A DNA stretch of 64,000 nucleotides, taken from Bradyrhizobium sp. CB3481 (GTDB lineage: Bacteria > Pseudomonadota > Alphaproteobacteria > Rhizobiales > Xanthobacteraceae). The notes below the pieces were generated by a model. That model worked only from the letters and a program-made list of their open reading frames with translations. It was not told where the DNA came from and ran no database searches. Where the stretch lies: NCBI RefSeq assembly GCF_029714305.1, contig NZ_CP121647.1, forward strand, positions 6,096,501 to 6,160,500. The letters run 5' to 3'. Below are positions 1-64,000 of this stretch, piece after piece. The translations under genes and the position numbers were made by a program. The number at the start of each line of letters is the position of its first letter. The first letter of the stretch is position 1.

Positions 1-1069
1 TGTACTTGCCATCTGCGAGGGTCTCGTCCTGAAGCGGCGTGATGCCGTACGCCGGCGCCGGCGGCCACATCCGCAGCGCTTCCTTCAAGATCTGCGTGAT
101 GTAGGTAAGCTGCGTGACCTGCTGGTAGGTCGGCTTGGCGTTGATGTCGGGCCCGAGCACCCGGTCGACTTCCTCATAGGCCTTCTTGAGCACCTCGGGA
201 TGCTTGAGCAGCGCATAGATGGTGCAGGACAGCAGCCCGCTGGTGGTCTCGTGGCCGGCGATCAGGAATGTGTTGATCTGGTAGCGAATGTTGACGTCGT
301 CGAGCTGCTCGCCGGTCGAGCGGTCGACGCCGGTCATCATGGCGCCGAGCATGTCCTTCTTGACCTCAGTGGTATCAGCACTGCCGCGGCGCTCGGCGAT
401 GATCTCGTCGACCATCTTGTTCATGAACATGACGTCTTCGGCGAGCGTCTTGCGCCGCTTCTGCATCCAGAGATTTTCCAACGGGAGACCGCGGGTCATC
501 ATGATGGTCTCGAGCGAGCGCACGAGCGCTTCGACGAACGGGTGGTAGTCGCGGCGATAGAACGAGTTGAAGCGGTAGTCGAAGCCGCATAGCCCGATGG
601 TGTCGAGCGTCAGCGCCGTCATGTCCTGCACGACGTCGATTTCCTCGTCCGGATTGAGCCGCTCCCATTTCTTGACGAGTTGCTCGGCGATATCGACCAT
701 GCTCGGGTGATAGGACTGCATCGCGCGGTTGCCGAACGGCTGCAGCAGGATGTTGTGCGCCTTGCTCCAGTTCGGTTCGGTGGTATCTGCGGTGAACAGC
801 CCGTCGCCGCCGACCGCACGGACGCGGCGCAGCGAGCCGCGCACGGTCTTGTCGAAGCGCTTCTCGTCGGAGAGCTCGTCGATCAGGTCATGGCCGGAGA
901 CGATGACGATCGGCGCGCCCATCATGTCGAGCCAGAAGATCGGCCCGAGCTCCTTGGAAAGCCGCACCAGATGCTGCACCGGCGCGTTGGGATCCAGCGA
1001 CAGCATGTTGCCGACGACGGGCTTTTTCGGCGGATGCGGGATTGGGCTCAGTTTATTACCGGACGCCAT
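1..1069 (-). CDS. CYP102 (P450-BM3)-type cytochrome P450, heme domain, 3' end outside window
   Basis: Fatty-acid monooxygenase heme domain; 356 residues are visible and the reading frame runs off the left edge without a stop. The sequence tracks Bacillus P450-BM3 closely: SRFDK-like 'KRFDKT' near residue 70, 'KAHNILL' near 104, 'LDTIGLCGF' near 155, 'NIRYQI' near 260, the I-helix AGHETTSG at 271-278, and the ExxR motif at E330-R333. The heme-cysteine loop and any fused FMN/FAD reductase lie outside the window, so self-sufficiency is expected from the family but not seen. The ATG at 1069 is preceded by GGGGAG about 10 nt upstream. The gene lies downstream of an epoxide hydrolase and a wax-ester synthase on the same strand, separated by a palindromic repeat. 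Confidence 0.92.
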   Translation of the reverse strand, partial: MASGNKLSPIPHPPKKPVVGNMLSLDPNAPVQHLVRLSKELGPIFWLDMMGAPIVIVSGHDLIDELSDEKRFDKTVRGSLRRVRAVGGDGLFTADTTEPNWSKAHNILLQPFGNRAMQSYHPSMVDIAEQLVKKWERLNPDEEIDVVQDMTALTLDTIGLCGFDYRFNSFYRRDYHPFVEALVRSLETIMMTRGLPLENLWMQKRRKTLAEDVMFMNKMVDEIIAERRGSADTTEVKKDMLGAMMTGVDRSTGEQLDDVNIRYQINTFLIAGHETTSGLLSCTIYALLKHPEVLKKAYEEVDRVLGPDINAKPTYQQVTQLTYITQILKEALRMWPPAPAYGITPLQDETLADGKY

Positions 1070-1105
1070 TGTCGAAGTGTCTCCCCTGCCCTTCCCATTC
1101 ACCCC

Positions 1106-1206
1106 GTCATTCCGGGATGGTCCGAAGGACCAGACCCGGAATCTCGAGATTCTCAGGTGCGCAATTGCGCACCATAGTTCGATGCTTCGCATCGCCCCGG
1201 AATGAC
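1106..1206. repeat. Palindromic intergenic repeat (GTCATTCCGGG type)
   Basis: The element begins GTCATTCCGGG and ends CCCCGGAATGAC, so its ends are inverted. It contains an internal perfect 18-bp palindrome, GGTGCGCAATTGCGCACC, at 1156-1173. It fills nearly the whole gap between the epoxide hydrolase and the P450 and can fold into a long hairpin on either strand. Confidence 0.85.
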
Positions 1207-1208
1207 GC

Positions 1209-2204
1209 TCAACCAAACCGCTTCCTACGCCATTCGATCAGCTTGGCGCTGACCTCATCAGGCTTTTCCTGCTGCGTCCAATGGCCGCTGTCGCGCACGA
1301 GGTATTTCTCGAGATCGGGGACGAGCTTCTCCATGCCGTCAGCGGCCGATGGCGGCAGCACGTGATCGTTTTCGGCCATGATCATCAACGACGGTACCCG
1401 CACGGTGTGGTCCAGCCACTCCGAACGCTGCCAGTTGCGCGACATGTTGCGGTACCAATTGATGCCGCCAGTGAACCCGGTCTTCGTGAAGGTATCGACG
1501 AACACCTTCTTTTCTTCCGGGCTCAGGATCGGCGTGCGCGGATCATGTTTGGCGTCGTAGCCGGCGATCATTTGCGGAAACGCCAGGTTGAGCCTAGGCG
1601 AGGCGCCGACGCCGGCGACCGGCTTGTCTGCGGGCGCAGTGTCGCTGCGCGGCACCGGCTTGCGCATGAAGGCATCAAAGGTCTGCTCGACCCGGCTGCC
1701 GAATATTCGATCGGGTTCGCGCGCCGGGTCCTGAAACTGCACGATATACATCTGGTCGCCAAAGCGCATGCGGAACAGTTCGATGGGATCCGCCGGCGCG
1801 CGGTCCATGTGAGGCGTATTGACGCCGACGACGCCCGCGGTGCGATCGAGATACCGCAGCGGCATCTGCCAGACGATGAAGCCGCCCCAGTCGTGACCGA
1901 CAAAGATCGCCTTGCTGATCTCGAGATGATCGAGCAGGCCGACGAGGTCGCCGGTCAAATGCTCTATGTCGTAGTCCTCGACCGCCTCGGGGCGGTCGGT
2001 CGCGCCATAGCCGCGCTGGTCCGGCGCAATCACGCGGATGCCTGCCTCGCTCAGCGCCTTGATCTGGTGACGCCAGGAAAACGCCAGTTCTGGCCAGCCA
2101 TGGCAAAGGATGACCGGCGGTGTGTCGGACTTGGGTCCTGCTTCATAGAAGCCCATGCGAATTCCGTTCACCTGGGCGAATTGCAGCGGCGGCATTTCAA
2201 TCAT
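1209..2204 (-). CDS. Epoxide hydrolase (alpha/beta hydrolase fold)
   Basis: 331 aa, usual size for a soluble epoxide hydrolase. It shows the HGWPE oxyanion motif (35-39), nucleophile Asp105 in GHDWGG, acidic residue Asp280 in AENDH, and catalytic His308 in SGHWTQQ. Two cap tyrosines, Tyr153 and Tyr251 (NWYRN), would protonate the epoxide. Expected reaction: epoxide + water to vicinal diol; the natural substrate is unknown, but the CYP102-type gene downstream can generate fatty epoxides in this family. The ATG at 2204 follows GGAA and lies 10 nt beyond the stop of the wax-ester synthase gene, so the two are probably cotranscribed. A longer in-frame extension upstream was rejected because it reads through the neighbouring gene. 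An alternative ATG is at 2195. Confidence 0.9.
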   Translation of the reverse strand: MIEMPPLQFAQVNGIRMGFYEAGPKSDTPPVILCHGWPELAFSWRHQIKALSEAGIRVIAPDQRGYGATDRPEAVEDYDIEHLTGDLVGLLDHLEISKAIFVGHDWGGFIVWQMPLRYLDRTAGVVGVNTPHMDRAPADPIELFRMRFGDQMYIVQFQDPAREPDRIFGSRVEQTFDAFMRKPVPRSDTAPADKPVAGVGASPRLNLAFPQMIAGYDAKHDPRTPILSPEEKKVFVDTFTKTGFTGGINWYRNMSRNWQRSEWLDHTVRVPSLMIMAENDHVLPPSAADGMEKLVPDLEKYLVRDSGHWTQQEKPDEVSAKLIEWRRKRFG

Positions 2205-2214
2205 CGGAAAATTC

Positions 2215-3762
2215 CTACTCGGCGGCGCCCTTGATTTCTGACGGCGGCGGCGCGTAGGCCGCCTCCAGCGCGTCGAACTCGGCCGGCAGCATGTCGCAGA
2301 GAACCTGGACATGCGGAATGATGTTGGCGCCGGCGATGAAGCCGAAATCGAGCTGGTCGCGGTAGCTCTGCACGGTGATGTTGAGCGCGATGCCGTGCGT
2401 GGAGATCGACACCGGGAAAATGTGCAACAGCTCGGCACCGGCCGCATACAGCGTCTGCCGCGGCCCGGGCACGTTGGAGACCGTGATGTTGGCTGCCGGC
2501 GGCAGCACGTCGGACAGGTTGGAGCGGCTGTACAGCAGCGCGAGGATCTGCGTCACGATCGGCGCGCCCAGCATCGAGAGATTGGAGACCTGCGGCATCA
2601 GGGCGCGCAGCGGATGCGACATCTCCTTCGACTTGGTCGATTGCGCGATGATGGTCTCGAGCCGCGTCTTGGGGTCGTCGACATTGGTGGCGATCGAGCA
2701 GATCATGCCGAACACCTGGTTGTTGGCGTCGGCATTGCCCTCCTCGCGCAGCGAGATCGGCACCGCCGCCGTCAGCGACTTGTTCGGCAGGCCGCCCTGG
2801 CTGAGTAGATAGCGGCGGACCACGCCTGAAGAAAGCGCCAGCACGACGTCGTTGAGCTTACCGCCGGATGCTTTCGCCAGCGCCTTGGCACGCGACAGCG
2901 AGATCGAGACGCCGGCAAAGCTGCGCTCCGAAGAGATGGTCTTGTTGAGGATGGTCGGCGGCGACGCCATGCTCACGAGGCTATCGCGCGATTTGGGATC
3001 GGAAATCTTGCCGACGACGTCGGATAGAGACTTCAGCACCGTCGGCACGCTGGCCGCAAACTTCACCGCAGTTTCAATCTGGAACATGGCGTTGTCGAAC
3101 AGGATCGAGCCGAGATCGCTCTTGCCGGTGCGCGGCAGTTCGAGGCTCTTCGGCGCGGCCTTGGCGTCGAACGGCTGGGTCCAGAGCTGCTGGTAGGAAT
3201 CGATCAAATTGGCGGCGATGTCGCGCGGCTCCTGCGCCACCTTGCGCGCCGCCGGCGGGTCCACCTCACGCGGCACCGGCGTGATGTCGTAAATCATGCT
3301 GGTGAGCGCGGCGCCCGCGCCGCCGTCGATGCAGGCATGATGCATCTTGGAGTAAAGCCCGACTTCATTGTCCTTCATGCCTTCGAAGACATAGAACTCC
3401 CAGAGCGGGCGGGCGCGGTTGAGCAGCTTTGCGTGCATCCAGCCGACGATGCGTTCCAGCGTCGCGCGGTCGCGCGGCTCCGGTAGGCTGGCGCGGAAGA
3501 TGTGGCGGTCGATGTCGAACTGGTCGTCCTCGACCCAGGAGGGATGATCGATATCGAGCGGCGCCTTCTCCAGGCGCGCTTTCAGGATCGGCGCGATGTG
3601 CAGCCGCGAGGCTATCATCGCCTTGAACTCTTCGAAGAAGTTGCCCTTGTAGCCTTCGGGCAGGCGGAAGATCGCCATGCTGCCGACATGCATCGGCATT
3701 TCAGGCGTTTCCAGATACAGAAACGACGCGTCGAGCGAAGACAGCTTCTTGGCGTCCGCCAT
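2215..3762 (-). CDS. Wax ester synthase / diacylglycerol O-acyltransferase (WS/DGAT)
   Basis: 515 aa. The catalytic HHxxxDG motif is HHACIDG at 141-147. The N-terminus 'LSSLDASFLYLETPEMPMHVG' region is typical of the family, as is the 'NVPGP' segment near residue 420. The enzyme transfers an acyl group from acyl-CoA to a fatty alcohol or diacylglycerol, making storage wax esters or triacylglycerol at the membrane/lipid-droplet surface. The start at 3762 is chosen because it is preceded by GGGAGGAAAAA, an excellent ribosome-binding site; a longer in-frame start at 3858 lacks this and adds a non-homologous leader. The downstream neighbour is the epoxide hydrolase, 10 nt away. The exact acceptor cannot be read from sequence. 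Confidence 0.92.
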   Translation of the reverse strand: MADAKKLSSLDASFLYLETPEMPMHVGSMAIFRLPEGYKGNFFEEFKAMIASRLHIAPILKARLEKAPLDIDHPSWVEDDQFDIDRHIFRASLPEPRDRATLERIVGWMHAKLLNRARPLWEFYVFEGMKDNEVGLYSKMHHACIDGGAGAALTSMIYDITPVPREVDPPAARKVAQEPRDIAANLIDSYQQLWTQPFDAKAAPKSLELPRTGKSDLGSILFDNAMFQIETAVKFAASVPTVLKSLSDVVGKISDPKSRDSLVSMASPPTILNKTISSERSFAGVSISLSRAKALAKASGGKLNDVVLALSSGVVRRYLLSQGGLPNKSLTAAVPISLREEGNADANNQVFGMICSIATNVDDPKTRLETIIAQSTKSKEMSHPLRALMPQVSNLSMLGAPIVTQILALLYSRSNLSDVLPPAANITVSNVPGPRQTLYAAGAELLHIFPVSISTHGIALNITVQSYRDQLDFGFIAGANIIPHVQVLCDMLPAEFDALEAAYAPPPSEIKGAAE

Positions 3763-3918
3763 TTTTTCCTCCCGCAGTAGAAAACGCGGCGCCTTGGCGG
3801 CGCTTCTGGCGTCTGGAATGTCTTTGTTATTGGAGCATATCCGAAGGCTGCTAGCCATCCCGCATCAATTGCAGGGTGGGACCATTCGGGATCATGCCCT
3901 TAAAATCGGGGCGTTGGT

Positions 3919-4719
3919 TCAGGATTGTGCATTTTCAGGGGGGCCATAGGCAATGGCAAATGGTCCCGATCGGTCAAAATGCTTAAATTCTCCCTCCGCC
4001 TGCGCCAGACGGTCGGCTACCGCCCACAAAGCGGCGGGGTTGACGCCGAGCCCGATATGGCTGGCGAAGTATACTTCGATGTTTTCGGCGGTCGCGGAGG
4101 GACGCAACAGGCTGGTGTGCCAGTTCACGATACCGTCGGTGCGCGAATAGATCGAAGTCGCCGGCACCGGCAGATCGCCGGCGATCGCCTCAAGGATTTC
4201 CGGATGGTCGTCGACGGTTTCTCCTGACAGCGCCTCGTAGAGCCGCGTGGCGTTCGTCGCTCGGATGTCGTTAGCAAACGGGCTCCCGAGCGTGATCACC
4301 GAGCGCACCATCTCCGGCACCTGCAGCGCGAGATCTCGCGCATAGACGCCGCCGAGACTCCAGCCGACCAGACTGACCTTGCGACCAGTGGATTCATACG
4401 TGCGCCGCAGAAGTTCGCACAACGCGCCGCGCTTGGACGCGACACCGCCGAGATTGCGGCCCATGTTCCAGGCATGGGCATCGTAGCCGAGTTCTTTCAG
4501 ATAGCGCCGCATCGGCGCCATCGAGATATCGCTGGCGAGAAAGCCCGGCAGCGCCAGCACCGGATGGCCATCGCCCCTCGGCGCGCGGAGCAGCAGCGGC
4601 GACAGCAAGAGGCTCGAATTCAATTCGAACAGGCCCCTCGCCTCGGCCAGCATGAGGAAAAGGCTCGGCGGCCGAAGCTTTTGTTCTTCCGTCGCCACCC
4701 CGCCCTCCGCGATGGTCAC
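3919..4719 (-). CDS. Alpha/beta hydrolase, probable lipase/esterase
   Basis: 266 aa. It has an alpha/beta-hydrolase core with nucleophile elbow GWSLGG (119-124, Ser121), probable acid Asp195 in SRTDGIV and His221 in SHIGLG, which is a complete triad. 'VLALPGF' (54-60) forms the oxyanion strand. No signal peptide, so probably cytoplasmic. GTG start at 4719 immediately follows the TAA stop of the DUF6489-like gene (4720-4722), so translation is probably coupled. Position beside a WS/DGAT gene suggests acyl-ester turnover, but the substrate is not defined. Confidence 0.8.
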   Translation of the reverse strand: MTIAEGGVATEEQKLRPPSLFLMLAEARGLFELNSSLLLSPLLLRAPRGDGHPVLALPGFLASDISMAPMRRYLKELGYDAHAWNMGRNLGGVASKRGALCELLRRTYESTGRKVSLVGWSLGGVYARDLALQVPEMVRSVITLGSPFANDIRATNATRLYEALSGETVDDHPEILEAIAGDLPVPATSIYSRTDGIVNWHTSLLRPSATAENIEVYFASHIGLGVNPAALWAVADRLAQAEGEFKHFDRSGPFAIAYGPPENAQS

Positions 4720-4974
4720 TTACTTCTTGTCCTTCGAACCCATGCCGCCGAGACCGGTCATGGTCACGAACATATCCTGGAACCGCTCGGCGATCTTCGG
4801 ATCGAACGTGAACCAGCTCTGGATCAGCGACTCCGGCGAGACCTTTTCGATATTGGCCATCACCTGCTGCTGCATCTTGTCCATCACGGCGGTCTGCATC
4901 GGCGAGACGTCGGGCAATCCGAAGAACTGCCTGGCCTCCAGCGGCGTGCAATCGATTTCTACGTTAACTTTCAT
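4720..4974 (-). CDS. Small DUF6489-like protein
   Basis: 84 aa, acidic/helical, beginning MKVNVEIDCTPLEARQFFGLPDV and ending in a Gly-Met-rich tail with KDKK. No signal peptide or membrane segment. I recognise the N-terminal 'CTPLEARxFFGLPDV' signature as that of a conserved alphaproteobacterial family of unknown function (DUF6489, from memory). The ATG at 4974 is preceded by AGAGGAG, which decides it over a longer upstream start. It is followed directly by the lipase-like gene, so the two form a two-gene unit. Function unknown; association with lipid or storage granules is only suggested by context. Confidence 0.75.
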   Translation of the reverse strand: MKVNVEIDCTPLEARQFFGLPDVSPMQTAVMDKMQQQVMANIEKVSPESLIQSWFTFDPKIAERFQDMFVTMTGLGGMGSKDKK

Positions 4975-5026
4975 GACCGCTCCTCTTGCTGGCTTCCTTG
5001 CAGTATCGCCACGATGACCCTGATTA

Positions 5027-5056
5027 CGCAAGGAAAAGACTTGCGCAAGGAAAAGA
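5027..5056. repeat. Short direct repeat, two copies of CGCAAGGAAAAGA
   Basis: The 13-bp sequence CGCAAGGAAAAGA occurs at 5027-5039 and again at 5044-5056 (17-bp period) in the gap between the DUF6489-like gene and the DadA-like gene. It could be a leftover slippage duplication or a protein site; there is no further support. Confidence 0.6.
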
Positions 5057-5089
5057 GCTGGGCCCCGGTCTCCTCAATTCCCGATATGG

Positions 5090-6343
5090 TCAACCAAAGC
5101 GTTCGGCGGCAAAAGGCCTGACGTCGGCAAACGGGGTTTCACCGGTCATCATTTCCGCCAGCAGGCGGCCGGTGGCGGGCCCGAGCGTCAGGCCGTGGTG
5201 CTGGTGGCCGAAATCGAACCACAGCCCGCTGTGGCGCGGGGCCTTGCCGATGACCGGCAACATGTCTGGCAGACAGGGTCGCGCGCCCATCCAGGGCTTG
5301 GTGTCGACCGGTCCGCCGAGCGGAAACAGTTTGTGCGCCCGCGGCAGGGCCCGTTCGACCTGGACCGGCGTCGGCGGTGCGTCGCGGTGGGCAAACTCCG
5401 CGCCGGTGGTCAGGCGGATGCCGCGGTTCATGGGGGCCAATAGAAAGCCGAGATCGGTGTCCAGCACGGGATGATTGAGAATGGCGTTACCGCGCGGCTT
5501 GAGGTGCAGGTGATAGCCGCGCTTGACCTGAAGCGGGATCGCATAACCGAGCGGCCTGAAGATCTGGTCGGACCACGGCCCCATCGCCACGACCACATCC
5601 CGCGCCGTGATCGTGCCTTCCAGCGTCGCGACTTTCCACCGGCCGCCGGATTGTTCGAGGGTTCGCCCATCGCCGACCAGATAGCGTCCGCCCTTGCGGC
5701 CGAACAGCGCCGCATAAGCCTTGGCCAGCCCGCCGGGATCGGGCACGAACCCCGGTGCCGGAAAATGGATCGCGCCGCTGAATTCGCCGGTCAGATGCGG
5801 CTCACGCGCGATCACCGCGGGTCCATCCAGCACCTCACCGGTGACGCCATGCTCGCCGGCGCGCTTGAGATCCTTCAGCGCCTCCGCAAGCGTCGCCTCC
5901 GAGCGAAACAGCTTGATCCAGCCGGTCCGCCGCAACAGGTCCGGCACGTTGGCTTCCTCGATCAAGGCCTCATGCTCGATCAGGCTGCGTTGGATCAGCG
6001 GCAGTTCGGCCTTTGCACTGTGCAGTGCACGGTCCGGCGATGAGGCGAGGAAATAGCGTGTGAGCCAGGGCAGGAAGGCCGGCAAATCCCTGAAATGGTA
6101 GTTGACCTGCGGCGCACGCAGAAACGCGTAGCGCAGGATCTGGCCAACATTGCGCGGAAACATGTAGGGAAAAACCGAGGCGCATTCGATCAACCCGCCA
6201 TTGCCATAGCTGGTCTCCTCGCCGGCAACCTCGTGCCGGTCGATCAGCACCACGTTCCGGCCACGTTTTTGCAGATGCAGGGCGGCGCTGACGCCGACCA
6301 TGCCCGCACCGAGGACGAGAACGTCGGCCTTCAGTTCCGCCAT
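5090..6343 (-). CDS. FAD-dependent D-amino-acid dehydrogenase-like oxidoreductase (DadA family)
   Basis: 417 aa. The N-terminal dinucleotide-binding motif is LGAGMVGVSAA (GxGxxG at 12-17), followed by 'VLIDRHEVAGEETSYGNGGLI', the typical DadA-like segment with 'S-GNGG'. The C-terminal 'GLWFDFGHQHHGLTLGPATG' is the FAD-contacting DAO end. It oxidises an amine or D-amino acid to the imine, passing electrons to the respiratory chain. The ATG at 6343 (MAELKADVLV) is chosen because the FAD motif must lie near the N-terminus; a longer frame upstream is low-complexity. The gene is divergent from the peptide transporter at 6533, with 189 bp between, so it may act on amino acids released from imported peptides (inference). 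Confidence 0.85.
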   Translation of the reverse strand: MAELKADVLVLGAGMVGVSAALHLQKRGRNVVLIDRHEVAGEETSYGNGGLIECASVFPYMFPRNVGQILRYAFLRAPQVNYHFRDLPAFLPWLTRYFLASSPDRALHSAKAELPLIQRSLIEHEALIEEANVPDLLRRTGWIKLFRSEATLAEALKDLKRAGEHGVTGEVLDGPAVIAREPHLTGEFSGAIHFPAPGFVPDPGGLAKAYAALFGRKGGRYLVGDGRTLEQSGGRWKVATLEGTITARDVVVAMGPWSDQIFRPLGYAIPLQVKRGYHLHLKPRGNAILNHPVLDTDLGFLLAPMNRGIRLTTGAEFAHRDAPPTPVQVERALPRAHKLFPLGGPVDTKPWMGARPCLPDMLPVIGKAPRHSGLWFDFGHQHHGLTLGPATGRLLAEMMTGETPFADVRPFAAERFG

Positions 6344-6532
6344 CCAACACTCCGAAAGTTCAATGTCACGTGCTCGCGCGCACGCCTTAAGGTGCAACCT
6401 AGTCTTTGCCGCACCGCCGCGCAAACTGGCATGCAGTGCGGGATAATGATGCTTGCGCGGCGGCTGGACTCTGGCAACATGGCTCGGCAATATCGGCCGT
6501 TAAATTGCTGATCAAAGCGGGAAATCCAACAG

Positions 6533-8128
6533 ATGTCGGTACGTCAGACTTTGCTTGCAGCGGCCACGGCTTCCATTTTTGCCCTGGCAATAGTGCCGGC
6601 ATCGGCCCAGACCCTGCGCTACGCCAACCAGGGCGATCTCAAATCGCTCGACCCCTACACGCTCAACGAGACCACCACCCACGCCCATCTTGGGCACGCC
6701 TATGAGGGTCTAATCGCCCGCGACAAGGACCTGAAGATCGTCCCCGCCCTGGCGGAAAGCTGGGAAACCCCGGAACCGACGCGTTGGCGCTTTCATCTGC
6801 GCAAGGGCGTCAAATTCCACAACGGCGACCCCTTCACTGCCGACGATGTCGTGTTCTCCGCGGAGCGCGTTCGTGCCAAGGGCTCGAATCTTCCAACCCG
6901 CATTCCGTCCGATGCCAAGGTCGTCAAGGTCGACGACTACACCGTGGACTTCATCCTGACCTCGCCAAATCCCATTCTGCATTCGCAGTGGGACACCTGG
7001 TACATCATGGACAAGAAATGGGCCGAGGCGAACAATTCGGTCGCCCCGACTCCAGCAGCAGCCACTTCGCCAAGTTTTGCCTCGCTCAACGCCAACGGCA
7101 CCGGTCCGTTCATCATCGAGAGCCATCAGCCCGGGGTGAAAACGGTGTTCAAGGCAAACCCGAACTGGTGGCGTAAGCCGGAGCACAATCTAAAAGAGAT
7201 CGTGTTCACGCCGATCGGCTCCGCCGCCACGCGCGTAGCGGCCTTGCTGTCGGGCGAAGTCGACGTCATCGAGCCAGTTCCGATCCAGGATATCACACGC
7301 GTGGATTCCAGCCCCAATGCGCAGGTGCTGAAGGGACCGGAACTTCGCACCATCTTTCTCGGCATGGACACGCTTCGCGACGAATTGCTGTATTCCAACA
7401 TCAAGGGCAAAAACCCCTTCAAGGACGTTCGCGTTCGCGAGGCATTCTACAAGGCAATCGATATCGAGCTGATCAAGACCCGCGTGATGCGCGGCCTTTC
7501 CACACCATCAGCACTGATGATTGCACCGCAATTATTTGCGCTGTCCAAGGACTTCACTCGGCCGAAATTCGATCCTGACGGCGCCAAGAAGCTGCTGGCC
7601 GAGGCCGGCTACCCGGACGGTTTCGAAGTCAGCCTGGACTGCCCCAACGACCGCTACGTCAACGATGCCCCGATCTGCCAGGCGGTGGTGAGCATGCTGG
7701 CCCGGATCGGCGTCAAAGTCGACCTCCTCGCGCAACCCAAGGCGCAGTACTTCGCCAAGGTTCTCAAGTCGGGCGGCTATCAGACGTCGTTCTTCCTGCT
7801 GGGCTGGACGCCCGGCACTCTCGATTCCCACAACGTGCTCTACGACGTTATCGGCTGTCGCGACGATCCCAAGAGTTCGCGCGGAGAGAACAATCTCAGC
7901 GGCTATTGCAACAAGGAAATCGACGCGCTCACCGACAAGATTTTGCAGGAACCTGACACCGCCAAGCGTGATCAGATGATCAAGAGCGCTTACCAGATCC
8001 TCGACAAGGATTTCGGCTATATCCCGCTGCATCAGCAGGCGCTGGCCTGGGGCGTGTCGAAAAAGGTCAAGCTGACGCAGCGCGCCGACAATCAGGTCCT
8101 GCTGTACTGGGCGACCAAACAGGACTAG
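6533..8128 (+). CDS. Peptide/nickel-type ABC transporter solute-binding protein (family 5)
   Basis: 531 aa periplasmic binding protein. A Sec signal peptide ends at PASA|Q (about residue 25), and no lipobox cysteine is present. The family-5 signature 'AYEGLIARDKDLKIVPALAESW' starts near residue 57, and the C-terminus contains the usual 'GYIPLHQQ' segment. It captures peptide-like or other ligands for the DppB/C/D/F-type components encoded immediately downstream. A hairpin plus T-run (8143-8174) and a palindromic repeat follow the stop, a layout expected to give more of this protein than of the membrane subunits. The ligand is unknown; linkage to GGT suggests gamma-glutamyl or other small peptides. 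Confidence 0.9.
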   Translation: MSVRQTLLAAATASIFALAIVPASAQTLRYANQGDLKSLDPYTLNETTTHAHLGHAYEGLIARDKDLKIVPALAESWETPEPTRWRFHLRKGVKFHNGDPFTADDVVFSAERVRAKGSNLPTRIPSDAKVVKVDDYTVDFILTSPNPILHSQWDTWYIMDKKWAEANNSVAPTPAAATSPSFASLNANGTGPFIIESHQPGVKTVFKANPNWWRKPEHNLKEIVFTPIGSAATRVAALLSGEVDVIEPVPIQDITRVDSSPNAQVLKGPELRTIFLGMDTLRDELLYSNIKGKNPFKDVRVREAFYKAIDIELIKTRVMRGLSTPSALMIAPQLFALSKDFTRPKFDPDGAKKLLAEAGYPDGFEVSLDCPNDRYVNDAPICQAVVSMLARIGVKVDLLAQPKAQYFAKVLKSGGYQTSFFLLGWTPGTLDSHNVLYDVIGCRDDPKSSRGENNLSGYCNKEIDALTDKILQEPDTAKRDQMIKSAYQILDKDFGYIPLHQQALAWGVSKKVKLTQRADNQVLLYWATKQD

Positions 8129-8142
8129 CAGGCGTCAACACC

Positions 8143-8174
8143 AAGTCCCGGTGGCGTCACAGCTTCCGGGACTT
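8143..8174 (+). terminator. Hairpin with short T-run after the binding-protein gene
   Basis: Arms AAGTCCCGG (8143-8151) and CCGGGACTT (8166-8174) are perfectly complementary with a 14-nt loop, and TTTT falls at 8173-8176. It lies 14 nt after the SBP stop and before the permease genes. Probably a partial (leaky) terminator or an mRNA-stabilising stem rather than an absolute stop, since the downstream permeases need transcription too. Confidence 0.6.
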
Positions 8175-8212
8175 TTCGTTTCCAGACGACAGCGACGTCA
8201 GCCGCCGCAGCA

Positions 8213-8312
8213 GAGCATGATCCGGAAAAGTGGGTACCGGTTTTCCCGAAAGATCATGCTCAAAACAAGAAGCTGAACGACGAGCATGATTCAACTCCGT
8301 TGAAGCATGCTC
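8213..8312. repeat. Palindromic intergenic repeat (GAGCATGATC type)
   Basis: GAGCATGATC at 8213-8222 is inverted as GATCATGCTC at 8252-8261; a second, shorter inverted unit (GAGCATG ... CATGCTC) follows at 8282-8312. This GAGCATGATCCGGAAAAGTGGG-type element is, from memory, widespread in Rhizobiales genomes. It sits between the solute-binding gene and the first permease. Confidence 0.85.
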
Positions 8313-8334
8313 GAGAGAGCAGTGAAAGGAATCC

Positions 8335-9315
8335 ATGCTCGCTTTCACTCTTCGCCGCGCAATCCAGGCCATCGGCGTCATGATCGCGGTCGGCGTCATC
8401 GCGTTCTCGATGTTCCGCTTCGCCGGCGACCCCGTGAACCAGATCGTCTCCCTGGACACGCCGGCGGCCGAGCGCGAGGCGGTACGCAAGTCGCTTGGCC
8501 TCGACGATCCCGTGCCGGTGCAGTTCGCGCGCTATTTCGGCAATGCCGCGCAGTTCAAGTTCGGGGTGTCCTATCAGTTCCGGCAGCCGGTCTCGGACCT
8601 TCTGATGGAGCGGATGCCGGCGACACTGGAACTGGCCGCGTGCGCCACGGTGTTTGCCATGGTGTTCGGCATCCTGATGGGGGTCTATTCGGCGCTGCGG
8701 CGCGATACGATCCTCACAAAATTCTTCCAGGCGGTGTCGCTGATCGGAATCTCGCTGCCGACCTTCCTGATCGGCATTCTCCTGATCTACCTGTTCTCGG
8801 TGACGCTGGGCTGGCTGCCTTCATTCGGCCGCGGCGACGTGGTGCGGATCGGCTGGTGGACCACCGGACTGCTCACCCTGTCCGGCCTGAAGGCGCTGAT
8901 CATGCCCTCGATCACGCTCGGTCTGTTCCAGATGACCCTGATCATGCGGCTGGTGCGCGCTGAAATGCTCGAAGTGCTCCGTACCGATTATATCCGCTTC
9001 GCCCGCGCCCGCGGCCTGACCACGCGCGCGATCCATTTCGGCCATGCCCTGAAGAACACGCTGGTCCCCGTCATCACCGTTGCAGGCCTGCAATTTGGCT
9101 CGGTAATTGCATTTGCGATCATCACCGAAACCGTCTTCCAATGGCCCGGCATGGGATTGTTGTTCGTGCAGGCCGTCCAGAATGTCGATATCCCGATCAT
9201 GGCCGCCTACCTGCTGATGGTCTCGCTGATCTTCGTCACCATCAATCTGGTGGTCGATATCCTCTACACGGTCGTCGATCCGCGCCTGCGCTCGACCATC
9301 CGCAGTCCGGCATAG
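8335..9315 (+). CDS. ABC transporter permease, DppB type
   Basis: 326 aa inner-membrane protein with a first transmembrane helix near residues 10-30 and about six helices overall. The cytoplasmic EAA loop reads 'ARARGLTTRAIHFGHALKNTLVPVIT' region around residues 222-247. The C-terminal 'VVDILYTVVDPRLR' is the characteristic DppB end. It pairs with the DppC-type permease 12 nt downstream to form the translocation channel of the first peptide importer. An upstream palindromic repeat separates it from its binding-protein gene. Confidence 0.93.
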   Translation: MLAFTLRRAIQAIGVMIAVGVIAFSMFRFAGDPVNQIVSLDTPAAEREAVRKSLGLDDPVPVQFARYFGNAAQFKFGVSYQFRQPVSDLLMERMPATLELAACATVFAMVFGILMGVYSALRRDTILTKFFQAVSLIGISLPTFLIGILLIYLFSVTLGWLPSFGRGDVVRIGWWTTGLLTLSGLKALIMPSITLGLFQMTLIMRLVRAEMLEVLRTDYIRFARARGLTTRAIHFGHALKNTLVPVITVAGLQFGSVIAFAIITETVFQWPGMGLLFVQAVQNVDIPIMAAYLLMVSLIFVTINLVVDILYTVVDPRLRSTIRSPA

Positions 9316-9327
9316 GCGAGAAATCCG

Positions 9328-10299
9328 ATGTCCGACGCCGTTGTCCCCCACCGAGTTGAGCCGAACGCGCCGAAGTCGCGTGCGGGCATAAGCTGGCTGA
9401 AACGCGCGCTCGACAGCGACATCTTCTATTCGTTCCGCCGTTCGCGCATGACCATGGTGGCGGCCGCCGTGACGGTTCTTTTCTTCCTGCTGGCCATCTT
9501 TGCCTCGCAACTCGCGGTGCAAAACCCGTTCGATCCGGCGCAGCTGCAGCTGATGAACTCGCGGATTTCGCCGCTATGGACCGCCGAGGGACAGAGCCCG
9601 TTCCTGCTCGGCACCGACGAACAGGGCCGCGACGTGTTCTCCGCCATTCTTTACGGCCTGCGAATCTCGCTCATCGTCGGCCTGCTCGGCGTACTCTTTG
9701 CCGGCACGCTCGGCATCGCCCTCGGATTGATCGCGGGCTATGTCGGCGGCGCGGTCGATGGCTTGATCATGCGCATCGCCGACGTTCAGCTCACCTTCCC
9801 TGCGATCCTGATCGCGCTGCTCGTGAACGGCGTTGCCAAATCCGTGCTCGGCAACCGGCTGGATGCGATGAGTACGCTTGGCGTGCTGGTGATCGCGATC
9901 GGCCTGAGTTTCTGGGTGCAATATGCCCGCACGGTGCGCGGCTCGGTCATGGTCGAGAAGAACAAGGACTATGTCGCCGCCGCCCAGCTGATCGGCCTGC
10001 CCGCGCCAAAAATCATGCTGCGGCACGTGCTGCCGAACACGATGGGCCCCATCCTCGTGATCGCGACCATCAACCTGGCGCTCGCCATCATCACCGAGGC
10101 GACGCTGTCGTTCCTCGGCGCCGGCATGCCCGACACCATGCCCTCGCTGGGCACCTTGATCCGGATCGGCAACAACTATCTGTTCGCCGGCGAATGGTGG
10201 ATCGTCGCCTTCCCCGGCATCGCGCTGGCGGGCCTGATCCTCGCGATCAACCTGCTCGGCGACTGGCTGCGCGACGCGCTCAACCCAAAGCTCCGATGA
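9328..10299 (+). CDS. ABC transporter permease, DppC type
   Basis: 323 aa. An N-terminal cytoplasmic stretch precedes the first membrane helix (about 46-66), as in OppC/DppC proteins. It carries 'LLGTDEQGRDVFS' (near 93) and an EAA loop 'AAAQLIGLPAPKIMLRHVLPN', and ends 'NLLGDWLRDALNPKLR', the diagnostic DppC C-terminus. It partners the DppB-type permease encoded upstream. Its stop overlaps the next gene's start (ATGA at 10296-10299), indicating translational coupling to the first ATPase. Confidence 0.93.
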   Translation: MSDAVVPHRVEPNAPKSRAGISWLKRALDSDIFYSFRRSRMTMVAAAVTVLFFLLAIFASQLAVQNPFDPAQLQLMNSRISPLWTAEGQSPFLLGTDEQGRDVFSAILYGLRISLIVGLLGVLFAGTLGIALGLIAGYVGGAVDGLIMRIADVQLTFPAILIALLVNGVAKSVLGNRLDAMSTLGVLVIAIGLSFWVQYARTVRGSVMVEKNKDYVAAAQLIGLPAPKIMLRHVLPNTMGPILVIATINLALAIITEATLSFLGAGMPDTMPSLGTLIRIGNNYLFAGEWWIVAFPGIALAGLILAINLLGDWLRDALNPKLR

Positions 10300-11285
10300 C
10301 CACGCCCGTCCTCTCCGTTCGCAATCTCGAGGTCGAATTCCTCACCCGCCGCGAGACGCTGCGCGCCATCAACGGCGTCTCCTTCGATATCGCCAAGGGC
10401 GAGGTGCTCGGCGTGGTCGGCGAATCCGGCGCCGGCAAATCCGTCACGGGGCTTGCCGTGATCGGGCTGATCGATCCGCCCGGCCGTATCTCGGGCGGCG
10501 AGATTTACCTGTCGGGCACGCGCATCGATCATCTGCCGCCGGAGGAAATCCGCCGCGTCAGGGGCAAGCGGATCGGCATGATCTTCCAGGACCCGCTGAC
10601 CAGCCTCAATCCGCTCTATCGGATCGGCGACCAGATCGTCGAGACGATCCGCACCCACATGAATCTGTCGGAGACCGCGGCGCGCAAGCGCGCCATCGAT
10701 CTGCTCGCCGAAGTCGGCATCCCCGCGCCGGAGAAGCGCATCGACGCGTATCCGCACGAGTTCTCCGGCGGCATGCGCCAGCGCGTCGTGATCGCGCTTG
10801 CGATCTGCGCCGAGCCGGAGCTGATCATCGCCGACGAGCCGACCACGGCGCTCGACGTCTCCGTGCAGGCGCAGATCATCTCGCTGATCAAGCGGCTCGG
10901 GCGCGACCATGGCACGGCGGTGATGCTGGTCACCCACGACATGGGCGTGATCGCCGAAACGTCGGACCGGGTCGCCGTGATGTATTCGGGGCGGATCGCC
11001 GAGATCGGCCCGGTGCAGGACGTCGTGCAGAACCCGCTGCATCCCTACGCCAAGGGCCTGATGGGGGCGATCCCGACGCTCGCCGGTGAAGAGAAACGCC
11101 TGGTGCAGATTCCGGGCTCGATGCCGCGGCTGTCGGCGATCCCGCCCGGTTGCTCGTTCAATCCGCGCTGCGCCTTCGCTTTCGATCGCTGCCGCGTCGA
11201 TCGGCCCGAGCCGCTCAAGCAGGGCTCGCACGCGGTGGCCTGCCATCTCTACGATACCGCACCCGTCAAGGAGACCGCAGCATGA
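10296..11285 (+). CDS. ABC transporter ATP-binding protein, DppD type
   Basis: 329 aa ATPase. Walker A GESGAGKS at about 42-49, signature 'EFSGGMRQR', Walker B 'LIIADEPTTALD', and the C-terminal oligopeptide-transporter extension with the Cys-containing 'PPGCSFNPRCAFAFDRC' segment (a 4-Cys cluster seen in Dpp/Opp ATPases). It energises the first importer together with the DppF-type subunit. The start is fixed by the ATGA overlap with the DppC-type gene, and its own stop overlaps the next ATG at 11282. Confidence 0.94.
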   Translation: MTTPVLSVRNLEVEFLTRRETLRAINGVSFDIAKGEVLGVVGESGAGKSVTGLAVIGLIDPPGRISGGEIYLSGTRIDHLPPEEIRRVRGKRIGMIFQDPLTSLNPLYRIGDQIVETIRTHMNLSETAARKRAIDLLAEVGIPAPEKRIDAYPHEFSGGMRQRVVIALAICAEPELIIADEPTTALDVSVQAQIISLIKRLGRDHGTAVMLVTHDMGVIAETSDRVAVMYSGRIAEIGPVQDVVQNPLHPYAKGLMGAIPTLAGEEKRLVQIPGSMPRLSAIPPGCSFNPRCAFAFDRCRVDRPEPLKQGSHAVACHLYDTAPVKETAA

Positions 11286-12280
11286 CGGCCTCCTTTGTCG
11301 ACGTGCGAAACCTGCGCCGTGTATTCGACGTCTCGAAGCCGTGGCTCAACCGCGTCCTCGAAGGCGGCCATCTCGAATTCCTAAAAGCCGTCGACGGCGT
11401 GACCTTCGACATCAAAAAAGGCGAGACCTTCGCGCTGGTCGGCGAATCCGGCTCGGGCAAGACGACGGTAGCGCGGATGGTGGTGGGGTTGCTGCCGCCG
11501 AGCTCGGGCGACGTCATGATCGACGGTGTATCGATGACAGATCCCCGGCAGGCCCAGGCGCGGCAGCGGCTGCGCCGCCGCATCCAGATGATCTTCCAGG
11601 ACCCCTATGCGAGCCTCAATCCGCGCTTCCGGGTCGACGCCATCGTCTCCGAGCCGATCCGCGCCTTCGACCTGATCCAGGGCGAGCGCGACATTGCCGC
11701 GCGCGTCGGCGAATTGTTGAGCCTGGTCGGCCTGCATCCCGATGACGGCTTGAAATATCCGCATGAATTTTCCGGCGGCCAGCGCCAGCGCATCGCAATC
11801 GCCCGGGCGCTCGCCTCGGAAGCCGAATTCATCGTCTGCGACGAGCCGACCTCGGCGCTGGACGTTTCGGTGCAGGCGCAGATCCTCAATTTGATGCGCG
11901 ACCTGCAGGACAAGTTCGGCCTGACCTATCTCTTCATCAGCCACAATCTCGCCGTGGTCCGCCACATGGCGACGCGGATCGGCGTGATGTATCTCGGCCG
12001 CATCGTCGAGATCGCCGAAGGGCGCGAATTGTTCGCCAATCCGCGGATGCCCTACACCAGGATGCTGCTGGGCGCGGTCCCGGATCTGGCGATGTCCGGC
12101 CGCCAGCGCATTCCGGTCAAGGGCGAGATTCCCAATCCGATCGATCCGCCGCCCGGCTGCGCCTTCAATCCGCGCTGCCCGCTGGCCTTCGATCTCTGCC
12201 GCAAGCAGGCCCCCGCGCTGATCGACGGCGTCGCCTGCCACGCCGTCAACCATCCGGTTGAAACCGCCGCCGCGGTATGA
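11282..12280 (+). CDS. ABC transporter ATP-binding protein, DppF type
   Basis: 332 aa. Walker A GESGSGKT, signature 'EFSGGQRQR', Walker B 'FIVCDEPTSALD', and the C-terminal 'PPGCAFNPRCPLAFDLC' cluster. It is the second ATPase of the first peptide importer and completes an SBP-B-C-D-F set. The ATGA overlap with the upstream ATPase fixes the start; a longer in-frame start at 11150 lies inside that gene and is rejected. The GGT-family gene begins 103 nt downstream. Confidence 0.94.
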   Translation: MTASFVDVRNLRRVFDVSKPWLNRVLEGGHLEFLKAVDGVTFDIKKGETFALVGESGSGKTTVARMVVGLLPPSSGDVMIDGVSMTDPRQAQARQRLRRRIQMIFQDPYASLNPRFRVDAIVSEPIRAFDLIQGERDIAARVGELLSLVGLHPDDGLKYPHEFSGGQRQRIAIARALASEAEFIVCDEPTSALDVSVQAQILNLMRDLQDKFGLTYLFISHNLAVVRHMATRIGVMYLGRIVEIAEGRELFANPRMPYTRMLLGAVPDLAMSGRQRIPVKGEIPNPIDPPPGCAFNPRCPLAFDLCRKQAPALIDGVACHAVNHPVETAAAV

Positions 12281-12383
12281 TCACGGGGATGGGAGCAATG
12301 CGTGGCATCCCAGCGGTTGGCATCCAGCCTCGGCTGTGGTCAAGTGCGCCAGCATCGCGATAGCAGCCCGGCATTGGATTCCC

Positions 12384-14189
12384 ATGAGCAACATCAATCC
12401 CGATCCCTTCACCACACGGCCGGAAATCGAAGGCACGTTCGGCGTTGTGACTTCCACCCACTGGATCGCGACCGCCGTCGGCATGAGCATTCTTGAAAAA
12501 GGCGGCAACGCCTTCGATGCCGGGGTTGCCACCGCCTTCACCCTGCAGGTGGTGGAGCCACATCTGAACGGTCCTGGCGGCGACGTGCCTGTTATCGTGC
12601 ACGACGTCAAACGCGGCCGTACCGAAGTGATCTGCGGCCAGGGACCGGCGCCCGCGAAGGCGACGATTGCGCATTACAAGAGCGAGGGCCTGGAAATGGT
12701 GCCCGGCACCGGGCTGCTCGCCGCCTGCGTGCCCGGCACGTTCGAATCCTGGATGCTGCTGCTGCGCGACTACGGCACGATGCAGCTGCGCGACGTGCTG
12801 GAGCCCGCGATTGCCTATGCCCGCGACGGCTATCCGCTGGTCGAGCGCGCCTCCGCCACCATTCAGGTGGTCGAGCAATTATTCCGCAAGCACTGGACGA
12901 CGTCGGCCGCCGTCTATTTGCCGAACAACGAGGTGCCGAGGCCGGGCACGCTGTTCACCAACCAAAAGCTCTCGGAAACCTACGCCCGGATCCTCAGGGA
13001 GGCCGAAAGCGCCGGCGGCGACCGCGTCGCGCAGATCGAGCGCGCACGCAAATCCTGGTCGCAGGGGTTTGTAGCGGAGGCAATCGACAAGTTCTGCCGC
13101 ACCCAAGAAGTGATGGACGTCTCCGGTTCGCCGCACCGCGGCGTGCTCTCCGCCGACGACATGGCGCGCTGGCAGCCGACCGTCGAGGCGCCACTGACCT
13201 ACGACTATGGCCGCTATACCGTCTGCAAGCCCGGCGTCTGGAGCCAGGGCCCGGTGATGCTGCAGCAGCTCGCGCTACTGAAGGGTTTTGAACTCGACGG
13301 CCTCGATCCCGCAGGGCCCGACTTCATCCATCTGCAGATCGAATGCGCCAAGCTCGCCTTCGCCGACCGCGAGAAGTTTTATGGCGATCCCAAATTCACT
13401 GATATCCCGATCGCGACTTTGCTGTCGGATGCCTACAACGACGAGCGCCGCAAGCTGATCTCCAAAGACAAGGCTTCGCTCGATTTCATTCCGGGTTCGG
13501 TGGAAGGCTTTGGCTCGGTCGTCAAGCTGCGCCGGGCCGATGGCCATCGCGAGGCGGTCGGCGCCATGGGCGCGGGCGAGCCGACCGTCGGCCGCTTCGG
13601 CGAGGTGCGCGGCGATACCGTGCATTTCGACATCATCGACCAGGCCGGCAACATGGTCTCGGCAACGCCGTCCGGCGGCTGGCTGCAATCCTCGCCGGTC
13701 ATTCCCGAACTCGGCTTCTGCCTCGGCAGCCGCGCGCAGATGTTCTGGCTGGAAGAGGATCACCCGGCGGCGCTGGCGCCCGGCAAGCGGCCGCGCACCA
13801 CGCTGTCGCCGACCATGGCGCTGCGCGACGGCGAACCCTACATGGCCTGGGGTTCGCCCGGCGGCGATCAGCAGGATCAATGGACCACGCAATTCTTCCT
13901 GCGCCACGTCCATGCCAAGCTGAACCTGCAGGAAGCGATCGACGCGCCCGCATGGCACTCCGAACATTTCCCGATCTCGTTCTGGCCGCGCACCGCGCGT
14001 CCCGGCGTGCTCGTGCTCGAAAGCCGCGTGCCGAAGGCGACGGTCGATACGCTGAAGAGCCGCGGCCATGTCGTCGAGATCGGTCCCGAGTGGTCGGAAG
14101 GTCGCCTCACCGCGGCATCCAAGGTTGGCCGCCGCCGCCGCGCCGCCGCCAATCCCCGGGGCATGCAGGGCTACGCGGCGGGGCGGTAA
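12384..14189 (+). CDS. Gamma-glutamyltransferase-family protein (Ntn hydrolase)
   Basis: 601 aa, within the usual GGT range. 'GGNAFDAGVAT' (40-50) and 'EPHLNGPGGD' (58-67) are the N-terminal GGT landmarks. The autoprocessing site is D411-T412 in GDTVHFDIID, making Thr412 the predicted N-terminal nucleophile of the small subunit, and SPGGDQQ (491-497) is the oxyanion/Gly-rich region. Unlike E. coli GGT it has no visible signal peptide with this start, so it may act in the cytoplasm on imported substrates. It hydrolyses or transfers gamma-glutamyl amides, though some members are acylases. Start chosen at 12384 (MSNINPDPFTTRPEI) because homology begins there; earlier in-frame starts reach into the upstream ATPase gene. 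The ribosome-binding site is weak. Confidence 0.88.
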   Translation: MSNINPDPFTTRPEIEGTFGVVTSTHWIATAVGMSILEKGGNAFDAGVATAFTLQVVEPHLNGPGGDVPVIVHDVKRGRTEVICGQGPAPAKATIAHYKSEGLEMVPGTGLLAACVPGTFESWMLLLRDYGTMQLRDVLEPAIAYARDGYPLVERASATIQVVEQLFRKHWTTSAAVYLPNNEVPRPGTLFTNQKLSETYARILREAESAGGDRVAQIERARKSWSQGFVAEAIDKFCRTQEVMDVSGSPHRGVLSADDMARWQPTVEAPLTYDYGRYTVCKPGVWSQGPVMLQQLALLKGFELDGLDPAGPDFIHLQIECAKLAFADREKFYGDPKFTDIPIATLLSDAYNDERRKLISKDKASLDFIPGSVEGFGSVVKLRRADGHREAVGAMGAGEPTVGRFGEVRGDTVHFDIIDQAGNMVSATPSGGWLQSSPVIPELGFCLGSRAQMFWLEEDHPAALAPGKRPRTTLSPTMALRDGEPYMAWGSPGGDQQDQWTTQFFLRHVHAKLNLQEAIDAPAWHSEHFPISFWPRTARPGVLVLESRVPKATVDTLKSRGHVVEIGPEWSEGRLTAASKVGRRRRAAANPRGMQGYAAGR

Positions 14190-14203
14190 GGGAACGAGAC
14201 AGG

Positions 14204-14910
14204 ATGACCTGGTCGATCATCGCCCGCGATCCCGCAACCGGCCAGATCGGCATCGCGGTTGCGACCAGATTCTTCGCGGTCGGCGCGCGCGTGCCGCATA
14301 TTGCGCCGGGGATCGGCGGCATCGCGACACAGGCGCTGGTCAACCCTTATTATGGCATCGACGGCGTGAAGCTGTTGCGTGAAGGCCGCAGCCCGCGCGA
14401 GGTGATCGATACACTGATCGCGAGCGACGCCGGCCGCGAGGCCCGGCAGCTCCACGTCATGGACAGTAAGGGCCGCATCGCCGCGCATACCGGCAAGGAA
14501 TGCATCGACTGGTGCGGTCACATCCAGGGCGACGGCTTTTCCCTCGCCGGCAACATGCTGGCGAGTGCAGCCGTGCTTGGCGACACCGCAAGAGCCTACA
14601 CCGCCAACGCCGCCCTGCCCTTTGCGCAACGGCTGATCGCGGCGATGAAGGCCGGTGAAGCCGCCGGTGGCGACAAGCGCGGCAAGCAGTCGGCGGCGCT
14701 CCTGATCCATGGCGAGGAGGAATGGTCCGACCTCGACTTGCGCGTCGACGACCACACCGACCCGTTGGCCGAACTCGAGCGGCTGGAGCAGGTGAGCCGC
14801 GAGCGCTGGGTGCATTTCCGTCCTTTCCTGCCGACACGGAAGAACCCGGCCGGGATCACCGACCGCGCCATCATCGATGCACGCCTCGAAGCGGCGACGA
14901 CGGGTAAGGC

Positions 14911-14914
<4 letters not shown>
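14204..14914 (+). CDS. DUF1028 family protein, possible Ntn-type hydrolase
   Basis: 236 aa. The N-terminus MTWSIIARDPATGQIGIAVAT and the internal 'GDGFSLAGNMLAS' segment are hallmarks of DUF1028. This family is, to my memory, grouped structurally with Ntn hydrolases; removal of Met1 would expose Thr2 as a candidate nucleophile. No signal peptide. It begins 15 nt after the GGT gene with AGG nearby and overlaps the next ATPase by ATGA (14911-14914), so it is embedded in the peptide-transport operon. A role in breaking down the imported peptide or GGT product is inferred from context; no biochemical function is assigned. Confidence 0.85.
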
Positions 14915-15900
<986 letters not shown>

Positions 15901-15916
15901 CCGCGCTTCTCTCCGT

Positions 15917-16047
15917 TCCCCGGGCGCGGCGCAGCACAAGCGTAGCGCAGTGGTGCGCCGCAGAACCGGGGCCCATCTGCGGGCCCCTGCGACATGGGTC
16001 CCGGTTCTGCAGCGCAACGCCAAGAGGCGCTGCGCCGCGCGCGGGAC
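15917..16047. repeat. Palindromic repeat between two coupled ATPase genes
   Basis: The left end CCCGGGCGCGGCGCAGC is mirrored by the GC-rich right end around GCGCTGCGCCGCGCG/CGGGAC, with inner inverted segments (AGAACCGGGGCCCAT and ATGGGTCCCGGTTCT). It is the same family as the element at 18728-18841. It lies exactly between the stop of the DppD-type gene (15900) and the start of the DppF-type gene (16064), where such genes normally overlap by 4 nt. Confidence 0.85.
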
Positions 16048-16063
16048 ACGAGGAGTGTCGGCG

Positions 16064-17170
16064 ATGACCGCGCTGCTCGAAGTCGAAGGCCTCGTAAAAC
16101 ATTTCGTCGCCGCGCGTTCCGTGCTGGGCCGGCCGACCGCTTACGTGAAGGCGGTTGACGGCGTCAGCTTCACCGTGGAGGCCGGCAAGACACTGGCGCT
16201 GGTCGGCGAATCCGGCTGCGGCAAGTCCACGGTGAGCCGGCTTGTGCTGCGGCTGATCGAACCTGACGCGGGCACCGTTCGCTTTGAAGGCCGCGACCTC
16301 GGCACGCTGAATGCAAGCGAACTGCGTGCGTTCCGCCGTAATGCGCAGATCATTTTCCAGGATCCCTATGCCTCGCTCAATCCGCGGATGACGGTGAGCC
16401 AGATCCTGACCGAGCCGCTGGCGCTGCACGATCTGGTGCCGGCGGCACGGCGTCGCGAGCGGGTCGAGGAAATATTACGGCTGGTTGGCCTCGAGCCGCG
16501 CTTTGCCCGCCGCTATCCCCACGAATTCTCGGGCGGTCAGCGCCAGCGCATCGCGATTGCGCGGGCGCTCGCGGTTGAGCCAAAGCTGATCATCTGCGAC
16601 GAGCCGGTATCGGCGCTCGACGTCTCGATCCGTTCGCAAATCCTCAATCTGCTGCGCGACCTGCAGGACCGGCTCGGCCTTGCCTACATCTTCGTTTCCC
16701 ATGATCTCGCGGTCGTCAAACACATCGCCGATCGCGTCGCGGTGATGAACCTCGGCGGCATCGTCGAGACCGCGGATGCCGAGAGCCTGTTCGCCGCGCC
16801 GCGCCACCCCTATAGCCGCGCGCTGCTGTCGGCCATTCCCGTGCCAAAACCGCAGGCCAAGCGCAGCCGCATCGTGTTGGAGGGGGAGATGCCAAGCGCG
16901 CTCAACCCGCCCGCCGGCTGCCGCTTCCATACCCGCTGCCCCTACGTCATCGCGCGCTGCCGCACGGAAGTTCCGCCACTGCTCGCAGACGGCACGGGAC
17001 ACGCCACGGCGTGCCACCGCACCGCCGAATTGCCGCCGCCCGGGGCCATCGTTCCTGCCGATGGCGGCTTCTCGCCGGTGCTGGAGAAATTGGTCGCCGC
17101 CTTCAGCGGCGGCACGGAAGGTGCGGGCCGCGCCGGGGTTGATAGGTCAGGAATACGGCCCGCAGGATAA
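16064..17170 (+). CDS. ABC transporter ATP-binding protein, DppF type (second importer)
   Basis: 368 aa. Walker A GESGCGKS near 49-56, signature 'EFSGGQRQR', Walker B '[12 protein letters not shown]', and the C-terminal Cys segment '[18 protein letters not shown]'. The C-terminal tail is longer than usual, with a Gly/Pro-rich end. The ATG at 16064 is preceded by GAGGAG 9 nt upstream and overlaps the TGA of the repeat-encoded mini-frame. A longer frame to 15950 consists of translated repeat and is rejected. It completes the ATPase pair of the second importer. Confidence 0.92.
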
Positions 17171-17194
17171 TCGTGAACTAAGGGGATGGTAGCG

Positions 17195-18706
17195 ATGAAA
17201 ATCTTTCGTTCGGCAATCACCGTGGCGGCGCTGCTGCTGTCGCTTCCAATGGCCGTTCAGGCCCAGACCACGCTGCGGATCGGGCTCGCCGAGGACCCCG
17301 ACATCCTCGACCCGACCATGGCGCGCACCTATGTCGGCCGCATCGTGTTCGCCTCGTTCTGCGACAAGCTGTTCGACATCGACGAAAAGCTCAACATCGT
17401 GCCGCAGCTCGCGCTGAGCCACGAGGCCTCGGCCGACGGCAAGGAAGTCACCATCAAGCTCCGGCCGGGCGTCAAGTTTCACGACGGCGAGGAATTCAAC
17501 GCGGAAGCCGCAAAGTTTTCGATCGATCGTCACCTCACCATGCCTGGCTCGTTCCGCAAGCCCGAGCTTGCCAGCGTCGATCGCGTCGAGGTGGTCGATC
17601 CCCTCACCATCAAGCTCGTGCTGAAGGCGCCGTTCTCGCCCCTGATCGCGCAGCTCACCGACCGCGCCGGCATGATGGTTTCGCCCAAGGCGGCCAAAGA
17701 GGCTGGCGACAAGTTCGGTCTGCGCCCGGTCTGCGCCGGACCCTACAAGTTCGTCGAGCGTGTCCAGCAGGACCGCATGGTGTTCGAGAAATTCGCTGAC
17801 TACTGGAACAAGGACAATATCTTTATCGACCGCATCGTATTCCTCCCGATCGTCGACGCCACGGTTCGGCTGGCCAACCTGAAATCCGGCGGACTGGATC
17901 TGATCGAGCGCGTGCTCGCCACCGACATCAAGGACGTTCGCGCCGATTCACGCCTCAAGCTTTCGACGGCGATCGAACTCGGCTATCAGGGCATCACGCT
18001 CAACATCGGCAAGGACAAGGCCAAGGGGCCGCTCAGCCAGTCTGCCAAGGTGCGTCAGGCGCTCGATCTTTCGCTCGATCGCGAAGCCATCAACCAGGTG
18101 GTGTTCAACGGCGAGTTCAAACCGGGCAATCAGTGGGTCAATCCGGATCATCCGTATTACCAGAAGTCCTTCCCCATTCGCGGGCGCGATGTCGCGAAAG
18201 CCAAGGCGCTGTTGAAGGAAGCTGGCGTCTCGCCGCCGGTGACTGTCGATTTCATGGTACCGAAGGGCGCGGAGACCGAGGCGGTCGCCCAAGTCGTGCA
18301 ATCGATGGCATCGGAGGCCGGCTTTGACATGAAGATCAGGGTCACGGAGTTCGCGACGTCGCTGAAGCAGGCCGAAGCCGGCGAGTACCAGGCTTTCATG
18401 CTGGCGTGGAGCGGCCGGATCGATCCAGACGGCAATTCCTATGTCTTCCTCAAGACCGGCGCGCCACAGAATTACAGCGCCTGGAGCAATGCGGAAGCCG
18501 ATAAGGCACTGGACGATGCCCGACTCGTCACCGAGCTGGCACAGCGCAAGGCAATCTACGAGAAGCTTGCCAAGTCGACGCTGGATGACCAGCCGCTCCT
18601 CTACATCTATCACCGCCGCATCCTGATCGCCCACACGACCAAACTCGAGGGCTACAAGCAGATGCCGGATGGGCTGGTGCGCGTGGTCGGGTTGAAGCTG
18701 AAGTGA
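17195..18706 (+). CDS. Peptide-type ABC transporter solute-binding protein (second importer)
   Basis: 503 aa, family-5 binding protein. A Sec signal peptide runs MKIFRSAITV... to VQA|Q (about residue 23). Mature start 'TTLRIGLAEDPDILDPTMA' is typical. Two ATGs lie 9 nt apart: the one at 17195 has AAGGGG at ideal spacing, whereas at 17186 the ribosome-binding site would abut the codon. Sequence differs strongly from the binding protein at 6533, so the two importers probably recognise different ligands. A palindromic repeat follows the stop, before the permeases. Confidence 0.9.
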   Translation: MKIFRSAITVAALLLSLPMAVQAQTTLRIGLAEDPDILDPTMARTYVGRIVFASFCDKLFDIDEKLNIVPQLALSHEASADGKEVTIKLRPGVKFHDGEEFNAEAAKFSIDRHLTMPGSFRKPELASVDRVEVVDPLTIKLVLKAPFSPLIAQLTDRAGMMVSPKAAKEAGDKFGLRPVCAGPYKFVERVQQDRMVFEKFADYWNKDNIFIDRIVFLPIVDATVRLANLKSGGLDLIERVLATDIKDVRADSRLKLSTAIELGYQGITLNIGKDKAKGPLSQSAKVRQALDLSLDREAINQVVFNGEFKPGNQWVNPDHPYYQKSFPIRGRDVAKAKALLKEAGVSPPVTVDFMVPKGAETEAVAQVVQSMASEAGFDMKIRVTEFATSLKQAEAGEYQAFMLAWSGRIDPDGNSYVFLKTGAPQNYSAWSNAEADKALDDARLVTELAQRKAIYEKLAKSTLDDQPLLYIYHRRILIAHTTKLEGYKQMPDGLVRVVGLKLK

Positions 18707-18727
18707 GCGCGGCGATCGGGCTCTCGT

Positions 18728-18841
18728 GTCCCGGATGCATTGCAGCGCGAAGCGGTGCACTGCTGAGCCGGGACCTGTCACCTACTCGATATGGGCCCCG
18801 TTTCTGCGGCGCAACGCTTCGCGTTGCACCGCGCCCGGGAC
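18728..18841. repeat. Palindromic intergenic repeat between binding protein and permease
   Basis: Begins GTCCCGGATGCATTGCAGCG and ends in GCACCGCGCCCGGGAC, giving inverted GTCCCGG/CCGGGAC ends. Same family as 15917-16047. It ends only 12 nt before the permease start, so it also supplies the local 5' leader of that gene. Confidence 0.85.
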
Positions 18842-18853
18842 ATGGATAGCGCC

Positions 18854-19795
18854 ATGCTGAACTTTCTCGCGCGCCGTATCGTGCAGCTGATCCCGACGCT
18901 GTTCTTCGTGTCGGTCCTGATCTTCTCGCTGCAGCAATTGCTGCCGGGCGATCCGGCGCTGGTGATGGCCGGCGAGGAACGCGACCCTGAGGTGATCGCG
19001 CAGATCCGCCAGCAGTACCGGCTCGATCAGCCGGTGCCGGTGCAATATGTCTATTGGGTCAAGGGTGTGCTGTCGGGCGATTTCGGCGAGTCCTTGCGCA
19101 ACAAGGTCCCGGTGCGCGAACTTATCGCGCAGAAGCTGCCGGTGACGCTGCAACTGGCGTCGATGGCGATCGTGATCGCCTTCCTGATCGGCATTCCGGC
19201 CGGCATCGTCTCGGCAGTGAAGAAGGGCACGGCCTGGGATTACGGCGCCAATTTCTTCGCGCTATGGGGCATCTCGACGCCGAACTTCTGGCTCGGGATT
19301 TTGCTGATCTTCCTGTTCTCGATCCAGCTCGGCTGGCTGCCGGCCTCCGGCTACGTGCCGCCGACCGAGAACCTTCGCGCCAGCATCGCCTCGACCATCA
19401 TGCCGGCTTTCGTGCTGGGCAATGCCATTGCCGCCATCCTGATGCGACACACCCGCAGCGCCATGCTGCAGGTGCTGGAAAGCGATTACGTCCGCACAGC
19501 CCGCGCCAAGGGTCTGCTGGAGCGCTCGGTCATCCTCAAGCACGCCATGCGCAATGCGCTGACGCCCGTCATCACGCTCGGCGCACTCGAGCTCGGCACG
19601 CTGCTGTCCGGCGCCGTGCTGACCGAGCAGATTTTCTCGATTCCCGGGTTCGGCAAACTGATCGTTGATGCCGTCTTCAACCGCGACTATGCGGTCGTGC
19701 AGGGCGTCGTGCTGACGACGGCGACGATCTACATCACGCTCAACCTGATTGCCGACATTGCCTATGTCCTAGTCAATCCGCGGCTGAGGTCGTAA
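18854..19795 (+). CDS. ABC transporter permease, DppB type (second importer)
   Basis: 313 aa. Starts MLNFLARRIVQLIPTLFFV, a classic DppB N-terminus whose first helix spans about 8-28. The EAA loop is 'ARAKGLLERSVILKHAMRNALTPVIT', and the C-terminus 'IADIAYVLVNPRLRS' is diagnostic. An in-frame ATG at 18842 would add only MDSA and cannot be excluded; longer starts translate the palindromic repeat and are rejected. The partner permease starts 3 nt after the stop. Confidence 0.92.
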   Translation: MLNFLARRIVQLIPTLFFVSVLIFSLQQLLPGDPALVMAGEERDPEVIAQIRQQYRLDQPVPVQYVYWVKGVLSGDFGESLRNKVPVRELIAQKLPVTLQLASMAIVIAFLIGIPAGIVSAVKKGTAWDYGANFFALWGISTPNFWLGILLIFLFSIQLGWLPASGYVPPTENLRASIASTIMPAFVLGNAIAAILMRHTRSAMLQVLESDYVRTARAKGLLERSVILKHAMRNALTPVITLGALELGTLLSGAVLTEQIFSIPGFGKLIVDAVFNRDYAVVQGVVLTTATIYITLNLIADIAYVLVNPRLRS

Positions 19796-19798
19796 GCG

Positions 19799-20686
19799 AT
19801 GACCGACGCCGCCCTCAACGCATTGCCCGCTGCCGCCTCCGACGAACTCGAGAGCCCGGCGCGGCGCGCGCTGCGCCGCCTGTTCAAGCGCAAGGGCGCG
19901 GTGGCCGGCCTCGTGGTGATCGCAACCTTCGTGCTGCTCGCGCTGTTTGCGCCGCTGATCTCGCCCTATGAGCCGATCGCGACAAGCTGGTCACTGGTGC
20001 GCAAGCCGCCCTCCGCGCTGCACTGGTTCGGCACCGACGAGCTCGGCCGCGACATCCTGGCCCGCGTGATCTATGGCGCGCGGGCTTCGCTCTTGGCCGG
20101 CGCGATCTCGGTCGGGATCGCGCTGTCGATCGGCGTGCCGCTCGGCCTGTTGTCAGGCTACCGCGGCGGCTTCATCGACGCGCTGATCAGCCGCATCACC
20201 GATGCGATGCTGGCCTGCCCGTTCTTGATCCTGGCGATTGCGCTGGCCGCCTTCCTGGGGCCGAGCCTTGGCAATGCCATGATCGCGATCGGCGTCTCGG
20301 CGACCCCGATCTTCGTGCGGCTCACCCGCGGCCAGGTGATGAGCGTCAAGGTCGAGGACTATGTCGAAGCCGCGCGCGCCATGGGCAATCCGCGCTGGCG
20401 CATCGCGCTGTTTCACATCCTGCCCAACATCATGCCGGCGCTGTTGGTGCAGGCGACGCTGTCTATCGCCGCGGCGATCATTGCCGAGGCCGCCCTGTCC
20501 TTCCTCGGCCTCGGCCAGCAGCCGCCCGCCCCGTCCTGGGGCAGCATGCTGAACGCCGCGCAGCGCTTTTTGACCAATGCGCCCTGGATGGCGGTCTGGC
20601 CGGGGCTGGCGATCTTCCTGGTCGTGCTGTCGTTCAATCTGGTCGGTGACGGCCTGCGCGATGCGCTGGACCCGAGGGAGCGGTAG
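19799..20686 (+). CDS. ABC transporter permease, DppC type (second importer)
   Basis: 295 aa. A cytoplasmic N-terminal region with Arg-rich 'ARRALRRLFKRKG' precedes the first helix (about 39-58). 'WFGTDELGRDILARVIYGARASL' is the DppC signature and the protein ends 'NLVGDGLRDALDPRER'. It is the last gene of the 14-kb plus-strand block; a palindromic repeat follows and the next gene is on the opposite strand, so this repeat separates convergent transcripts. Confidence 0.93.
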   Translation: MTDAALNALPAAASDELESPARRALRRLFKRKGAVAGLVVIATFVLLALFAPLISPYEPIATSWSLVRKPPSALHWFGTDELGRDILARVIYGARASLLAGAISVGIALSIGVPLGLLSGYRGGFIDALISRITDAMLACPFLILAIALAAFLGPSLGNAMIAIGVSATPIFVRLTRGQVMSVKVEDYVEAARAMGNPRWRIALFHILPNIMPALLVQATLSIAAAIIAEAALSFLGLGQQPPAPSWGSMLNAAQRFLTNAPWMAVWPGLAIFLVVLSFNLVGDGLRDALDPRER

Positions 20687-20698
20687 GCACCGCCGCCC

Positions 20699-20781
20699 GT
20701 CATTGCGAGCGAAGCGAAGCAATCCATAGCGCCGCAAGCGGAAGGATGGATTGCTTCGTCGCTGCGCTCCTCGCAATGACG
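20699..20781. repeat. Palindromic intergenic repeat (GTCATTGCGAGC type)
   Basis: Ends GTCATTGCGAGCGAAGCG and CTCGCAATGAC are inverted; internal GAAGCAATCCAT is mirrored by ATGGATTGCTTC. The element lies between convergent genes and can act as a bidirectional RNA hairpin. The same family occurs at 40861 and 60387. Confidence 0.9.
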
Positions 20782-20800
20782 ACTAACCCCGCTAGTGGCT

Positions 20801-21544
20801 CTAGATCACCAGCTCCCGCAGCACCCTCCGGCAGTCCATCTCATACTCAAGATCGATCACCGGAGGCCGGGCAAAGTGCCAGGTCAGGCCGGAGCGCGCA
20901 GCGCCGCGGCAGACCAGCGCCTCGGCGAAGACGTGATGAAAGTCGTGGATGGTGTAGGTCTGCACACCAGTTGCATCCTTCCAACCGAAGCCGAACTCGC
21001 CCATCCGCCGCTCCATTACGCCGGCGACATAGTGGACTTTTTCGGCAATGCCATCGGGGCTGATATCGCGGTAGCGCACGGTGCGTTCGGCGTAGCTCGC
21101 ATTGCCCTCCTGCGACTCGCCGCTGCCGGCGATCACGAAGCTTGGCCCAGCGCCCTCCCTCGGCCGTGTGAACGAAAACGCGTAGAACGACGGCTCGGCC
21201 GGCGGATCGACCTCCGGGCAAACATTGCTGCGCGCCACCGGGTTGGTGGTGCCGTCATAGATACCCCACTCCGCCAGCGTCCTGACGTAGTGCAGGTTGA
21301 AATTGCGAAAGCCCTCGTCGGTGAACGCGGCGGGCGAGCGCAACTCGCAGGCGCAGAACGAGGTCAGCGGCCGGCTCGCGGCCTGGATATATTCAGCGAA
21401 CCGCGTAAATCCTTCGGCCAGCGGCACCGGCCGATCGAAACGCACCCGCTCGATTTCGAAGCCTGGGCTAGCGGCGACGCCACCGGAATACTGGAACACG
21501 GCCGGGATGAAGCGGTAGTTGCCGGCGGAAAAGTCGCTCGTCAT
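20801..21544 (-). CDS. Hypothetical protein, possibly CnbZ-like (2-amino-5-chloromuconate deaminase family)
   Basis: 247 aa, no signal peptide or membrane helix. It starts MTSDFSAGNYRFIPAVFQYSGGVAA and contains 'LTSFCACELRSPAAF' (60-74) and 'NPVARSNVCPEVDPP' (about 102-116), with four cysteines. From memory this resembles proteins named CnbZ-like deaminases, a branch related to RidA/YjgF; this is recognition only and not proven. It would then deaminate enamine or aminomuconate-type compounds. It stands alone between two repeat/terminator structures, with no operon partner. Confidence 0.5.
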   Translation of the reverse strand: MTSDFSAGNYRFIPAVFQYSGGVAASPGFEIERVRFDRPVPLAEGFTRFAEYIQAASRPLTSFCACELRSPAAFTDEGFRNFNLHYVRTLAEWGIYDGTTNPVARSNVCPEVDPPAEPSFYAFSFTRPREGAGPSFVIAGSGESQEGNASYAERTVRYRDISPDGIAEKVHYVAGVMERRMGEFGFGWKDATGVQTYTIHDFHHVFAEALVCRGAARSGLTWHFARPPVIDLEYEMDCRRVLRELVI

Positions 21545-21612
21545 GGTGGCACCCTGCTTTTTCTTTTCTTTCTAGCACGGGGAACCGGCTGCGTCGCGGG
21601 GCGCGCAACATG

Positions 21613-21645
21613 AAAACGGCGGCAGCGATGTTTCGCTGCCGCCGT
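21613..21645 (-). terminator. Intrinsic terminator of the RND efflux operon
   Basis: Perfect 13-bp stem: ACGGCGGCAGCGA (21616-21628) pairs with TCGCTGCCGCCGT (21633-21645) across a 4-nt loop. Read on the minus strand, the stem is followed by TTTT (complement of AAAA at 21613-21616). It lies 26 nt past the RND stop codon. Confidence 0.8.
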
Positions 21646-21670
21646 CGGCGCTTGTTCCTGAGGTGAGCAC

Positions 21671-24600
21671 TCAGGTCGGCTTCAACGCCTTGTTGCCGAG
21701 ATCGAAGTCGGCGATCTCCTTGGTGCGCTCCGAGCTTGCATGAGCCTGGTGGTCGGTCGCCAACCAGACATAGACCGCCGGCAGCACGAACAGCGTGAAT
21801 AGCGTGCCGATCGACATGCCCGCGACCACGACGAGACCGATCGAGAAGCGGCTGGCCGCGCCCGCGCCGCTCGCCGTCAACAGCGGAATCAGGCCGGTGA
21901 CCATCGCTGCCGTCGTCATCAGGATCGGACGCAGCCGGATGCGGGCCGCCATCTCGATCGCCGAACGCTTGTCGAGGCCTTCATTGAGCTGCAGCTCGTT
22001 GGCGAACTCCACCATCAGGATGCCGTGCTTGGTGATGAGGCCGACCAGCGTCAACAGCCCGACCTGGGTGTAGATATTGATGGTCGCGACGCCGAAGAAC
22101 AGCGGGAATAGCGCGCCGACGATCGCCATGGGCACGCTGATCATGATCACCAGCGGGTCCCGGAGGCTCTCGAACTGCGCCGCCAGCACCAGGAAAATGA
22201 TGATCAGCGCGAAGCCGAAGGTGATCGCGAGCTGGTTGCCCTCCTGCACATATTGGCGGGAGTCGGCGAGATAATCGTGACCGAAGCCGGTCGGCAGCTT
22301 CTTCGCTTCACCCTCCAGGAAGTCGACCGCCTGCCCGACCGTCACGCCCGGCATCGGCACCGCCGAGAAGGTGGCGGAGTTGAGCTGGTTGTAGTGCGTG
22401 AGCGAGTTCGGATCGGTGGCGGTCTCGATCGACACGATGGTCGACAGCGGCACCAACTGCCCGGTGTTGGTCGGGACGTAGTAGCCGCCAAGCGATTCCG
22501 GCGACAGCCGCTTCTCGCGCGGCACCTGCGGAATCACCTGATACGAACGTCCCTCGAGATTGAAGCGATTGACGTAGTTGCCGCCCAAGAGCGTCTGCAG
22601 GGTGGCGCCGACCTGCGCCATGTTGATGCCGAGGTCGCTGGCCTTGGAGCGGTCGACAGAGACGCGCACCACCGGCTGATTGAACTCGAGGTCGCTGTCG
22701 GACACGATGAACAGGCCGCTCTTGCGCGCGGCGTCTTTCAGCTTGGCCATCTGCTCATAGACGGCCTGGAAACCGGCGGTCGAGTTGATCACCATCTGGA
22801 TCGGCAGGCCGCCCGGTCCGCCCGGCAGCGGCGGCAGGTTGAACGCGAACGCCTGCACGCCTTCGATCTTGCTGATTTCAGCCTGCACCAGCGGCTTCAG
22901 CTTGATCGAGGACCGCTTACGCTCCTCCCAGGGTTTTAGCAGCATGCCGGCGATGCCGCCCTGCGGCCCGTTGATGCCGTTCAGGACAAAGCGCAGATCG
23001 GTTTCGGGGAATTTGGCAAACGCCTTGTCGAGCTTGTCGCCATAGAAGTCGACGTAATCGATATTGGCGTATTTCGGCGCCTTGGTCACCGAGAACACGA
23101 TGCCCTGGTCCTCTTCCGGCGCCAGCTCCTTGGCGGTGTTCATGTAGAGGAAGCCGACCAGACCCAGCATCGTCAGCGCGAACAGGCCGGTGACCGGCCG
23201 ATAGTCGAGCGAGCGGTCGAGCTGACGGCCGTACCAGCGCGTCATCGCGCCGAACACACGGTTGACCAGCCGGGCAAAGCGCCCCTCATCGGCGCTCTTG
23301 AGCAGCACCGAGCACATCATCGGCGACAGTGTCAGCGCGATGACGCCGGATACGATCACCGAGCCTGCGAGCGTGAAGGCGAATTCGCGGAACAGCGAGC
23401 CGGTCAGGCCGCCGAGGAAGCCGATCGGCGCGTACACCGCGGCGAGCGTAATGGTCATCGAGATGACCGGACCGACAATTTCGCGCGCGCCCTGCAGCGA
23501 CGCCTGTACGGGCGTCTTGCCCTCCTCCAGATGACGATGGATGTTCTCGACCACCACGATCGCGTCGTCGACGACGAGGCCGATCGCCAGCACCATCGCC
23601 AGCAGTGTCAGAAGGTTGAAGCTGAAGCCCAGCGCCAGCATCAGACTGCAGACGCCGATCAGCGACAGCGGGATCGTCACGACGGGAATGATGACCGACC
23701 GGAGCGAGGCCAGGAACAGGAAGATCACGACCACGACGATTCCTACGGCCTCGATCAGCGTGTTCTTCACCTCATCGATTGATGACTGAATGAACTTGGT
23801 GGAGTCATAGGCCACCTTCATCTTCATCGACGGCGGCAGGTTGCGCTCGATCTCCGGCATCAGCGCGCGCACGCCCTTGACCAGCGTCAGCGGGTTGCCT
23901 TGCGGCGTCGCCTGCACGCCGATGAAGATCGCCCGCTCGCCGCTGAAGGCGACGCTCGCATCAGAGCTCTGGGCGGCAAGTTCGACGGTTGCGACATCCT
24001 CGATTCTGACGAAGCCGCCGTCCTTGGACTTGACGATCATCTTCTTGAACTGCTCGAGGTTGCGCAGGTCGGTATTGGTCTGGATGTTCGAGACGATGAA
24101 GTAGCCCTTGGCCTGACCGGCCGCGGCCTGGAAGTTGTTGGCGGCAATCGCCTGCGAAACATCGCTCGGCGAGACGCCGCGCCCGGCCATCTTGACCGGA
24201 TCGAGCCACAGACGCATCGCAAAGGTCTGGCCGCCGAGAATGTCGGCCGACGCCACGCCGTCGACCGTCGACAGCACCGGCTGGACCACGCGCGTCAGGT
24301 AGTCCGAGATCGCCGAGCCCGAGAGCTCATCGCTGGAGAAACCGAGATACATCACGGCCGTGGTCTGACCGGTGGTCTTGGTCACGATCGGATCGTTCGA
24401 TTCCTTCGGGATCAGGTAGCGGACCGAGTTCACCTTGGCGAGGACTTCGGTGAGCGCCTGGTTCGGATCGAAATTCAGCTTGATGTAGACCTGGATCGTG
24501 CTGGTGCCTTGCACGGAGGACGAGGTGATGTAGTCGACACCCTCGGCGGAAGCGACCGCCTGCTCGATCGGGGTGGTGATGAAGCCCTGGATCAGGTTGG

Positions 24601-24766
24601 CCGATGCGCCGGGATAAACCGTGGTGACGTTGACCACGGTGTTCGACAGCTTCGGATATTGCCGGATCGGCAATACGCTGGCGGCCCGCAGGCCGATCAG
24701 GAGGATCAGCAGGCTGACGACGATCGACAGGACCGGACGCTTGATGAAAATATCGGTTAAGGCCAT
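21671..24766 (-). CDS. RND efflux transporter permease (HAE1/AcrB-type)
   Basis: 1031 aa, the full family length. It has an N-terminal helix in 'FIKRPVLSIVVSLLILLIGL' (8-27), the large periplasmic porter loops, and TM4 'GLVVDDAIVVVENIHRHLEEG' with the proton-relay Asp pair. The second half repeats the fold ('IMMVEFANELQ'-like region near the C-terminus). It exports drugs or other amphiphiles from the periplasm/inner membrane using the proton gradient, with the MFP encoded upstream and an outer-membrane channel encoded elsewhere. ATG at 24766 is used; a GTG directly before it is possible. It ends at a clear intrinsic terminator. Confidence 0.95.
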   Translation of the reverse strand: MALTDIFIKRPVLSIVVSLLILLIGLRAASVLPIRQYPKLSNTVVNVTTVYPGASANLIQGFITTPIEQAVASAEGVDYITSSSVQGTSTIQVYIKLNFDPNQALTEVLAKVNSVRYLIPKESNDPIVTKTTGQTTAVMYLGFSSDELSGSAISDYLTRVVQPVLSTVDGVASADILGGQTFAMRLWLDPVKMAGRGVSPSDVSQAIAANNFQAAAGQAKGYFIVSNIQTNTDLRNLEQFKKMIVKSKDGGFVRIEDVATVELAAQSSDASVAFSGERAIFIGVQATPQGNPLTLVKGVRALMPEIERNLPPSMKMKVAYDSTKFIQSSIDEVKNTLIEAVGIVVVVIFLFLASLRSVIIPVVTIPLSLIGVCSLMLALGFSFNLLTLLAMVLAIGLVVDDAIVVVENIHRHLEEGKTPVQASLQGAREIVGPVISMTITLAAVYAPIGFLGGLTGSLFREFAFTLAGSVIVSGVIALTLSPMMCSVLLKSADEGRFARLVNRVFGAMTRWYGRQLDRSLDYRPVTGLFALTMLGLVGFLYMNTAKELAPEEDQGIVFSVTKAPKYANIDYVDFYGDKLDKAFAKFPETDLRFVLNGINGPQGGIAGMLLKPWEERKRSSIKLKPLVQAEISKIEGVQAFAFNLPPLPGGPGGLPIQMVINSTAGFQAVYEQMAKLKDAARKSGLFIVSDSDLEFNQPVVRVSVDRSKASDLGINMAQVGATLQTLLGGNYVNRFNLEGRSYQVIPQVPREKRLSPESLGGYYVPTNTGQLVPLSTIVSIETATDPNSLTHYNQLNSATFSAVPMPGVTVGQAVDFLEGEAKKLPTGFGHDYLADSRQYVQEGNQLAITFGFALIIIFLVLAAQFESLRDPLVIMISVPMAIVGALFPLFFGVATINIYTQVGLLTLVGLITKHGILMVEFANELQLNEGLDKRSAIEMAARIRLRPILMTTAAMVTGLIPLLTASGAGAASRFSIGLVVVAGMSIGTLFTLFVLPAVYVWLATDHQAHASSERTKEIADFDLGNKALKPT

Positions 24767-24842
24767 CACAGAATTATCCCGCTGAGTTCAGCATTCCGGG
24801 CACGGCCTCCCCATGGAGACCGCCGCCTGTCTTTTCTCGCCA

Positions 24843-24863
24843 GCGCGGCCCTGAAGGCCGCGC
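24843..24863 (-). other. Intra-operon hairpin between MFP and RND genes
   Basis: GCGCGGCC (24843-24850) and GGCCGCGC (24856-24863) form an 8-bp all-GC stem with a 5-nt loop in the 106-bp gap between the MFP stop and the RND start. No T-run follows on the minus strand, so this is more likely an mRNA-processing or stability element than a terminator. Confidence 0.5.
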
Positions 24864-24872
24864 GATCGTCCG

Positions 24873-26066
24873 TCAGTAACGCGGCGGCTTCGCCGGAACC
24901 GGCGGCACCGGATCGTTCGAGATCTCCACCGCCGCGCCCGACTGCAGCTTGAGCTGGCCGACCGCCACGACGCGGTCGCCCTCCTTCAACCCCTTCAGGA
25001 CTTCGGCCCGTCCTTCGACGCGGTTGCCGGTCTGCACGAAGGTTCGTGTCACCGTGAGGCTGGTCTTGCCGTCCTCTGCCTTCTTCTCGGTCAGGAGGTA
25101 AACCGAGTCGCCATAGAGCGTGTAGTCAACAGCGGTTTCCGGCACGGTGATGACGGGCGGCTTCTCCGGCAGCACCACGGTGGTGGTCGCGAACATGCCG
25201 GGTTTGAGGATCTTGTCGGGGTTCTGGATCGTCGCCTGCACGCGAATGTTGCGCGTCTCAGTCGCGATCTGCGGCTCGATCGTCGTGATCTTGCCCTCGA
25301 AGGTGCGGCCCGGATAGGCATCGACCGCGATGCGGACGATCTGGCCGACCTTGAGCTGTCCGGAATCCTTTTCCGTCACGGTGAAGTTCGCAAACAGCAC
25401 CGACAGGTCGGTCAACGAGACGATCTGCGTGCCGGCGGTCAGATATTGTCCGACTTCGACCTTGCGAACGCCGAGCTCGCCGTCGAACGGCGCCCGCACC
25501 AGCTTCTGCGAGATGATTGCTTCGGTCTTGGCGATGCCGGCGCTGGCCTGGTCGAACACAGCCTGGGCGTTGTCCACCGTCGCCTGCGGTCCGACCTGGC
25601 GCTCGGCCAGTTGCTTGGCACGATCGAGCGAAATCTGCGCCACGCGCTGCTGCGCCTTGTAGTTGGCGAGATCGCCCTGCTCGGGTCCGTCGAACAGCTG
25701 CACCAGCGGCGTACCCTCCTTCACGGCGGCGCCCGCCTTGAACATGATGTCGGTGATGCGGCCGTTGACGTCGGAGGTCACGTTGACCTGATGCACGGCG
25801 GCGAGATCGCCGACCGCGGTCAGGAGATTCGGAATGGTTTCGGACTTTGCCGTGGCGACGTTGACGCTGATCGGCGGCGGCGCCTTGCTGAAAATCTGCT
25901 TGAACAGATTCGGCAGAAAGACAAACTTGAAGAACACGAGAACGCCGACCACCAGGGCCAGCAGCGTCCCAACGATGAGGAACCAGCGCACCAGCTTGAC
26001 CGGCCGCTTGTGCGGCTTCTCGGTAATCGGCTTGCCCGAAAGTTTGGGTTCAGTCACGATATTCAT
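24873..26066 (-). CDS. RND efflux periplasmic adaptor (HlyD/AcrA-type membrane fusion protein)
   Basis: 397 aa. A cytoplasmic Lys/Arg-rich N-terminus is followed by a single membrane helix (about 29-50), then lipoyl half-motifs, an alpha-hairpin ('AQQRVAQISLDRAKQLAERQVG', about 140-160) and beta-barrel/membrane-proximal domains. It bridges the RND pump and an outer-membrane channel. ATG at 26066 is used; GTG at 26075 is an alternative overlapping the tetR end. The tetR TGA stop (26068-26070) lies 1 nt before this ATG, so the two are cotranscribed. Confidence 0.92.
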   Translation of the reverse strand: MNIVTEPKLSGKPITEKPHKRPVKLVRWFLIVGTLLALVVGVLVFFKFVFLPNLFKQIFSKAPPPISVNVATAKSETIPNLLTAVGDLAAVHQVNVTSDVNGRITDIMFKAGAAVKEGTPLVQLFDGPEQGDLANYKAQQRVAQISLDRAKQLAERQVGPQATVDNAQAVFDQASAGIAKTEAIISQKLVRAPFDGELGVRKVEVGQYLTAGTQIVSLTDLSVLFANFTVTEKDSGQLKVGQIVRIAVDAYPGRTFEGKITTIEPQIATETRNIRVQATIQNPDKILKPGMFATTTVVLPEKPPVITVPETAVDYTLYGDSVYLLTEKKAEDGKTSLTVTRTFVQTGNRVEGRAEVLKGLKEGDRVVAVGQLKLQSGAAVEISNDPVPPVPAKPPRY

Positions 26067-26067
26067 G

Positions 26068-26769
26068 TCATGCACTTTCTGCAGTTACCGATTGTCCCGG
26101 GGTCGGTGACAGCTCGCCGTCCAGATGAGAAGCAATTGCGGCCTCGGTAAGTCCGATGCCGCGCAGGATGAATTGGGTAAGCTGCCGCTCCAGGTCGGCA
26201 GCGTTGCCGTAGGAAAGACAGGGCACGGCGGGAAGCCGCGTCAGCGCCGCCATCAGCACGGTATGGTGCGCGAACCAGAACAGGTTGAGCGGATCGCTGC
26301 CGATCCGCGCCGCATCGCCGGCCGCAACCGCGCTTTCGATCGACGCCTTAAACACCGGCCCGATCAGGCCGCCGATCTTGTCATAGAGCAGCCGCGCAAA
26401 CTCGCCGTCGTCGAGATGGCTCGTCGTCATCAGCCGCAGGCGCTGCGCTTCCTCCTGGTCCGAGCCGTCGGATACTTCAATGAAGTGGCCGACCATGCCC
26501 TTGACCAGTTCGACCAGTGTGGCAGTTGAAGGCTCCTGGCCGAGCAGGTTTGCGAAATCCGGATCGGCCTCGCACTCCTCCGCCAGGATTTCGGCATAGA
26601 GCGCGGCCTTGGATGGGAAGTGCTTGAACAACAGCCCTTCCGAAATAGCCGCGGCGGCCGCCACGCTCTTGGTCGTGGTGCCGGCAAAGCCGTTACGGGC
26701 GAAGCATCGCTTGGCGGCGCTCAGGATCAATTGGCGCCGCAAGTCACTGGTCATGCGCAGGCTAGACAT
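26068..26769 (-). CDS. TetR-family repressor of the RND efflux operon
   Basis: 233 aa. The N-terminal HTH reads 'RQLILSAAKRCFARNGFAGTTTKSVAAAAAISEGLLFKHFPSKAALYAEIL' region (about 12-62), including the 'LLFKHFPSKAALY' recognition-helix signature; the ligand-binding domain follows. It is the first gene of the tetR-MFP-RND operon and lies just downstream of a perfect palindrome, implying autorepression released by pump substrates. An internal ATG at 26754 (MTSDLRRQ) is an alternative start. Confidence 0.9.
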   Translation of the reverse strand: MSSLRMTSDLRRQLILSAAKRCFARNGFAGTTTKSVAAAAAISEGLLFKHFPSKAALYAEILAEECEADPDFANLLGQEPSTATLVELVKGMVGHFIEVSDGSDQEEAQRLRLMTTSHLDDGEFARLLYDKIGGLIGPVFKASIESAVAAGDAARIGSDPLNLFWFAHHTVLMAALTRLPAVPCLSYGNAADLERQLTQFILRGIGLTEAAIASHLDGELSPTPGQSVTAESA

Positions 26770-26775
26770 GGGCGC

Positions 26776-26791
26776 GTGAGTAATTACTCAC
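26776..26791 (-). promoter_or_regulatory. Candidate TetR operator, perfect 16-bp palindrome
   Basis: GTGAGTAATTACTCAC is a perfect 16-bp palindrome 7 nt upstream of the tetR ATG. An adjoining inverted repeat CCTTGAC-GAA-GTCAAGG (26791-26807) supplies a CTTGAC -35-like hexamer on the minus strand, so the palindrome would sit over the -10/transcription start region and block RNA polymerase. Confidence 0.75.
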
Positions 26792-27021
26792 CTTGACGAA
26801 GTCAAGGATCTATTGCAGCGCACCCGGCGGATTCTGTTGCGGGGTGATGTTAAAGCCACAACCTCATCATCTTGTTTGGTCACGATTTTTCCGAGAATCG
26901 GGCGCTCATCTTCAAGCTTATTCTAAATAGGCCGCAACCCCAGCGCGCCCATCAAGACGCCCGTCGGGCATCGAGCTGCCGGCGTCGCGCCGGCTTGACG
27001 CGCCCTCCGCGGCATCTAAGA

Positions 27022-27039
27022 TAGTTGCATATGCGACTA
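27022..27039 (+). promoter_or_regulatory. Candidate MarR-type operator upstream of the P450
   Basis: TAGTTGCATATGCGACTA is an 18-bp palindrome with one mismatched pair, 47 nt before the P450 ATG. AGTTGCATATGCAACT-like sites are typical of MarR-family aromatic-responsive regulators in alphaproteobacteria (from memory). No MarR gene is in the window, so the regulator would act in trans. Confidence 0.5.
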
Positions 27040-27085
27040 ATTATCGGTCGCGAGGACGTCGGTCTTCCCAAAACATTGGCGAGCC

Positions 27086-28306
27086 ATGGTTTTAGAAGCG
27101 AACGAACTGGCGGCGACCTTCGACCTCGAAAAGCTGACGCCGGAGTTCTACGCCAATCCCTATCCGACCTACCGCGCGCTGCGCGAGACCGAGCCGGTCA
27201 AGCGGCTGCCGAACGGCTCGTATTTCCTGACCCGCTATGACGACCTGGTGGCCGCCTACAAGAACACCAAGGCCTTCTCCTCCGACAAGAAGAAGGAGTT
27301 CTTGCCGAAATACGGCGACTCCCTGCTCTACGAGCACCACACCACGAGCCTCGTCTTCAACGATCCGCCCGCGCATACCCGCGTCCGGCGGCTGATCATG
27401 GGCGCGCTGTCCCCGCGCGCGATTGCCGGCATGGAGGCCGACCTGATCCGCCTGATCGACCGCCTGCTCGATGCCATCGCGGCCAAGGGCAAGGTCGACC
27501 TGATCGATGATTTCGCCGCCGCGATCCCGATCGAGGTGATCGGCAATCTGCTCGACGTGCCGCAGGACGAGCGTGAGCCGCTGCGCGACTGGTCGCTGGC
27601 GATCCTCGGCGCGCTGGAGCCGGTGATCGGCGCGGAGGCGTTCGCCCGCGGCAACAAGGCGGTAAAGGACTTTCTCGCCTATCTGGAAGTGCTGGTGGCG
27701 CGGCGGCGGGCGAGGCCCGGCAATCCCGACCGTGACGTGCTGACACGGCTGATCCACGGCGAGGACAATGGCGAGCGGTTGACCGAGAAGGAGCTGCTGC
27801 ACAATTGCATCTTCCTGCTCAATGCCGGCCATGAGACCACCACCAACCTGATCGGCAACGGCCTGGTGACACTATCGGGCCATCCGGGCGAGAAACGGCG
27901 GCTGATCGAAGACCCCACGCTGATCAAGACCGCGATCGAGGAAATGCTGCGGTTCGAGAGTTCCAACCAGCTCGGCAACCGCATGAGCGTCGAGCCGTTC
28001 GAACTCGGCGGCATTGCGATGCCACCGGGCACGGGCGTGACGCTGTGCATCGGCGCCGCCAACCGCGATCCCGCGCAGTTCGCCGACCCTGAGCGTTTCG
28101 ACATCGGCCGTACGCCGAACCGGCACCTGGCCTTCGGCACCGGCGCGCATCAATGCGCCGGGATGGCGCTGGCGCGGCTCGAGGGCGCGATCGCGATCGC
28201 GCGCTTCCTCGCGCGCTTTCCGGATTATGCGCTGCGTGGCGAGCCGGTCCGCGGCGGCCGGGTGCGCTTTCGCGGCTATTTGAGTGTGCCTTGCACGGTC
28301 AGCTAG
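27086..28306 (+). CDS. Cytochrome P450 (class I type)
   Basis: 406 aa, standard for a soluble bacterial P450 without fused reductase. I-helix AGHETT (247-252), ExxR at E286-R289, and heme-ligand loop FGTGAHQCAGMALARLE with Cys357. 'LVFNDPPAHTRVRRL' (89-103) is the usual B'-C region. It needs external ferredoxin and ferredoxin reductase; a ferredoxin-reductase-like gene occurs at 48178 but no ferredoxin was seen. The substrate cannot be predicted. The start at 27086 follows 'GCGAGCC' only, a weak site. Regulation by the palindrome 47 nt upstream is inferred. Confidence 0.93.
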   Translation: MVLEANELAATFDLEKLTPEFYANPYPTYRALRETEPVKRLPNGSYFLTRYDDLVAAYKNTKAFSSDKKKEFLPKYGDSLLYEHHTTSLVFNDPPAHTRVRRLIMGALSPRAIAGMEADLIRLIDRLLDAIAAKGKVDLIDDFAAAIPIEVIGNLLDVPQDEREPLRDWSLAILGALEPVIGAEAFARGNKAVKDFLAYLEVLVARRRARPGNPDRDVLTRLIHGEDNGERLTEKELLHNCIFLLNAGHETTTNLIGNGLVTLSGHPGEKRRLIEDPTLIKTAIEEMLRFESSNQLGNRMSVEPFELGGIAMPPGTGVTLCIGAANRDPAQFADPERFDIGRTPNRHLAFGTGAHQCAGMALARLEGAIAIARFLARFPDYALRGEPVRGGRVRFRGYLSVPCTVS

Positions 28307-28408
28307 CACTGTGACGAATTGCATCAGCTTCGGCGTCGCAAAATCGTGAACGATTGCTACGCTTGCGCGTTGACTCCCCGGGCGACGAAGCACGAGGGAG
28401 TTGCGACC

Positions 28409-30244
28409 ATGCTTCCGCGCGGTGTTCGCCTTGCAGCGCTTTTTCTTGGTGCCTCCGCGATCGCGCTGAGCACCGGTTCGTTTGCCCAACCAGGAGGAAG
28501 AGGCCATGGCCCACCATCTGGAGCAGCCGCACCGGCTGCCCGACCGGCGGGGCCGCCACCTGCCATGGCGCGCCCGGCGGCGCCGCCGGCGATGGCACGT
28601 CCAGCAGCACCTCCGGCAATGGCACGACCAGCCGCACCGGCGTTCCGTGCGGCTCCTCCCATGCAGCGTCCGGCGATGGCTCCGCATGCCGCGCCACGTA
28701 TCGCTGCACCGCCACGACCGGCCGCACCGCACATTGCTGCGCCGCGGCCCCAGATCCATCGTGCCGCACCGCCGCAGCGGCCGGCCATGGCGCGGCGTCC
28801 CGAGCCGCGCATTGCCGCACCATCGCGTCAGGGCCCACCGCCCGCGGCCGCGCGGCAATCGCGAGGCGAACAAATCGAAACGCGTGCGCAGCAGCGTGCA
28901 CAACGCATCGAGGAACGGCGCCAAGTCGTGCAGGAGCGACAGCGCGGCATGCTGACGCGCCAGAGCACGGAGCGGCAGAGCCGCATCGAGCGCATGCAGC
29001 AGCGTGTGCAGCAATTGCAGGGGCAAAAGCCGGAAGGCGTTCGGGCGCAACGCGCGCAGCAGCGATTGCTGCAGACCGAAAACCGCCGGCTGCAGCGCGA
29101 GCAGCGCATGCTGCAAAGCGACCAAGCCCGCCTGCAGCGGATGGGGCCGCAGCCCTCGGCTGAACGATCGGCTTCTGCCGCCGCGCAGGCCGCGGCCCGC
29201 GGACGTTTTTCCACCCAATTCCGCAGCAATGATGCCATGCAAGCCCGCGCGGCACTCACGGCGCGAGAGAACGCCTGGGCACCTCGCCATGCCTGGCGGC
29301 GCGGTCACCGCGCAGCCTTTGTGGCCTGGCTCGGCCCCGTGTTCTGGCCCTACGCCTATTCCGACATCTTCAGTTACACCTTCTGGCCCTATGCCTATGA
29401 TCCCGGCTACTGGGCCTACGCCTATGACGACTTCGTCGACACGGTGTTCTGGGGCGCCGACAGTCCATATTCCGCCTATGCCAGATATCCCGAGCCCGGC
29501 GCCGCGATCACTGGCTATCAAACGCGCAAGCATCCGACCGCGAGCCGGCAGACGCTGCGGGAATTGTGTGGAGCGCCCGGCGACGGGGTGACCGCCTGGC
29601 CGATCGCCTCGATTGCGCGCGCAGTGCAGCCGACGCCCGAACAGCGCGCGCTGCTAGACGAATTGAAGGCCGCCGCGGCGAAGGCCGCCGACGCGTTCAA
29701 GGATTCTTGTGCCGATTATTATGGAATGACACCGCCCGGCCGCTTGCGGGCGATGACGACCCGCATCAGTGCAACGCTCAACGCGGTCAGGATCGTACGG
29801 CCGGCGCTCGAGCAATTTTACAATTCGCTGAGCGACGAGCAGAAGGCGCGCTTCAACGCCCTCGGCCCGAACGTCGGTGAAGGTTCGCAACAGCCGCAAC
29901 AGGAAGCAAACGCGCAAGGCGAGCGCTGCGGCGAGCCGAAGTCCAGCCTCACGCAGTTGCCGATCGATCGGATCGAGGCCGTGATACATCCGGCCGGCAA
30001 CCAGAAGGAAGCGCTCGACCGCCTGAGCCAGGCGACGAAGAATGCGGTTGAACGGCTGCAGGCCGCCTGCCCCGACGACGTCCCGCTTACCCCGCTTGGA
30101 CGGCTCGAAGCCATGGAAAAGCGGCTCGATGCAATGCTGCAGGCCGCCGCGCTGGTGCAGCCGGCATTGGATGAGTTCTATGCCACGCTGAGCAACGAGC
30201 AGAAGGCGCGCTTCAATACGCTGCAACAGGTGGCAGGCCAGTGA
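28409..30244 (+). CDS. Secreted protein with Pro/Ala repeats, Arg/Gln coiled coil and duplicated Spy-like (LTXXQ-type) module
   Basis: 611 aa. Sec signal peptide to SFA|Q (about 26). Residues 29-150 are Pro/Ala/Arg-rich and include three perfect PAMARPAAP repeats (51-77). Residues 150-250 are Arg/Gln-rich and probably a long helix. Residues 300-345 are aromatic (FWPYAY, YWAYAYDDF). The C-terminus carries two ~100-residue copies (about 387-485 and 507-605), each opening with CG.P and ending LS(D/N)EQKARFN.L, like Spy/CpxP chaperone modules. GGAG lies 8 nt before the ATG at 28409; the frame extends upstream but without a signal peptide at its start. A periplasmic scaffold or chaperone role is inference. 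Followed 30 nt later by a cytochrome c gene. Confidence 0.8.
   Translation: MLPRGVRLAALFLGASAIALSTGSFAQPGGRGHGPPSGAAAPAARPAGPPPAMARPAAPPAMARPAAPPAMARPAAPAFRAAPPMQRPAMAPHAAPRIAAPPRPAAPHIAAPRPQIHRAAPPQRPAMARRPEPRIAAPSRQGPPPAAARQSRGEQIETRAQQRAQRIEERRQVVQERQRGMLTRQSTERQSRIERMQQRVQQLQGQKPEGVRAQRAQQRLLQTENRRLQREQRMLQSDQARLQRMGPQPSAERSASAAAQAAARGRFSTQFRSNDAMQARAALTARENAWAPRHAWRRGHRAAFVAWLGPVFWPYAYSDIFSYTFWPYAYDPGYWAYAYDDFVDTVFWGADSPYSAYARYPEPGAAITGYQTRKHPTASRQTLRELCGAPGDGVTAWPIASIARAVQPTPEQRALLDELKAAAAKAADAFKDSCADYYGMTPPGRLRAMTTRISATLNAVRIVRPALEQFYNSLSDEQKARFNALGPNVGEGSQQPQQEANAQGERCGEPKSSLTQLPIDRIEAVIHPAGNQKEALDRLSQATKNAVERLQAACPDDVPLTPLGRLEAMEKRLDAMLQAAALVQPALDEFYATLSNEQKARFNTLQQVAGQ
28559..28639 (+). 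repeat. Three 27-bp in-frame tandem repeats (PAMARPAAP)
   Basis: Codons 51-77 of the Spy-like gene encode three identical nonapeptides, but synonymous positions differ between copies, so the protein repeat is conserved more strictly than the DNA. Confidence 0.8.
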
Positions 30245-30274
30245 GCTAACCCAACCCTTTCAAGCGAGGCTCGC

Positions 30275-30676
30275 ATGAGATGGCGAGACGGACGCATGCG
30301 GAACCGAGTGCTCATGATGATGGCGGTGGGCGGGATAGCATACGCGCTTTCATCGCCGTTCGCCCTGCCGCAGGACGCCTCCGGACAACAGGCGTTCAAC
30401 AATTCCTGCCGGACCTGTCACATGGTACGCGAAGGCGACAATCGGCTCGGCCCCAATTTGCACAAGATCATCGGACGGAAAGCAGGATCTCTGCCGGAAT
30501 ACGCCTTCTCCAGCGCGATGAAGGAAGCTGGCTTCGTCTGGGATGAAGAGAAGCTCGATCGCTTCATCGCCAACCCCGAGGAGGTCGTACCCGGCAATAA
30601 CATGAAGCCGTATGGCGGTCTCTCCTCGAGCGAGGACCGAAAGAAGATCATCGCCTTCCTGGCCGAAGGGCGCTGA
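30275..30676 (+). CDS. Periplasmic class I c-type cytochrome
   Basis: 133 aa. One heme-binding site CRTCH (45-49) and the distal ligand Met110 in PGNNMKPYGG, the arrangement of cytochrome c2/c-type electron carriers. An N-terminal hydrophobic stretch (12-30) serves as signal sequence or anchor. It shuttles electrons in the periplasm. A second ATG at 30296 is possible. The partner oxidase or dehydrogenase is not evident nearby; the adjacent Spy-like gene is in the same direction and 30 nt away. Confidence 0.9.
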   Translation: MRWRDGRMRNRVLMMMAVGGIAYALSSPFALPQDASGQQAFNNSCRTCHMVREGDNRLGPNLHKIIGRKAGSLPEYAFSSAMKEAGFVWDEEKLDRFIANPEEVVPGNNMKPYGGLSSSEDRKKIIAFLAEGR

Positions 30677-30713
30677 CGCGCGGCCTTGAACAGCTCTTGA
30701 GAACGACGGTCGG

Positions 30714-31595
30714 CTACTTCATGCGCACTGACGCTAAGGCGCGTTCCAGCGCCTCGGTCACGATGATCGCCGAGCGCTCGTCGAGATGAACGCCGTCTGC
30801 CCAGCGCAGCTCGCCTCGGTCTACTTCGATCGGCAACCACCGGTTCGAATCCGGAAATGCGGCGTGGGCAATCTGCCGCGTGGTGGCGGCGTATCGCGAG
30901 GCTTCGATCGGCCCCGAATAAGGAATCTCAAACAGAAATACCCGTGCGCCGCGCAGTTCGATCGTGCGGATCAACTCCGCGATCCGTTTCTCATTGAACT
31001 GTACCATATCCGTCGGATCTTCCGCCTCGAACTGTTGCAGCGCGCGATCCGCATAGATCCGGTTGTCGAAGTCGCTTGGCGGCTGCGCGGTCAATCGGCG
31101 CAGATTGACCGCGACCTGCTCATGCGCAAGCGGGGCATGAAGCCGCTGCTCATAGGCGGCGATCGCAGCCCTGACAGGGCGAAAGAACCACGGCTCGCTG
31201 TCGCTGCGCGCATAAAGTTCGACCAGCGTGGCATCGACCGGACGGGCAAGCACGTTAGCCTCGACCAGAATGATCGCCGGAAGATGCGGCTGGCTCGCGA
31301 CGATTTCCAGCCCGGTAACCGGTGAGCCGCCGGCCAGTGCCAGATTCCGCAAGCCCGGCGTTGCAAAATATTCCTCCTTGAGGCGGAACGCGATCGAGCT
31401 GCCGACCAGTACGATGTCGGGCACGGGCTCGCGCAGGTAGCGGCTCAGGGTGGTCAGCGTGCCGTCCCGCGTCGTGGTCGCCGGCATCTGCAGCCCGGTG
31501 CCGAAACGCGCCGTCGCAAAACCGCAGGCGATCAGCACGACCGCCGCGCCGACACTGCATTTCATCAACCACCTGATAGCAGACACTTTTCTCAT
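30714..31595 (-). CDS. SGNH-hydrolase-like protein partnered with MBOAT
   Basis: 293 aa. An N-terminal membrane helix (about 9-27) leads into an SGNH-type fold: block I 'VLVGSSIAFRL' (Ser66 region) and the C-terminal DxxH at Asp267-His270 in WADGVHLD. Such proteins (DltD/AlgX/AlgJ-like) complete acyl transfer to extracytoplasmic polymers started by an MBOAT protein. It starts 1 nt after the MBOAT stop, so the two form a tight pair. The acceptor polymer is unknown; no alginate or teichoic-acid genes are nearby. Confidence 0.72.
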   Translation of the reverse strand: MRKVSAIRWLMKCSVGAAVVLIACGFATARFGTGLQMPATTTRDGTLTTLSRYLREPVPDIVLVGSSIAFRLKEEYFATPGLRNLALAGGSPVTGLEIVASQPHLPAIILVEANVLARPVDATLVELYARSDSEPWFFRPVRAAIAAYEQRLHAPLAHEQVAVNLRRLTAQPPSDFDNRIYADRALQQFEAEDPTDMVQFNEKRIAELIRTIELRGARVFLFEIPYSGPIEASRYAATTRQIAHAAFPDSNRWLPIEVDRGELRWADGVHLDERSAIIVTEALERALASVRMK

Positions 31596-31596
31596 C

Positions 31597-32961
31597 CTAG
31601 AACTGAAAATAAATGAACGAGGTTTCCGGGCCGGCCTCCAGATACATCAGCGCGGCCATCGAGCCGTAGAGATATGGCTCCGCCCAGCGTAGCCTTCCCT
31701 CGGAAAGCGCACGGAAACCAAGATGCTGGATCATGACCGGCAGCGAATAGAGCAGCGCCAGGCTGTAGAACAGCTTTGTCGGATTTGGGTTTGTGCCCGG
31801 CGTGAACATTCCCACGAGATAGCCGAGCGCGTGGTCGAAGTTCGGTAGCTTGAAGAAGATCCAGAGCATGCTGACGAAGACGAAGACGACCGTCATGCGC
31901 GCCGCCCGGAACGCCGCAAGGTCGATCGAGCCCAGCCGCGCCAGCAAGGGGCGTTCGAGCACCAGCAGCAGACCGTGCATCAATCCCCACGCCAGATAGC
32001 TGAGGCCGGCGCCATGCCAGAGGCCGCCGAGACCCATCACGATCATCAGGTTCAGATAGGTCCGCCAGACACCATGACGATTGCCGCCGAGCGGGATGTA
32101 GAGATAGGTGCGCAGCCAGGTCGACAACGAAATATGCCAGCGCGTCCAGAACTCGGAGAACGAGGTCGAGATATAGGGAAGATTGAAGTTGATCGGCAGG
32201 CGGTAGCCGAACAAGAGGCCAAGGCCGAGCGCAATCGCCGAATAGCCGAAGAAGTCCGCATAGATCTGGTAGCTGTAGAGGAAGATCAGCAGCCAGCGGT
32301 CCTGGGTCTGCAGCGTCTCATGGAGCGGGTAGCTCATGTAAGACGTCATCTCATTGAGGTTGTTCGCCACATAGAGCTTGAAGAAAAAGCCGGCGAGAAT
32401 CCATTTCGCGGCCTCGACGAACGGAACGTCCGCAAAATATTTCGGCTTGATCTGCGGCATGAATATTTCTGCTCGCGTGATCGGACCGGACACCAGCTGC
32501 GGAAAGAAGATGATGTAGAGGAAGACCCCGGTCAGCGTCGGTGGCGCCGGCTTCTGCCGGGTAAGATCAACCAGCAGGCTGATGTTGTGGAAGACGAAAA
32601 ACGAAATGCCGATCGGCAGCGGCAGCTTTAAAAGAAAATCCAGCGGCGCAAAATCGGTCAGGCGCGGGGAAGCCGGATCGAGAAACAGGAACTTGTATTT
32701 GAAGAAGGCGAGCAGCGCGAAATTGAAGACGATGCCGACCGGCAGCCAGACCCGCCGGTTTCGCAAGGCAAGGATCAGGAAGAGATAGGTTCCGAAAACT
32801 GCGACAGCGAGCAGCGCCAGCAATTCCGGCTGGCCGTATCCGTAAAAGAACAGGCTGGCGAACACCAGCAGCTGGATCTGAAAGCCCCGCAGCGCCGGCA
32901 GGTAATAAGCCGCGAACACGAGCGCGACGAAAACGCCGAACTGCCAGGATGTGAAAGTCAT
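31597..32961 (-). CDS. MBOAT-family membrane O-acyltransferase (AlgI/DltB-like)
   Basis: 454 aa with about 10 hydrophobic segments. Conserved family residues are His276 in 'SEFWTRWHISLS' and the catalytic His316 in 'GLGGLWHGAGLSYLAWGLMHG'. It moves an acyl (often acetyl) group across the inner membrane onto a cell-surface glycan or other acceptor, together with the SGNH-like protein encoded immediately downstream. The AlgI-like 'LPLPIGISFFVFHNISLLVD' segment occurs at about 113-132. The target is not predictable from context. Confidence 0.92.
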   Translation of the reverse strand: MTFTSWQFGVFVALVFAAYYLPALRGFQIQLLVFASLFFYGYGQPELLALLAVAVFGTYLFLILALRNRRVWLPVGIVFNFALLAFFKYKFLFLDPASPRLTDFAPLDFLLKLPLPIGISFFVFHNISLLVDLTRQKPAPPTLTGVFLYIIFFPQLVSGPITRAEIFMPQIKPKYFADVPFVEAAKWILAGFFFKLYVANNLNEMTSYMSYPLHETLQTQDRWLLIFLYSYQIYADFFGYSAIALGLGLLFGYRLPINFNLPYISTSFSEFWTRWHISLSTWLRTYLYIPLGGNRHGVWRTYLNLMIVMGLGGLWHGAGLSYLAWGLMHGLLLVLERPLLARLGSIDLAAFRAARMTVVFVFVSMLWIFFKLPNFDHALGYLVGMFTPGTNPNPTKLFYSLALLYSLPVMIQHLGFRALSEGRLRWAEPYLYGSMAALMYLEAGPETSFIYFQF

Positions 32962-33079
32962 GCCGCCCCAACGGATGTCGGGGAAGCTCTAGCATTTCGG
33001 TTCGGGAGGGCATAGCCGGAACCGGGGCTGCCGGTGCGGGCCCGGCCGCCGCGCGATCCTGCCCTTGTGTCAGGAAGCG

Positions 33080-33460
33080 CTAATTGCCGGCGGTATTGAA
33101 GCGCGAGAGATCGCAATCCCGTTCGGCATATCGCACACGCCGCAGGCCCTCGCTATCCTCGATCACGGTCGGCCGGCAGCGGGCGTTCCAGGCGGCCTGG
33201 CCGGCTTCGTCGGCCTTCAGTTCTTCCGCCGTCCGGGGCGCGACCTTCACCATGGCGCGACCGCCGACATAGAAATTGGTCTGCTGGCTCGGAAGCAGCG
33301 GCGCGCCGGAGGCGATCGCCGCGGCCTTGGCATCTGCAGCAGCCCTCGCCGCGCGTGCGGCCGCTGCGGCGTCCGCCGCGTGGCCGTGGTCCATCGCGAA
33401 TTGCGCTGACGCGGACGAGACCGAAGCGACGAGAATCGAGATTGCGATGAAGAAGCGCAT
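33080..33460 (-). CDS. Small secreted cysteine protein (paralogue A)
   Basis: 126 aa. Sec signal peptide MRFFIAISILVASVSSASA|Q. A long Ala-rich helix (28-52) follows. The C-terminal domain is W91-x3-C95-P...EG..R..YA...C116. The ATG at 33460 is taken because the signal peptide begins there and GAGG lies upstream; a 15-residue upstream extension (from 33505) lacks support. The C-terminal domain matches that of the next gene at 33655 with identical W-to-Cys and Cys-to-Cys spacing. No known function; a periplasmic disulfide-stabilised domain is likely. Confidence 0.7.
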   Translation of the reverse strand: MRFFIAISILVASVSSASAQFAMDHGHAADAAAAARAARAAADAKAAAIASGAPLLPSQQTNFYVGGRAMVKVAPRTAEELKADEAGQAAWNARCRPTVIEDSEGLRRVRYAERDCDLSRFNTAGN

Positions 33461-33654
33461 TGCCCTGCCTCTTGAAATGACTGCCCTGTCAGCAATGACG
33501 GACAAGCATTGAGGCGCCGTAAAGCAGCGTGACTAACCGGATCGCAATTTGGTCGATAAAGATTTAGCGGTTGTTCGGGCGCGGCAAGGCGGCGGAACCA
33601 TCGGGCTCACAGGCCCGGAAATGCTCCCCGCCAGTTGCGAGGAGCAGAGGCAGA

Positions 33655-33960
33655 TTAATCGCTGCTGCGACCGAACTCGCAGCCCTTGCGCGCATAGACC
33701 AGGCGGGTGACGCCTTCCTCATCATAGGTGCGCCGCGGCTTGCAGAACGCTTCCCACTTCTCGATGCTGGCGCGCCTTGCTTTCTCGTCTTCCTGTTCCT
33801 GCTGCGCGTTGCGCGGCGCATCATCCAGATAGGAAGTCGTGCACACCCTGCCAAAGAACTTGCTGTAGGTGCAGCGCTCCACGACCTGCCAGGCCTGTGC
33901 CGACGACGACAGCAGAACGAGGGCCGCAATTGCGTAAAGAGTTTTCATGGTGTCGCTCAT
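33655..33960 (-). CDS. Small secreted cysteine protein (paralogue B)
   Basis: 101 aa. Signal peptide MKTLYAIAALVLLSSSAQA|W (from Met5). Contains W69-x3-C73-P...EEG..R..YA...C94, matching paralogue A in spacing. It has two further cysteines (30, 40) near the mature N-terminus and an acidic central helix. Start at 33960 (MSDTMK) or 33948 (MKTLY); neither has a strong ribosome-binding site. Same orientation as paralogue A, 195 bp away, so the pair is a tandem duplication with diverged N-termini. Function unknown. Confidence 0.68.
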   Translation of the reverse strand: MSDTMKTLYAIAALVLLSSSAQAWQVVERCTYSKFFGRVCTTSYLDDAPRNAQQEQEDEKARRASIEKWEAFCKPRRTYDEEGVTRLVYARKGCEFGRSSD

Positions 33961-34185
33961 CGCTCGCGGAGAAACGTTCTCCATGCGGCGTAGCTAGCGC
34001 CGGAGTTCTCACGGGCGCAACGGTAACCCTTTGTTAATCTAAATAGCTGCGCAAAAGGTTAAATCCGGAACCGCGCGCTGTCTCACGGCGCGACGCTATC
34101 AGAAAACACAACTCACGGCAGTTCACATACGAGACAACAGCGTGCGCAATTGAGACAGCTAACAAGCGACCTCGACACACGACCC

Positions 34186-35049
34186 TCAGACCACCGTGCG
34201 GTGCCGCGCGATACAGGTCTGTAAAACCTCGTCCATCGGCCTTCCCCACCAGTCGTTGGAGAAGATTTCGATCTCGGAATAGCCGGCAAAGCCCTGCGCC
34301 TCGACCGCTGCTCGCGCGGATTTGATGTCGATGACGCCGTCGCCCATCATGCCGCGGTCGTTGAGGATGTCCTTTGTCGGCACCAGCCAGTCGCAGACGT
34401 GAAATGCGAGCAGGCGGTCTTTGCCGGCGCGCGCGATCTGCGGCATCAATTCCGGATCCCACCAGATGTGATACACGTCGAGCGCAACGCCGAGCGCGCC
34501 GGTGCGTTGCGGATCGAGCTGGTCGCAAATATCAAGCGCCTGCTTCGTCGTGTTCACGCAGGCACGGTCCGCGGCATAGGCCGGGTGCAGGGGCTCGATC
34601 GCGAGCGGCATGTTGGCCCCCCTCGCATATTCCAGCATCTCCGCGATGGCGTCATGCACCTGTGTACGCGCAGCCACGATATCCTTCGATGCCGTGCTTC
34701 CGGGGCGCGAATATTGCGGCAGGCCGCCGACAACGAGCACGATGCACGGCGCGCCCAGCGCCTTGGCTTCGTCCACGGCGCGGCGGTTGTCGTCGCGCGC
34801 CTCGATACGGTGCGCGGCGTCCGCCGTGAACATGCCGCCGCGGCAGTAGCCAGATAATTCGAGTCCTGCGTCGCGCACCGTCCGCACCGCGCGGTCAAGA
34901 CCGACGGCCGCAACCTGGTCGCGCCAGGGATCGATGGCGCGGATGCCATGTCGCGCGCAGGCTTCGATGATGGCGACGAGATCGCCCTGCTTGCGGACGG
35001 TTGCCGTATTCAGCGACAGCCAGCGATGATCCGAAGAGAAATCGCGCAT
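34186..35049 (-). CDS. Sugar phosphate isomerase/epimerase-like TIM barrel (AP-endonuclease 2 superfamily)
   Basis: 287 aa. Xylose-isomerase-like TIM barrel. Metal-ligand-type residues are seen in 'MPLAIEPLHP' (Glu near 153), 'VALDVYHIWW' (Asp/His near 190) and 'LLAFHVCDWL' (His near 216), with 'YSEIEIFSNDWW' (Glu near 257) closing the site. It catalyses isomerisation or epimerisation of a sugar, keto-sugar or inosose in characterised relatives. The ATG overlaps the stop of the DUF993 gene (TGATG), so the two are translationally coupled. Last gene of the probable transporter-enzyme operon that begins at 41774. Confidence 0.82.
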   Translation of the reverse strand: MRDFSSDHRWLSLNTATVRKQGDLVAIIEACARHGIRAIDPWRDQVAAVGLDRAVRTVRDAGLELSGYCRGGMFTADAAHRIEARDDNRRAVDEAKALGAPCIVLVVGGLPQYSRPGSTASKDIVAARTQVHDAIAEMLEYARGANMPLAIEPLHPAYAADRACVNTTKQALDICDQLDPQRTGALGVALDVYHIWWDPELMPQIARAGKDRLLAFHVCDWLVPTKDILNDRGMMGDGVIDIKSARAAVEAQGFAGYSEIEIFSNDWWGRPMDEVLQTCIARHRTVV

Positions 35050-36242
35050 CAAGGTTCGATGCCGCGCGTTGCCAGCACCGTCTTCATGCGCCGCGTCGCC
35101 AGTTCGGGGTTGGAGAGCAGCCCGGCCCTGTCGGCGAGGCGAAATAGTTCGGCGAGATGCAGCGTCGAGCGCGTGCTCTCCTGGCCGCCGACCATGGTGA
35201 AATGGTCCTGATGGCCGTTGAGGTACGCCATGAACACGATACCGGTCTTGTAGAACCGCGTCGGCGCACGGAAGATATGGCGCGACAGCGGCACCGTTGG
35301 GCCCAGCACATCGTGAAAGCCGGCCTCGTCGCCGGCGGCAAGCCGCGACAGCGCGTAGGATGCCGCCGGCGCGATGGCATCGAAGATGCCGAGCAGCGCG
35401 TGCGAAAAGCCTTGCGCGTCGCCGGCGATCAATTCGGCATAGTTGAAGTCGTCGCCGGTATACATCTTGACGTTCTCATCGAGGCGCCGGCGCATGTCGA
35501 TTTCGCGCTGCTTGTCGAGCAGCGAGACCTTTACGCCGTCCACCTTGGCCGCGTTGGCGTTGATGATGGCGACCGCCGTATCCATCGCCTTGTCGAGATC
35601 GGTCGTGCCCCAATAGCCCGCCAGCGCCGGGTCGAACATGTCGCCGAGCCAGTGGATGATCACGGGCTCGCGTACCTGCGACAGTACGCGATTATAGACT
35701 TTTGCGTAATCGTCGGCGCTGCGGCCGAGCTTGGCCAGCGCGCGCGAGGCCATCAGGATGATCCGGCCGCCGGCCTTCTCCACCGCCGCGATCTGTTCCT
35801 CATAGGCGCGGATCACGTCATCGATCGATTTGGCATCCTCCACTGCGAGGTGGTCGGTGCCGGCGCCGGAAAACACCAGCGCATTGCCCCTCGCCTTCGC
35901 GGCCCTCACCGAGCGCTGAATCAATTCCAGCGATGTCGGCCAATCCAGCCCCATGCCGCGCTGCGCGGTATCCATGGCTTCAGCGACGCCAAGGCCGAGG
36001 TCCCAGACATGCTCGCGGAACGCAATGGTGCGATCCCAATCGATCGCGGCGCTGAGCCAGGGATCGTTGTCGGCAAGCGGATCGGCGACCGTATGCGCAG
36101 CCGAGAAGGCGACGCGGTTCAGCGTGCCCTGAAGCTTCGCCGGAAACGTCTGCGACGCCGCCAGACGATAGGTCTCGATGGAACGTTCCGCGGTCGGCAG
36201 TTTCAGGAACAGCGATGACATCGGCAGGACAGGCTTGTTCAT
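35049..36242 (-). CDS. DUF993 family protein, probable class I aldolase-like (DHDPS fold)
   Basis: 397 aa. I recognise the family from the 'MSSLFLKLPTAERSIETYRL' start and 'TFPAKLQGTLNRVAFSAAHTVADP' region. The segment 'KVDGVKVSLLDK' around Lys238, followed by 'VKMYTGDDFNYAEL' (258-271) and 'GFSHALLGIFDAIAP', lines up by eye with the catalytic strand 'GIKE', 'LSGDD' and 'G.IS...N..P' of dihydrodipicolinate-synthase-type aldolases, so Lys238 may form a Schiff base. GGAGG lies 9 nt before the ATG. It probably cleaves or forms a C-C bond in a keto-acid or keto-sugar intermediate of this operon's pathway (inference). Confidence 0.8.
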   Translation of the reverse strand: MNKPVLPMSSLFLKLPTAERSIETYRLAASQTFPAKLQGTLNRVAFSAAHTVADPLADNDPWLSAAIDWDRTIAFREHVWDLGLGVAEAMDTAQRGMGLDWPTSLELIQRSVRAAKARGNALVFSGAGTDHLAVEDAKSIDDVIRAYEEQIAAVEKAGGRIILMASRALAKLGRSADDYAKVYNRVLSQVREPVIIHWLGDMFDPALAGYWGTTDLDKAMDTAVAIINANAAKVDGVKVSLLDKQREIDMRRRLDENVKMYTGDDFNYAELIAGDAQGFSHALLGIFDAIAPAASYALSRLAAGDEAGFHDVLGPTVPLSRHIFRAPTRFYKTGIVFMAYLNGHQDHFTMVGGQESTRSTLHLAELFRLADRAGLLSNPELATRRMKTVLATRGIEP

Positions 36243-36254
36243 GCTTGGGCCTCC

Positions 36255-37406
36255 TCACACCTTGATCGGGGCAACGTCGATCCAGCGCCGCTCGCGCCAA
36301 CTCTGCAGCGCGCATTCGGCAAGCTGCACGCCCTTGGCGCCTTCCAGCAGCGTGAACTTGTAGGGTGCGTCCTCGCAGACGTGGCGGATGAACATCTCCC
36401 ACTGCTCCTTGAAGCCGTTATCGTAGACGGCGTTGTCAGGAACCTTCTGCCAATCGGCATAGAAATCATGCGTGCGCTTTTCGTCCGGATTCCACACCGG
36501 CCGCGGCGTTGCCTGGCGTGCCTGGATCACGCAATCGGTCAGGCCGGCGACTGCCGAGCCGTGGGTGCCGTCGACCTGGAAGGTCACGAGGTCGTCGCGA
36601 TAGACCCGCGTCACCCAGCTCATGTTGATATGCGCGATCACGCCGCCCTTGAGGCGGAAGGTGGCGTAGGCGGAGTCATCGGCGGTCGCCGTGTATTTCT
36701 TGCCTTTCTCGTCGAAGCGCTCGGGGATATCTGTGGTGCCGAGGCAAGAGATGCTCTCGACCTCGCCGAAGAGATTGTCGAGCACGTAGCGCCAGTGGCA
36801 GACCATGTCGAGGATGATGCCGCCGCCGTCCTCGCTGCGGTAGTTCCACGACGGCCGCTGCGCCTCCTGCCAGCCGCCCTCGAACACCCAATAGCCGAAT
36901 TCGCCGCGCACCGAGAGCATGCGGCCGAAGAAGCCGGAATCGCGCAGGAAGGCGAGCTTCTTCAGGCCCGGCAGGAACAGCTTGTCCTGCACCGTGCCGT
37001 GCTTGACGCCTTTGGCGTTGGCGAGCTTGAGCACCGTGACCGCTTCCTCGAGATTGGTCGCGATCGGTTTCTCGCAATAGACGTGCTTGCCGGCCTCGAT
37101 CGCTTTCGTCAGCAGCGAAGGGCGCGCCTGCGTGGTGGCGGCGTCAAAGAAGATCGTGTCGTTCTTGTCGGCGAGCGCCTTGTCGAGGTCGGTTGACCAG
37201 CGCTCCACGTTGAAACGTTTTGCCAGCCGCTCCACCTTCTCGGCGTCGCGGCCGATCAGAATCGGATCGGGCAGCATGCGGTCGCCATTCGACAGCAGCA
37301 CGCCGCCCTGGTCGCGGATCGCGATGATGGAGCGGATCAAATGCTGGTTGAGCCCCATCCGGCCGGTCACGCCGTTCATGATCAGGCCGAGGCGTTTGGT
37401 CGTCAT
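36255..37406 (-). CDS. Gfo/Idh/MocA-family NAD(P)-dependent oxidoreductase
   Basis: 383 aa. Unusual N-terminus 'LGLIMNGVTGRMGLNQHLIRS' with a G-x-T-G-R-M-G dinucleotide motif, and the family 'CEKPIATN' (EKP near 118) lysine motif. The second domain has 'GGIILDMVCHWRYVLDNLFG', the typical 'D.G.H..D' substrate-site region. It oxidises or reduces a sugar, inositol or sugar-derived alcohol. ATGA overlap with the stop of the enolase-superfamily gene (37403-37406) shows coupling; DUF993 follows 12 nt downstream. Confidence 0.88.
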   Translation of the reverse strand: MTTKRLGLIMNGVTGRMGLNQHLIRSIIAIRDQGGVLLSNGDRMLPDPILIGRDAEKVERLAKRFNVERWSTDLDKALADKNDTIFFDAATTQARPSLLTKAIEAGKHVYCEKPIATNLEEAVTVLKLANAKGVKHGTVQDKLFLPGLKKLAFLRDSGFFGRMLSVRGEFGYWVFEGGWQEAQRPSWNYRSEDGGGIILDMVCHWRYVLDNLFGEVESISCLGTTDIPERFDEKGKKYTATADDSAYATFRLKGGVIAHINMSWVTRVYRDDLVTFQVDGTHGSAVAGLTDCVIQARQATPRPVWNPDEKRTHDFYADWQKVPDNAVYDNGFKEQWEMFIRHVCEDAPYKFTLLEGAKGVQLAECALQSWRERRWIDVAPIKV

Positions 37407-38806
37407 ACTGCTTTCTCCAGGGAGTTTTTGGCTATGGGCTCGGCAAGCGGCGACATCGCGGACCAGTCCGGATGTACTGAAGTGGCGAAGCCCGGTGTCG
37501 TCAGCGATCCCGTCAGGAGATCGCCGTCATGGACAGCGAGACGAACCTTGCCGCCGTCGCGGGTGTAGAGATCGGGATGACCTGCGAGAAACGCTTCCGC
37601 CTCGGCGGCCGGCGTGTCGCCAAATCCATCGACGTAATGGTGGCCGTTGCGCTCGGCATGGGTGACGCCGATCAGCGCGCCGAGCGCGAGATCCTGCTGC
37701 ACGGCTAGCCCCGCCTGACAGGTGAGATCCTCGCCCGTAACGAAGCATTTTTCGCCTGCCGCGCTCCATCGGGCGGCGCGGGTCGCGTTGATCACCGACT
37801 TGTAGATGCCCTTGCAGGATTTCGAGGAGATGCCGCGATAGCCGAGCGCCCGCGCGATCGGGAAGGCGTCGTAGGAATCATCCGCCTCGTCGACAATGAA
37901 ATCGCGCCGGGCCAGCGCACCAAGCGGTGACTGGCGCGTGATGTCGCGCGGCATCGGCTGTTCGATGTAAAGTAATTTTGACGCAATCGGCCGCAACGCG
38001 GCGTCGCGGTCGAGGCGGTCAATCAGCGCGCCGAGAACGGCGAGGTCGGAATATTGCTCGTTGGCATCAAGCGTGACGCGGTAATCATGGGACAGCGTGG
38101 CCAGCTCGTGGCCGATTCGAATCAGGCGGTCGGCATCGTGCGCGGGATCGCCGTTGAGCTTGAGCTTGAAATAGCGCGCGCCGGCGTTTTCACGTGCATC
38201 GGCGACACCGCCCTCGCCTTCGACCTCGTCGTCCATGCCGACCGTATGTCTGATGGCCACGCGCTCCAGCCGCTTGCGGCTGGCGAGGAGCTTGGTCACG
38301 TCACCATCGCCGATATCGCGTGACAGGCGCGCATCGATGCCGGCGATGTTGGCCGCCATGCCATCGAAGAAGTTGGCGCCGGTGCAGCGCAACAACGCAT
38401 CCAAAATCGCCTTGTCGATTTCGGCCGGCCCGTAAGCTGCCGCCAGCGGCGGGATGTCCTCGGCGGCGCAGGCCTCGATTTGCGCGCTGATACAAGCAGC
38501 ATGCAGACCGAACGCGGTCTCTAAGCCGGAATGTGCCAGATAGATATCCCGCGCGATCAGCAGCGAGCGGCGCAGCTCGGTCACCGTCTCCTGCGGCGAG
38601 AGATGCGGCCGCTTGTCGAACCATTTGGCGACCAGAAACTCGGCGCTTGCGCCCGTCGCCCTGCCTTTGCCTTCAACCTCGATCTCGACCCGCACAAAAG
38701 CCTGCGGCGTGCCGTCGATGACAACCGCGCCGAACCGGAACGGCCGGGCGAAGGCGACCTGCCGTTCAAAAAAGGAGATGTCCTTTATGGCTAGACGTGG
38801 CGGCAT
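37403..38806 (-). CDS. Enolase-superfamily (mandelate racemase-like) enzyme
   Basis: 467 aa, longer than the usual ~380. The barrel shows K214-x-K216 in YFKLKLNGD, then metal ligands Asp247 (LDANE), Glu282 (YIEQP) and Asp306 (VDEADDS), and basic residues Lys329/Lys332 in ISSKSCKG. These are the acid-sugar-dehydratase/racemase elements that abstract an alpha proton from a carboxylate substrate. It therefore likely dehydrates or epimerises an acid sugar or amino-acid-like carboxylate. It starts 12 nt after the ABC ATPase gene and overlaps the Gfo/Idh/MocA gene, so uptake and catabolism are one transcript. Confidence 0.85.
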   Translation of the reverse strand: MPPRLAIKDISFFERQVAFARPFRFGAVVIDGTPQAFVRVEIEVEGKGRATGASAEFLVAKWFDKRPHLSPQETVTELRRSLLIARDIYLAHSGLETAFGLHAACISAQIEACAAEDIPPLAAAYGPAEIDKAILDALLRCTGANFFDGMAANIAGIDARLSRDIGDGDVTKLLASRKRLERVAIRHTVGMDDEVEGEGGVADARENAGARYFKLKLNGDPAHDADRLIRIGHELATLSHDYRVTLDANEQYSDLAVLGALIDRLDRDAALRPIASKLLYIEQPMPRDITRQSPLGALARRDFIVDEADDSYDAFPIARALGYRGISSKSCKGIYKSVINATRAARWSAAGEKCFVTGEDLTCQAGLAVQQDLALGALIGVTHAERNGHHYVDGFGDTPAAEAEAFLAGHPDLYTRDGGKVRLAVHDGDLLTGSLTTPGFATSVHPDWSAMSPLAEPIAKNSLEKAV

Positions 38807-38818
38807 CGAAAGCCTGTC

Positions 38819-39667
38819 TCAATCCAGCGCGCTTTGGGTGAAGAAGTGCTTGCGAATCCGCTGCACCAGCTCGGTGAAGGCCGGATCGGCCATCGCATCG
38901 AGCGAGCGCGGACGCGGCAGCGGCACGTCATAGATTGCCGCGATCGCGCCGGGACGCTCGGTCATAACAAGCACGCGGTCCGCCAGAAACACCGCTTCCG
39001 GGATCGAATGCGTGATCAGGAGTACGGTCTTGCCGGTCTCGCGCTGGATGCGCATCAGTTCGACATTCATCTTCTCGCGCGTCATGGCATCGAGCGCGCC
39101 GAACGGCTCGTCCATCAGCATGATCTTGGGATCGTGCACCAGCGCGCGGCAGATCGAGGCGCGCTGCTGCATGCCGCCAGAGAGCTGCCAGGGCAGCTTC
39201 TTCTCAAACCCTTCGAGGCCGACCAGCTTGAGCAGCGACTTGGCGCGCGGCAGATATTCGTCGCGCGGCAGCTTCTTCATGTCGATCGGCAACATCACGT
39301 TGGAGAGGATGTTGCGCCAGGGCAGCAGCAGCGCATTCTGAAACACGATGCCGACATTGCCGTGCGGTTTCGTCACCGGCTCGCCATCAACGGTGATTTC
39401 GCCGGTCGAGGGCGCGAGCAACCCCGAGATCATCTTCAGCAGCGTGGATTTGCCGCAGCCGGACGGGCCGACCACGACGAAGAACTCGCCCTCGTTGATA
39501 TGGAAATCCAGCGGCCGCAGCGACGGCACGTCGCCGTCGCGCGACCGATAGGTTTTCGAGACGCCCGAAAGCGTAATCCCCGGCGCCGCGCTGCCGGCGC
39601 GATCCGATACCAGCCGCAGATGCGCGGCCGGTTGATTGATCTCGATTGGTTTGGTCGCCGGGTTCAT
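38819..39667 (-). CDS. ABC transporter ATP-binding protein (SsuB/TauB type)
   Basis: 282 aa. Walker A 'VGPSGCGKST' (near 68-77), Q-loop 'VGIVFQNALLLPWR', signature 'QLSGGMQQRASICRAL', Walker B 'IMLMDEPFGALD' and switch 'LLITHSIPEAVFLADRV'. It is typical of nitrate/taurine/sulfonate/NMT1 importers. It powers uptake with the permease at 40965 and binding protein at 39842. It is separated from the binding-protein gene by a palindromic repeat and lies 12 nt before the enolase-superfamily gene. Confidence 0.93.
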   Translation of the reverse strand: MNPATKPIEINQPAAHLRLVSDRAGSAAPGITLSGVSKTYRSRDGDVPSLRPLDFHINEGEFFVVVGPSGCGKSTLLKMISGLLAPSTGEITVDGEPVTKPHGNVGIVFQNALLLPWRNILSNVMLPIDMKKLPRDEYLPRAKSLLKLVGLEGFEKKLPWQLSGGMQQRASICRALVHDPKIMLMDEPFGALDAMTREKMNVELMRIQRETGKTVLLITHSIPEAVFLADRVLVMTERPGAIAAIYDVPLPRPRSLDAMADPAFTELVQRIRKHFFTQSALD

Positions 39668-39702
39668 TCAGATGAGTCCATTTGGAAAAGTCTCGCTCCG
39701 CC

Positions 39703-39820
39703 GTCGTCCCTGCGAACGCAGGGACCCATACGCCGTGCCCTTTCGTTTGGGCAGCCTGGCAGAGACCTTCTGCAACAACACAGGCCGGTGGTTATGGGTC
39801 CCCGCGTGCGCGGGGACGAC
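39703..39820. repeat. Palindromic repeat (GTCGTCCC type) between binding-protein and ATPase genes
   Basis: GTCGTCCCTGCGAACGCAGG at the left is mirrored by CCCCGCGTGCGCGGGGACGAC at the right, and GGGACCCATA by TATGGGTCCC. Same family as 41859, 52547, 59290 and 62067. Confidence 0.88.
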
Positions 39821-39841
39821 GATGGAATTTTTAACGCCTGC

Positions 39842-40840
39842 TCACGAACCGCCCTGCGGCAGGTAGTCGTTGGTATAAAACGCCTTCGGATTGTCCTTGG
39901 CCTTGGCGTCCAGCCCGCCATACTCGACCATCAAATTGACCGTGTCGGTCATGTTCTGGTCGGTCACCTGGAACGGCCGCTTGGCCTTGGTTTCAGCCGT
40001 GCGGTAAAGCGGAATCGTCAGCTCAAAGCCCTGCGTCAGCGTTTCGATCTTGCCGCCCTTCGGGTTGGCGTCGAGGATCGACTGCGCCGCGCCCTTCGGG
40101 TCCTTCTCGGCTGCTTCGACCGCCTTGGTCGTTGCCGACATGAAGCGCTTGACGAGGTCGGCATTGGCCTTGACGAAGTCGGTGTTGGCGACGATGCCCG
40201 AGCAGACCATGTTGATGCCGTAGTCGGCGAACTTGATCGCGTTGACGTCCTTGCCGGTCGCGTCCTTGATCTTCATCGACTGGTCCATGACGTAGCCGAG
40301 CAAGAGATCGGCCTGCCCGTTGATGACGGCGTTGAGCTTGGTCTGGCCGTCGCCCGCTACCGTCTGGAAATCGCTTTCCTTCAGGCCGGTCTTCTTCAGG
40401 AACAGCGGCCAGATCTGCGTCATCGAGTCGGCCGGCGTGATCGCCACCGTCTTGCCCTTGATGTCCTCGGGCTTCTTGATGTTCTTCTCGACAAAGCCCA
40501 TCGCCGACATCGGGCTGGTCTGCAGCAGCACGCCGGTGGCAACGATCGGCGCACCCTTGACCGCCGCGCGCATCATGGTGGGCACATCGACATAGCCGAA
40601 ATTGGCGGTCTTGGCCGCCACGGCCTGCGTGGTCGCTGCGGAGCCGCGGCCTTCCTGGATCTCGAGGTCAATGCCCTCGGCGGCGTAGATGCCCTTGGCC
40701 TTGCCGTAATAGAACGGCGCGTGCTCGCCATAAACGTACCAGTTCAGCATCAGCACCACCTTGTCGGCGGCCGATGCCGGAAGCACCGAAAGCGCGGTCC
40801 AGATCAGGGCGGCGGAGACCGCCGCTATCGTTCGTATCAT
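39842..40840 (-). CDS. NMT1/THI5-like ABC solute-binding protein
   Basis: 332 aa. Signal peptide to PASA|A (about 24). 'LMLNWYVYGEHAPFYYGKAKGIYAAEGIDLEI' region (30-61) is the NMT1/THI5 signature, and 'GRGSAATTQAVAAKTANFG' follows. The family binds pyrimidine precursors, sulfonates, riboflavin and other small ligands; the true ligand is open. It is flanked on both sides by palindromic repeats (40861-40936 and 39703-39820), which isolate this gene within its operon. Confidence 0.88.
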   Translation of the reverse strand: MIRTIAAVSAALIWTALSVLPASAADKVVLMLNWYVYGEHAPFYYGKAKGIYAAEGIDLEIQEGRGSAATTQAVAAKTANFGYVDVPTMMRAAVKGAPIVATGVLLQTSPMSAMGFVEKNIKKPEDIKGKTVAITPADSMTQIWPLFLKKTGLKESDFQTVAGDGQTKLNAVINGQADLLLGYVMDQSMKIKDATGKDVNAIKFADYGINMVCSGIVANTDFVKANADLVKRFMSATTKAVEAAEKDPKGAAQSILDANPKGGKIETLTQGFELTIPLYRTAETKAKRPFQVTDQNMTDTVNLMVEYGGLDAKAKDNPKAFYTNDYLPQGGS

Positions 40841-40860
40841 TGTCTTCCTCCCTTTGCTTC

Positions 40861-40936
40861 GTCATTGCGAGCGAAGCGAAGCAATCCATCTCTCAACTTG
40901 CGGCGCCATGGATTGCTTCGCTGCGCTCGCAATGAC
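40861..40936. repeat. Palindromic repeat (GTCATTGCGAGC type) between permease and binding-protein genes
   Basis: GTCATTGCGAGCGAAGCGAAG is followed by its mirror CTTCGCTGCGCTCGCAATGAC; GCAATCCAT pairs with ATGGATTGC. Directly upstream of the NMT1-like gene's start (40840). Confidence 0.9.
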
Positions 40937-40964
40937 GTCATCTGCTATCGTTCCAACGGTAATT

Positions 40965-41774
40965 TCACGAAGCGAAAATGATGTCGTCACGCTGGCTGAC
41001 GTGCCAGGGGATCACGAGGCGCTCGATGCGATCGACGACCCAGAACAGCACGACGCCGAGCAGCGCGAGGATCACCAGCGCGGCAAACATCGTCGGCAGG
41101 TCGAACGTTCCGATCGAGCGCTGCATCACATAGCCGATGCCGGAATTGGAGCCGACGAACTCGCCGACCACGGCGCCGACGACGGCGAGCGTGACCGATA
41201 CTTTCAGGCCGGAGAAGATCGCCGGCATAGCATGCGGCAGGTTGACGGCGCGGAACACCTGAAAGCGGCTGCCCTGCATCGCGCGCGCGAGATCGACCAT
41301 GTCAGGATCGACCGATTTGAAGCCCTGCACGGCGGAGACCACGACCGGGAAGAATCCCAGCAGGAATGCCGAGATTACTTTCGGAATGATGCCGAAGCCG
41401 AACCACACCACGAACAGCGGCGCGATCGCGATCTTCGGCACGGACTGCGAGAATACGAGCAGCGGATAGACATAGCTTTCCACCGTCTTCGATCCCGCAA
41501 TCAGCATGGCGACGGGGATGCCGAATACCGCCGACAGCAGGAAGCCGCAAATGGTGGCGTAGGTGGTCGGCCAGGACTGCCGCAGCAATTCCGGCCACTC
41601 CGTCCGCAAGACCGCCACGACATCGCCGGGCGCCGGGATCTGATAGGCCGGAATCTGGAACAGGCGGATGGTGACGTCCCACATCACCACGATGAAGATC
41701 AGGAACAGAAACGGCCGCACCCACGCCGCGTTCAGCGCTTTCGACAAGCCACTTTCAGCCTTCAACTCGGCCAC
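40965..41774 (-). CDS. ABC transporter permease (SsuC type)
   Basis: 269 aa, about six membrane helices. The EAA loop reads 'ARAMQGSRFQVFRAVNLPHAMPAIFSGLKVSVTLAVVGAVVGEF', typical of SsuC/TauC/ThiX permeases. GTG start at 41774 with GGGAG six nt before. First gene of the probable seven-gene operon; its promoter region holds an inverted repeat (41813-41843). It forms the channel for the ligand captured by the NMT1-like protein. Confidence 0.92.
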   Translation of the reverse strand: MAELKAESGLSKALNAAWVRPFLFLIFIVVMWDVTIRLFQIPAYQIPAPGDVVAVLRTEWPELLRQSWPTTYATICGFLLSAVFGIPVAMLIAGSKTVESYVYPLLVFSQSVPKIAIAPLFVVWFGFGIIPKVISAFLLGFFPVVVSAVQGFKSVDPDMVDLARAMQGSRFQVFRAVNLPHAMPAIFSGLKVSVTLAVVGAVVGEFVGSNSGIGYVMQRSIGTFDLPTMFAALVILALLGVVLFWVVDRIERLVIPWHVSQRDDIIFAS

Positions 41775-41812
41775 GTTGCGCTCCCTGGTATCGTCTTTTC
41801 GGAGGAGAAATT

Positions 41813-41843
41813 AACCCGTTGGATAAATACTGGCAAGCGGGTT
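41813..41843 (-). promoter_or_regulatory. Candidate promoter/operator of the transporter-DUF993 operon
   Basis: AACCCG (41813-41818) is inverted as CGGGTT (41838-41843), with TTG/CAA extending the arms inward. On the minus strand TTGCCA (41831-41836) and TTAATT (near 41809-41814) are spaced 16 nt apart like -35/-10 elements, 40 nt before the GTG. A TetR gene lies just upstream and could bind here. Confidence 0.4.
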
Positions 41844-41858
41844 TTCGTGCGGTATTTT

Positions 41859-41978
41859 GTCGTTCCTGCTCACACAGGAACCCATAACCACGAACGTTAA
41901 TTGTCAAAGCAAGATCAACGACTACCGCCTCAAGTCGAAAGGCCGCAGCGTATGGGTCCCGGCTTTCGCCGGGACGAC
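41859..41978. repeat. Palindromic repeat (GTCGTTCC/GTCGTCCC type)
   Basis: Left end GTCGTTCCTGCTCACACAGG and right end GGGTCCCGGCTTTCGCCGGG plus ACGAC are inverted relative to each other. The element ends 5 nt before the TetR stop codon and so lies between tetR and the operon promoter. Confidence 0.82.
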
Positions 41979-41982
41979 AGAA

Positions 41983-42729
41983 TCACACCGGCTGATGCTC
42001 GGGCGACCGTGCCCCCTGCGCGATGGCCTTGCCAAAATCCGCGGTCGATTTTCCGGTCAGCGCCGCCAGCACCAGCGCCACCATGTGGGCGAGGCGCTCG
42101 TCCCGCGCCTCCTTCTTCAGGAGGTCGCGGCCGAAGATCACGGAGAGCGTCGCGCTGTTGGACAGATAGAAGAAGCACAGCGCCGCGATCGAAATGTAGA
42201 GCTGAACCGGATCGACGGCGACACGGAAATCGCCGCTGACGACGCCGCGCGTCACCACGGTGCGGATCATCTCGACGAACGGGGAATGCATCGACTTGAC
42301 CTTGGTCGAGCGCTTCAGGTGGCGCGCCTTGGCCAGGTTTTCGGTGTTCAGCAGCGCCAGGAATTCGGGGTTACGGAGAAAATAATTCCATGTGAAGTCG
42401 ATCAGACGCTCGATCGCTTCCGGCGGATCGAGATGCTCGAGATCGAGCTCCCGCTCCTCGGAACGGATCTTCTCATAGGCGCCTTCCAGCACCGTGAGAT
42501 AGAGGTCCTCCTTGTTGCCGACGTGGTAGTACAGCATGCGCTTGTTGGCGCCGGCATTGGCCGCGATGCGATCGACCCGCGCGCCAGCCAGGCCGTGGGC
42601 GGCGAATTCCTGCTTGGCGGCCTCGAGAATCCGAAGTCGCATCCCCTCAGGGTCGCGTTGCCATTTCTGTCCGCGTTTTGCCTTTGCCAAATCAGTTGCC
42701 CGATGGATGCACGAAGCAAGCTGTAGCAT
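41983..42729 (-). CDS. TetR-family regulator
   Basis: 248 aa. HTH region 'ILEAAKQEFAAHGLAGARVDRIAANAGANKRMLYYHVGNKEDLYLTVL' (about 34-81), with 'LYYHVGNKEDLY' as the recognition signature; the C-terminal domain ('AALCFFYLSNSATLSVIFGRDLL') is of the TetR_C type found near aromatic and transport genes. The start is uncertain: ATG at 42729 has no clear ribosome-binding site, and a TTG nearer the HTH is possible. It probably controls the operon starting at 41774, from which it is separated by a palindromic repeat. Confidence 0.85.
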   Translation of the reverse strand: MLQLASCIHRATDLAKAKRGQKWQRDPEGMRLRILEAAKQEFAAHGLAGARVDRIAANAGANKRMLYYHVGNKEDLYLTVLEGAYEKIRSEERELDLEHLDPPEAIERLIDFTWNYFLRNPEFLALLNTENLAKARHLKRSTKVKSMHSPFVEMIRTVVTRGVVSGDFRVAVDPVQLYISIAALCFFYLSNSATLSVIFGRDLLKKEARDERLAHMVALVLAALTGKSTADFGKAIAQGARSPEHQPV

Positions 42730-42754
42730 GCGAGAGGCGCTTTGAGAACGGATC

Positions 42755-42882
42755 ACCCTCCCCTGGAGGGGCGTGACGGGGTGGGGTGATCTCTCCACTC
42801 GGGCACTGTTGGATGACGAGAGACCGTCACCCCACCTCGGTTCGCATTTCATGCGAACCGATCCTCCCCCTCCAGGGGAGGA
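42755..42882. repeat. Palindromic repeat (CCTCCCCTGGAGGGG type) overlapping a gene's 3' end
   Basis: ACCCTCCCCTGGAGGGG at 42755 is mirrored by CCCCCTCCAGGGGAGG near 42865-42881; GGGGTGAT and ATGCGAACC segments are also paired internally. The VOC gene's stop codon (42849-42851) lies inside it. Confidence 0.85.
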
Positions 42883-43736
42883 TAAGCTCTTTCGCCCTTC
42901 CCCGCCGATGGCTGCACCAATAGTGTCGGCACGCCGCAGGTCCCCTTCCGCACCGTCATGACCCGCGTGCCCGGCTTGCGGCCGGTGCGGATTTCGGAGA
43001 CGTCGGCGCCGGCCTGGACCAGCCGCGCATGGACGGCGTCGATGTCCGCGATGCGCCAGCACAGGCCGTATAATTTATCCTGCGTCGTATCGGCCTGCTT
43101 GCCCGGCCGGTGCGTGATCTCGACGATGAGGTCGCCGCAGCGGAAGAACATCAGCCGGCCCCAATCGGGATGCGAGCGGTCGAGTGCCATGTCGAGGCCG
43201 AGCCGTGCGCCGTAGAGGGCAGCGGCGTGCTCGGGGTCCGAGGTCGAAACCACGACATGGTCCAATGCCGTGATCGCGGCGGCCGTAGTTGGCACCGACG
43301 GCGGCCGCTCCTTGTCACGCTCGAGGAAGAACAGGCGGACGCCGCGCGAGGCCTCCGTTGCGGTCCGCGTGCGCCTCCAAGACAGCGTCGCACCCGAGAT
43401 CGCATCGCGGCTCTCGACCTCCGCGATCGCCTCCGGCTGCAACGCCAGCCGCTCGAGCCGGCGATGCATTTTCGCGATGTCGCCGGTCCGGAAGCAGATG
43501 CTCGCCAGCCCCTCGCCCTGCGCATCGAGTACGGCGCGGATGCGGTCCGCATCCATGCCCTCCCCGTTCGGGGCCACCAATTCCAGCGTGGTGTTGTCAA
43601 GCGTGAACAGGACGCGGTCAGCGCCCCCGCCGCCATACTGCCAGGCCGGCGCGCGGGCAAACAGCGTCTGGTAGGCGGTGGATGCCGCGTTGATGTCGCC
43701 GGTGAGAATGACGACGTGGTCGAGGTCAGTGATCAC
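42849..43736 (-). CDS. VOC (glyoxalase/bleomycin-resistance/dioxygenase) superfamily protein, two domains
   Basis: 295 aa with two VOC modules: the first starts 'ITDLDHVVILTGD' (His near 7) with 'NTTLELVAPNGEG' (Glu near 53), the second 'ITALDHVVVSTSDPEHAAALYGARLGL' (about 155-180) with 'DLIVEITHRPGKQ' (Glu near 213). His and Glu residues provide a metal site. The reaction is unknown (isomerase, lyase or dioxygenase are possible). GTG start overlaps the dehydrogenase stop (GTGA at 43733-43736). The last ~10 residues (PPLEGEDRFA) are encoded by the palindromic repeat. Confidence 0.82.
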   Translation of the reverse strand: MITDLDHVVILTGDINAASTAYQTLFARAPAWQYGGGGADRVLFTLDNTTLELVAPNGEGMDADRIRAVLDAQGEGLASICFRTGDIAKMHRRLERLALQPEAIAEVESRDAISGATLSWRRTRTATEASRGVRLFFLERDKERPPSVPTTAAAITALDHVVVSTSDPEHAAALYGARLGLDMALDRSHPDWGRLMFFRCGDLIVEITHRPGKQADTTQDKLYGLCWRIADIDAVHARLVQAGADVSEIRTGRKPGTRVMTVRKGTCGVPTLLVQPSAGKGERAYPPLEGEDRFA

Positions 43737-44992
43737 GGGAACAGGCCTCGCGTGTTCTTGGCGGCGCGCACCTTCTCCACCCCGATCGCCATCGCCGCGG
43801 TGCGGTGCGGAATCTTGTCTGCCTTGGCGCGTGCCAGCATGGTGTCGAAGGCGCGATCGAGGATGGCGTATTCGCGCCGTGTCACCTCTTCTTCCTCCCA
43901 GAACAATTGCTGCAGGTCCTGCACCCACTCGAAATAGCTGACCACGACGCCGCCGGAATTGCAGAGAATGTCGGGGATCAGAAACACTTCGCCCTGGCGC
44001 TTCTCCAGCACCAGATCGGCCTCCGGCGTGGTCGGGCCATTGGCGCCCTCCGCCAACACGCGGCATTTGAGGTTTTCCGCGACCTTGGCGTCGATCACCC
44101 GCTCCATCGCGGCCGGCACCAGCACGTCACACTTCAAAGTGAGGATCTGCTCGGGGTCAAAAGTCAGCTGGTTGGAGAAGCCGGCGATGCTGCCATGGCT
44201 GCCGGCATGCCGCATCAGCGCCGGAATATCGAGGCCGGCCGGATCGTGCAGCGCGCCGGTGTGATCGCTGACGGCGATGATCTTTAGGCCGTAATTGTGC
44301 AGTTCCAGCGCGGCATAGGAGCCGACATTGCCAAACCCCTGGATCACCGCGGTCGCCGTGCCCGGATTGATCGACAGCTCCTTGAGCACGCGTTTGGCGA
44401 GATAGGCGACGCCGCGGCCAGTCGCCTCGCGCCGGCCGAGCGTGCCGCCCGACGAGACCGGTTTGCCGGTGACGATCTCGGTCACGGTTTTGCCCTGGTA
44501 CATCGAATAGGTGTCCATGAACCAGGCCATCACCTGCTCATTGGTGCCCATGTCGGGCGCCATCACGTCGGTGTGCGGGCCGACGAACGGAATCATCTCC
44601 TGCATGTAACGCCGCGACAGACCTTCCAGTTCGCGCTTGGAAATCGTGGAGAGATCGACATTGACCCCGCCCTTGGCGCCGCCATACGGCAGCCCGACAA
44701 GCGCACACTTCCAGCTCATCCAGATCGCCAGCGCCGCGACCTCGCCGATGTCGACGGAGGGGGCGAATCGCGTGCCGCCCTTGGTGGGGCCAAGTGTGAG
44801 GTGATGCTGCACCCGGTAGCCTTCGAACACCGCGACCGTACCGTCGTCGCGGTGAATCGGACAGGAGACGGTGATCGCCCGCTTCGGCATCAGGATACGG
44901 TCGCGCTCGTCCATCGGGATTTCCAGATGGTTGGCGATGACGCCAAATTGGTTAACCGCCATGTCGAAGACGGGACCGGAATAAACGGTCAT
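43733..44992 (-). CDS. Glu/Leu/Phe/Val dehydrogenase family, glutamate dehydrogenase-like
   Basis: 419 aa, standard GDH length. The substrate-site 'GPTKGGTRF' (68-76) and catalytic 'LPYGGAKGG' (101-109, Lys107) are intact, and the Rossmann motif 'IQGFGNVGSYAA' follows near 220. It interconverts glutamate and 2-oxoglutarate with NAD(P)H and ammonia. The ATG at 44992 lies 5 nt after GGAGG; ATG 44995 is immediately adjacent. Coupled to a VOC protein, an uncommon partner whose meaning is unclear. Confidence 0.9.
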   Translation of the reverse strand: MTVYSGPVFDMAVNQFGVIANHLEIPMDERDRILMPKRAITVSCPIHRDDGTVAVFEGYRVQHHLTLGPTKGGTRFAPSVDIGEVAALAIWMSWKCALVGLPYGGAKGGVNVDLSTISKRELEGLSRRYMQEMIPFVGPHTDVMAPDMGTNEQVMAWFMDTYSMYQGKTVTEIVTGKPVSSGGTLGRREATGRGVAYLAKRVLKELSINPGTATAVIQGFGNVGSYAALELHNYGLKIIAVSDHTGALHDPAGLDIPALMRHAGSHGSIAGFSNQLTFDPEQILTLKCDVLVPAAMERVIDAKVAENLKCRVLAEGANGPTTPEADLVLEKRQGEVFLIPDILCNSGGVVVSYFEWVQDLQQLFWEEEEVTRREYAILDRAFDTMLARAKADKIPHRTAAMAIGVEKVRAAKNTRGLFP

Positions 44993-45257
44993 CATTCCCT
45001 CCACTTTTGTCGCGCCGCCGGGAAACCCGGGCAGCCGTCAGCCGTTATACGGCAGTATGCCCAATACCTCTAAGGACAAGACCTTCTCAGGAAGACCTCC
45101 AAGTACAGGACCCAAGGACGGTCGTATTCTCCTCATACTCCCATCTCAAGCTGCAAAGACGGCACGGTTGCGAATAATTTCAGCGAATGCATCCGATAAC
45201 CGGTGCTAATGTGTGTACGCCGGGGCCGGGATAACCCAAGCTCATGACGGAAAACGA

Positions 45258-46169
45258 ATGCAGGCTCTCTTCATCGGACAGACCTATATCGACGTCACCT
45301 TCATCACCGACCACATGCCGACCGGCGACGAAAAACATGTGGCTTCCAACTATGCGGTGTCGTTTGGCGGCAATGCCGTCACTGCGGCGTTCTGCTGCGC
45401 CAAGCTCGGCGTCGTGCCCGACCTGATCGCGACCGTCGCCAATGACTGGCTCGGCCGCATGTTTCAGGACATGGCCGCGAAATACGGAATCTCGATCCAT
45501 CCGCGCAAGGTCAACTCCTCATCGCTGTCGTTCATCATGCCGAAGGACGGCAAGCGCGCCATCGTGCGCTGCCGTGACGACGAGCACATTCATCCCTTCC
45601 CGATGCTCAACCTGAAGGGCTGCCGCGCGCTGCATGTCGACGGCCATCAGCCCGATGCCGCCATTCATTACGCAAAGCTCTGCCGCGAGGACGGCATTCT
45701 GACCTCGCTCGACGGTGGCGGCCTGCGCACCAACACCCACGAGCTGCTGCAATTCATCGACGTTGCTATCGTCGCCGAGCGCTTGTGCGAGCAGATGGAC
45801 AAGACGCCGGAGGCCATGCTCGATTATCTCAAGAGCCGCGGCTGCCGGGTCGGCGGCGTCACCATGGGCGAACAGGGCCTGCTCTGGTATGACGAGACCG
45901 GCGCGGTGCGCAAGCTGCCGGCGCTGCCGATCGCCGCCGAGCGCGTCATCGATACCAACGGCGCCGGCGACGTATTCCATGGCGCTTACGTGTTTTCCTA
46001 TCTCAACAATCCCTCAAAAGGCTGGCACGAGCATTTCGAGTTTGCGCGTGCGGCCTCGACCTATAAGATCCAGCGCCTCGGCAACGAGGCTGGATTGCCG
46101 ACGCTGGCCGATATCGACGCGGTCAAGCAGGAATTCCAGATCGGGCGCAAGAAGGAATTTTGGGACTAG
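45258..46169 (+). CDS. PfkB-family carbohydrate kinase (first of a tandem pair)
   Basis: 303 aa. PfkB motif 1 'SFGGNAVTAAFCCAKLG' (35-51) and motif 2 'DTNGAGDVFHGAY' (232-244) with catalytic Asp238. Internal 'IVRCRDDEHIHPF' is not typical of ribokinase, so the substrate may be another sugar or nucleoside. It is divergent from the glutamate dehydrogenase across 265 bp and followed 2 nt later by a ribokinase-like gene. Confidence 0.87.
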   Translation: MQALFIGQTYIDVTFITDHMPTGDEKHVASNYAVSFGGNAVTAAFCCAKLGVVPDLIATVANDWLGRMFQDMAAKYGISIHPRKVNSSSLSFIMPKDGKRAIVRCRDDEHIHPFPMLNLKGCRALHVDGHQPDAAIHYAKLCREDGILTSLDGGGLRTNTHELLQFIDVAIVAERLCEQMDKTPEAMLDYLKSRGCRVGGVTMGEQGLLWYDETGAVRKLPALPIAAERVIDTNGAGDVFHGAYVFSYLNNPSKGWHEHFEFARAASTYKIQRLGNEAGLPTLADIDAVKQEFQIGRKKEFWD

Positions 46170-46171
46170 AG

Positions 46172-47086
46172 ATGGGGCGTGTCTTCGTCGCCGGCAGCAT
46201 CAACATGGATGTGGTGGCAACCGCCAGCCGGCATCCCAAGGTCGGCGAAACCGTCGCGGGCCAGGCCGTGCATTATTTTCCGGGCGGCAAGGGCGCCAAC
46301 CAGGCGGTATCAGCCGCAAAGCTTGGTGCGCCGGTCACGCTGATCGGCCGGCTCGGCACGGATGCGTTCGGCCGGCAACTCCGGCAGTTTCTTGAGCTGC
46401 AGGGCGTCGATCTCGCTCTGGTCAAGGACAGCGCTGACATCCATACCGGGACAGCCATCATCACCATCGCCGATGCCGACAACACGATCGTCGTCGTGCC
46501 CGGTGCCAATGCGCTGGTCAGCGCCGAGGATGTCGCCGCCCCCGCGCTCGCCAGAGGCGACGTTGCTGTGAGCCAGTTCGAGATTCCGCAAATGGCGATC
46601 GCTGCCTTCTTCAAGCGTGCCCGCGCGGCCGGCGCCGCCACCATCCTCAATCCAGCGCCGGCGCTTGCCTGCGGCGCCGAATTGCTCGACCTCGTCGATA
46701 TTCTCGTCCTCAACGAGACCGAGCTCGGGCTGCTCGCACAGGCCGAGCTTCGCGATACCGACGAGCCCGCTCGTTTCGTTGAAGCCGCGTGCCGCCTCCC
46801 GACGGCCTCGGACAAGATCATCTGCGTCACGCTGGGCAAGCGCGGCGTGCTCGCGCTCATCGGCGGCGAGCCGTCGCTGATCGAGGGACGCGCCGTGAAA
46901 GCGGTGGACACTACCGGCGCCGGCGATTGCTTCGTCGGCGCCCTCGCCGCCCAGCTTGCCAATGGCAAGCCGATCCGCGACGCGCTTCAATACGCCAATG
47001 CGGCCGCGTCGATCTGCGTGCAACGGATGGGCGCCGCGCCGTCGATGCCGACCGCCGCCGAGGTGGCTGCGCTATCAGCTATTTGA
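46172..47086 (+). CDS. Ribokinase-like PfkB kinase
   Basis: 304 aa. Typical ribokinase elements: N-terminal 'FVAGSINMDVVATASRHPKVGETV', 'FPGGKGANQAVSAAKLGA' (36-53), 'LNPAPAL', catalytic 'DTTGAGDCFVGAL' (Asp near 247) and a C-terminal 'RMGAAPSMPT'. It phosphorylates ribose or a related pentose. It begins 2 nt after the first kinase stop, so the pair is an operon. Its stop region overlaps the convergent TRAP gene by 8 bp (47079-47086). Confidence 0.87.
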   Translation: MGRVFVAGSINMDVVATASRHPKVGETVAGQAVHYFPGGKGANQAVSAAKLGAPVTLIGRLGTDAFGRQLRQFLELQGVDLALVKDSADIHTGTAIITIADADNTIVVVPGANALVSAEDVAAPALARGDVAVSQFEIPQMAIAAFFKRARAAGAATILNPAPALACGAELLDLVDILVLNETELGLLAQAELRDTDEPARFVEAACRLPTASDKIICVTLGKRGVLALIGGEPSLIEGRAVKAVDTTGAGDCFVGALAAQLANGKPIRDALQYANAAASICVQRMGAAPSMPTAAEVAALSAI

Positions 47087-48065
47087 GGGCCTGCAATTCA
47101 TCATATTGCGCGCGCGTCCACCCCGCCCCGAGGGATGCATCATTATGCAGCGGGATCGCCGCCTTTCGGAACGCCTCCCGGTCGGGCTCGATCACAGTCA
47201 TGCCGAGCCGCTTCAACTCGCCGGCCAAAATCCGCTCAGAGGCCTCGATCGCTTCCGTTGCCTTCGCGGCGGCTTCCTGCAACGTATCGGCAAAGAGCTT
47301 GCGATCTTCCACCGTCAACTTGTTCCAGACGTGACCGCCGACCACCGTTACCATCGACTCGGTGATGTGGCCGGTCAGCGCGATGTGGCTCTGCACCTGA
47401 TAGAATTTTTTCGCCATGATGGTCGGCAGCGGATTCTCCTGGCCGTCGACCAGCCGCTGCTGGAGCGCCGTATAGACGTCGGAAAAAGCGATCGGGATTG
47501 CATCGGCGCCGACCGACTTGGTGAACATCAAAACCAGCGGCGCCGGCGGCACGCGCAGCTTCATGCCCTTCATGTCCTGTGGGATGCGGATAGGCTTGTT
47601 GGCCGTGACATGGCGCTGACCGTAATAGGTCAGCGCCACGATCTTGTGTCTCGTCTTGTCCTCATAGCCCTTCGCCAGTTCGGCAAACAACTTGCTGCCG
47701 CGGTAGGCCTTCCAGTGCTCGAAGTCGCGCAGCATGAACGGCGCGCCGGTGATGCCGAGCGGCTGATAGGTCGCCGCGGCGAAATTGATCCCGACATAGA
47801 CGATATCGATGGCGCCGGCGCCGAGCGCTTCATTGATCTGATTCTCATTGCCGAGCTGGGAGGCCGGAAACACCTCGATATCGAACCTGCCGTTACTGCG
47901 CTTCCTGATCTCGCTGGCCGCCCAAAGCGCCTCGGTGTGGAAGGGTTCGGTGACCTCGTAGACATGCGCCCATCTCAGCTTGGTCTGCGCCGATGCCGGG
48001 CCGCTTGCAATCCAAGCGACGATGGCAGCGCCAATCAACCCGAGATAGCACGCACGAACAGACAT
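47079..48065 (-). CDS. TRAP transporter solute-binding protein (DctP type), orphan
   Basis: 328 aa from the chosen start. Signal peptide MSVRACYLGLIGAAIVAW... to ASA|Q. 'KLRWAHVYEVTEPFHTEALWAASEIRKRSNGRFDIEVFPASQLG' region is the DctP N-domain signature, with 'DGQENPLPTI' further on. ATG at 48065 has GGAGG close by; an upstream ATG at 48098 with GGAAGG is an equally plausible alternative. No DctQ/DctM genes adjoin; the nearest TRAP membrane genes (50609-52530) have their own binding protein. Convergent with the ribokinase gene. Confidence 0.86.
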   Translation of the reverse strand: MSVRACYLGLIGAAIVAWIASGPASAQTKLRWAHVYEVTEPFHTEALWAASEIRKRSNGRFDIEVFPASQLGNENQINEALGAGAIDIVYVGINFAAATYQPLGITGAPFMLRDFEHWKAYRGSKLFAELAKGYEDKTRHKIVALTYYGQRHVTANKPIRIPQDMKGMKLRVPPAPLVLMFTKSVGADAIPIAFSDVYTALQQRLVDGQENPLPTIMAKKFYQVQSHIALTGHITESMVTVVGGHVWNKLTVEDRKLFADTLQEAAAKATEAIEASERILAGELKRLGMTVIEPDREAFRKAAIPLHNDASLGAGWTRAQYDELQALK

Positions 48066-48177
48066 ATACCCTCCGAGGATGGACCGCCGGAGACTCATGA
48101 CGGACCTTCCGCGGCATGGTTGCCGAAATGGATCGGCCGACGCAAGCAGACTGGCGGCGCGGAAAGTCGAATCTAAG

Positions 48178-49407
48178 TCAGGCCACGTTCGAAGTCAGGG
48201 CGCGCTTGAGGTCGAATTCGGCATCGGCGGCTTGCTCGGGGGTAATTGAGCCGTGAGCGGCGAGCAGACGCCGTCCGAACATGTGATCGCCCGCGCGGTT
48301 AACGGATTCGATGCCGACGAGTTGCCCCGCCTTGTAGCAAAAGACGGAGAACGCGCCTTGCGCGCGATCACCGCGCACCACCACCTGGTCATAACCTGTG
48401 GTCAATCCCACCATCTGCAGCTTGTCAGGTCCCTGATCGCTCCAGAACCACGGCAGGCCGTCATAGGGCTTGGCATCGCCGGTCAGCCGGGCGGCAATGC
48501 AGCGCGCGTGGTCTGTGGCGTTCTGCACGGATTCCAGCCGCAGCGAGCCGCCGAACCGCGGGCTCGCATAAAGCGAGCAATCGCCCATCGCCGAGATATT
48601 CGGATCCTCGGTCAAAAGATTCTCATCGACGATGATGCCGGCGGCGACCTTCAAGCCGGCGTCCGCCGCCAGTTCGACATTAGGTAAAACGCCGACGCCG
48701 ACCACGATCAGGTCGGCCTTGATATGCCGTCCGTCGCTCAGGCTCACACCGGTGACCTTGCTGCCGTCACTCTCGATGCTGGTGACCTGTACGCCGAGGT
48801 GAATCCGGATACCGGCCGCGGTGTGCCGGGACTGGAAGTGCTCCGAGATTTCCGCTGTCACCGCGCGCGCCATGACCCGCGGCGCGAGCTCGACGACGTC
48901 GACCTCGAGGCCCTTGGCTCGCGCCGTTGCGGCAAATTCCAGCCCGATGAATCCGGCGCCGATGACGACGACGCGCTGGCCTGCCGTGATATAGTCGCGC
49001 AACGACTGGCTTTCATCGAGCGTGCGCAAATAGCGCACGCTGTCGAGATTGGCATTTGGAATATCGAGCAGGCGGTTGCGCGCGCCGGTCGCCAGCACCA
49101 GGTGGCCGTAATCGAGCGAGGCGCCGGAGGCGAGCGCCACCTTGCGCGCGGCACGATCGATCGACACCGCGCGATCGGAAATCAGATCGATCTTCTGGTC
49201 GGCATAGAATTTTTCCGGGCGGAACATCAGGCTGTCGGGTCCGCCGGTTCCCTTCAGATAGGCCTTCGATAGCGGCGGCCGCTGGTACGGCAGATGGCCC
49301 TCGTCATTCACGAGCGCGATGGCTTGCGAAAAGCCGTGCTGGCGCAGCGAGGCCGCGAGCTGGTAGCCGGCGTGGCCCGCCCCAATGATGACAACCGGTC
49401 CTGTCAT
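48178..49407 (-). CDS. NAD(P)H-dependent FAD flavoprotein, ferredoxin/rubredoxin reductase-like
   Basis: 409 aa. First dinucleotide motif 'VIIGAGHAGYQLAASLR' (GAGHAG 9-14), 'LPYQRPPLSKAYLKG' (about 40-54), second motif 'VVVIGAGFIGLEFAA' (about 146-160) and 'ISAMGDCSLY' for the FAD tail. This is the BphA4/PdR/ThcD-type reductase fold that feeds ferredoxins for P450s or oxygenases. ATG at 49407 has AGGA 8 nt upstream; GTG at 49413 is an alternative. A possible redox partner of the P450 at 27086, by family only. Confidence 0.88.
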   Translation of the reverse strand: MTGPVVIIGAGHAGYQLAASLRQHGFSQAIALVNDEGHLPYQRPPLSKAYLKGTGGPDSLMFRPEKFYADQKIDLISDRAVSIDRAARKVALASGASLDYGHLVLATGARNRLLDIPNANLDSVRYLRTLDESQSLRDYITAGQRVVVIGAGFIGLEFAATARAKGLEVDVVELAPRVMARAVTAEISEHFQSRHTAAGIRIHLGVQVTSIESDGSKVTGVSLSDGRHIKADLIVVGVGVLPNVELAADAGLKVAAGIIVDENLLTEDPNISAMGDCSLYASPRFGGSLRLESVQNATDHARCIAARLTGDAKPYDGLPWFWSDQGPDKLQMVGLTTGYDQVVVRGDRAQGAFSVFCYKAGQLVGIESVNRAGDHMFGRRLLAAHGSITPEQAADAEFDLKRALTSNVA

Positions 49408-49671
49408 CGGCACATCCTACGTTCGAGCGCACGGGAACGACCCATGTTGTTTCCCCTCCGAGGTTTTGGCTTGCCTGTCCCGTCCCCTGAAGCGGCGCTC
49501 GTGTCCGTCCGACAAACGATGACAGCTCCTATCTGACCTCATGGCGCGCGGAGACGCAAGAGCGCCGTGGCCAGAGGATCGCGCAGTATTTTGCCGGCCA
49601 TGCCTCGGGGATTGTCACCCCTTGCCTTCTGCGATTTAAATGCAGACCCCGTTTCGAGCCGAGGGCCCGCC

Positions 49672-50466
49672 ATGCCAACGTCAGATGATACCGCCAGCGC
49701 ACCTGCCCTGCTCCGGATCGAGGGTGCAATCGCCACCATCACATTGAACCGGCCCGCCGCCTTCAACTCCATCAATCTGCCGATCGCGCAGAAGCTCGAG
49801 CAGCTCGGCGCCGAGATCGAGGCTAACCACGATATCCGGGTGCTGGTCATCGAGGGCGAAGGCCGCGCCTTTTCGGCCGGCGGCGATTTGCAAACCATTG
49901 GTGCTGCGGCCGCCAACGACACCGTCGCACCTGTGGTCGGCGAACTCCTGAAGCACTACCACGCCTTCATCGAGACGCTGCGGCGGATGCCGAAGATCGT
50001 TCTCTCCAGCGTCCACGGCTCCGCCGCCGGCGCCGGCATGGGCCTCGCCTTCGTAGCCGATCTCTGCATCGCCGCCGAGGACGCCCGCTTCACGCCGGCC
50101 TATGCCAAGATCGGCGTGTCCCCGGACGGCGGCAGCACCGTAAGCATGGTCGGCACCGTAGGCACCCGCCGCGCGTTGCAGATCTTCCTCGCTGAGGACA
50201 GTTTTACCGCGCAGCAGGCCTATGAATGGGGCCTGGTCGCCCGCGTCGTTCCGGCAGCCGAGCTGAAGGCGCAAACGCGAAAGTTCGCCGAGCGGCTGGC
50301 GCAAAATCCGCCGGCCGCCATCGGCGGCACCAAGGCGCTGGTCTATCAGGCAGCGGTCACGCCGGTGAAGCAGCAGTTAGATGCCGAGGAAGCGAAGATC
50401 ATCGATGCCATGTGCACCGACGAATTCCGGGCTGCCGTGAAGAAGTTTACCAGCAAATCGAAGTAG
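49672..50466 (+). CDS. Enoyl-CoA hydratase/isomerase family protein (PaaG-like)
   Basis: 264 aa crotonase fold. 'GRAFSAGGDLQTIG' (64-77) and 'GSAAGAGMGLAFVADLCIAAE' (115-135) form the oxyanion hole; the catalytic position in 'AYAKIGVSPDGGST' carries Asp rather than Glu, as in PaaG/isomerase-type members. It hydrates or isomerises an enoyl-CoA thioester in the cytoplasm. The ATG at 49672 is used; the frame is open further upstream but homology begins at 'LLRIEGAIATITLNRP'. Divergent from the flavoprotein gene. Confidence 0.88.
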   Translation: MPTSDDTASAPALLRIEGAIATITLNRPAAFNSINLPIAQKLEQLGAEIEANHDIRVLVIEGEGRAFSAGGDLQTIGAAAANDTVAPVVGELLKHYHAFIETLRRMPKIVLSSVHGSAAGAGMGLAFVADLCIAAEDARFTPAYAKIGVSPDGGSTVSMVGTVGTRRALQIFLAEDSFTAQQAYEWGLVARVVPAAELKAQTRKFAERLAQNPPAAIGGTKALVYQAAVTPVKQQLDAEEAKIIDAMCTDEFRAAVKKFTSKSK

Positions 50467-50493
50467 CGGCGTACTGGCGCCGCCCACTCAACT

Positions 50494-50593
50494 GTCATCA
50501 TCCGCGAAGGCGGATGATCCAGTACGCCGCGCCCTCTCGATTCACGTCCGGCGCCTCGGCGTACTGGATGCCCGCCTTCGCGGGCATGACGAC
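50494..50593. repeat. Palindromic intergenic repeat (TCATCCGCG type)
   Basis: TCATCATCCGCGAAGGCGGATGA and GCCCGCCTTCGCGGGCATGA form two hairpins flanking mirrored segments (CAGTACGCC / GGCGTACTG). It separates the convergent enoyl-CoA hydratase and DctM genes. Confidence 0.8.
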
Positions 50594-50608
50594 GATGTGC
50601 CGACCCGA

Positions 50609-51949
50609 TCAATTCGGGCAGATATACCCCGTCCCTGATGGTGACTTGAAGCAGCCGACCGATTCCGGGATCACCTGCTTCGGCAGCCACAGCACCACCT
50701 TCGGGAAGTAGATCGTAAAGGTGATGGTGACCAGGAACACGACATAGATCGGCAGCGCCGCCCGCAACGCCTTGGAAAACGGGACCCCGACGAATTTCGA
50801 GGCCATCAGCAGCACCAGCCCGTAAGGCGGCGTGATCAGTCCGAATGCCAAAGTCGCAATCAGCACGACGCCCATGTGAACGGCGTTGATGTCTCCGGCT
50901 TGCGTCAGCGTATTCACCAGCGGCATGAAGATGATGATGGTCGGCACCGGCTCGATGAAATCGCCGACCACGGTGAACAAGAGCACCAGCAGCAGCATGA
51001 TCAAATGCGGATCGTTGCCGGCGATCGCGATGATCCAGTCGGCGATCACGGAGGCGCCGCGCAGGTAGGCCAGCATCCAGCCGAACGCATTGGCGGCGCC
51101 GATCGTGATCAGCGGCAGCGAGAAGATCAGCCCGGCGAGGCAGAAATCATAGGGAATGTTCTTGAAGTGGCCGCGGTTGAGCGCGGGGATCACCACGGCG
51201 ATGATCCAGATCACGGCGACGACGCCGGCCTCGGTCGGTGTGAAGGCGCCGGTCAGGATGCCGCCGAGCAGGATGACCGGGATCATCATCGGAAGGGCCG
51301 CATCGCCTGCCGCGAACACGATCTGCTTCAGCGGCGCGCGGGGCCGGCGCATGCCGGTCGGCCCGAAGAAGAAACAATAGATCATCAGGCCGAAGCCGAT
51401 CATCAGCCCCGGCACCACGCCGGCCATGAACAGGCCGGCGATCGAGACGTTGCCGACCGCGCCGTAGACCACGGCGGTGATGCTCGGCGGCACCAATGCC
51501 GCGATGGTAGAAGCCGCGGCAATGATCGCGGCGATGAAGGCGGGGCTGTATCCCTCCTTCTTCATCGGGCCGCCCAGCGCGCGGGTCATCACGGCAACGT
51601 CGGCGGTGGTCGATCCCGACATTTCCGAGAAGAACATCGAGAACACGACCACGACCTGCGACAGCCCGCCCCTGATATGCCCGACCAGCGACAGCGACAG
51701 ATTGGCGATCCGTATCACCACATTGGCCGAGCTCATGAGTTCGCCAACCAACAGGAAGAACGGGATCGCGAGCAGCGCTTCGGAATCCACGCCGTCAAAG
51801 ATCTTCTGCATGATGGCGGCAAGCGAGACATCGGCGAGCAGCGCGCCGACGAAAACGCCAGCCATCAGCGAGAACGGCACCGGCACGCCGAGATAGCCGA
51901 AGAACAGGAAGCAGAACGTCATCAGTCCGAGAATGACGGGGGAGCTCAC
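50609..51949 (-). CDS. TRAP transporter large permease (DctM type)
   Basis: 446 aa with about 12 hydrophobic segments. Family landmarks: 'MSGSTTADVAVMTRALGGPMKKEGYSPAFIAAIIAAASTI' region (about 110-150), 'PPSITAVVYG' and 'GLITPPYGLVLLMAS' (about 376-390). It couples Na+ or H+ flow to uptake of a carboxylate delivered by the DctP protein. GTG start overlaps the DctQ stop (GTGA, 51946-51949). The C-terminal extension ends 'GTGYICPN', slightly longer than typical. Confidence 0.93.
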   Translation of the reverse strand: MSSPVILGLMTFCFLFFGYLGVPVPFSLMAGVFVGALLADVSLAAIMQKIFDGVDSEALLAIPFFLLVGELMSSANVVIRIANLSLSLVGHIRGGLSQVVVVFSMFFSEMSGSTTADVAVMTRALGGPMKKEGYSPAFIAAIIAAASTIAALVPPSITAVVYGAVGNVSIAGLFMAGVVPGLMIGFGLMIYCFFFGPTGMRRPRAPLKQIVFAAGDAALPMMIPVILLGGILTGAFTPTEAGVVAVIWIIAVVIPALNRGHFKNIPYDFCLAGLIFSLPLITIGAANAFGWMLAYLRGASVIADWIIAIAGNDPHLIMLLLVLLFTVVGDFIEPVPTIIIFMPLVNTLTQAGDINAVHMGVVLIATLAFGLITPPYGLVLLMASKFVGVPFSKALRAALPIYVVFLVTITFTIYFPKVVLWLPKQVIPESVGCFKSPSGTGYICPN

Positions 51950-52530
51950 AGCCGTCCCCCGTTCTGGATGCCGACATCGGCGGGCGGAATGTCGGCAGTC
52001 TCTTCAGGGGGCTCGGGATGGTCAAAGCCGTTGCGGATGCCGTTGACCAGCTGCTCGATGGTGAACAGCGCGATCAGCGCACCTGACAGCGGAATCGCGG
52101 CATAGAGCGAGGCGATCGGCGTGTTCGAGGGCAGCCGGAAACTGCCGAAACCCCTAAGATAGTTGATGTAGCCGTAATAGATCAGGCATCCCGCCACCGT
52201 CAGTACCACGAGCCGGATCAGGATTTCGACGATCATGCGCGGCGTGCCGTGCATCGATTCCGAGATCGCGGTCAGATAGAGGTGATCGTTGCGGCGCGTG
52301 GCAACCGCGGAGCCGATGAAGATGGCATAGATGAACAGCGTCGAGGTCGCTTCCTGCAGCCATAGCCAGGGGTGGCCGACGGTCCGCGTGAAGATGTCAG
52401 CGGTGACGGAGAGCGAAAAGCCGAAGCACAGCATACCACAGATCATCATCAGGATCAGTTCGAGCCGGTCGAGCGCCCGCCATTTCAGATGATGCTGGCG
52501 TTGCAGCACGAGTCTATCGGCAATGGACAT
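51946..52530 (-). CDS. TRAP transporter small permease (DctQ type)
   Basis: 194 aa, four predicted membrane helices (first about 26-46). Contains 'FTRTVGHPWLWLQEATSTLFIYAIFIGSAVATRRNDHLYL' region (48-88), the DctQ signature. It forms the membrane complex with DctM, to which it is translationally coupled. A palindromic repeat (52547-52669) separates it from the upstream DctP gene. Confidence 0.9.
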   Translation of the reverse strand: MSIADRLVLQRQHHLKWRALDRLELILMMICGMLCFGFSLSVTADIFTRTVGHPWLWLQEATSTLFIYAIFIGSAVATRRNDHLYLTAISESMHGTPRMIVEILIRLVVLTVAGCLIYYGYINYLRGFGSFRLPSNTPIASLYAAIPLSGALIALFTIEQLVNGIRNGFDHPEPPEETADIPPADVGIQNGGRL

Positions 52531-52546
52531 TGCTACACTCTCTGCC

Positions 52547-52669
52547 GTCGTCCCTGCGAAAGCAGGGACCCATAACCATGGGCGCTAATTTAGTCGTTGC
52601 GAACGTCGGCTAGCCGATCACTCAGCCGACAGGCCGCGGGGTATGGGTCCCGGCGTTCGCCGGGACGAC
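52547..52669. repeat. Palindromic repeat (GTCGTCCC type) between DctP and DctQ genes
   Basis: GTCGTCCCTGCGAAAGCAGG at the left, GGGTCCCGGCGTTCGCCGGG plus ACGAC at the right; GGGACCCATA is inverted as TATGGGTCCC. It fills the 147-bp gap within the TRAP operon. Confidence 0.88.
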
Positions 52670-52677
52670 GCACGGAA

Positions 52678-53679
52678 CTAATTGACCGCCCGGATCAGCG
52701 TCTTGATCTTGTCGGCGTGCGGACCGAGCTCCTTGGCGAGCTTGTCGAGATAGGGGTCGGCGATCTTCTGGAAGCTCGCTTTGTCGACGTCCTTGACGAT
52801 CTTGACGCCCATTTTCTCGAGCCGCGTCGCAGCCGCGTTCTCCAGATCGAATGCTCGCTTCGGCTCCTGCAGGCTGACGTCCCGCGCGGCGGCCAGCACC
52901 CATTTGCGCTGATCGGCATTGAGGCCCTGCCAGAGCTTGTCGCTGACCCAGACCACGCAATTGTTGGCCTCATGTCCGGTCGTCGACAGCACGGGCGCGA
53001 CTTCGTAGTGCTTGTTGATCATGTAGACGTTGACGGCGTTCTCGCCGAAGTCGACCACGCCGGTTTGCAGCGAGGTGTAGACGCTGCCGAACGGCATGTG
53101 CACCGTCTGGGCGCTATAGGCCGGAAACATCATGTCCTCGGTCGCGGTCGCCTGGACGCGGACCTTGAGGCCCTTCATATCCTCGGGCTTGCGCACCTCC
53201 TTCTTGCCGTACATGTGCCGAAAGCCCTGGGTGCAGAGGCCGATGGCGTGAATGCCCTGCGTGGTGTTGTCGATCATGTCGCGCACCGCCTCGAACACCT
53301 TCTCGTCGCCGAGCGCCTTGATGTTGTGCTCCTCGGAGCGGAATAGGAAGTGCAGCGACATCACGCCGGCCTGCGGCGAGATCGTCGAGGTGTTGGCTGA
53401 CGACACCACCGCGAAATCGAGATCGCCGGCCTTCACCAGCTGCAGGAGCTGAGGCTCCTGCCCGAGCTGCGCGCCGGGAAACTGATCGACGAGCATCGTG
53501 CCCTTACTCAGCTCCTTCAGCTTCGCCGAAAAGATGTCGTAAGCAATGCTGTAACCGGAGTTGAGCTGCTGATCGTGCGCGAAGCGATAGTGCTTCACTT
53601 CCTGCGCACTGGCGCCGGTGGCGAGCATGACCGCCGCAGCGGCGATCGCCGCGAGTATCGATTTCCCTGGATTCCCCAT
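52678..53679 (-). CDS. TRAP transporter solute-binding protein (DctP type)
   Basis: 333 aa. Signal peptide MGNPGKSILAAIAAAAVMLATGASA|Q. 'HYRFAHDQQLNSGYSIAYDIFSAKLKELSKGTMLVDQFPGAQLGQEPQLLQLVKAGDLDFAV' region is the DctP N-lobe, with the carboxylate-binding Arg in 'GLKVRVQAT' (about 158). ATG at 53679 follows GGGGGA; a longer start at 53712 is less likely. First gene of the TRAP operon, next to sugar-acid enzymes, so the ligand is probably an aldonate, uronate or related sugar acid. A GntR-type motif lies 53 nt upstream. Confidence 0.9.
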   Translation of the reverse strand: MGNPGKSILAAIAAAAVMLATGASAQEVKHYRFAHDQQLNSGYSIAYDIFSAKLKELSKGTMLVDQFPGAQLGQEPQLLQLVKAGDLDFAVVSSANTSTISPQAGVMSLHFLFRSEEHNIKALGDEKVFEAVRDMIDNTTQGIHAIGLCTQGFRHMYGKKEVRKPEDMKGLKVRVQATATEDMMFPAYSAQTVHMPFGSVYTSLQTGVVDFGENAVNVYMINKHYEVAPVLSTTGHEANNCVVWVSDKLWQGLNADQRKWVLAAARDVSLQEPKRAFDLENAAATRLEKMGVKIVKDVDKASFQKIADPYLDKLAKELGPHADKIKTLIRAVN

Positions 53680-53733
53680 GACGCATTCCCCCGTTGGCTT
53701 GATTTTTTCCAATCAAACCACCGGGGTGGCGAC

Positions 53734-53742
53734 ATTGTCAAT
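53734..53742 (-). promoter_or_regulatory. Candidate GntR operator upstream of the TRAP operon
   Basis: ATTGTCAAT inside ACATTGTCAATAAAG, 55-63 nt upstream of the DctP start. The same ATTGWCAAT core, in similar AT-rich context, precedes two further promoters in this locus (55575, 55638). Confidence 0.6.
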
Positions 53743-53817
53743 AAAGCATCGGATTTTTCCCGCCAGATCGCGCCAATCAGCTGTATCCTGATAGCTATTA
53801 TCGATAATTCGGCCGGA

Positions 53818-55524
53818 TCAGTCCCTGCCCTCGCCGCGCATGAAATCGAAGTCGCAGCCCTCGTCGGCCTGCAGAATCGTTTCATTGAACAGATACGCGT
53901 AGCCGCGCCGGGCTCCCTCGGCCGTTGCGGCCGGGGCCAGCGCCGCACGGCGCTTTGCCAGCTCGGCTTCATCGACCAGGAGATCGAGGCGGCGGCCTGC
54001 GACGTCGAGCCGGATCATGTCGCCGTTCCTCACCAGCGCCAGCGGGCCGCCCACCGCCGATTCCGGCGTAATGTGCAGTACGATGGTGCCGAACGCGGTG
54101 CCGCTCATACGCGCGTCCGAGATCCGCACCATGTCCTTGGTGCCGCCGCGCGCCAGCTTCTTCGGGATCGGCAGATAGCCGGCTTCGGGCATGCCCGGCG
54201 CGCCCTTGGGGCCGGCATTGCGTAGCACCAGCACGTCATCGGCATTGACGTCGAGATCGGGATCATCGACCCGCAGCGTCATGTCCTCGACGGATTCGAA
54301 CACCACCGCACGTCCGGTGTGCTGCAGCAGTTTTGGGCTCGCCGCCGATTGCTTGATGACGGCCCCCCGCGGCGCCAGATTTCCATGCAGGATCGCCATC
54401 GCGCCTTCCGCTTTGATCGGGTTGTCGCGTGAACGGATGGCATCCTGCCCCGGCACATCCTCCGCGCCGGCGACGATCTCGCGCAGCGTCTGGCCCGTGA
54501 TGGTCTTGGCATCGAGATCGATGAGGTCGCCAAGTTGCGCCATCAGCTTCGGCACGCCGCCGGCATGATGGAAATGCTCCATGTAATGCTCGCCTGACGG
54601 CTTCAGATCGACCAGCACCGGCACCTCACGGCCGAGCCTGTCGAACGTCTCAAGATCGATCTTGTGCGGCGAGCGATGGGCGATCGCGGTCAGATGGATC
54701 AGCCCGTTGGTCGAGCCGCCGATCGCCTGCATCACGACCTGGGCGTTGCGGAACGACGCCGGCGTCAATAGTTCGCTGGGTTTTGGCCCCTTCGTCTTGG
54801 CCATTGCGGCAGCGACCCTGCCGCTGGCCTCCGCCGAACGAAATCGCTCGGCATGCGGCGCAGGAATCGTTGCACTCATCGGCAGCGACAGCCCGAGCGC
54901 TTCGGTGATGCACGCCATGGTGCTGGCAGTGCCCATCACCATGCAGGTGCCGACCGATGGCGCGAGCCGGCCATTGACATCTTCGATCTCGACGTCATCG
55001 ATTTCGCCCGCACGATATTTCGCCCAGAGGCGGCGACAGTCGGTGCAGGCGCCGAGCACCTCACCCTTGTGATGTCCGACTACCATCGGCCCGACCGGGA
55101 TGACGACAGTCGGCAGATCGGCGCTGACCGCGGCCATGATCTGCGCCGGCAGCGTCTTGTCGCATCCGCCGATCACCACCACCGCATCCATCGGCTGCGC
55201 CCGGATCATCTCCTCCGTATCCATCGCCATCAGGTTGCGCAGATACATCGAGGTCGGATGCGAGAAGCTTTCGGCGATCGAAATGGTCGGAAACACCATC
55301 GGCATCGCGCCCGACAGCATCACGCCGCGCTTCACCGCCTCGATGATCTGCGGCACATTGCCGTGGCAGGGGTTGTAGTCGCTGTAGGTATTGGTGATGC
55401 CGACGATCGGCCTGTTCAGCGCGTCGTCCGAATAGCCCATGGCCTTGATGAAGGCCTTGCGCAGGAACAGCGAGAAGCCAGCATCGCCATAACTTGCCAG
55501 TCCCTTGCGAAGTCCGTCGGCCAT
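53818..55524 (-). CDS. IlvD/Edd-family sugar-acid dehydratase (arabinonate dehydratase-like)
   Basis: 568 aa, the length of IlvD/Edd enzymes. Fe-S ligands are Cys53 (NPCHG), Cys121 (GGCDKT, with Lys123 as the Mg-binding residue) and Cys194 (VGTCMVMGTAS). Opening 'RKAFIKAMGYSDDALNRPIVGITNTYSDYNPCHGNVP' resembles L-arabinonate/pentonate dehydratases rather than branched-chain IlvD (from memory). It converts an aldonate to its 2-keto-3-deoxy acid. Monocistronic between two promoters carrying the shared motif; ATG at 55524 preceded by AAGAAAAA and GGGAAG. Confidence 0.88.
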   Translation of the reverse strand: MADGLRKGLASYGDAGFSLFLRKAFIKAMGYSDDALNRPIVGITNTYSDYNPCHGNVPQIIEAVKRGVMLSGAMPMVFPTISIAESFSHPTSMYLRNLMAMDTEEMIRAQPMDAVVVIGGCDKTLPAQIMAAVSADLPTVVIPVGPMVVGHHKGEVLGACTDCRRLWAKYRAGEIDDVEIEDVNGRLAPSVGTCMVMGTASTMACITEALGLSLPMSATIPAPHAERFRSAEASGRVAAAMAKTKGPKPSELLTPASFRNAQVVMQAIGGSTNGLIHLTAIAHRSPHKIDLETFDRLGREVPVLVDLKPSGEHYMEHFHHAGGVPKLMAQLGDLIDLDAKTITGQTLREIVAGAEDVPGQDAIRSRDNPIKAEGAMAILHGNLAPRGAVIKQSAASPKLLQHTGRAVVFESVEDMTLRVDDPDLDVNADDVLVLRNAGPKGAPGMPEAGYLPIPKKLARGGTKDMVRISDARMSGTAFGTIVLHITPESAVGGPLALVRNGDMIRLDVAGRRLDLLVDEAELAKRRAALAPAATAEGARRGYAYLFNETILQADEGCDFDFMRGEGRD

Positions 55525-55574
55525 TTTTTCTTCCCGTTTCGTTGGAGGTGGGCACTTAAGGAGCCCGCCGGATT

Positions 55575-55583
55575 ATTGTCAAT
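55575..55583 (-). promoter_or_regulatory. Candidate GntR operator upstream of the dehydratase
   Basis: ATTGTCAAT inside ATTATTGTCAATGTC, 51-59 nt upstream of the dehydratase start. With the site at 55638 it brackets the 166-bp divergent promoter region. Confidence 0.6.
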
Positions 55584-55637
55584 GTCTGATTATTCGGGCG
55601 CATTCTGGGCTCATGCACCCCGAAATCGGCCGTCATT

Positions 55638-55646
55638 ATTGACAAT
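55638..55646 (+). promoter_or_regulatory. Candidate GntR operator upstream of the Gfo/Idh/MocA-gntR unit
   Basis: ATTGACAAT inside CATTATTGACAATAAAG, 45-53 nt upstream of the oxidoreductase start. TTATTG-A-CAATAA is a 13-bp palindrome around a central base, the best of the three copies. Confidence 0.65.
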
Positions 55647-55690
55647 AAAGATCCGGCGTGTTGACTACGGGCACCATTGGAAACGCGCCC

Positions 55691-56698
55691 ATGAACCAAC
55701 CGTTGCGCATTGGCCTGATCGGCGCCGGCATGGTGAGCCGTCATCATCTCATCGCCTGGGCCAGCATATCAGATCAGGCCCGCGTCGTGGCCATCGCCGA
55801 TCCGTCGGCCGAAAATGCCGCACGGCGCGCCGGCGAGTTCGGAATTGCGCAGACCTATGCCAGCGCCGAGGCGATGCTCGCGGCGGTGACGCTCGACGCC
55901 GTCGATATCGCAGCGCCCCGCGAAATGCACGCGCCGCTGGTGCGGCTCGCTGCCGCAAGACGATTGCCGGTGCTGTGCCAGAAGCCGCTCGCGCCCAACC
56001 TGCAGGAGGCAACGGAGCTTGCGGCCGAAGTCGATGGTGCGACACGCCTGATGGTGCACGAGAACTGGCGTTTTCGCGGTTATTACCGCGATGCGGCGGC
56101 GTGGCTGCGCGAGGGACGGATCGGCAATATCAAACAGGCGCAACTGACACTGTTGACCTCCGGCGTGCTGCCGGGGCCGGACGGGCTTTGTCCCGCGTTG
56201 GAACGGCAGCCGTTCATGCGGCGCGAACGGCGCATGCTCGTGGCTGAAGTGCTAATCCATCATCTCGATACGCTGCGCATGTTGCTCGGGCCGCTGCAGG
56301 TGACGGCGGCGCAGCTCTCGCGTTCCAGTGACCTTCTCGCCGGCGAAGACGGCGCGGTGATCCAGCTTCGGACCGATGGCGGCGCGGGCGTTGCCATGTT
56401 CGCCAGCTTCGCCGCCCACGGGCACCCGGCCACGCAGGTCGACCGGCTGGAAATCCTCGGCGACAAAGGCGCGATCCGGCTCGACGGGCCGTCGCTGACG
56501 TGTTCGGGCACGTCGCCGGCCGAACGCAGCTACGATCTCGCCGTCGAGTATCAGGGTTCCTATAATCGCACCATCGCGCATTTCGTGAGTGCGCTCCGCG
56601 ACAATCTGCCCTTCGAGACCGCGCCGGCCGACAACCTTCAGACCTTGCGCCTCGTCGAGGATTGTTATCGGCTGTCGGGCTGGGAGGCTCTGCGATGA
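55691..56698 (+). CDS. Gfo/Idh/MocA-family oxidoreductase
   Basis: 335 aa. Dinucleotide motif 'IGLIGAGMVSRHH' (7-19). The usual EKP motif reads QKP (97-99) in 'VLCQKPLAPN', replacing Glu while keeping the catalytic Lys98. 'EVLIHHLDTLRMLLG' supplies the His/Asp substrate-site residues (about 184-198). It likely oxidises a sugar or sugar acid in this locus. Followed by a GntR gene with ATGA overlap (56695-56698). Confidence 0.87.
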   Translation: MNQPLRIGLIGAGMVSRHHLIAWASISDQARVVAIADPSAENAARRAGEFGIAQTYASAEAMLAAVTLDAVDIAAPREMHAPLVRLAAARRLPVLCQKPLAPNLQEATELAAEVDGATRLMVHENWRFRGYYRDAAAWLREGRIGNIKQAQLTLLTSGVLPGPDGLCPALERQPFMRRERRMLVAEVLIHHLDTLRMLLGPLQVTAAQLSRSSDLLAGEDGAVIQLRTDGGAGVAMFASFAAHGHPATQVDRLEILGDKGAIRLDGPSLTCSGTSPAERSYDLAVEYQGSYNRTIAHFVSALRDNLPFETAPADNLQTLRLVEDCYRLSGWEALR

Positions 56699-57387
56699 AC
56701 CCACAGCCATCGTCGACGGACGCGCCCGCGCCCTCGCGCGAGGAGGAGCAGGCAGAGGTCATCCGCCGGCTCGAGGAGGACATCATCTTCGGCCGCTTCG
56801 CGCCGGGCCTGCGGCTGGTCGAAGACAACTTGATGCAGCGCTACGACGCCAGCCGGCACTTCGTCCGCCAGGCGCTGTTTCAGCTCGAGCGCCAGGGCAT
56901 CGTGCTACGCGAGAAGAACATCGGCGCCACCGTGCGATTCTATTCGGCCGACGAGGTGCGCCAGATCTACGAGGTGCGGGAAATGCTGACGCGGCAGGCG
57001 GCGCTGATGATTACGCTCCCCGCTCCCGCCAGCCTGATCGAACAGTTGACCGAACTGCAGCGGCAATACTGCGCCAAGGCCGACGCGCAGGATCTGCGCG
57101 GCATCCACGAGGCCAACGACGCGTTTCACGTCGCGCTGTTCTCGGCCTGCGGCAACCCGTATCTGGTGCGCTCGCTGCAGGACTACATGAACCTGACACT
57201 GCCGATGCGCGCCAAGAATCTCGCCGACAAAGAAGGACTGGCGCTATCCCGACGCCAGCACGAACTGATGATCGAACTCCTCACGGGCCGCGACAGCTGG
57301 GCGCTGGCGCAGCTGTGCGTCGATCACATGCAGTACAGCAAGTCGGATTATCTCGGCCGCATCGCGGAGGACGAGGGCAAGCGCTAG
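56695..57387 (+). CDS. GntR-family (FCD-type) transcriptional regulator
   Basis: 230 aa. Winged HTH 'EVIRRLEEDIIFGRFAPGLRLVEDNLMQRYDASRHFVRQALFQLERQGIVLREKNIGATV' region (about 21-80), followed by an all-helical FCD domain with metal/ligand residues in 'HEANDAFHVALFSACGN' (near 138-154) and 'RQHELMIELL'. It is the likely repressor acting at the ATTGWCAAT sites and sensing a sugar-acid intermediate. Coupled to the oxidoreductase gene; its TAG stop overlaps the stop of the convergent dehydrogenase gene within CTAG (57384-57387). Confidence 0.9.
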   Translation: MNPQPSSTDAPAPSREEEQAEVIRRLEEDIIFGRFAPGLRLVEDNLMQRYDASRHFVRQALFQLERQGIVLREKNIGATVRFYSADEVRQIYEVREMLTRQAALMITLPAPASLIEQLTELQRQYCAKADAQDLRGIHEANDAFHVALFSACGNPYLVRSLQDYMNLTLPMRAKNLADKEGLALSRRQHELMIELLTGRDSWALAQLCVDHMQYSKSDYLGRIAEDEGKR

Positions 57388-58208
57388 CGCTTGCCCCAAT
57401 CCACGATCCGGCCCTTGTCGCCATCGAACTCCATGCTGCAGAACGTGCCGCCCTGGAAGTAATCGCCGACCGGATCAGGCTTCAGCTTGGCCTGCTCGGC
57501 CATGGCGTGCTCGCGGAAATCTTCTGCCCTGCCGGTCGGCCGGTAGCCGAGCTCATAGGCTCGGTGGTTGTCCCACCAGGCGCGCTCGTTATAGGAGGCG
57601 CCGTAGAAGATCTCGAAATGGATGTCGGGATGTTCGAGGCCGATGCGGCAGAGCTGCACGAGGTCCTCGGGCTTCAGCCAGATCGAGAGGCGGCGGTGGT
57701 CGAGCGGCATCTCGCCGAAATTGCCGATCCGGATGCAGGTGACGCCAAGCCCGTGCTTGTCGGCGTAGAGCGCGCCGACCGCTTCGCCAAATACCTTGCT
57801 GACGCCGTAACGGCCATCGGGGCGCGGGGTGACGTCGGTGCCGATCCGGTGATGGCGCGGGTAGAAGCCGACCGCATGGTTCGACGAGGCGAAGATCACG
57901 CGCTTGACGCCCTTCTTTCGCGCCGCCTCGAACAGATTGTAGCCGCCGATGATGTTGGACTGCAGGATCGAATCCCAGGGCCCTTCGACCGAATAGCCGC
58001 CGAAATGCAGGATGCCGTCGACGCCCTCGCAGATCGCCTCGACCTCAGCCATATTGGCGAGATCGGCCGCCTTGAATTTCTCGTCCTTGCCGAGATCGGC
58101 CGGCGCCTTCAGGTCGCTCAGCACCAGGTCCGGATAGATCGGCGGCAGCAGCTTGCGCAGGGATGTCCCGATCCCGCCGGCGGCGCCGGTCATCAATATG
58201 CGTGGCAT
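57384..58208 (-). CDS. NAD-dependent uronate dehydrogenase-like SDR (Udh)
   Basis: 274 aa extended SDR. 'ILMTGAAGGIGTSLR' (4-18) binds NAD; catalytic triad Ser109 region in FASSNHAVGFYP, Tyr134 and Lys138 in YGVSK. 'DNHRAYELGYRP' and 'YFQGGTF' near the C-terminus match Agrobacterium uronate dehydrogenase as I remember it. It would oxidise a uronate (galacturonate or glucuronate) to its aldaro-lactone. ATG at 58208 preceded by AAGAGGAACGAA. Divergent from the SMP-30 lactonase gene, which would open such lactones. Confidence 0.82.
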   Translation of the reverse strand: MPRILMTGAAGGIGTSLRKLLPPIYPDLVLSDLKAPADLGKDEKFKAADLANMAEVEAICEGVDGILHFGGYSVEGPWDSILQSNIIGGYNLFEAARKKGVKRVIFASSNHAVGFYPRHHRIGTDVTPRPDGRYGVSKVFGEAVGALYADKHGLGVTCIRIGNFGEMPLDHRRLSIWLKPEDLVQLCRIGLEHPDIHFEIFYGASYNERAWWDNHRAYELGYRPTGRAEDFREHAMAEQAKLKPDPVGDYFQGGTFCSMEFDGDKGRIVDWGKR

Positions 58209-58301
58209 TTCGTTCCTCTTATCTCGCAACCGATTTGCGGTCATTAGCAGGGAATGATAGCAAACCCAACCGCTCTGGGAACGCACCAACGAGAACAGCA
58301 A

Positions 58302-59270
<969 letters not shown>

Positions 59271-59289
59271 CGCTCCCGCACACACTGCT

Positions 59290-59427
59290 GTCGTTCCGGC
59301 GAAAGCCGGAACCCATAACCACAGAATCGAGTCGTTGGAGCGAGCTGGAGCGCGAGCCTTCGCAAAGTGACTTCCTGTGGTTATGGATCCCGGATCGGCG
59401 CTCGCTGTGCTCGCTTGTCCGGGACCA
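59290..59427. repeat. Palindromic intergenic repeat (GTCGTTCC type)
   Basis: GTCGTTCCGGCGAAAGCCGG with CCCATAACCACAG is mirrored by CTGTGGTTATGG and a right end near GTCCGGGACCAC. Lies between the convergent lactonase and metallo-beta-lactamase genes. Confidence 0.82.
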
Positions 59428-59450
59428 CGGGGTGGTCAGAGACTATCAGC

Positions 59451-60338
59451 TCACCCCTTCTTCTCCTGCGCGGCGGTCTGCTTGACGAGCGCGTCCTCGA
59501 ACGCCTTCTCCAGCGTCGCCGCGTAGGCATTGAACTCGCCGGGATTGACGAATGGATTGGGTCCGCCTTCGCCGAGCTTGGCGCGTTTGTCCTGCATCTT
59601 GTACATTTCCGGATGCGGCGCGAGCAGCACGTCCACCTTCATGTCCTTGGCGCGCGCGAACGTCTTGCGGTAATCGGCGACGATTCCGAAATAGGTGGGA
59701 TCGCCGACCAAGCGGTTCAGCGCCACAGTGCCGCTGCAGAAGATCAGCGCGGAGCGCGTGGCGTCACCGTCCTTCACCGAAAATTCCCAACTCGTGCAGC
59801 CCGGCGAATGTCCGGGAGTCTCCCGCGCAGTCAGCGTGACATCGCCGACCGTCACCGTGTCGCCCTCGCGCACCGTGCGGTCGACCTTGACCGGCGGGAA
59901 ATTGAGCGCGTCGTTGTTCTCCGCGCCCGGGTAGTAGCCGCCTTCGAGCAGCGACTTGTCGGCTTCGCCCGCCACCATCCGCGCGCCGCTCGCCTTCTTG
60001 ATCTCGGCAAGGCCGCCGGTGTGGTCGATATGGGCGTGGGTGTTGAGGATGTATTTGATGTCGGTGATCTTGAAGTCGAGCTTCTCGATGTTTGCTTTGA
60101 CCAGCGAGGTCGATTCCGGCATCACCATATCGACGAGGACATGCCCCTGCGGCGACGTGATCAGATAGGACGCCAGCCCCTCGGTTCCAACATAGTAGAC
60201 GTTGCCGATCATCTTGAATGGCTCGGTCGGTGCGTTCCACTTTGCGCGTAGGGTTGCGAGCATATCCTTGACCGTCTGGGCCTGCGCGACCCCGGCAAGC
60301 GGCAACAGCGCGACCAGCGCAATGGCGACTCTCTTCAT
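59451..60338 (-). CDS. Subclass B3 metallo-beta-lactamase, BJP-1-like
   Basis: 295 aa. Signal peptide MKRVAIALVALLPLAGVAQA|Q directs export to the periplasm. The B3 zinc ligands are complete: H101-x-H103 and D105-H106 in HAHIDH, H177 in TPGHSPGC, H242 in APHPEMY. 'GTEGLASYLI', 'LLEGGYYPG' and 'GTVALNRLVG' match the Bradyrhizobium BJP-1 enzyme as I recall it. Predicted to hydrolyse beta-lactams including carbapenems. The ATG at 60338 starts the signal peptide; a longer frame runs into the palindromic repeat and is rejected. No mobile element nearby, so it is probably an intrinsic chromosomal gene. Confidence 0.88.
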   Translation of the reverse strand: MKRVAIALVALLPLAGVAQAQTVKDMLATLRAKWNAPTEPFKMIGNVYYVGTEGLASYLITSPQGHVLVDMVMPESTSLVKANIEKLDFKITDIKYILNTHAHIDHTGGLAEIKKASGARMVAGEADKSLLEGGYYPGAENNDALNFPPVKVDRTVREGDTVTVGDVTLTARETPGHSPGCTSWEFSVKDGDATRSALIFCSGTVALNRLVGDPTYFGIVADYRKTFARAKDMKVDVLLAPHPEMYKMQDKRAKLGEGGPNPFVNPGEFNAYAATLEKAFEDALVKQTAAQEKKG

Positions 60339-60386
60339 CTTCAACCTCGGTTTCTTGATTGTTCTGCGCCCGTCCTGCGAAGCGGC

Positions 60387-60463
60387 GTCATTATGAGGAT
60401 CGAAAGCAACGAAGCAATCCACGCTTGTCCAGCAATGGATTGCTTCGCTTTACGCGTAGTGAC
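60387..60463. repeat. Palindromic intergenic repeat (GTCATT...AGTGAC, degenerate)
   Basis: GAAGCAATCCACGC is inverted as a right arm ATGGATTGCTTC. The ends GTCATTATGAGGATCG and GCGTAGTGAC are degenerate relative to copies at 20699 and 40861, so this copy is decaying. Confidence 0.78.
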
Positions 60464-60473
60464 GGTTTAGGGA

Positions 60474-61904
60474 TTACGCAGCGTTGTAGCCGGCGACCGC
60501 CTTCACCTCGAGATATTCCTCGAGGCCGTACTTGCCCCACTCGCGGCCGTTGCCGGACTGCTTGTAGCCGCCGAACGGCGCGGTGCGGTCGTTCGGCACG
60601 CCCTGCAGGTTGACGTTGCCGGCGCGGATCTGGCGGGCGACGCGGCGCGCGCTTTCCACGGTATCGCCGGTGACGTAGCCGGCGAGACCATAGGGCGTGT
60701 CGTTGGCGATCTTCACTGCTTCAGCCTCGTCCTTGGCGCCGATGATGGTCAGCACCGGTCCGAAGATTTCCTCCTTCGCGATGGTCATGTCGTTGGTGAC
60801 GTCGGCGAAGATGGTCGGGCGGACATAGAAGCCCTTGTTGACGCCGTCCGGCAGGCCCGGACCGCCGGCGACGAGCGTCGCGCCTTCATCGATGCCCTTC
60901 TTGATCAACGCCTGGATCTTGTCCCACTGGCCACGGTTGACGACGGGGCCGATAGTGGTGCCTTCGGCGCGGGGATCGCCGGCCTTGGTCTTGTCGGCGA
61001 CGCCCTTCGCGATCGCAGCGACTTCTTTCATCTTCGACAGCGGCACGATCATCCGCGACGGCGCGTTGCACGACTGTCCGGAGTTGTTGAACATGTGCAT
61101 GACGCCACCGGTTACCGCCTTGGTGAGGTCGGCGCCTTCGAGGATGACGTTCGGCGACTTGCCGCCGAGCTCCTGGCTGACGCGCTTCACGGTCGGCGCG
61201 GCGCGCTTGGCAACGTCGACGCCGGCGCGGGTCGAGCCGGTGAACGAGATCATGTCGATGTCGGGATGTTCGGCCATCGCAGCGCCGACTTCGGGGCCGA
61301 GGCCGTTGATGAGGTTGAACACGCCCTTCGGCACGCCGGCTTCATGGAGGATTTCCGCGAAGATCAGCGCCGAGGTCGGGGTGAATTCGGAGGGCTTGAG
61401 GATCATGGTGCAGCCAGCGGCGAGCGCGGGCGCGACCTTGCAGGCGATCTGGTTCAGCGGCCAGTTCCACGGCGTGATCATGCCGACGACGCCGACCGGC
61501 TCGCGCACGACGACGGCCGAGCCGAGCGTCTCCTCGAAATGGTAGTTCTTCAGCACTTCCAGCGTCGAGGCGATGTGGCCGAGCCCGGCGCCGGCCTGCA
61601 GCCGCTCGGCCATCGGCAGCGGCGCACCCATCTCGTCGGACACCGCCGCGCCGATCTCCTTCATGCGGCCCTTGTAGACCTCGATGATCTTTTCCAGGAG
61701 CGCGATGCGCTCTTCGCGGCTGGTCTGCGAATAGGTCACGAAGGCGCGCTTGGCGGCGGCGACGGCCTTGTCGAGATCGGCCTTGGAGCCCAGCGCAACT
61801 TCATACATCGCTTCTTCGGTCGCTGGATTGACGACCGGGGTGGACTTCTTGACGGCCGGATCGACCCAGGCGCCATCGATGTAGAATTGCATGCGATTGA
61901 CCAT
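60474..61904 (-). CDS. NAD(P)-dependent aldehyde dehydrogenase
   Basis: 476 aa. 'ITPWNWPLNQIACKVAPALAAGCTMILKPSE' (143-173), NAD-binding 'FTGSTRAG' (221-228), catalytic base Glu245 in SQELGGKSP and nucleophile Cys279 in NSGQSCNAPSR. The FGG..QSGNGRE C-terminal motif is present. It oxidises an aldehyde to the acid; the specific aldehyde is unknown. ATG at 61904 is preceded by AAAGAGG, a good site. Separated from the AceE-like gene by 281 bp containing a palindromic repeat. Confidence 0.93.
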   Translation of the reverse strand: MVNRMQFYIDGAWVDPAVKKSTPVVNPATEEAMYEVALGSKADLDKAVAAAKRAFVTYSQTSREERIALLEKIIEVYKGRMKEIGAAVSDEMGAPLPMAERLQAGAGLGHIASTLEVLKNYHFEETLGSAVVVREPVGVVGMITPWNWPLNQIACKVAPALAAGCTMILKPSEFTPTSALIFAEILHEAGVPKGVFNLINGLGPEVGAAMAEHPDIDMISFTGSTRAGVDVAKRAAPTVKRVSQELGGKSPNVILEGADLTKAVTGGVMHMFNNSGQSCNAPSRMIVPLSKMKEVAAIAKGVADKTKAGDPRAEGTTIGPVVNRGQWDKIQALIKKGIDEGATLVAGGPGLPDGVNKGFYVRPTIFADVTNDMTIAKEEIFGPVLTIIGAKDEAEAVKIANDTPYGLAGYVTGDTVESARRVARQIRAGNVNLQGVPNDRTAPFGGYKQSGNGREWGKYGLEEYLEVKAVAGYNAA

Positions 61905-62066
61905 CGGAAACCTCTTTAATCTCGGAGCAATGGAGGGGAACGAAAGCGTTCGGCAGGCATCCTTGCACGAAAGCCAAGGCGGTTGAACCCGCCATATGCG
62001 GGGCGCCGCGATGCGGCAGGCGCTGGATATAAGGACGGCGGCGCGGCGGTGGCAAGGTCGGTAATT

Positions 62067-62176
62067 CGTCCCGGCGAAGGCCGGGACCCATAAGCACCGG
62101 CGGGAGTCGTGAGATAATGCCGTTGGACCTCATCAAGGTAACGGCGGCGTATGGGTCCCGGCCTTCGCCGGGACGA
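62067..62176. repeat. Palindromic repeat (GTCCCGG type)
   Basis: CGTCCCGGCGAAGGCCGGGAC and GGGTCCCGGCCTTCGCCGGG plus ACGAC are inverted, with GACCCATAAG and TATGGGTCCC inside. It ends 10 nt before the AceE-like stop codon (62186), in the position of a 3' transcript stem-loop. Confidence 0.85.
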
Positions 62177-62185
62177 CTGGAATTG

Positions 62186-64000
62186 TCACACCGCCATCTT
62201 CCTGTGCCGCACCGGTGCGCCAACCGTCAGGCTTTCTGCCGCATCGATGATGGCGTTGGCATCTATTCCGTAGTGGCGGTAGAGGTCTTGAATGGTGCCG
62301 GTCTGGCCGAACTGCTCGACGCCGAGCGCCTCGACGCGGTGGCCGCGGACGCTGCCGAGCCAGCCAAGCGCAGCGGGGTGGCCGTCGATCACGGTCACGA
62401 TGCCGCAGTCGCGGCCGAGCGGCGCCAGCAATTTTTCGACATGGCTGAGATGTTGTATGCCACGGCGGTCGCGCCGCAAATTCCGCGCCGCGGACCATCC
62501 CGCGTGCAGCCGGTCGGCGGAGGTTACCGCCAGTAAACCGACATCGCGGTGGCTTTCACCGATCAGGCCGACGGCCTCGATCGCCTCGGGCGCCACCGCG
62601 CCGGTATAGGCGATCACGATATCGCAGTTCGGCCCTGGCTCGCGCAGCCAGTACGCACCCTCGGCAATGTCCCGTTGCAGGTCCGGCGTCATGATGCGCT
62701 GCGGCTGGTCGATGGTGCGGGTCGAAAGGCGCAAGTAAACCGAGCCGCCCTCGCCGCCTTCGCGCTGCATGTGGCGGAAGCCAAACGCCATGATCGCCGC
62801 CAACTCATCGACGAAGGCCGGCTCGAACGAAGCCAGCCCGTCCTGCGCCATGCCGATCAGCGGCGTTGCAATCGACTGGTGCGCGCCGCCTTCCGGCGCC
62901 AGCGTGATGCCCGACGGTGTCGCCGCCACCATGAAGCGCGCGTCCTGGTAACAGGCATAATTCAGCGCATCGAGGCCGCGCTCGATGAAGGGATCGTACA
63001 GTGTGCCGACCGGCAGCAGCCGCTCGCCATTGATCTGGTGCGACAGGCCGAGCGCCGAGAGCATGATGAACAGGTTCATCTCGGCAATGCCGAGTTCGAG
63101 GTGCTGGCCCTTCGGCGAAAATTCCCAGCTATAGGCGGACGGAATCTTCTCCTGCCGGAACAGGTCGTGATTTTCGGCCTTGGCGAACAGCCCGCGGCGG
63201 TTGACCCAGGCGCCGAGATTGGTCGACACCGTGACGTCGGGCGATGCGGTCACGATCCGCGACGCCAGCTCGGTGTCGGCGCGTGCGAGTTCGTTGAGCA
63301 CCAGCCCAAAGCCCTGCTGCGTCGACATCTGCGCCGCCGGCTTGAAGGTGAGCCGCTCGGGTACCTCGATCGTGGACGCGGTCAGCCGGCGGCGGCCCTG
63401 CTGATTGAAGGGCGCGGCCGCCAGAAAGGCCTCGAGCTCGGTCGGCGTCTGCGACAGGCCCTCGAACTTGTCCCACTCATGGCCGGGGCGGATGTTCTGT
63501 GCAGTGCGCCATTTTTCCATCTGCGCCACTGTCATCAGGCCGGCGTGGTTGTCCTTGTGGCCCTGCATCGGCAGGCCGACGCCCTTGATGGTGTAGGCGA
63601 TGAAGCAGACGGGGCGATCATGATCGATCGCCTCAAACGCCTCGATCATGCTCGCCATGTCGTGGCCGCCGAGGTTGGACATCAGCGCCAGCAATTCCTC
63701 ATCGCTGCGGCGGTCGATCAGCTCTGACACCGCGCCCTGGTCGCCGATGTCGTCCTGCAGATGCTTGCGGAAGGCGGCGCCGCCCTGAAAGCACAGCGCG
63801 GCATACATCTGGTTCGGGCAATTATCGATCCAGCGCCGCAGCGCCTCGCCGGCGGGTTCGGCGAACGCCGCCTGCATCAGGCGGCCGTACTTCACGATCA
63901 CGACCTCCCAGCCGAAGTTGCGGAACATGGTCTCGAACTTCGCCCACAGCCCCTCGCGCACGACGGCATCCAGGCTCTGGCGGTTGTAGTCGACGATCCA
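62186..64000 (-). CDS. AceE-type thiamine-dependent E1 (pyruvate dehydrogenase/transketolase-like), 5' end outside window
   Basis: 604 C-terminal residues are visible; the frame is open to the right edge, so the true start lies outside. It matches the second half of homodimeric E1 enzymes: 'WIVDYNRQSLD' at the edge, 'NLGGHDMASMIEAFEAIDHDRPVCFIAYTIKGVGLP', 'QHLELGIAEMNLF', 'GITLAPEGGAHQSIATP' and the C-terminal 'VEALGVEQFGQTG'. It decarboxylates a 2-oxo acid, pyruvate or another such as 2-oxobutyrate. No E2/E3 genes are visible; the N-terminal TPP-binding region is outside the window. Its relation to the ALDH gene downstream is unclear. Confidence 0.9.
   Translation of the reverse strand, partial: WIVDYNRQSLDAVVREGLWAKFETMFRNFGWEVVIVKYGRLMQAAFAEPAGEALRRWIDNCPNQMYAALCFQGGAAFRKHLQDDIGDQGAVSELIDRRSDEELLALMSNLGGHDMASMIEAFEAIDHDRPVCFIAYTIKGVGLPMQGHKDNHAGLMTVAQMEKWRTAQNIRPGHEWDKFEGLSQTPTELEAFLAAAPFNQQGRRRLTASTIEVPERLTFKPAAQMSTQQGFGLVLNELARADTELASRIVTASPDVTVSTNLGAWVNRRGLFAKAENHDLFRQEKIPSAYSWEFSPKGQHLELGIAEMNLFIMLSALGLSHQINGERLLPVGTLYDPFIERGLDALNYACYQDARFMVAATPSGITLAPEGGAHQSIATPLIGMAQDGLASFEPAFVDELAAIMAFGFRHMQREGGEGGSVYLRLSTRTIDQPQRIMTPDLQRDIAEGAYWLREPGPNCDIVIAYTGAVAPEAIEAVGLIGESHRDVGLLAVTSADRLHAGWSAARNLRRDRRGIQHLSHVEKLLAPLGRDCGIVTVIDGHPAALGWLGSVRGHRVEALGVEQFGQTGTIQDLYRHYGIDANAIIDAAESLTVGAPVRHRKMAV

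Follow-up and report, generated by a model that had tools for sequence, protein, structure and literature searches.

The described systems closest to the locus studied here are the catabolic pathways for glucarate and galactarate and those for myo-inositol (iol) and rhizopine (moc). The glucarate/galactarate pathway (GarD/GlucD, KdgD or GarL, GarR, GarK) employs a GlucD/MR-type enolase and a PF00701 enzyme, and iol/moc catabolism uses a Gfo/Idh/MocA dehydrogenase together with an AP_endonuc_2 TIM barrel. The locus resembles the former in pairing an enolase-superfamily protein with a DHDPS-/aldolase-type enzyme, but its enolase-like protein is of MLE type, a DUF993 protein stands in place of the PF00701 enzyme and a Gfo dehydrogenase and a TIM barrel are additionally present. 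It shares the last two with iol/moc systems, which to our knowledge have no counterpart to the enolase-like and DUF993 genes. In line with the initial annotation, which knew of no assigned pathway with this exact set, neither a published pathway with exactly these genes nor literature on DUF993/PF06187 was found in open-licence papers, and two enzyme families in the operon, DUF993 and the enolase-like protein, are without a function found. The passage of an Arthrobacter drought paper that names a 'dihydrodipicolinate synthase family protein' gives no link to DUF993. The Sinorhizobium meliloti proteins SMc04130 (3JU2, TIM barrel) and SMc04132 (4DNH, a solved DUF993 chain) have solved structures that cover two of the operon's protein families, and were deposited as uncharacterised or hypothetical proteins; SMc04132, SMc04133 and SMc04135 appear in a gene table of one paper (PMC12542648).

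The locus lies at 34186..42729 of the window (the whole 64,000-nucleotide stretch of DNA analysed) on the minus strand of a Bradyrhizobium-like chromosome, and consists of a TetR gene followed by seven co-directional genes, in the order permease, NMT1 binding protein, ATPase, enolase-superfamily protein, Gfo/Idh/MocA dehydrogenase, DUF993 and TIM-barrel isomerase:

41983..42729, minus strand: TetR-family regulator gene (TetR_C_29, RutR-like; PF17938 at E 9.5e-43, PF00440), start codon uncertain
41854..41983, no strand: inverted-repeat pair in the TetR/permease gap, 33-nt arms, 73% complementary
41811..41826, minus strand: predicted TetR operator TTATCCAACGGGTTAA, upstream of the permease start
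40965..41774, minus strand: ABC transporter permease, GTG start, gene 1 of seven (PF00528)
40860..40937, no strand: REP-like palindrome in the permease/binding-protein gap, 30-nt arms, 97% complementary
39842..40840, minus strand: NMT1/SsuA-like periplasmic binding protein (PF09084, E 1.7e-45)
39697..39826, no strand: inverted-repeat pair in the binding-protein/ATPase gap, 34-nt arms, 85% complementary
38819..39667, minus strand: ABC transporter ATPase of taurine/nitrate/sulfonate type (PF00005)
37403..38806, minus strand: enolase-superfamily MLE-type protein, 467 aa, without a Pfam match
36255..37406, minus strand: Gfo/Idh/MocA dehydrogenase, 383 aa (PF01408/PF22725)
35049..36242, minus strand: DUF993 protein, 397 aa, DHDPS fold, with a predicted role as class I (Schiff-base) aldolase or as dehydratase (PF06187)
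34186..35049, minus strand: AP_endonuc_2/xylose-isomerase-like TIM barrel, 287 aa, predicted isomerase/epimerase (PF01261, E 4.6e-36)

The arrangement first described for these genes, with 12-nt junctions, 4-nt overlaps and repeat-filled gaps behind a TetR gene, was confirmed, and the DUF993 stop codon shares 1 nt with the ATG of the TIM-barrel gene. With respect to possible separate transcripts, a consensus scan detected no promoter in the orientation of the operon; terminator-like sites numbered just two, both weak, whereas shuffled sequences had more. This is weak evidence for a single unit. The repeat between the binding-protein and permease genes was rejected as a component of the system, as a genome-wide count made for this one of the three repeats showed it to be a REP-like element present throughout the genome.

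Conservation was assessed across 147 mapped DUF993 loci, comprising the best 80 of at least 589 confirmed stretches (a set leaning to close relatives), 50 from an evenly drawn sample and 17 hand-picked from 147 plasmid records with a match. The evenly drawn loci are the non-genus matches of class and phylum draws, at one locus per genome (two for G164), leaving out two G380 fragments and nine same-genus genomes. Genes were mapped by tblastn searches with reference proteins, together with a simple gene caller based on GC frame. Only labelled genes entered the comparison of order, and a gene was counted as present when it lay in a span reaching from approximately 8.5 kb upstream to approximately 6 kb downstream. 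The seven-gene order is intact in 40 of the 147 loci, spanning Alphaproteobacteria and Betaproteobacteria whose loci have little in common besides the operon, and the idea of a Bradyrhizobium peculiarity was rejected on this distribution. In the evenly drawn sample the full set is present at only 3 of 50 loci, with the Gfo gene at 25/50 and the enolase-like gene at 13/50. Gfo adjoins DUF993 in 78 of the best 80 of at least 589 stretches, and 37 of these 78 loci carry a close NMT1 system, in every case (37/37) with the enolase-like gene as well. DUF993 itself was confirmed in at least 8000 database candidates (8000/8000 scored) and in 180 of the 195 Bradyrhizobium genomes sampled. Within a set of 40 Bradyrhizobium genomes, 39 encode the binding protein, the sole exception (G683) is also the only one without DUF993, and the starts of the two genes lie 4.4-5.1 kb apart in all 34 genomes for which both coordinates were listed. 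The transporter and enzyme genes are therefore linked in relatives, through the full order in the 40 loci and through the binding protein with DUF993 in Bradyrhizobium, and the proposal of one unit is borne out by conserved order, shared presence and absence, and constant spacing.

The importer is of the Taurine/sulfonate/nitrate (NMT1/Ssu) type, with a PF09084 binding protein and matching permease and ATPase. The best NCBIfam models for the ATPase are taurine and nitrate ATPases at scores below cut-off, and the binding protein reaches the cut-off of neither the SsuA family (63 of 163.5 bits) nor the taurine family (31 of 304 bits); its nearest solved chains, 4NMY and then THI5/THI13 and 3IX1, are all remote. 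In other loci the Gfo-DUF993-TIM core is paired with TTT, MFS, CUT1 and CUT2 importers and, judged by eye, with TRAP-like and branched-chain-type importers (TRAP, branched-chain and CUT2 labels were assigned by eye or from record annotation). TTT importers occur at 15 of the 78 Gfo-DUF993 loci among the best 80 of at least 589 stretches, 14 of the 15 with the enolase-like gene, although 'Bug' (TctC) matches may be unrelated neighbours, and 9 of the 78 have no recognised importer. The importer is exchangeable and the core much less so, and the notion that the importer defines the pathway was rejected. Of the earlier use of the NMT1 importer as a substrate clue, the acid was retained, as the TTT replacements point to a carboxylate rather than an aromatic or heterocycle, and the NMT1 system is not the defining part. 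Carbohydrate importers were also seen in some relatives, which would suit a neutral sugar and run against a carboxylate.

This exchangeability, the loci without a recognised importer and the repeats flanking the binding-protein gene, by which its expression could be uncoupled, could also indicate an importer for an unrelated nutrient, such as a thiamine precursor, that is in the operon by chance. However, gene order is kept across two classes, a second, diverged NMT1 binding protein accompanies the core in 9 of the 147 loci and the predicted operator precedes the importer genes, leaving chance association highly improbable.

By structure comparison, the DUF993 protein has a DHDPS-type TIM-barrel fold at 12-18% identity. 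Its K238, in strand 233-239 of the model (model numbering one less), is invariant in 147/147 sequences, residue counts being taken from tblastn segments passing length and E-value filters (146 of the 147 DUF993 loci, 118 TIM-barrel and 113 Gfo, plus the window). An hhalign comparison aligned K238 with the GIK lysine of DapA, at a non-significant E of 0.65 with only five DapA sequences, and a second alignment attempt matched a different region that did not include K238; phmmer matches of DUF993 to DHDPS chains reached only E 0.055-0.096. Unlike the class I aldolases of the DHDPS/N-acetylneuraminate lyase group, DUF993 carries HWLGDMFDP, with an invariant H197, where DHDPS has its YNVP segment, and does not match PF00701, its sole Pfam match being PF06187. 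DUF993 is accordingly treated here as a fold relative of the DHDPS/NAL superfamily and not as a PF00701 member, and the modelled DHDPS fold and the invariant lysine are what is new here for this family.

The enolase-like protein matches no Pfam or NCBIfam model and, up to E 1, no sequence in the PDB, and the suggestion that the enolase call is spurious for want of a Pfam hit was rejected on its fold, a capping domain and modified TIM barrel of MLE type in structure comparison. In the fold comparison, muconate and chloromuconate lactonizing enzymes share the top rank with dipeptide epimerases and N-acylamino acid racemases, all at 13-21% identity. K214, K216, D247, E282, D306 and K329 are invariant in 29/29 and 25/25 sequences. 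These residues coincide with the corresponding strand ends or adjoin them, giving the KxK/D/E/D/K pattern that we take to define the MLE subgroup (KxK closing strand 2, the metal ligands D, E and D on strands 3-5, and a K on strand 6). Fold and pattern are shared with the muconate-lactonizing enolases, but the protein is longer, at 467 aa versus 340-390 in the chains compared. An MLE-type fold in a protein without a Pfam model is likewise new here. Enolase-superfamily chemistry abstracts a proton alpha to a carboxylate, and the protein may act as an epimerase or dehydratase at that position. The lactonizing enzymes among the fold matches, the pyrimidine-precursor proteins among the solved structures remotely related to the binding protein and the RutR-like TetR could instead suggest that an aromatic or heterocyclic acid is taken up and degraded, with the enolase-like protein as cycloisomerase. 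This is very unlikely, as function does not follow from fold at 13-21% identity and a single ring-cleaving dioxygenase query matched at 3 of 86 loci, of which two are from Chelatococcus and the third is L145.

The Gfo protein, with Rossmann and C-terminal domains and the EKP lysine, belongs to the Gfo/Idh/MocA family and is very close to the solved chain 3OQB (808 bits); K113 (the EKP lysine), D200 and H204 are invariant in 114/114 sequences. The TIM barrel, close to 3JU2 (SMc04130) and 3QC0, has the PF01261 match and E/D/H/E residues of AP_endonuc_2 sugar isomerases, with a predicted metal site of E152, D191, H217 and E259, presumably the metal-binding residues, conserved in 118-119 of 119 sequences. 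The best NCBIfam matches, IolG for Gfo and IolO for the TIM barrel, would suit a cyclitol (inositol-like) pathway with a Gfo dehydrogenase, a TIM-barrel isomerase/dehydratase and ring opening by another route. However, the scores fall far under the curated cut-offs (72 versus 355 bits for inositol 2-dehydrogenase IolG, 23 versus 300 bits for IolO, with the TIM barrel far under every listed NCBIfam equivalog cut-off), the enolase-superfamily step requires a carboxylate and no IolD/IolB/IolC-like partners were recognised by eye, so that a cyclitol route appears quite unlikely.

The TetR protein does not reach the cut-off for RutR, the pyrimidine regulator (TIGR03613, 58 versus 368 bits). The palindrome before the operon, also new here, is likely a repressor site, the predicted TetR operator. 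Its pattern occurs in 47 of 108 upstream regions, compared with 16 of 2081 segments drawn at random and 6 of 2160 after shuffling, a post hoc comparison since the pattern was written after sites were seen; 61 of the 108 regions have no exact match and 32 none within one mismatch. Genome-wide specificity is a more independent test, although related genomes are not independent: across 40 Bradyrhizobium genomes, 52 of 53 copies precede the operon or one remote sugar-type ABC importer with SBP_bac_8, and the 53rd (G660:C4) was not placed. The strict operator is missing before the operon in 8 of the 40, including G683, which lacks the operon, and G686, at a contig end. This distribution suggests a small regulon of the operon and the remote importer. 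A TetR paralogue, 50% identical, exists in the genome and in G683, and binding at the remote site is therefore not assigned to the TetR of the window; relaxing the pattern revealed no site in the neighbourhood of the paralogue's own genes.

A further new observation is a second cluster, of NMT1, NAD-epimerase and DHDPS-like genes, which lies approximately 97 kb from the operon. In 16 of the 147 loci this cluster and the DUF993 core are joined. Glycerate 2-kinase genes occur in 8 of the 17 plasmid loci, 7 of the 50 evenly drawn loci and 1 of the best 80 of at least 589 stretches, and a tartronate-semialdehyde-reductase-like gene, below the curated cut-off, in 6 of the same best 80. Neither kinase nor reductase genes lie beside the operon of the window, and the single MOFRL kinase gene of the genome is far off, beside what appear by eye to be branched-chain-type binding proteins. 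The connection to glycerate derives for the most part from DUF993 clusters of other types, with CoA transferase, enoyl-CoA hydratase and an SDR or other Gfo gene, and from Gfo-DUF993-TIM clusters lacking the enolase-like gene. These neighbours, the shared folds and the TTT importers are reminiscent of a non-phosphorylative aldarate/aldonate route of glucarate/galactarate type, in which an enolase-superfamily dehydratase, a DHDPS-fold enzyme and a dehydrogenase yield a C3 product that is reduced to glycerate. This route is nevertheless unlikely, given MLE-type residues where acid-sugar dehydratases usually have the MR/GlucD catalytic pattern, the position of DUF993 outside PF00701 and an annotated KdgD and mandelate-racemase pair adjoining one cluster, where the role may therefore be filled already.

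Taken together, the preferred reading, at a probability of roughly 0.5, is that the operon is under TetR control and serves to take up and degrade a single polyhydroxylated carboxylate, sugar-acid-like or cyclitol-acid-like, the carboxylate being suggested by enolase-superfamily chemistry and the TTT importers. The NMT1-type ABC system would import the acid, the MLE-type enzyme would take the proton alpha to the carboxylate, leading to epimerisation or dehydration, and the Gfo/Idh/MocA enzyme would oxidise a secondary alcohol. DUF993 might then form a Schiff base through K238 for a retro-aldol cut (or dehydration), the TIM barrel could isomerise one product, and a C3 product may proceed through glycerate to 2-phosphoglycerate via a glycerate kinase encoded elsewhere. 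The folds and residues fit the originally proposed enzyme set to dehydrate or epimerise, oxidise, cleave and isomerise, with the reactions themselves inferred. At somewhat less than even odds, the pathway would be wholly undescribed and widespread in Alphaproteobacteria and Betaproteobacteria. DUF993 would then constitute a new family of class I aldolases and the enolase-like protein would represent a new reaction family, and in Bradyrhizobium the system would comprise three separated units, namely the operon, the second cluster and the remote importer with the same operator.

DUF993 is widespread, yet no assigned reaction was met in the open-licence literature. The importer replacement, the second cluster joined elsewhere and the small-regulon operator narrow the class of substrate, and identifying the substrate would give two enzyme families a function and name a nutrient of soil and root bacteria.

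The TetR gene and the seven operon genes lie on the minus strand of the window, itself inside one 8.0-Mb chromosome (G000:C1:6096501-6160500, where G000 is the window's own genome and C1 its chromosome). In transcription order:

41983-42729, minus, TetR regulator
40965-41774, minus, permease
39842-40840, minus, NMT1 binding protein
38819-39667, minus, ATPase
37403-38806, minus, enolase-like enzyme
36255-37406, minus, Gfo/Idh/MocA oxidoreductase
35049-36242, minus, DUF993 protein
34186-35049, minus, TIM-barrel protein

The junctions from the ATPase gene through the four enzyme genes are, in order, 12 nt, a 4-nt overlap, 12 nt and a 1-nt overlap, and inverted repeats occupy the two gaps before the binding-protein and ATPase genes. 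The former gap holds a REP-like palindrome (40860-40937), the half-site of which has 125 copies in the genome (61 + 64, at most three mismatches) compared with none for the reversed control. Consensus scans of the operon strand returned two weak terminator-like sites, against 6.7 expected from shuffles, and no promoter-like site. Immediately upstream of TetR is a glyoxalase-like (VOC) coding sequence (42849-43460), and what by eye appears to be the same cluster is found again in 17 of the mapped loci.

DUF993 was present in 180 of 195 Bradyrhizobium genomes, in 25 of 289 genomes sampled from the class and in 36 of 398 sampled from the phylum, and among the matches listed the closest relatives of the window's protein were from Bradyrhizobium. 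The window's binding protein was found in 39 of 40 Bradyrhizobium genomes, the exception (G683) being also the sole genome of the 40 lacking DUF993; where both coordinates were listed (34 genomes), the two genes share a contig and their starts are separated by 4.4-5.1 kb. Across 147 mapped DUF993 loci (80 best-match, 50 evenly drawn and 17 from plasmids), the order permease-binding protein-ATPase-enolase-Gfo-DUF993-TIM, judged among labelled genes only, was unbroken in 40, comprising 35 best-match loci (from the best 80 of at least 589), three evenly drawn and two plasmid loci. These included Tardiphaga, Microvirga, Chelatococcus, Ancylobacter and Azospirillum, as well as Polaromonas, Variovorax and Pseudacidovorax. 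Only ten gene clusters were common to 27 Bradyrhizobium-group loci (a group taking in Tardiphaga and Microvirga) and six betaproteobacterial loci, eight of them being the seven operon genes and TetR and the others a TctC-like binding protein (two Bradyrhizobium-group loci) and a putatively antisense ORF (one locus), indicating that the block stays together while its neighbourhood varies.

Near DUF993, Gfo, TIM, enolase-like and TetR genes were found in 78, 74, 57 and 62 of the 80 best-match loci (of at least 589), and in 25, 30, 13 and 21 of the 50 evenly drawn loci, respectively. In the 78 best-match loci with Gfo adjacent to DUF993, the importer was a close NMT1 system in 37 (all with an enolase-like gene), a TTT importer in 15 (14 with the enolase-like gene; family assignment confirmed on one locus), a TctC-like binding protein by itself in 11 (none) and not recognised in nine (three), with other situations in six. 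MFS, CUT1, CUT2, TRAP-like and branched-chain-type ABC proteins were also seen at DUF993 loci, from annotation or by eye.

A polyhydroxylated carboxylate as the substrate class fits the combination of an enzyme acting alpha to a carboxylate, TTT systems that take the importer's place, a dehydrogenase and an isomerase both of sugar type, and an enzyme with an aldolase fold. Tartronate-semialdehyde-reductase-like genes (6/80 best-match loci of at least 589, 0/50 evenly drawn, 0/17 plasmid) and glycerate 2-kinase genes (1/80, 7/50 and 8/17, respectively) at DUF993 loci suggest that the carbon finishes as glycerate, although most of the clusters concerned lack the enolase-like gene. G000 has one glycerate 2-kinase gene, unlinked to the operon. 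Searches of open-licence papers turned up no description of DUF993.

A palindrome upstream of the permease gene, TTATCCAACGGGTTAA (41811-41826), is the predicted operator. A degenerate pattern drawn up post hoc, NTMACYNNNNRGTKAN, had an exact match in 47 of the 108 upstream regions, compared with 16 of 2081 random segments and 6 of 2160 shuffled ones. Allowing one mismatch raised the number to 76 of the 108, the Bradyrhizobium sites being among those with a mismatch; the sites stand before differing importers. The strict form, TTATCCNNNNGGTTAA, had 53 copies in the 40 Bradyrhizobium genomes versus five for a reversed-pattern control. Thirty-two sit 902-1027 nt ahead of the binding-protein gene, i.e. 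before the permease. Another 20 are directly upstream of a remote gene for a binding protein (SBP_bac_8), the same one each time; two MalF/MalG-like permeases come next at 19 of these sites and a contig end at the other. One copy was not placed. This distribution predicts, from sequence, a two-unit regulon of the operon and the remote importer. Caution is warranted, as G683 retains the remote site despite the absence of DUF993, and both G683 and G000 carry a 50% identical TetR paralogue. In G000, the remote importer with the operon's predicted operator is at L254 4002-7357 (G000:C1:7208601), an arrangement shared by 20 of the 20 second sites checked.

The paralogous TetR cluster of G000 (L316 6841-13155; G000:C1 about 6235840-6242155) is about 97 kb from the operon and encodes a second NMT1 importer (binding protein 27%, permease 38% and ATPase 50% identical to the window's) and NAD-epimerase-like, GNAT-like and DHDPS-like proteins. 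Its DHDPS-like gene was found in 32 of 40 Bradyrhizobium genomes. Among the 147 DUF993 loci, 16 from other bacteria have this gene alongside the DUF993 core, 11 of them with the NAD-epimerase-like gene and nine with the second binding protein. This co-location links the second cluster to what may be the same pathway.

Several loci carry DUF993 clusters of other kinds. Loci L167 (2179-12826, S. meliloti pSymA), L169 and L177 encode CoA transferase, enoyl-CoA hydratase, glycerate kinase, acyl-CoA dehydrogenase, SDR, DUF993, TIM-barrel and ETF proteins, a cluster unlike the window's. In yet another type (L175, L176, L204-L207, L210 and L221-L223), LacI, Gfo (none seen in L222), CoA transferase, enoyl-CoA hydratase and aldehyde dehydrogenase genes are divergent from DUF993. 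A thiamine-pyrophosphate enzyme cluster occurs in 14 loci (e.g. L122, L125, L127 and L131), with one member above the PRK08199 cut-off, and is divergent and near TetR in several betaproteobacterial loci. Given that the other DUF993 loci fall into separate types, which carry genes for CoA transferase and enoyl-CoA hydratase, for an SDR or a different Gfo protein, and for glycerate 2-kinase, DUF993 seems to be a module common to several pathways; the window's operon is one stable version.
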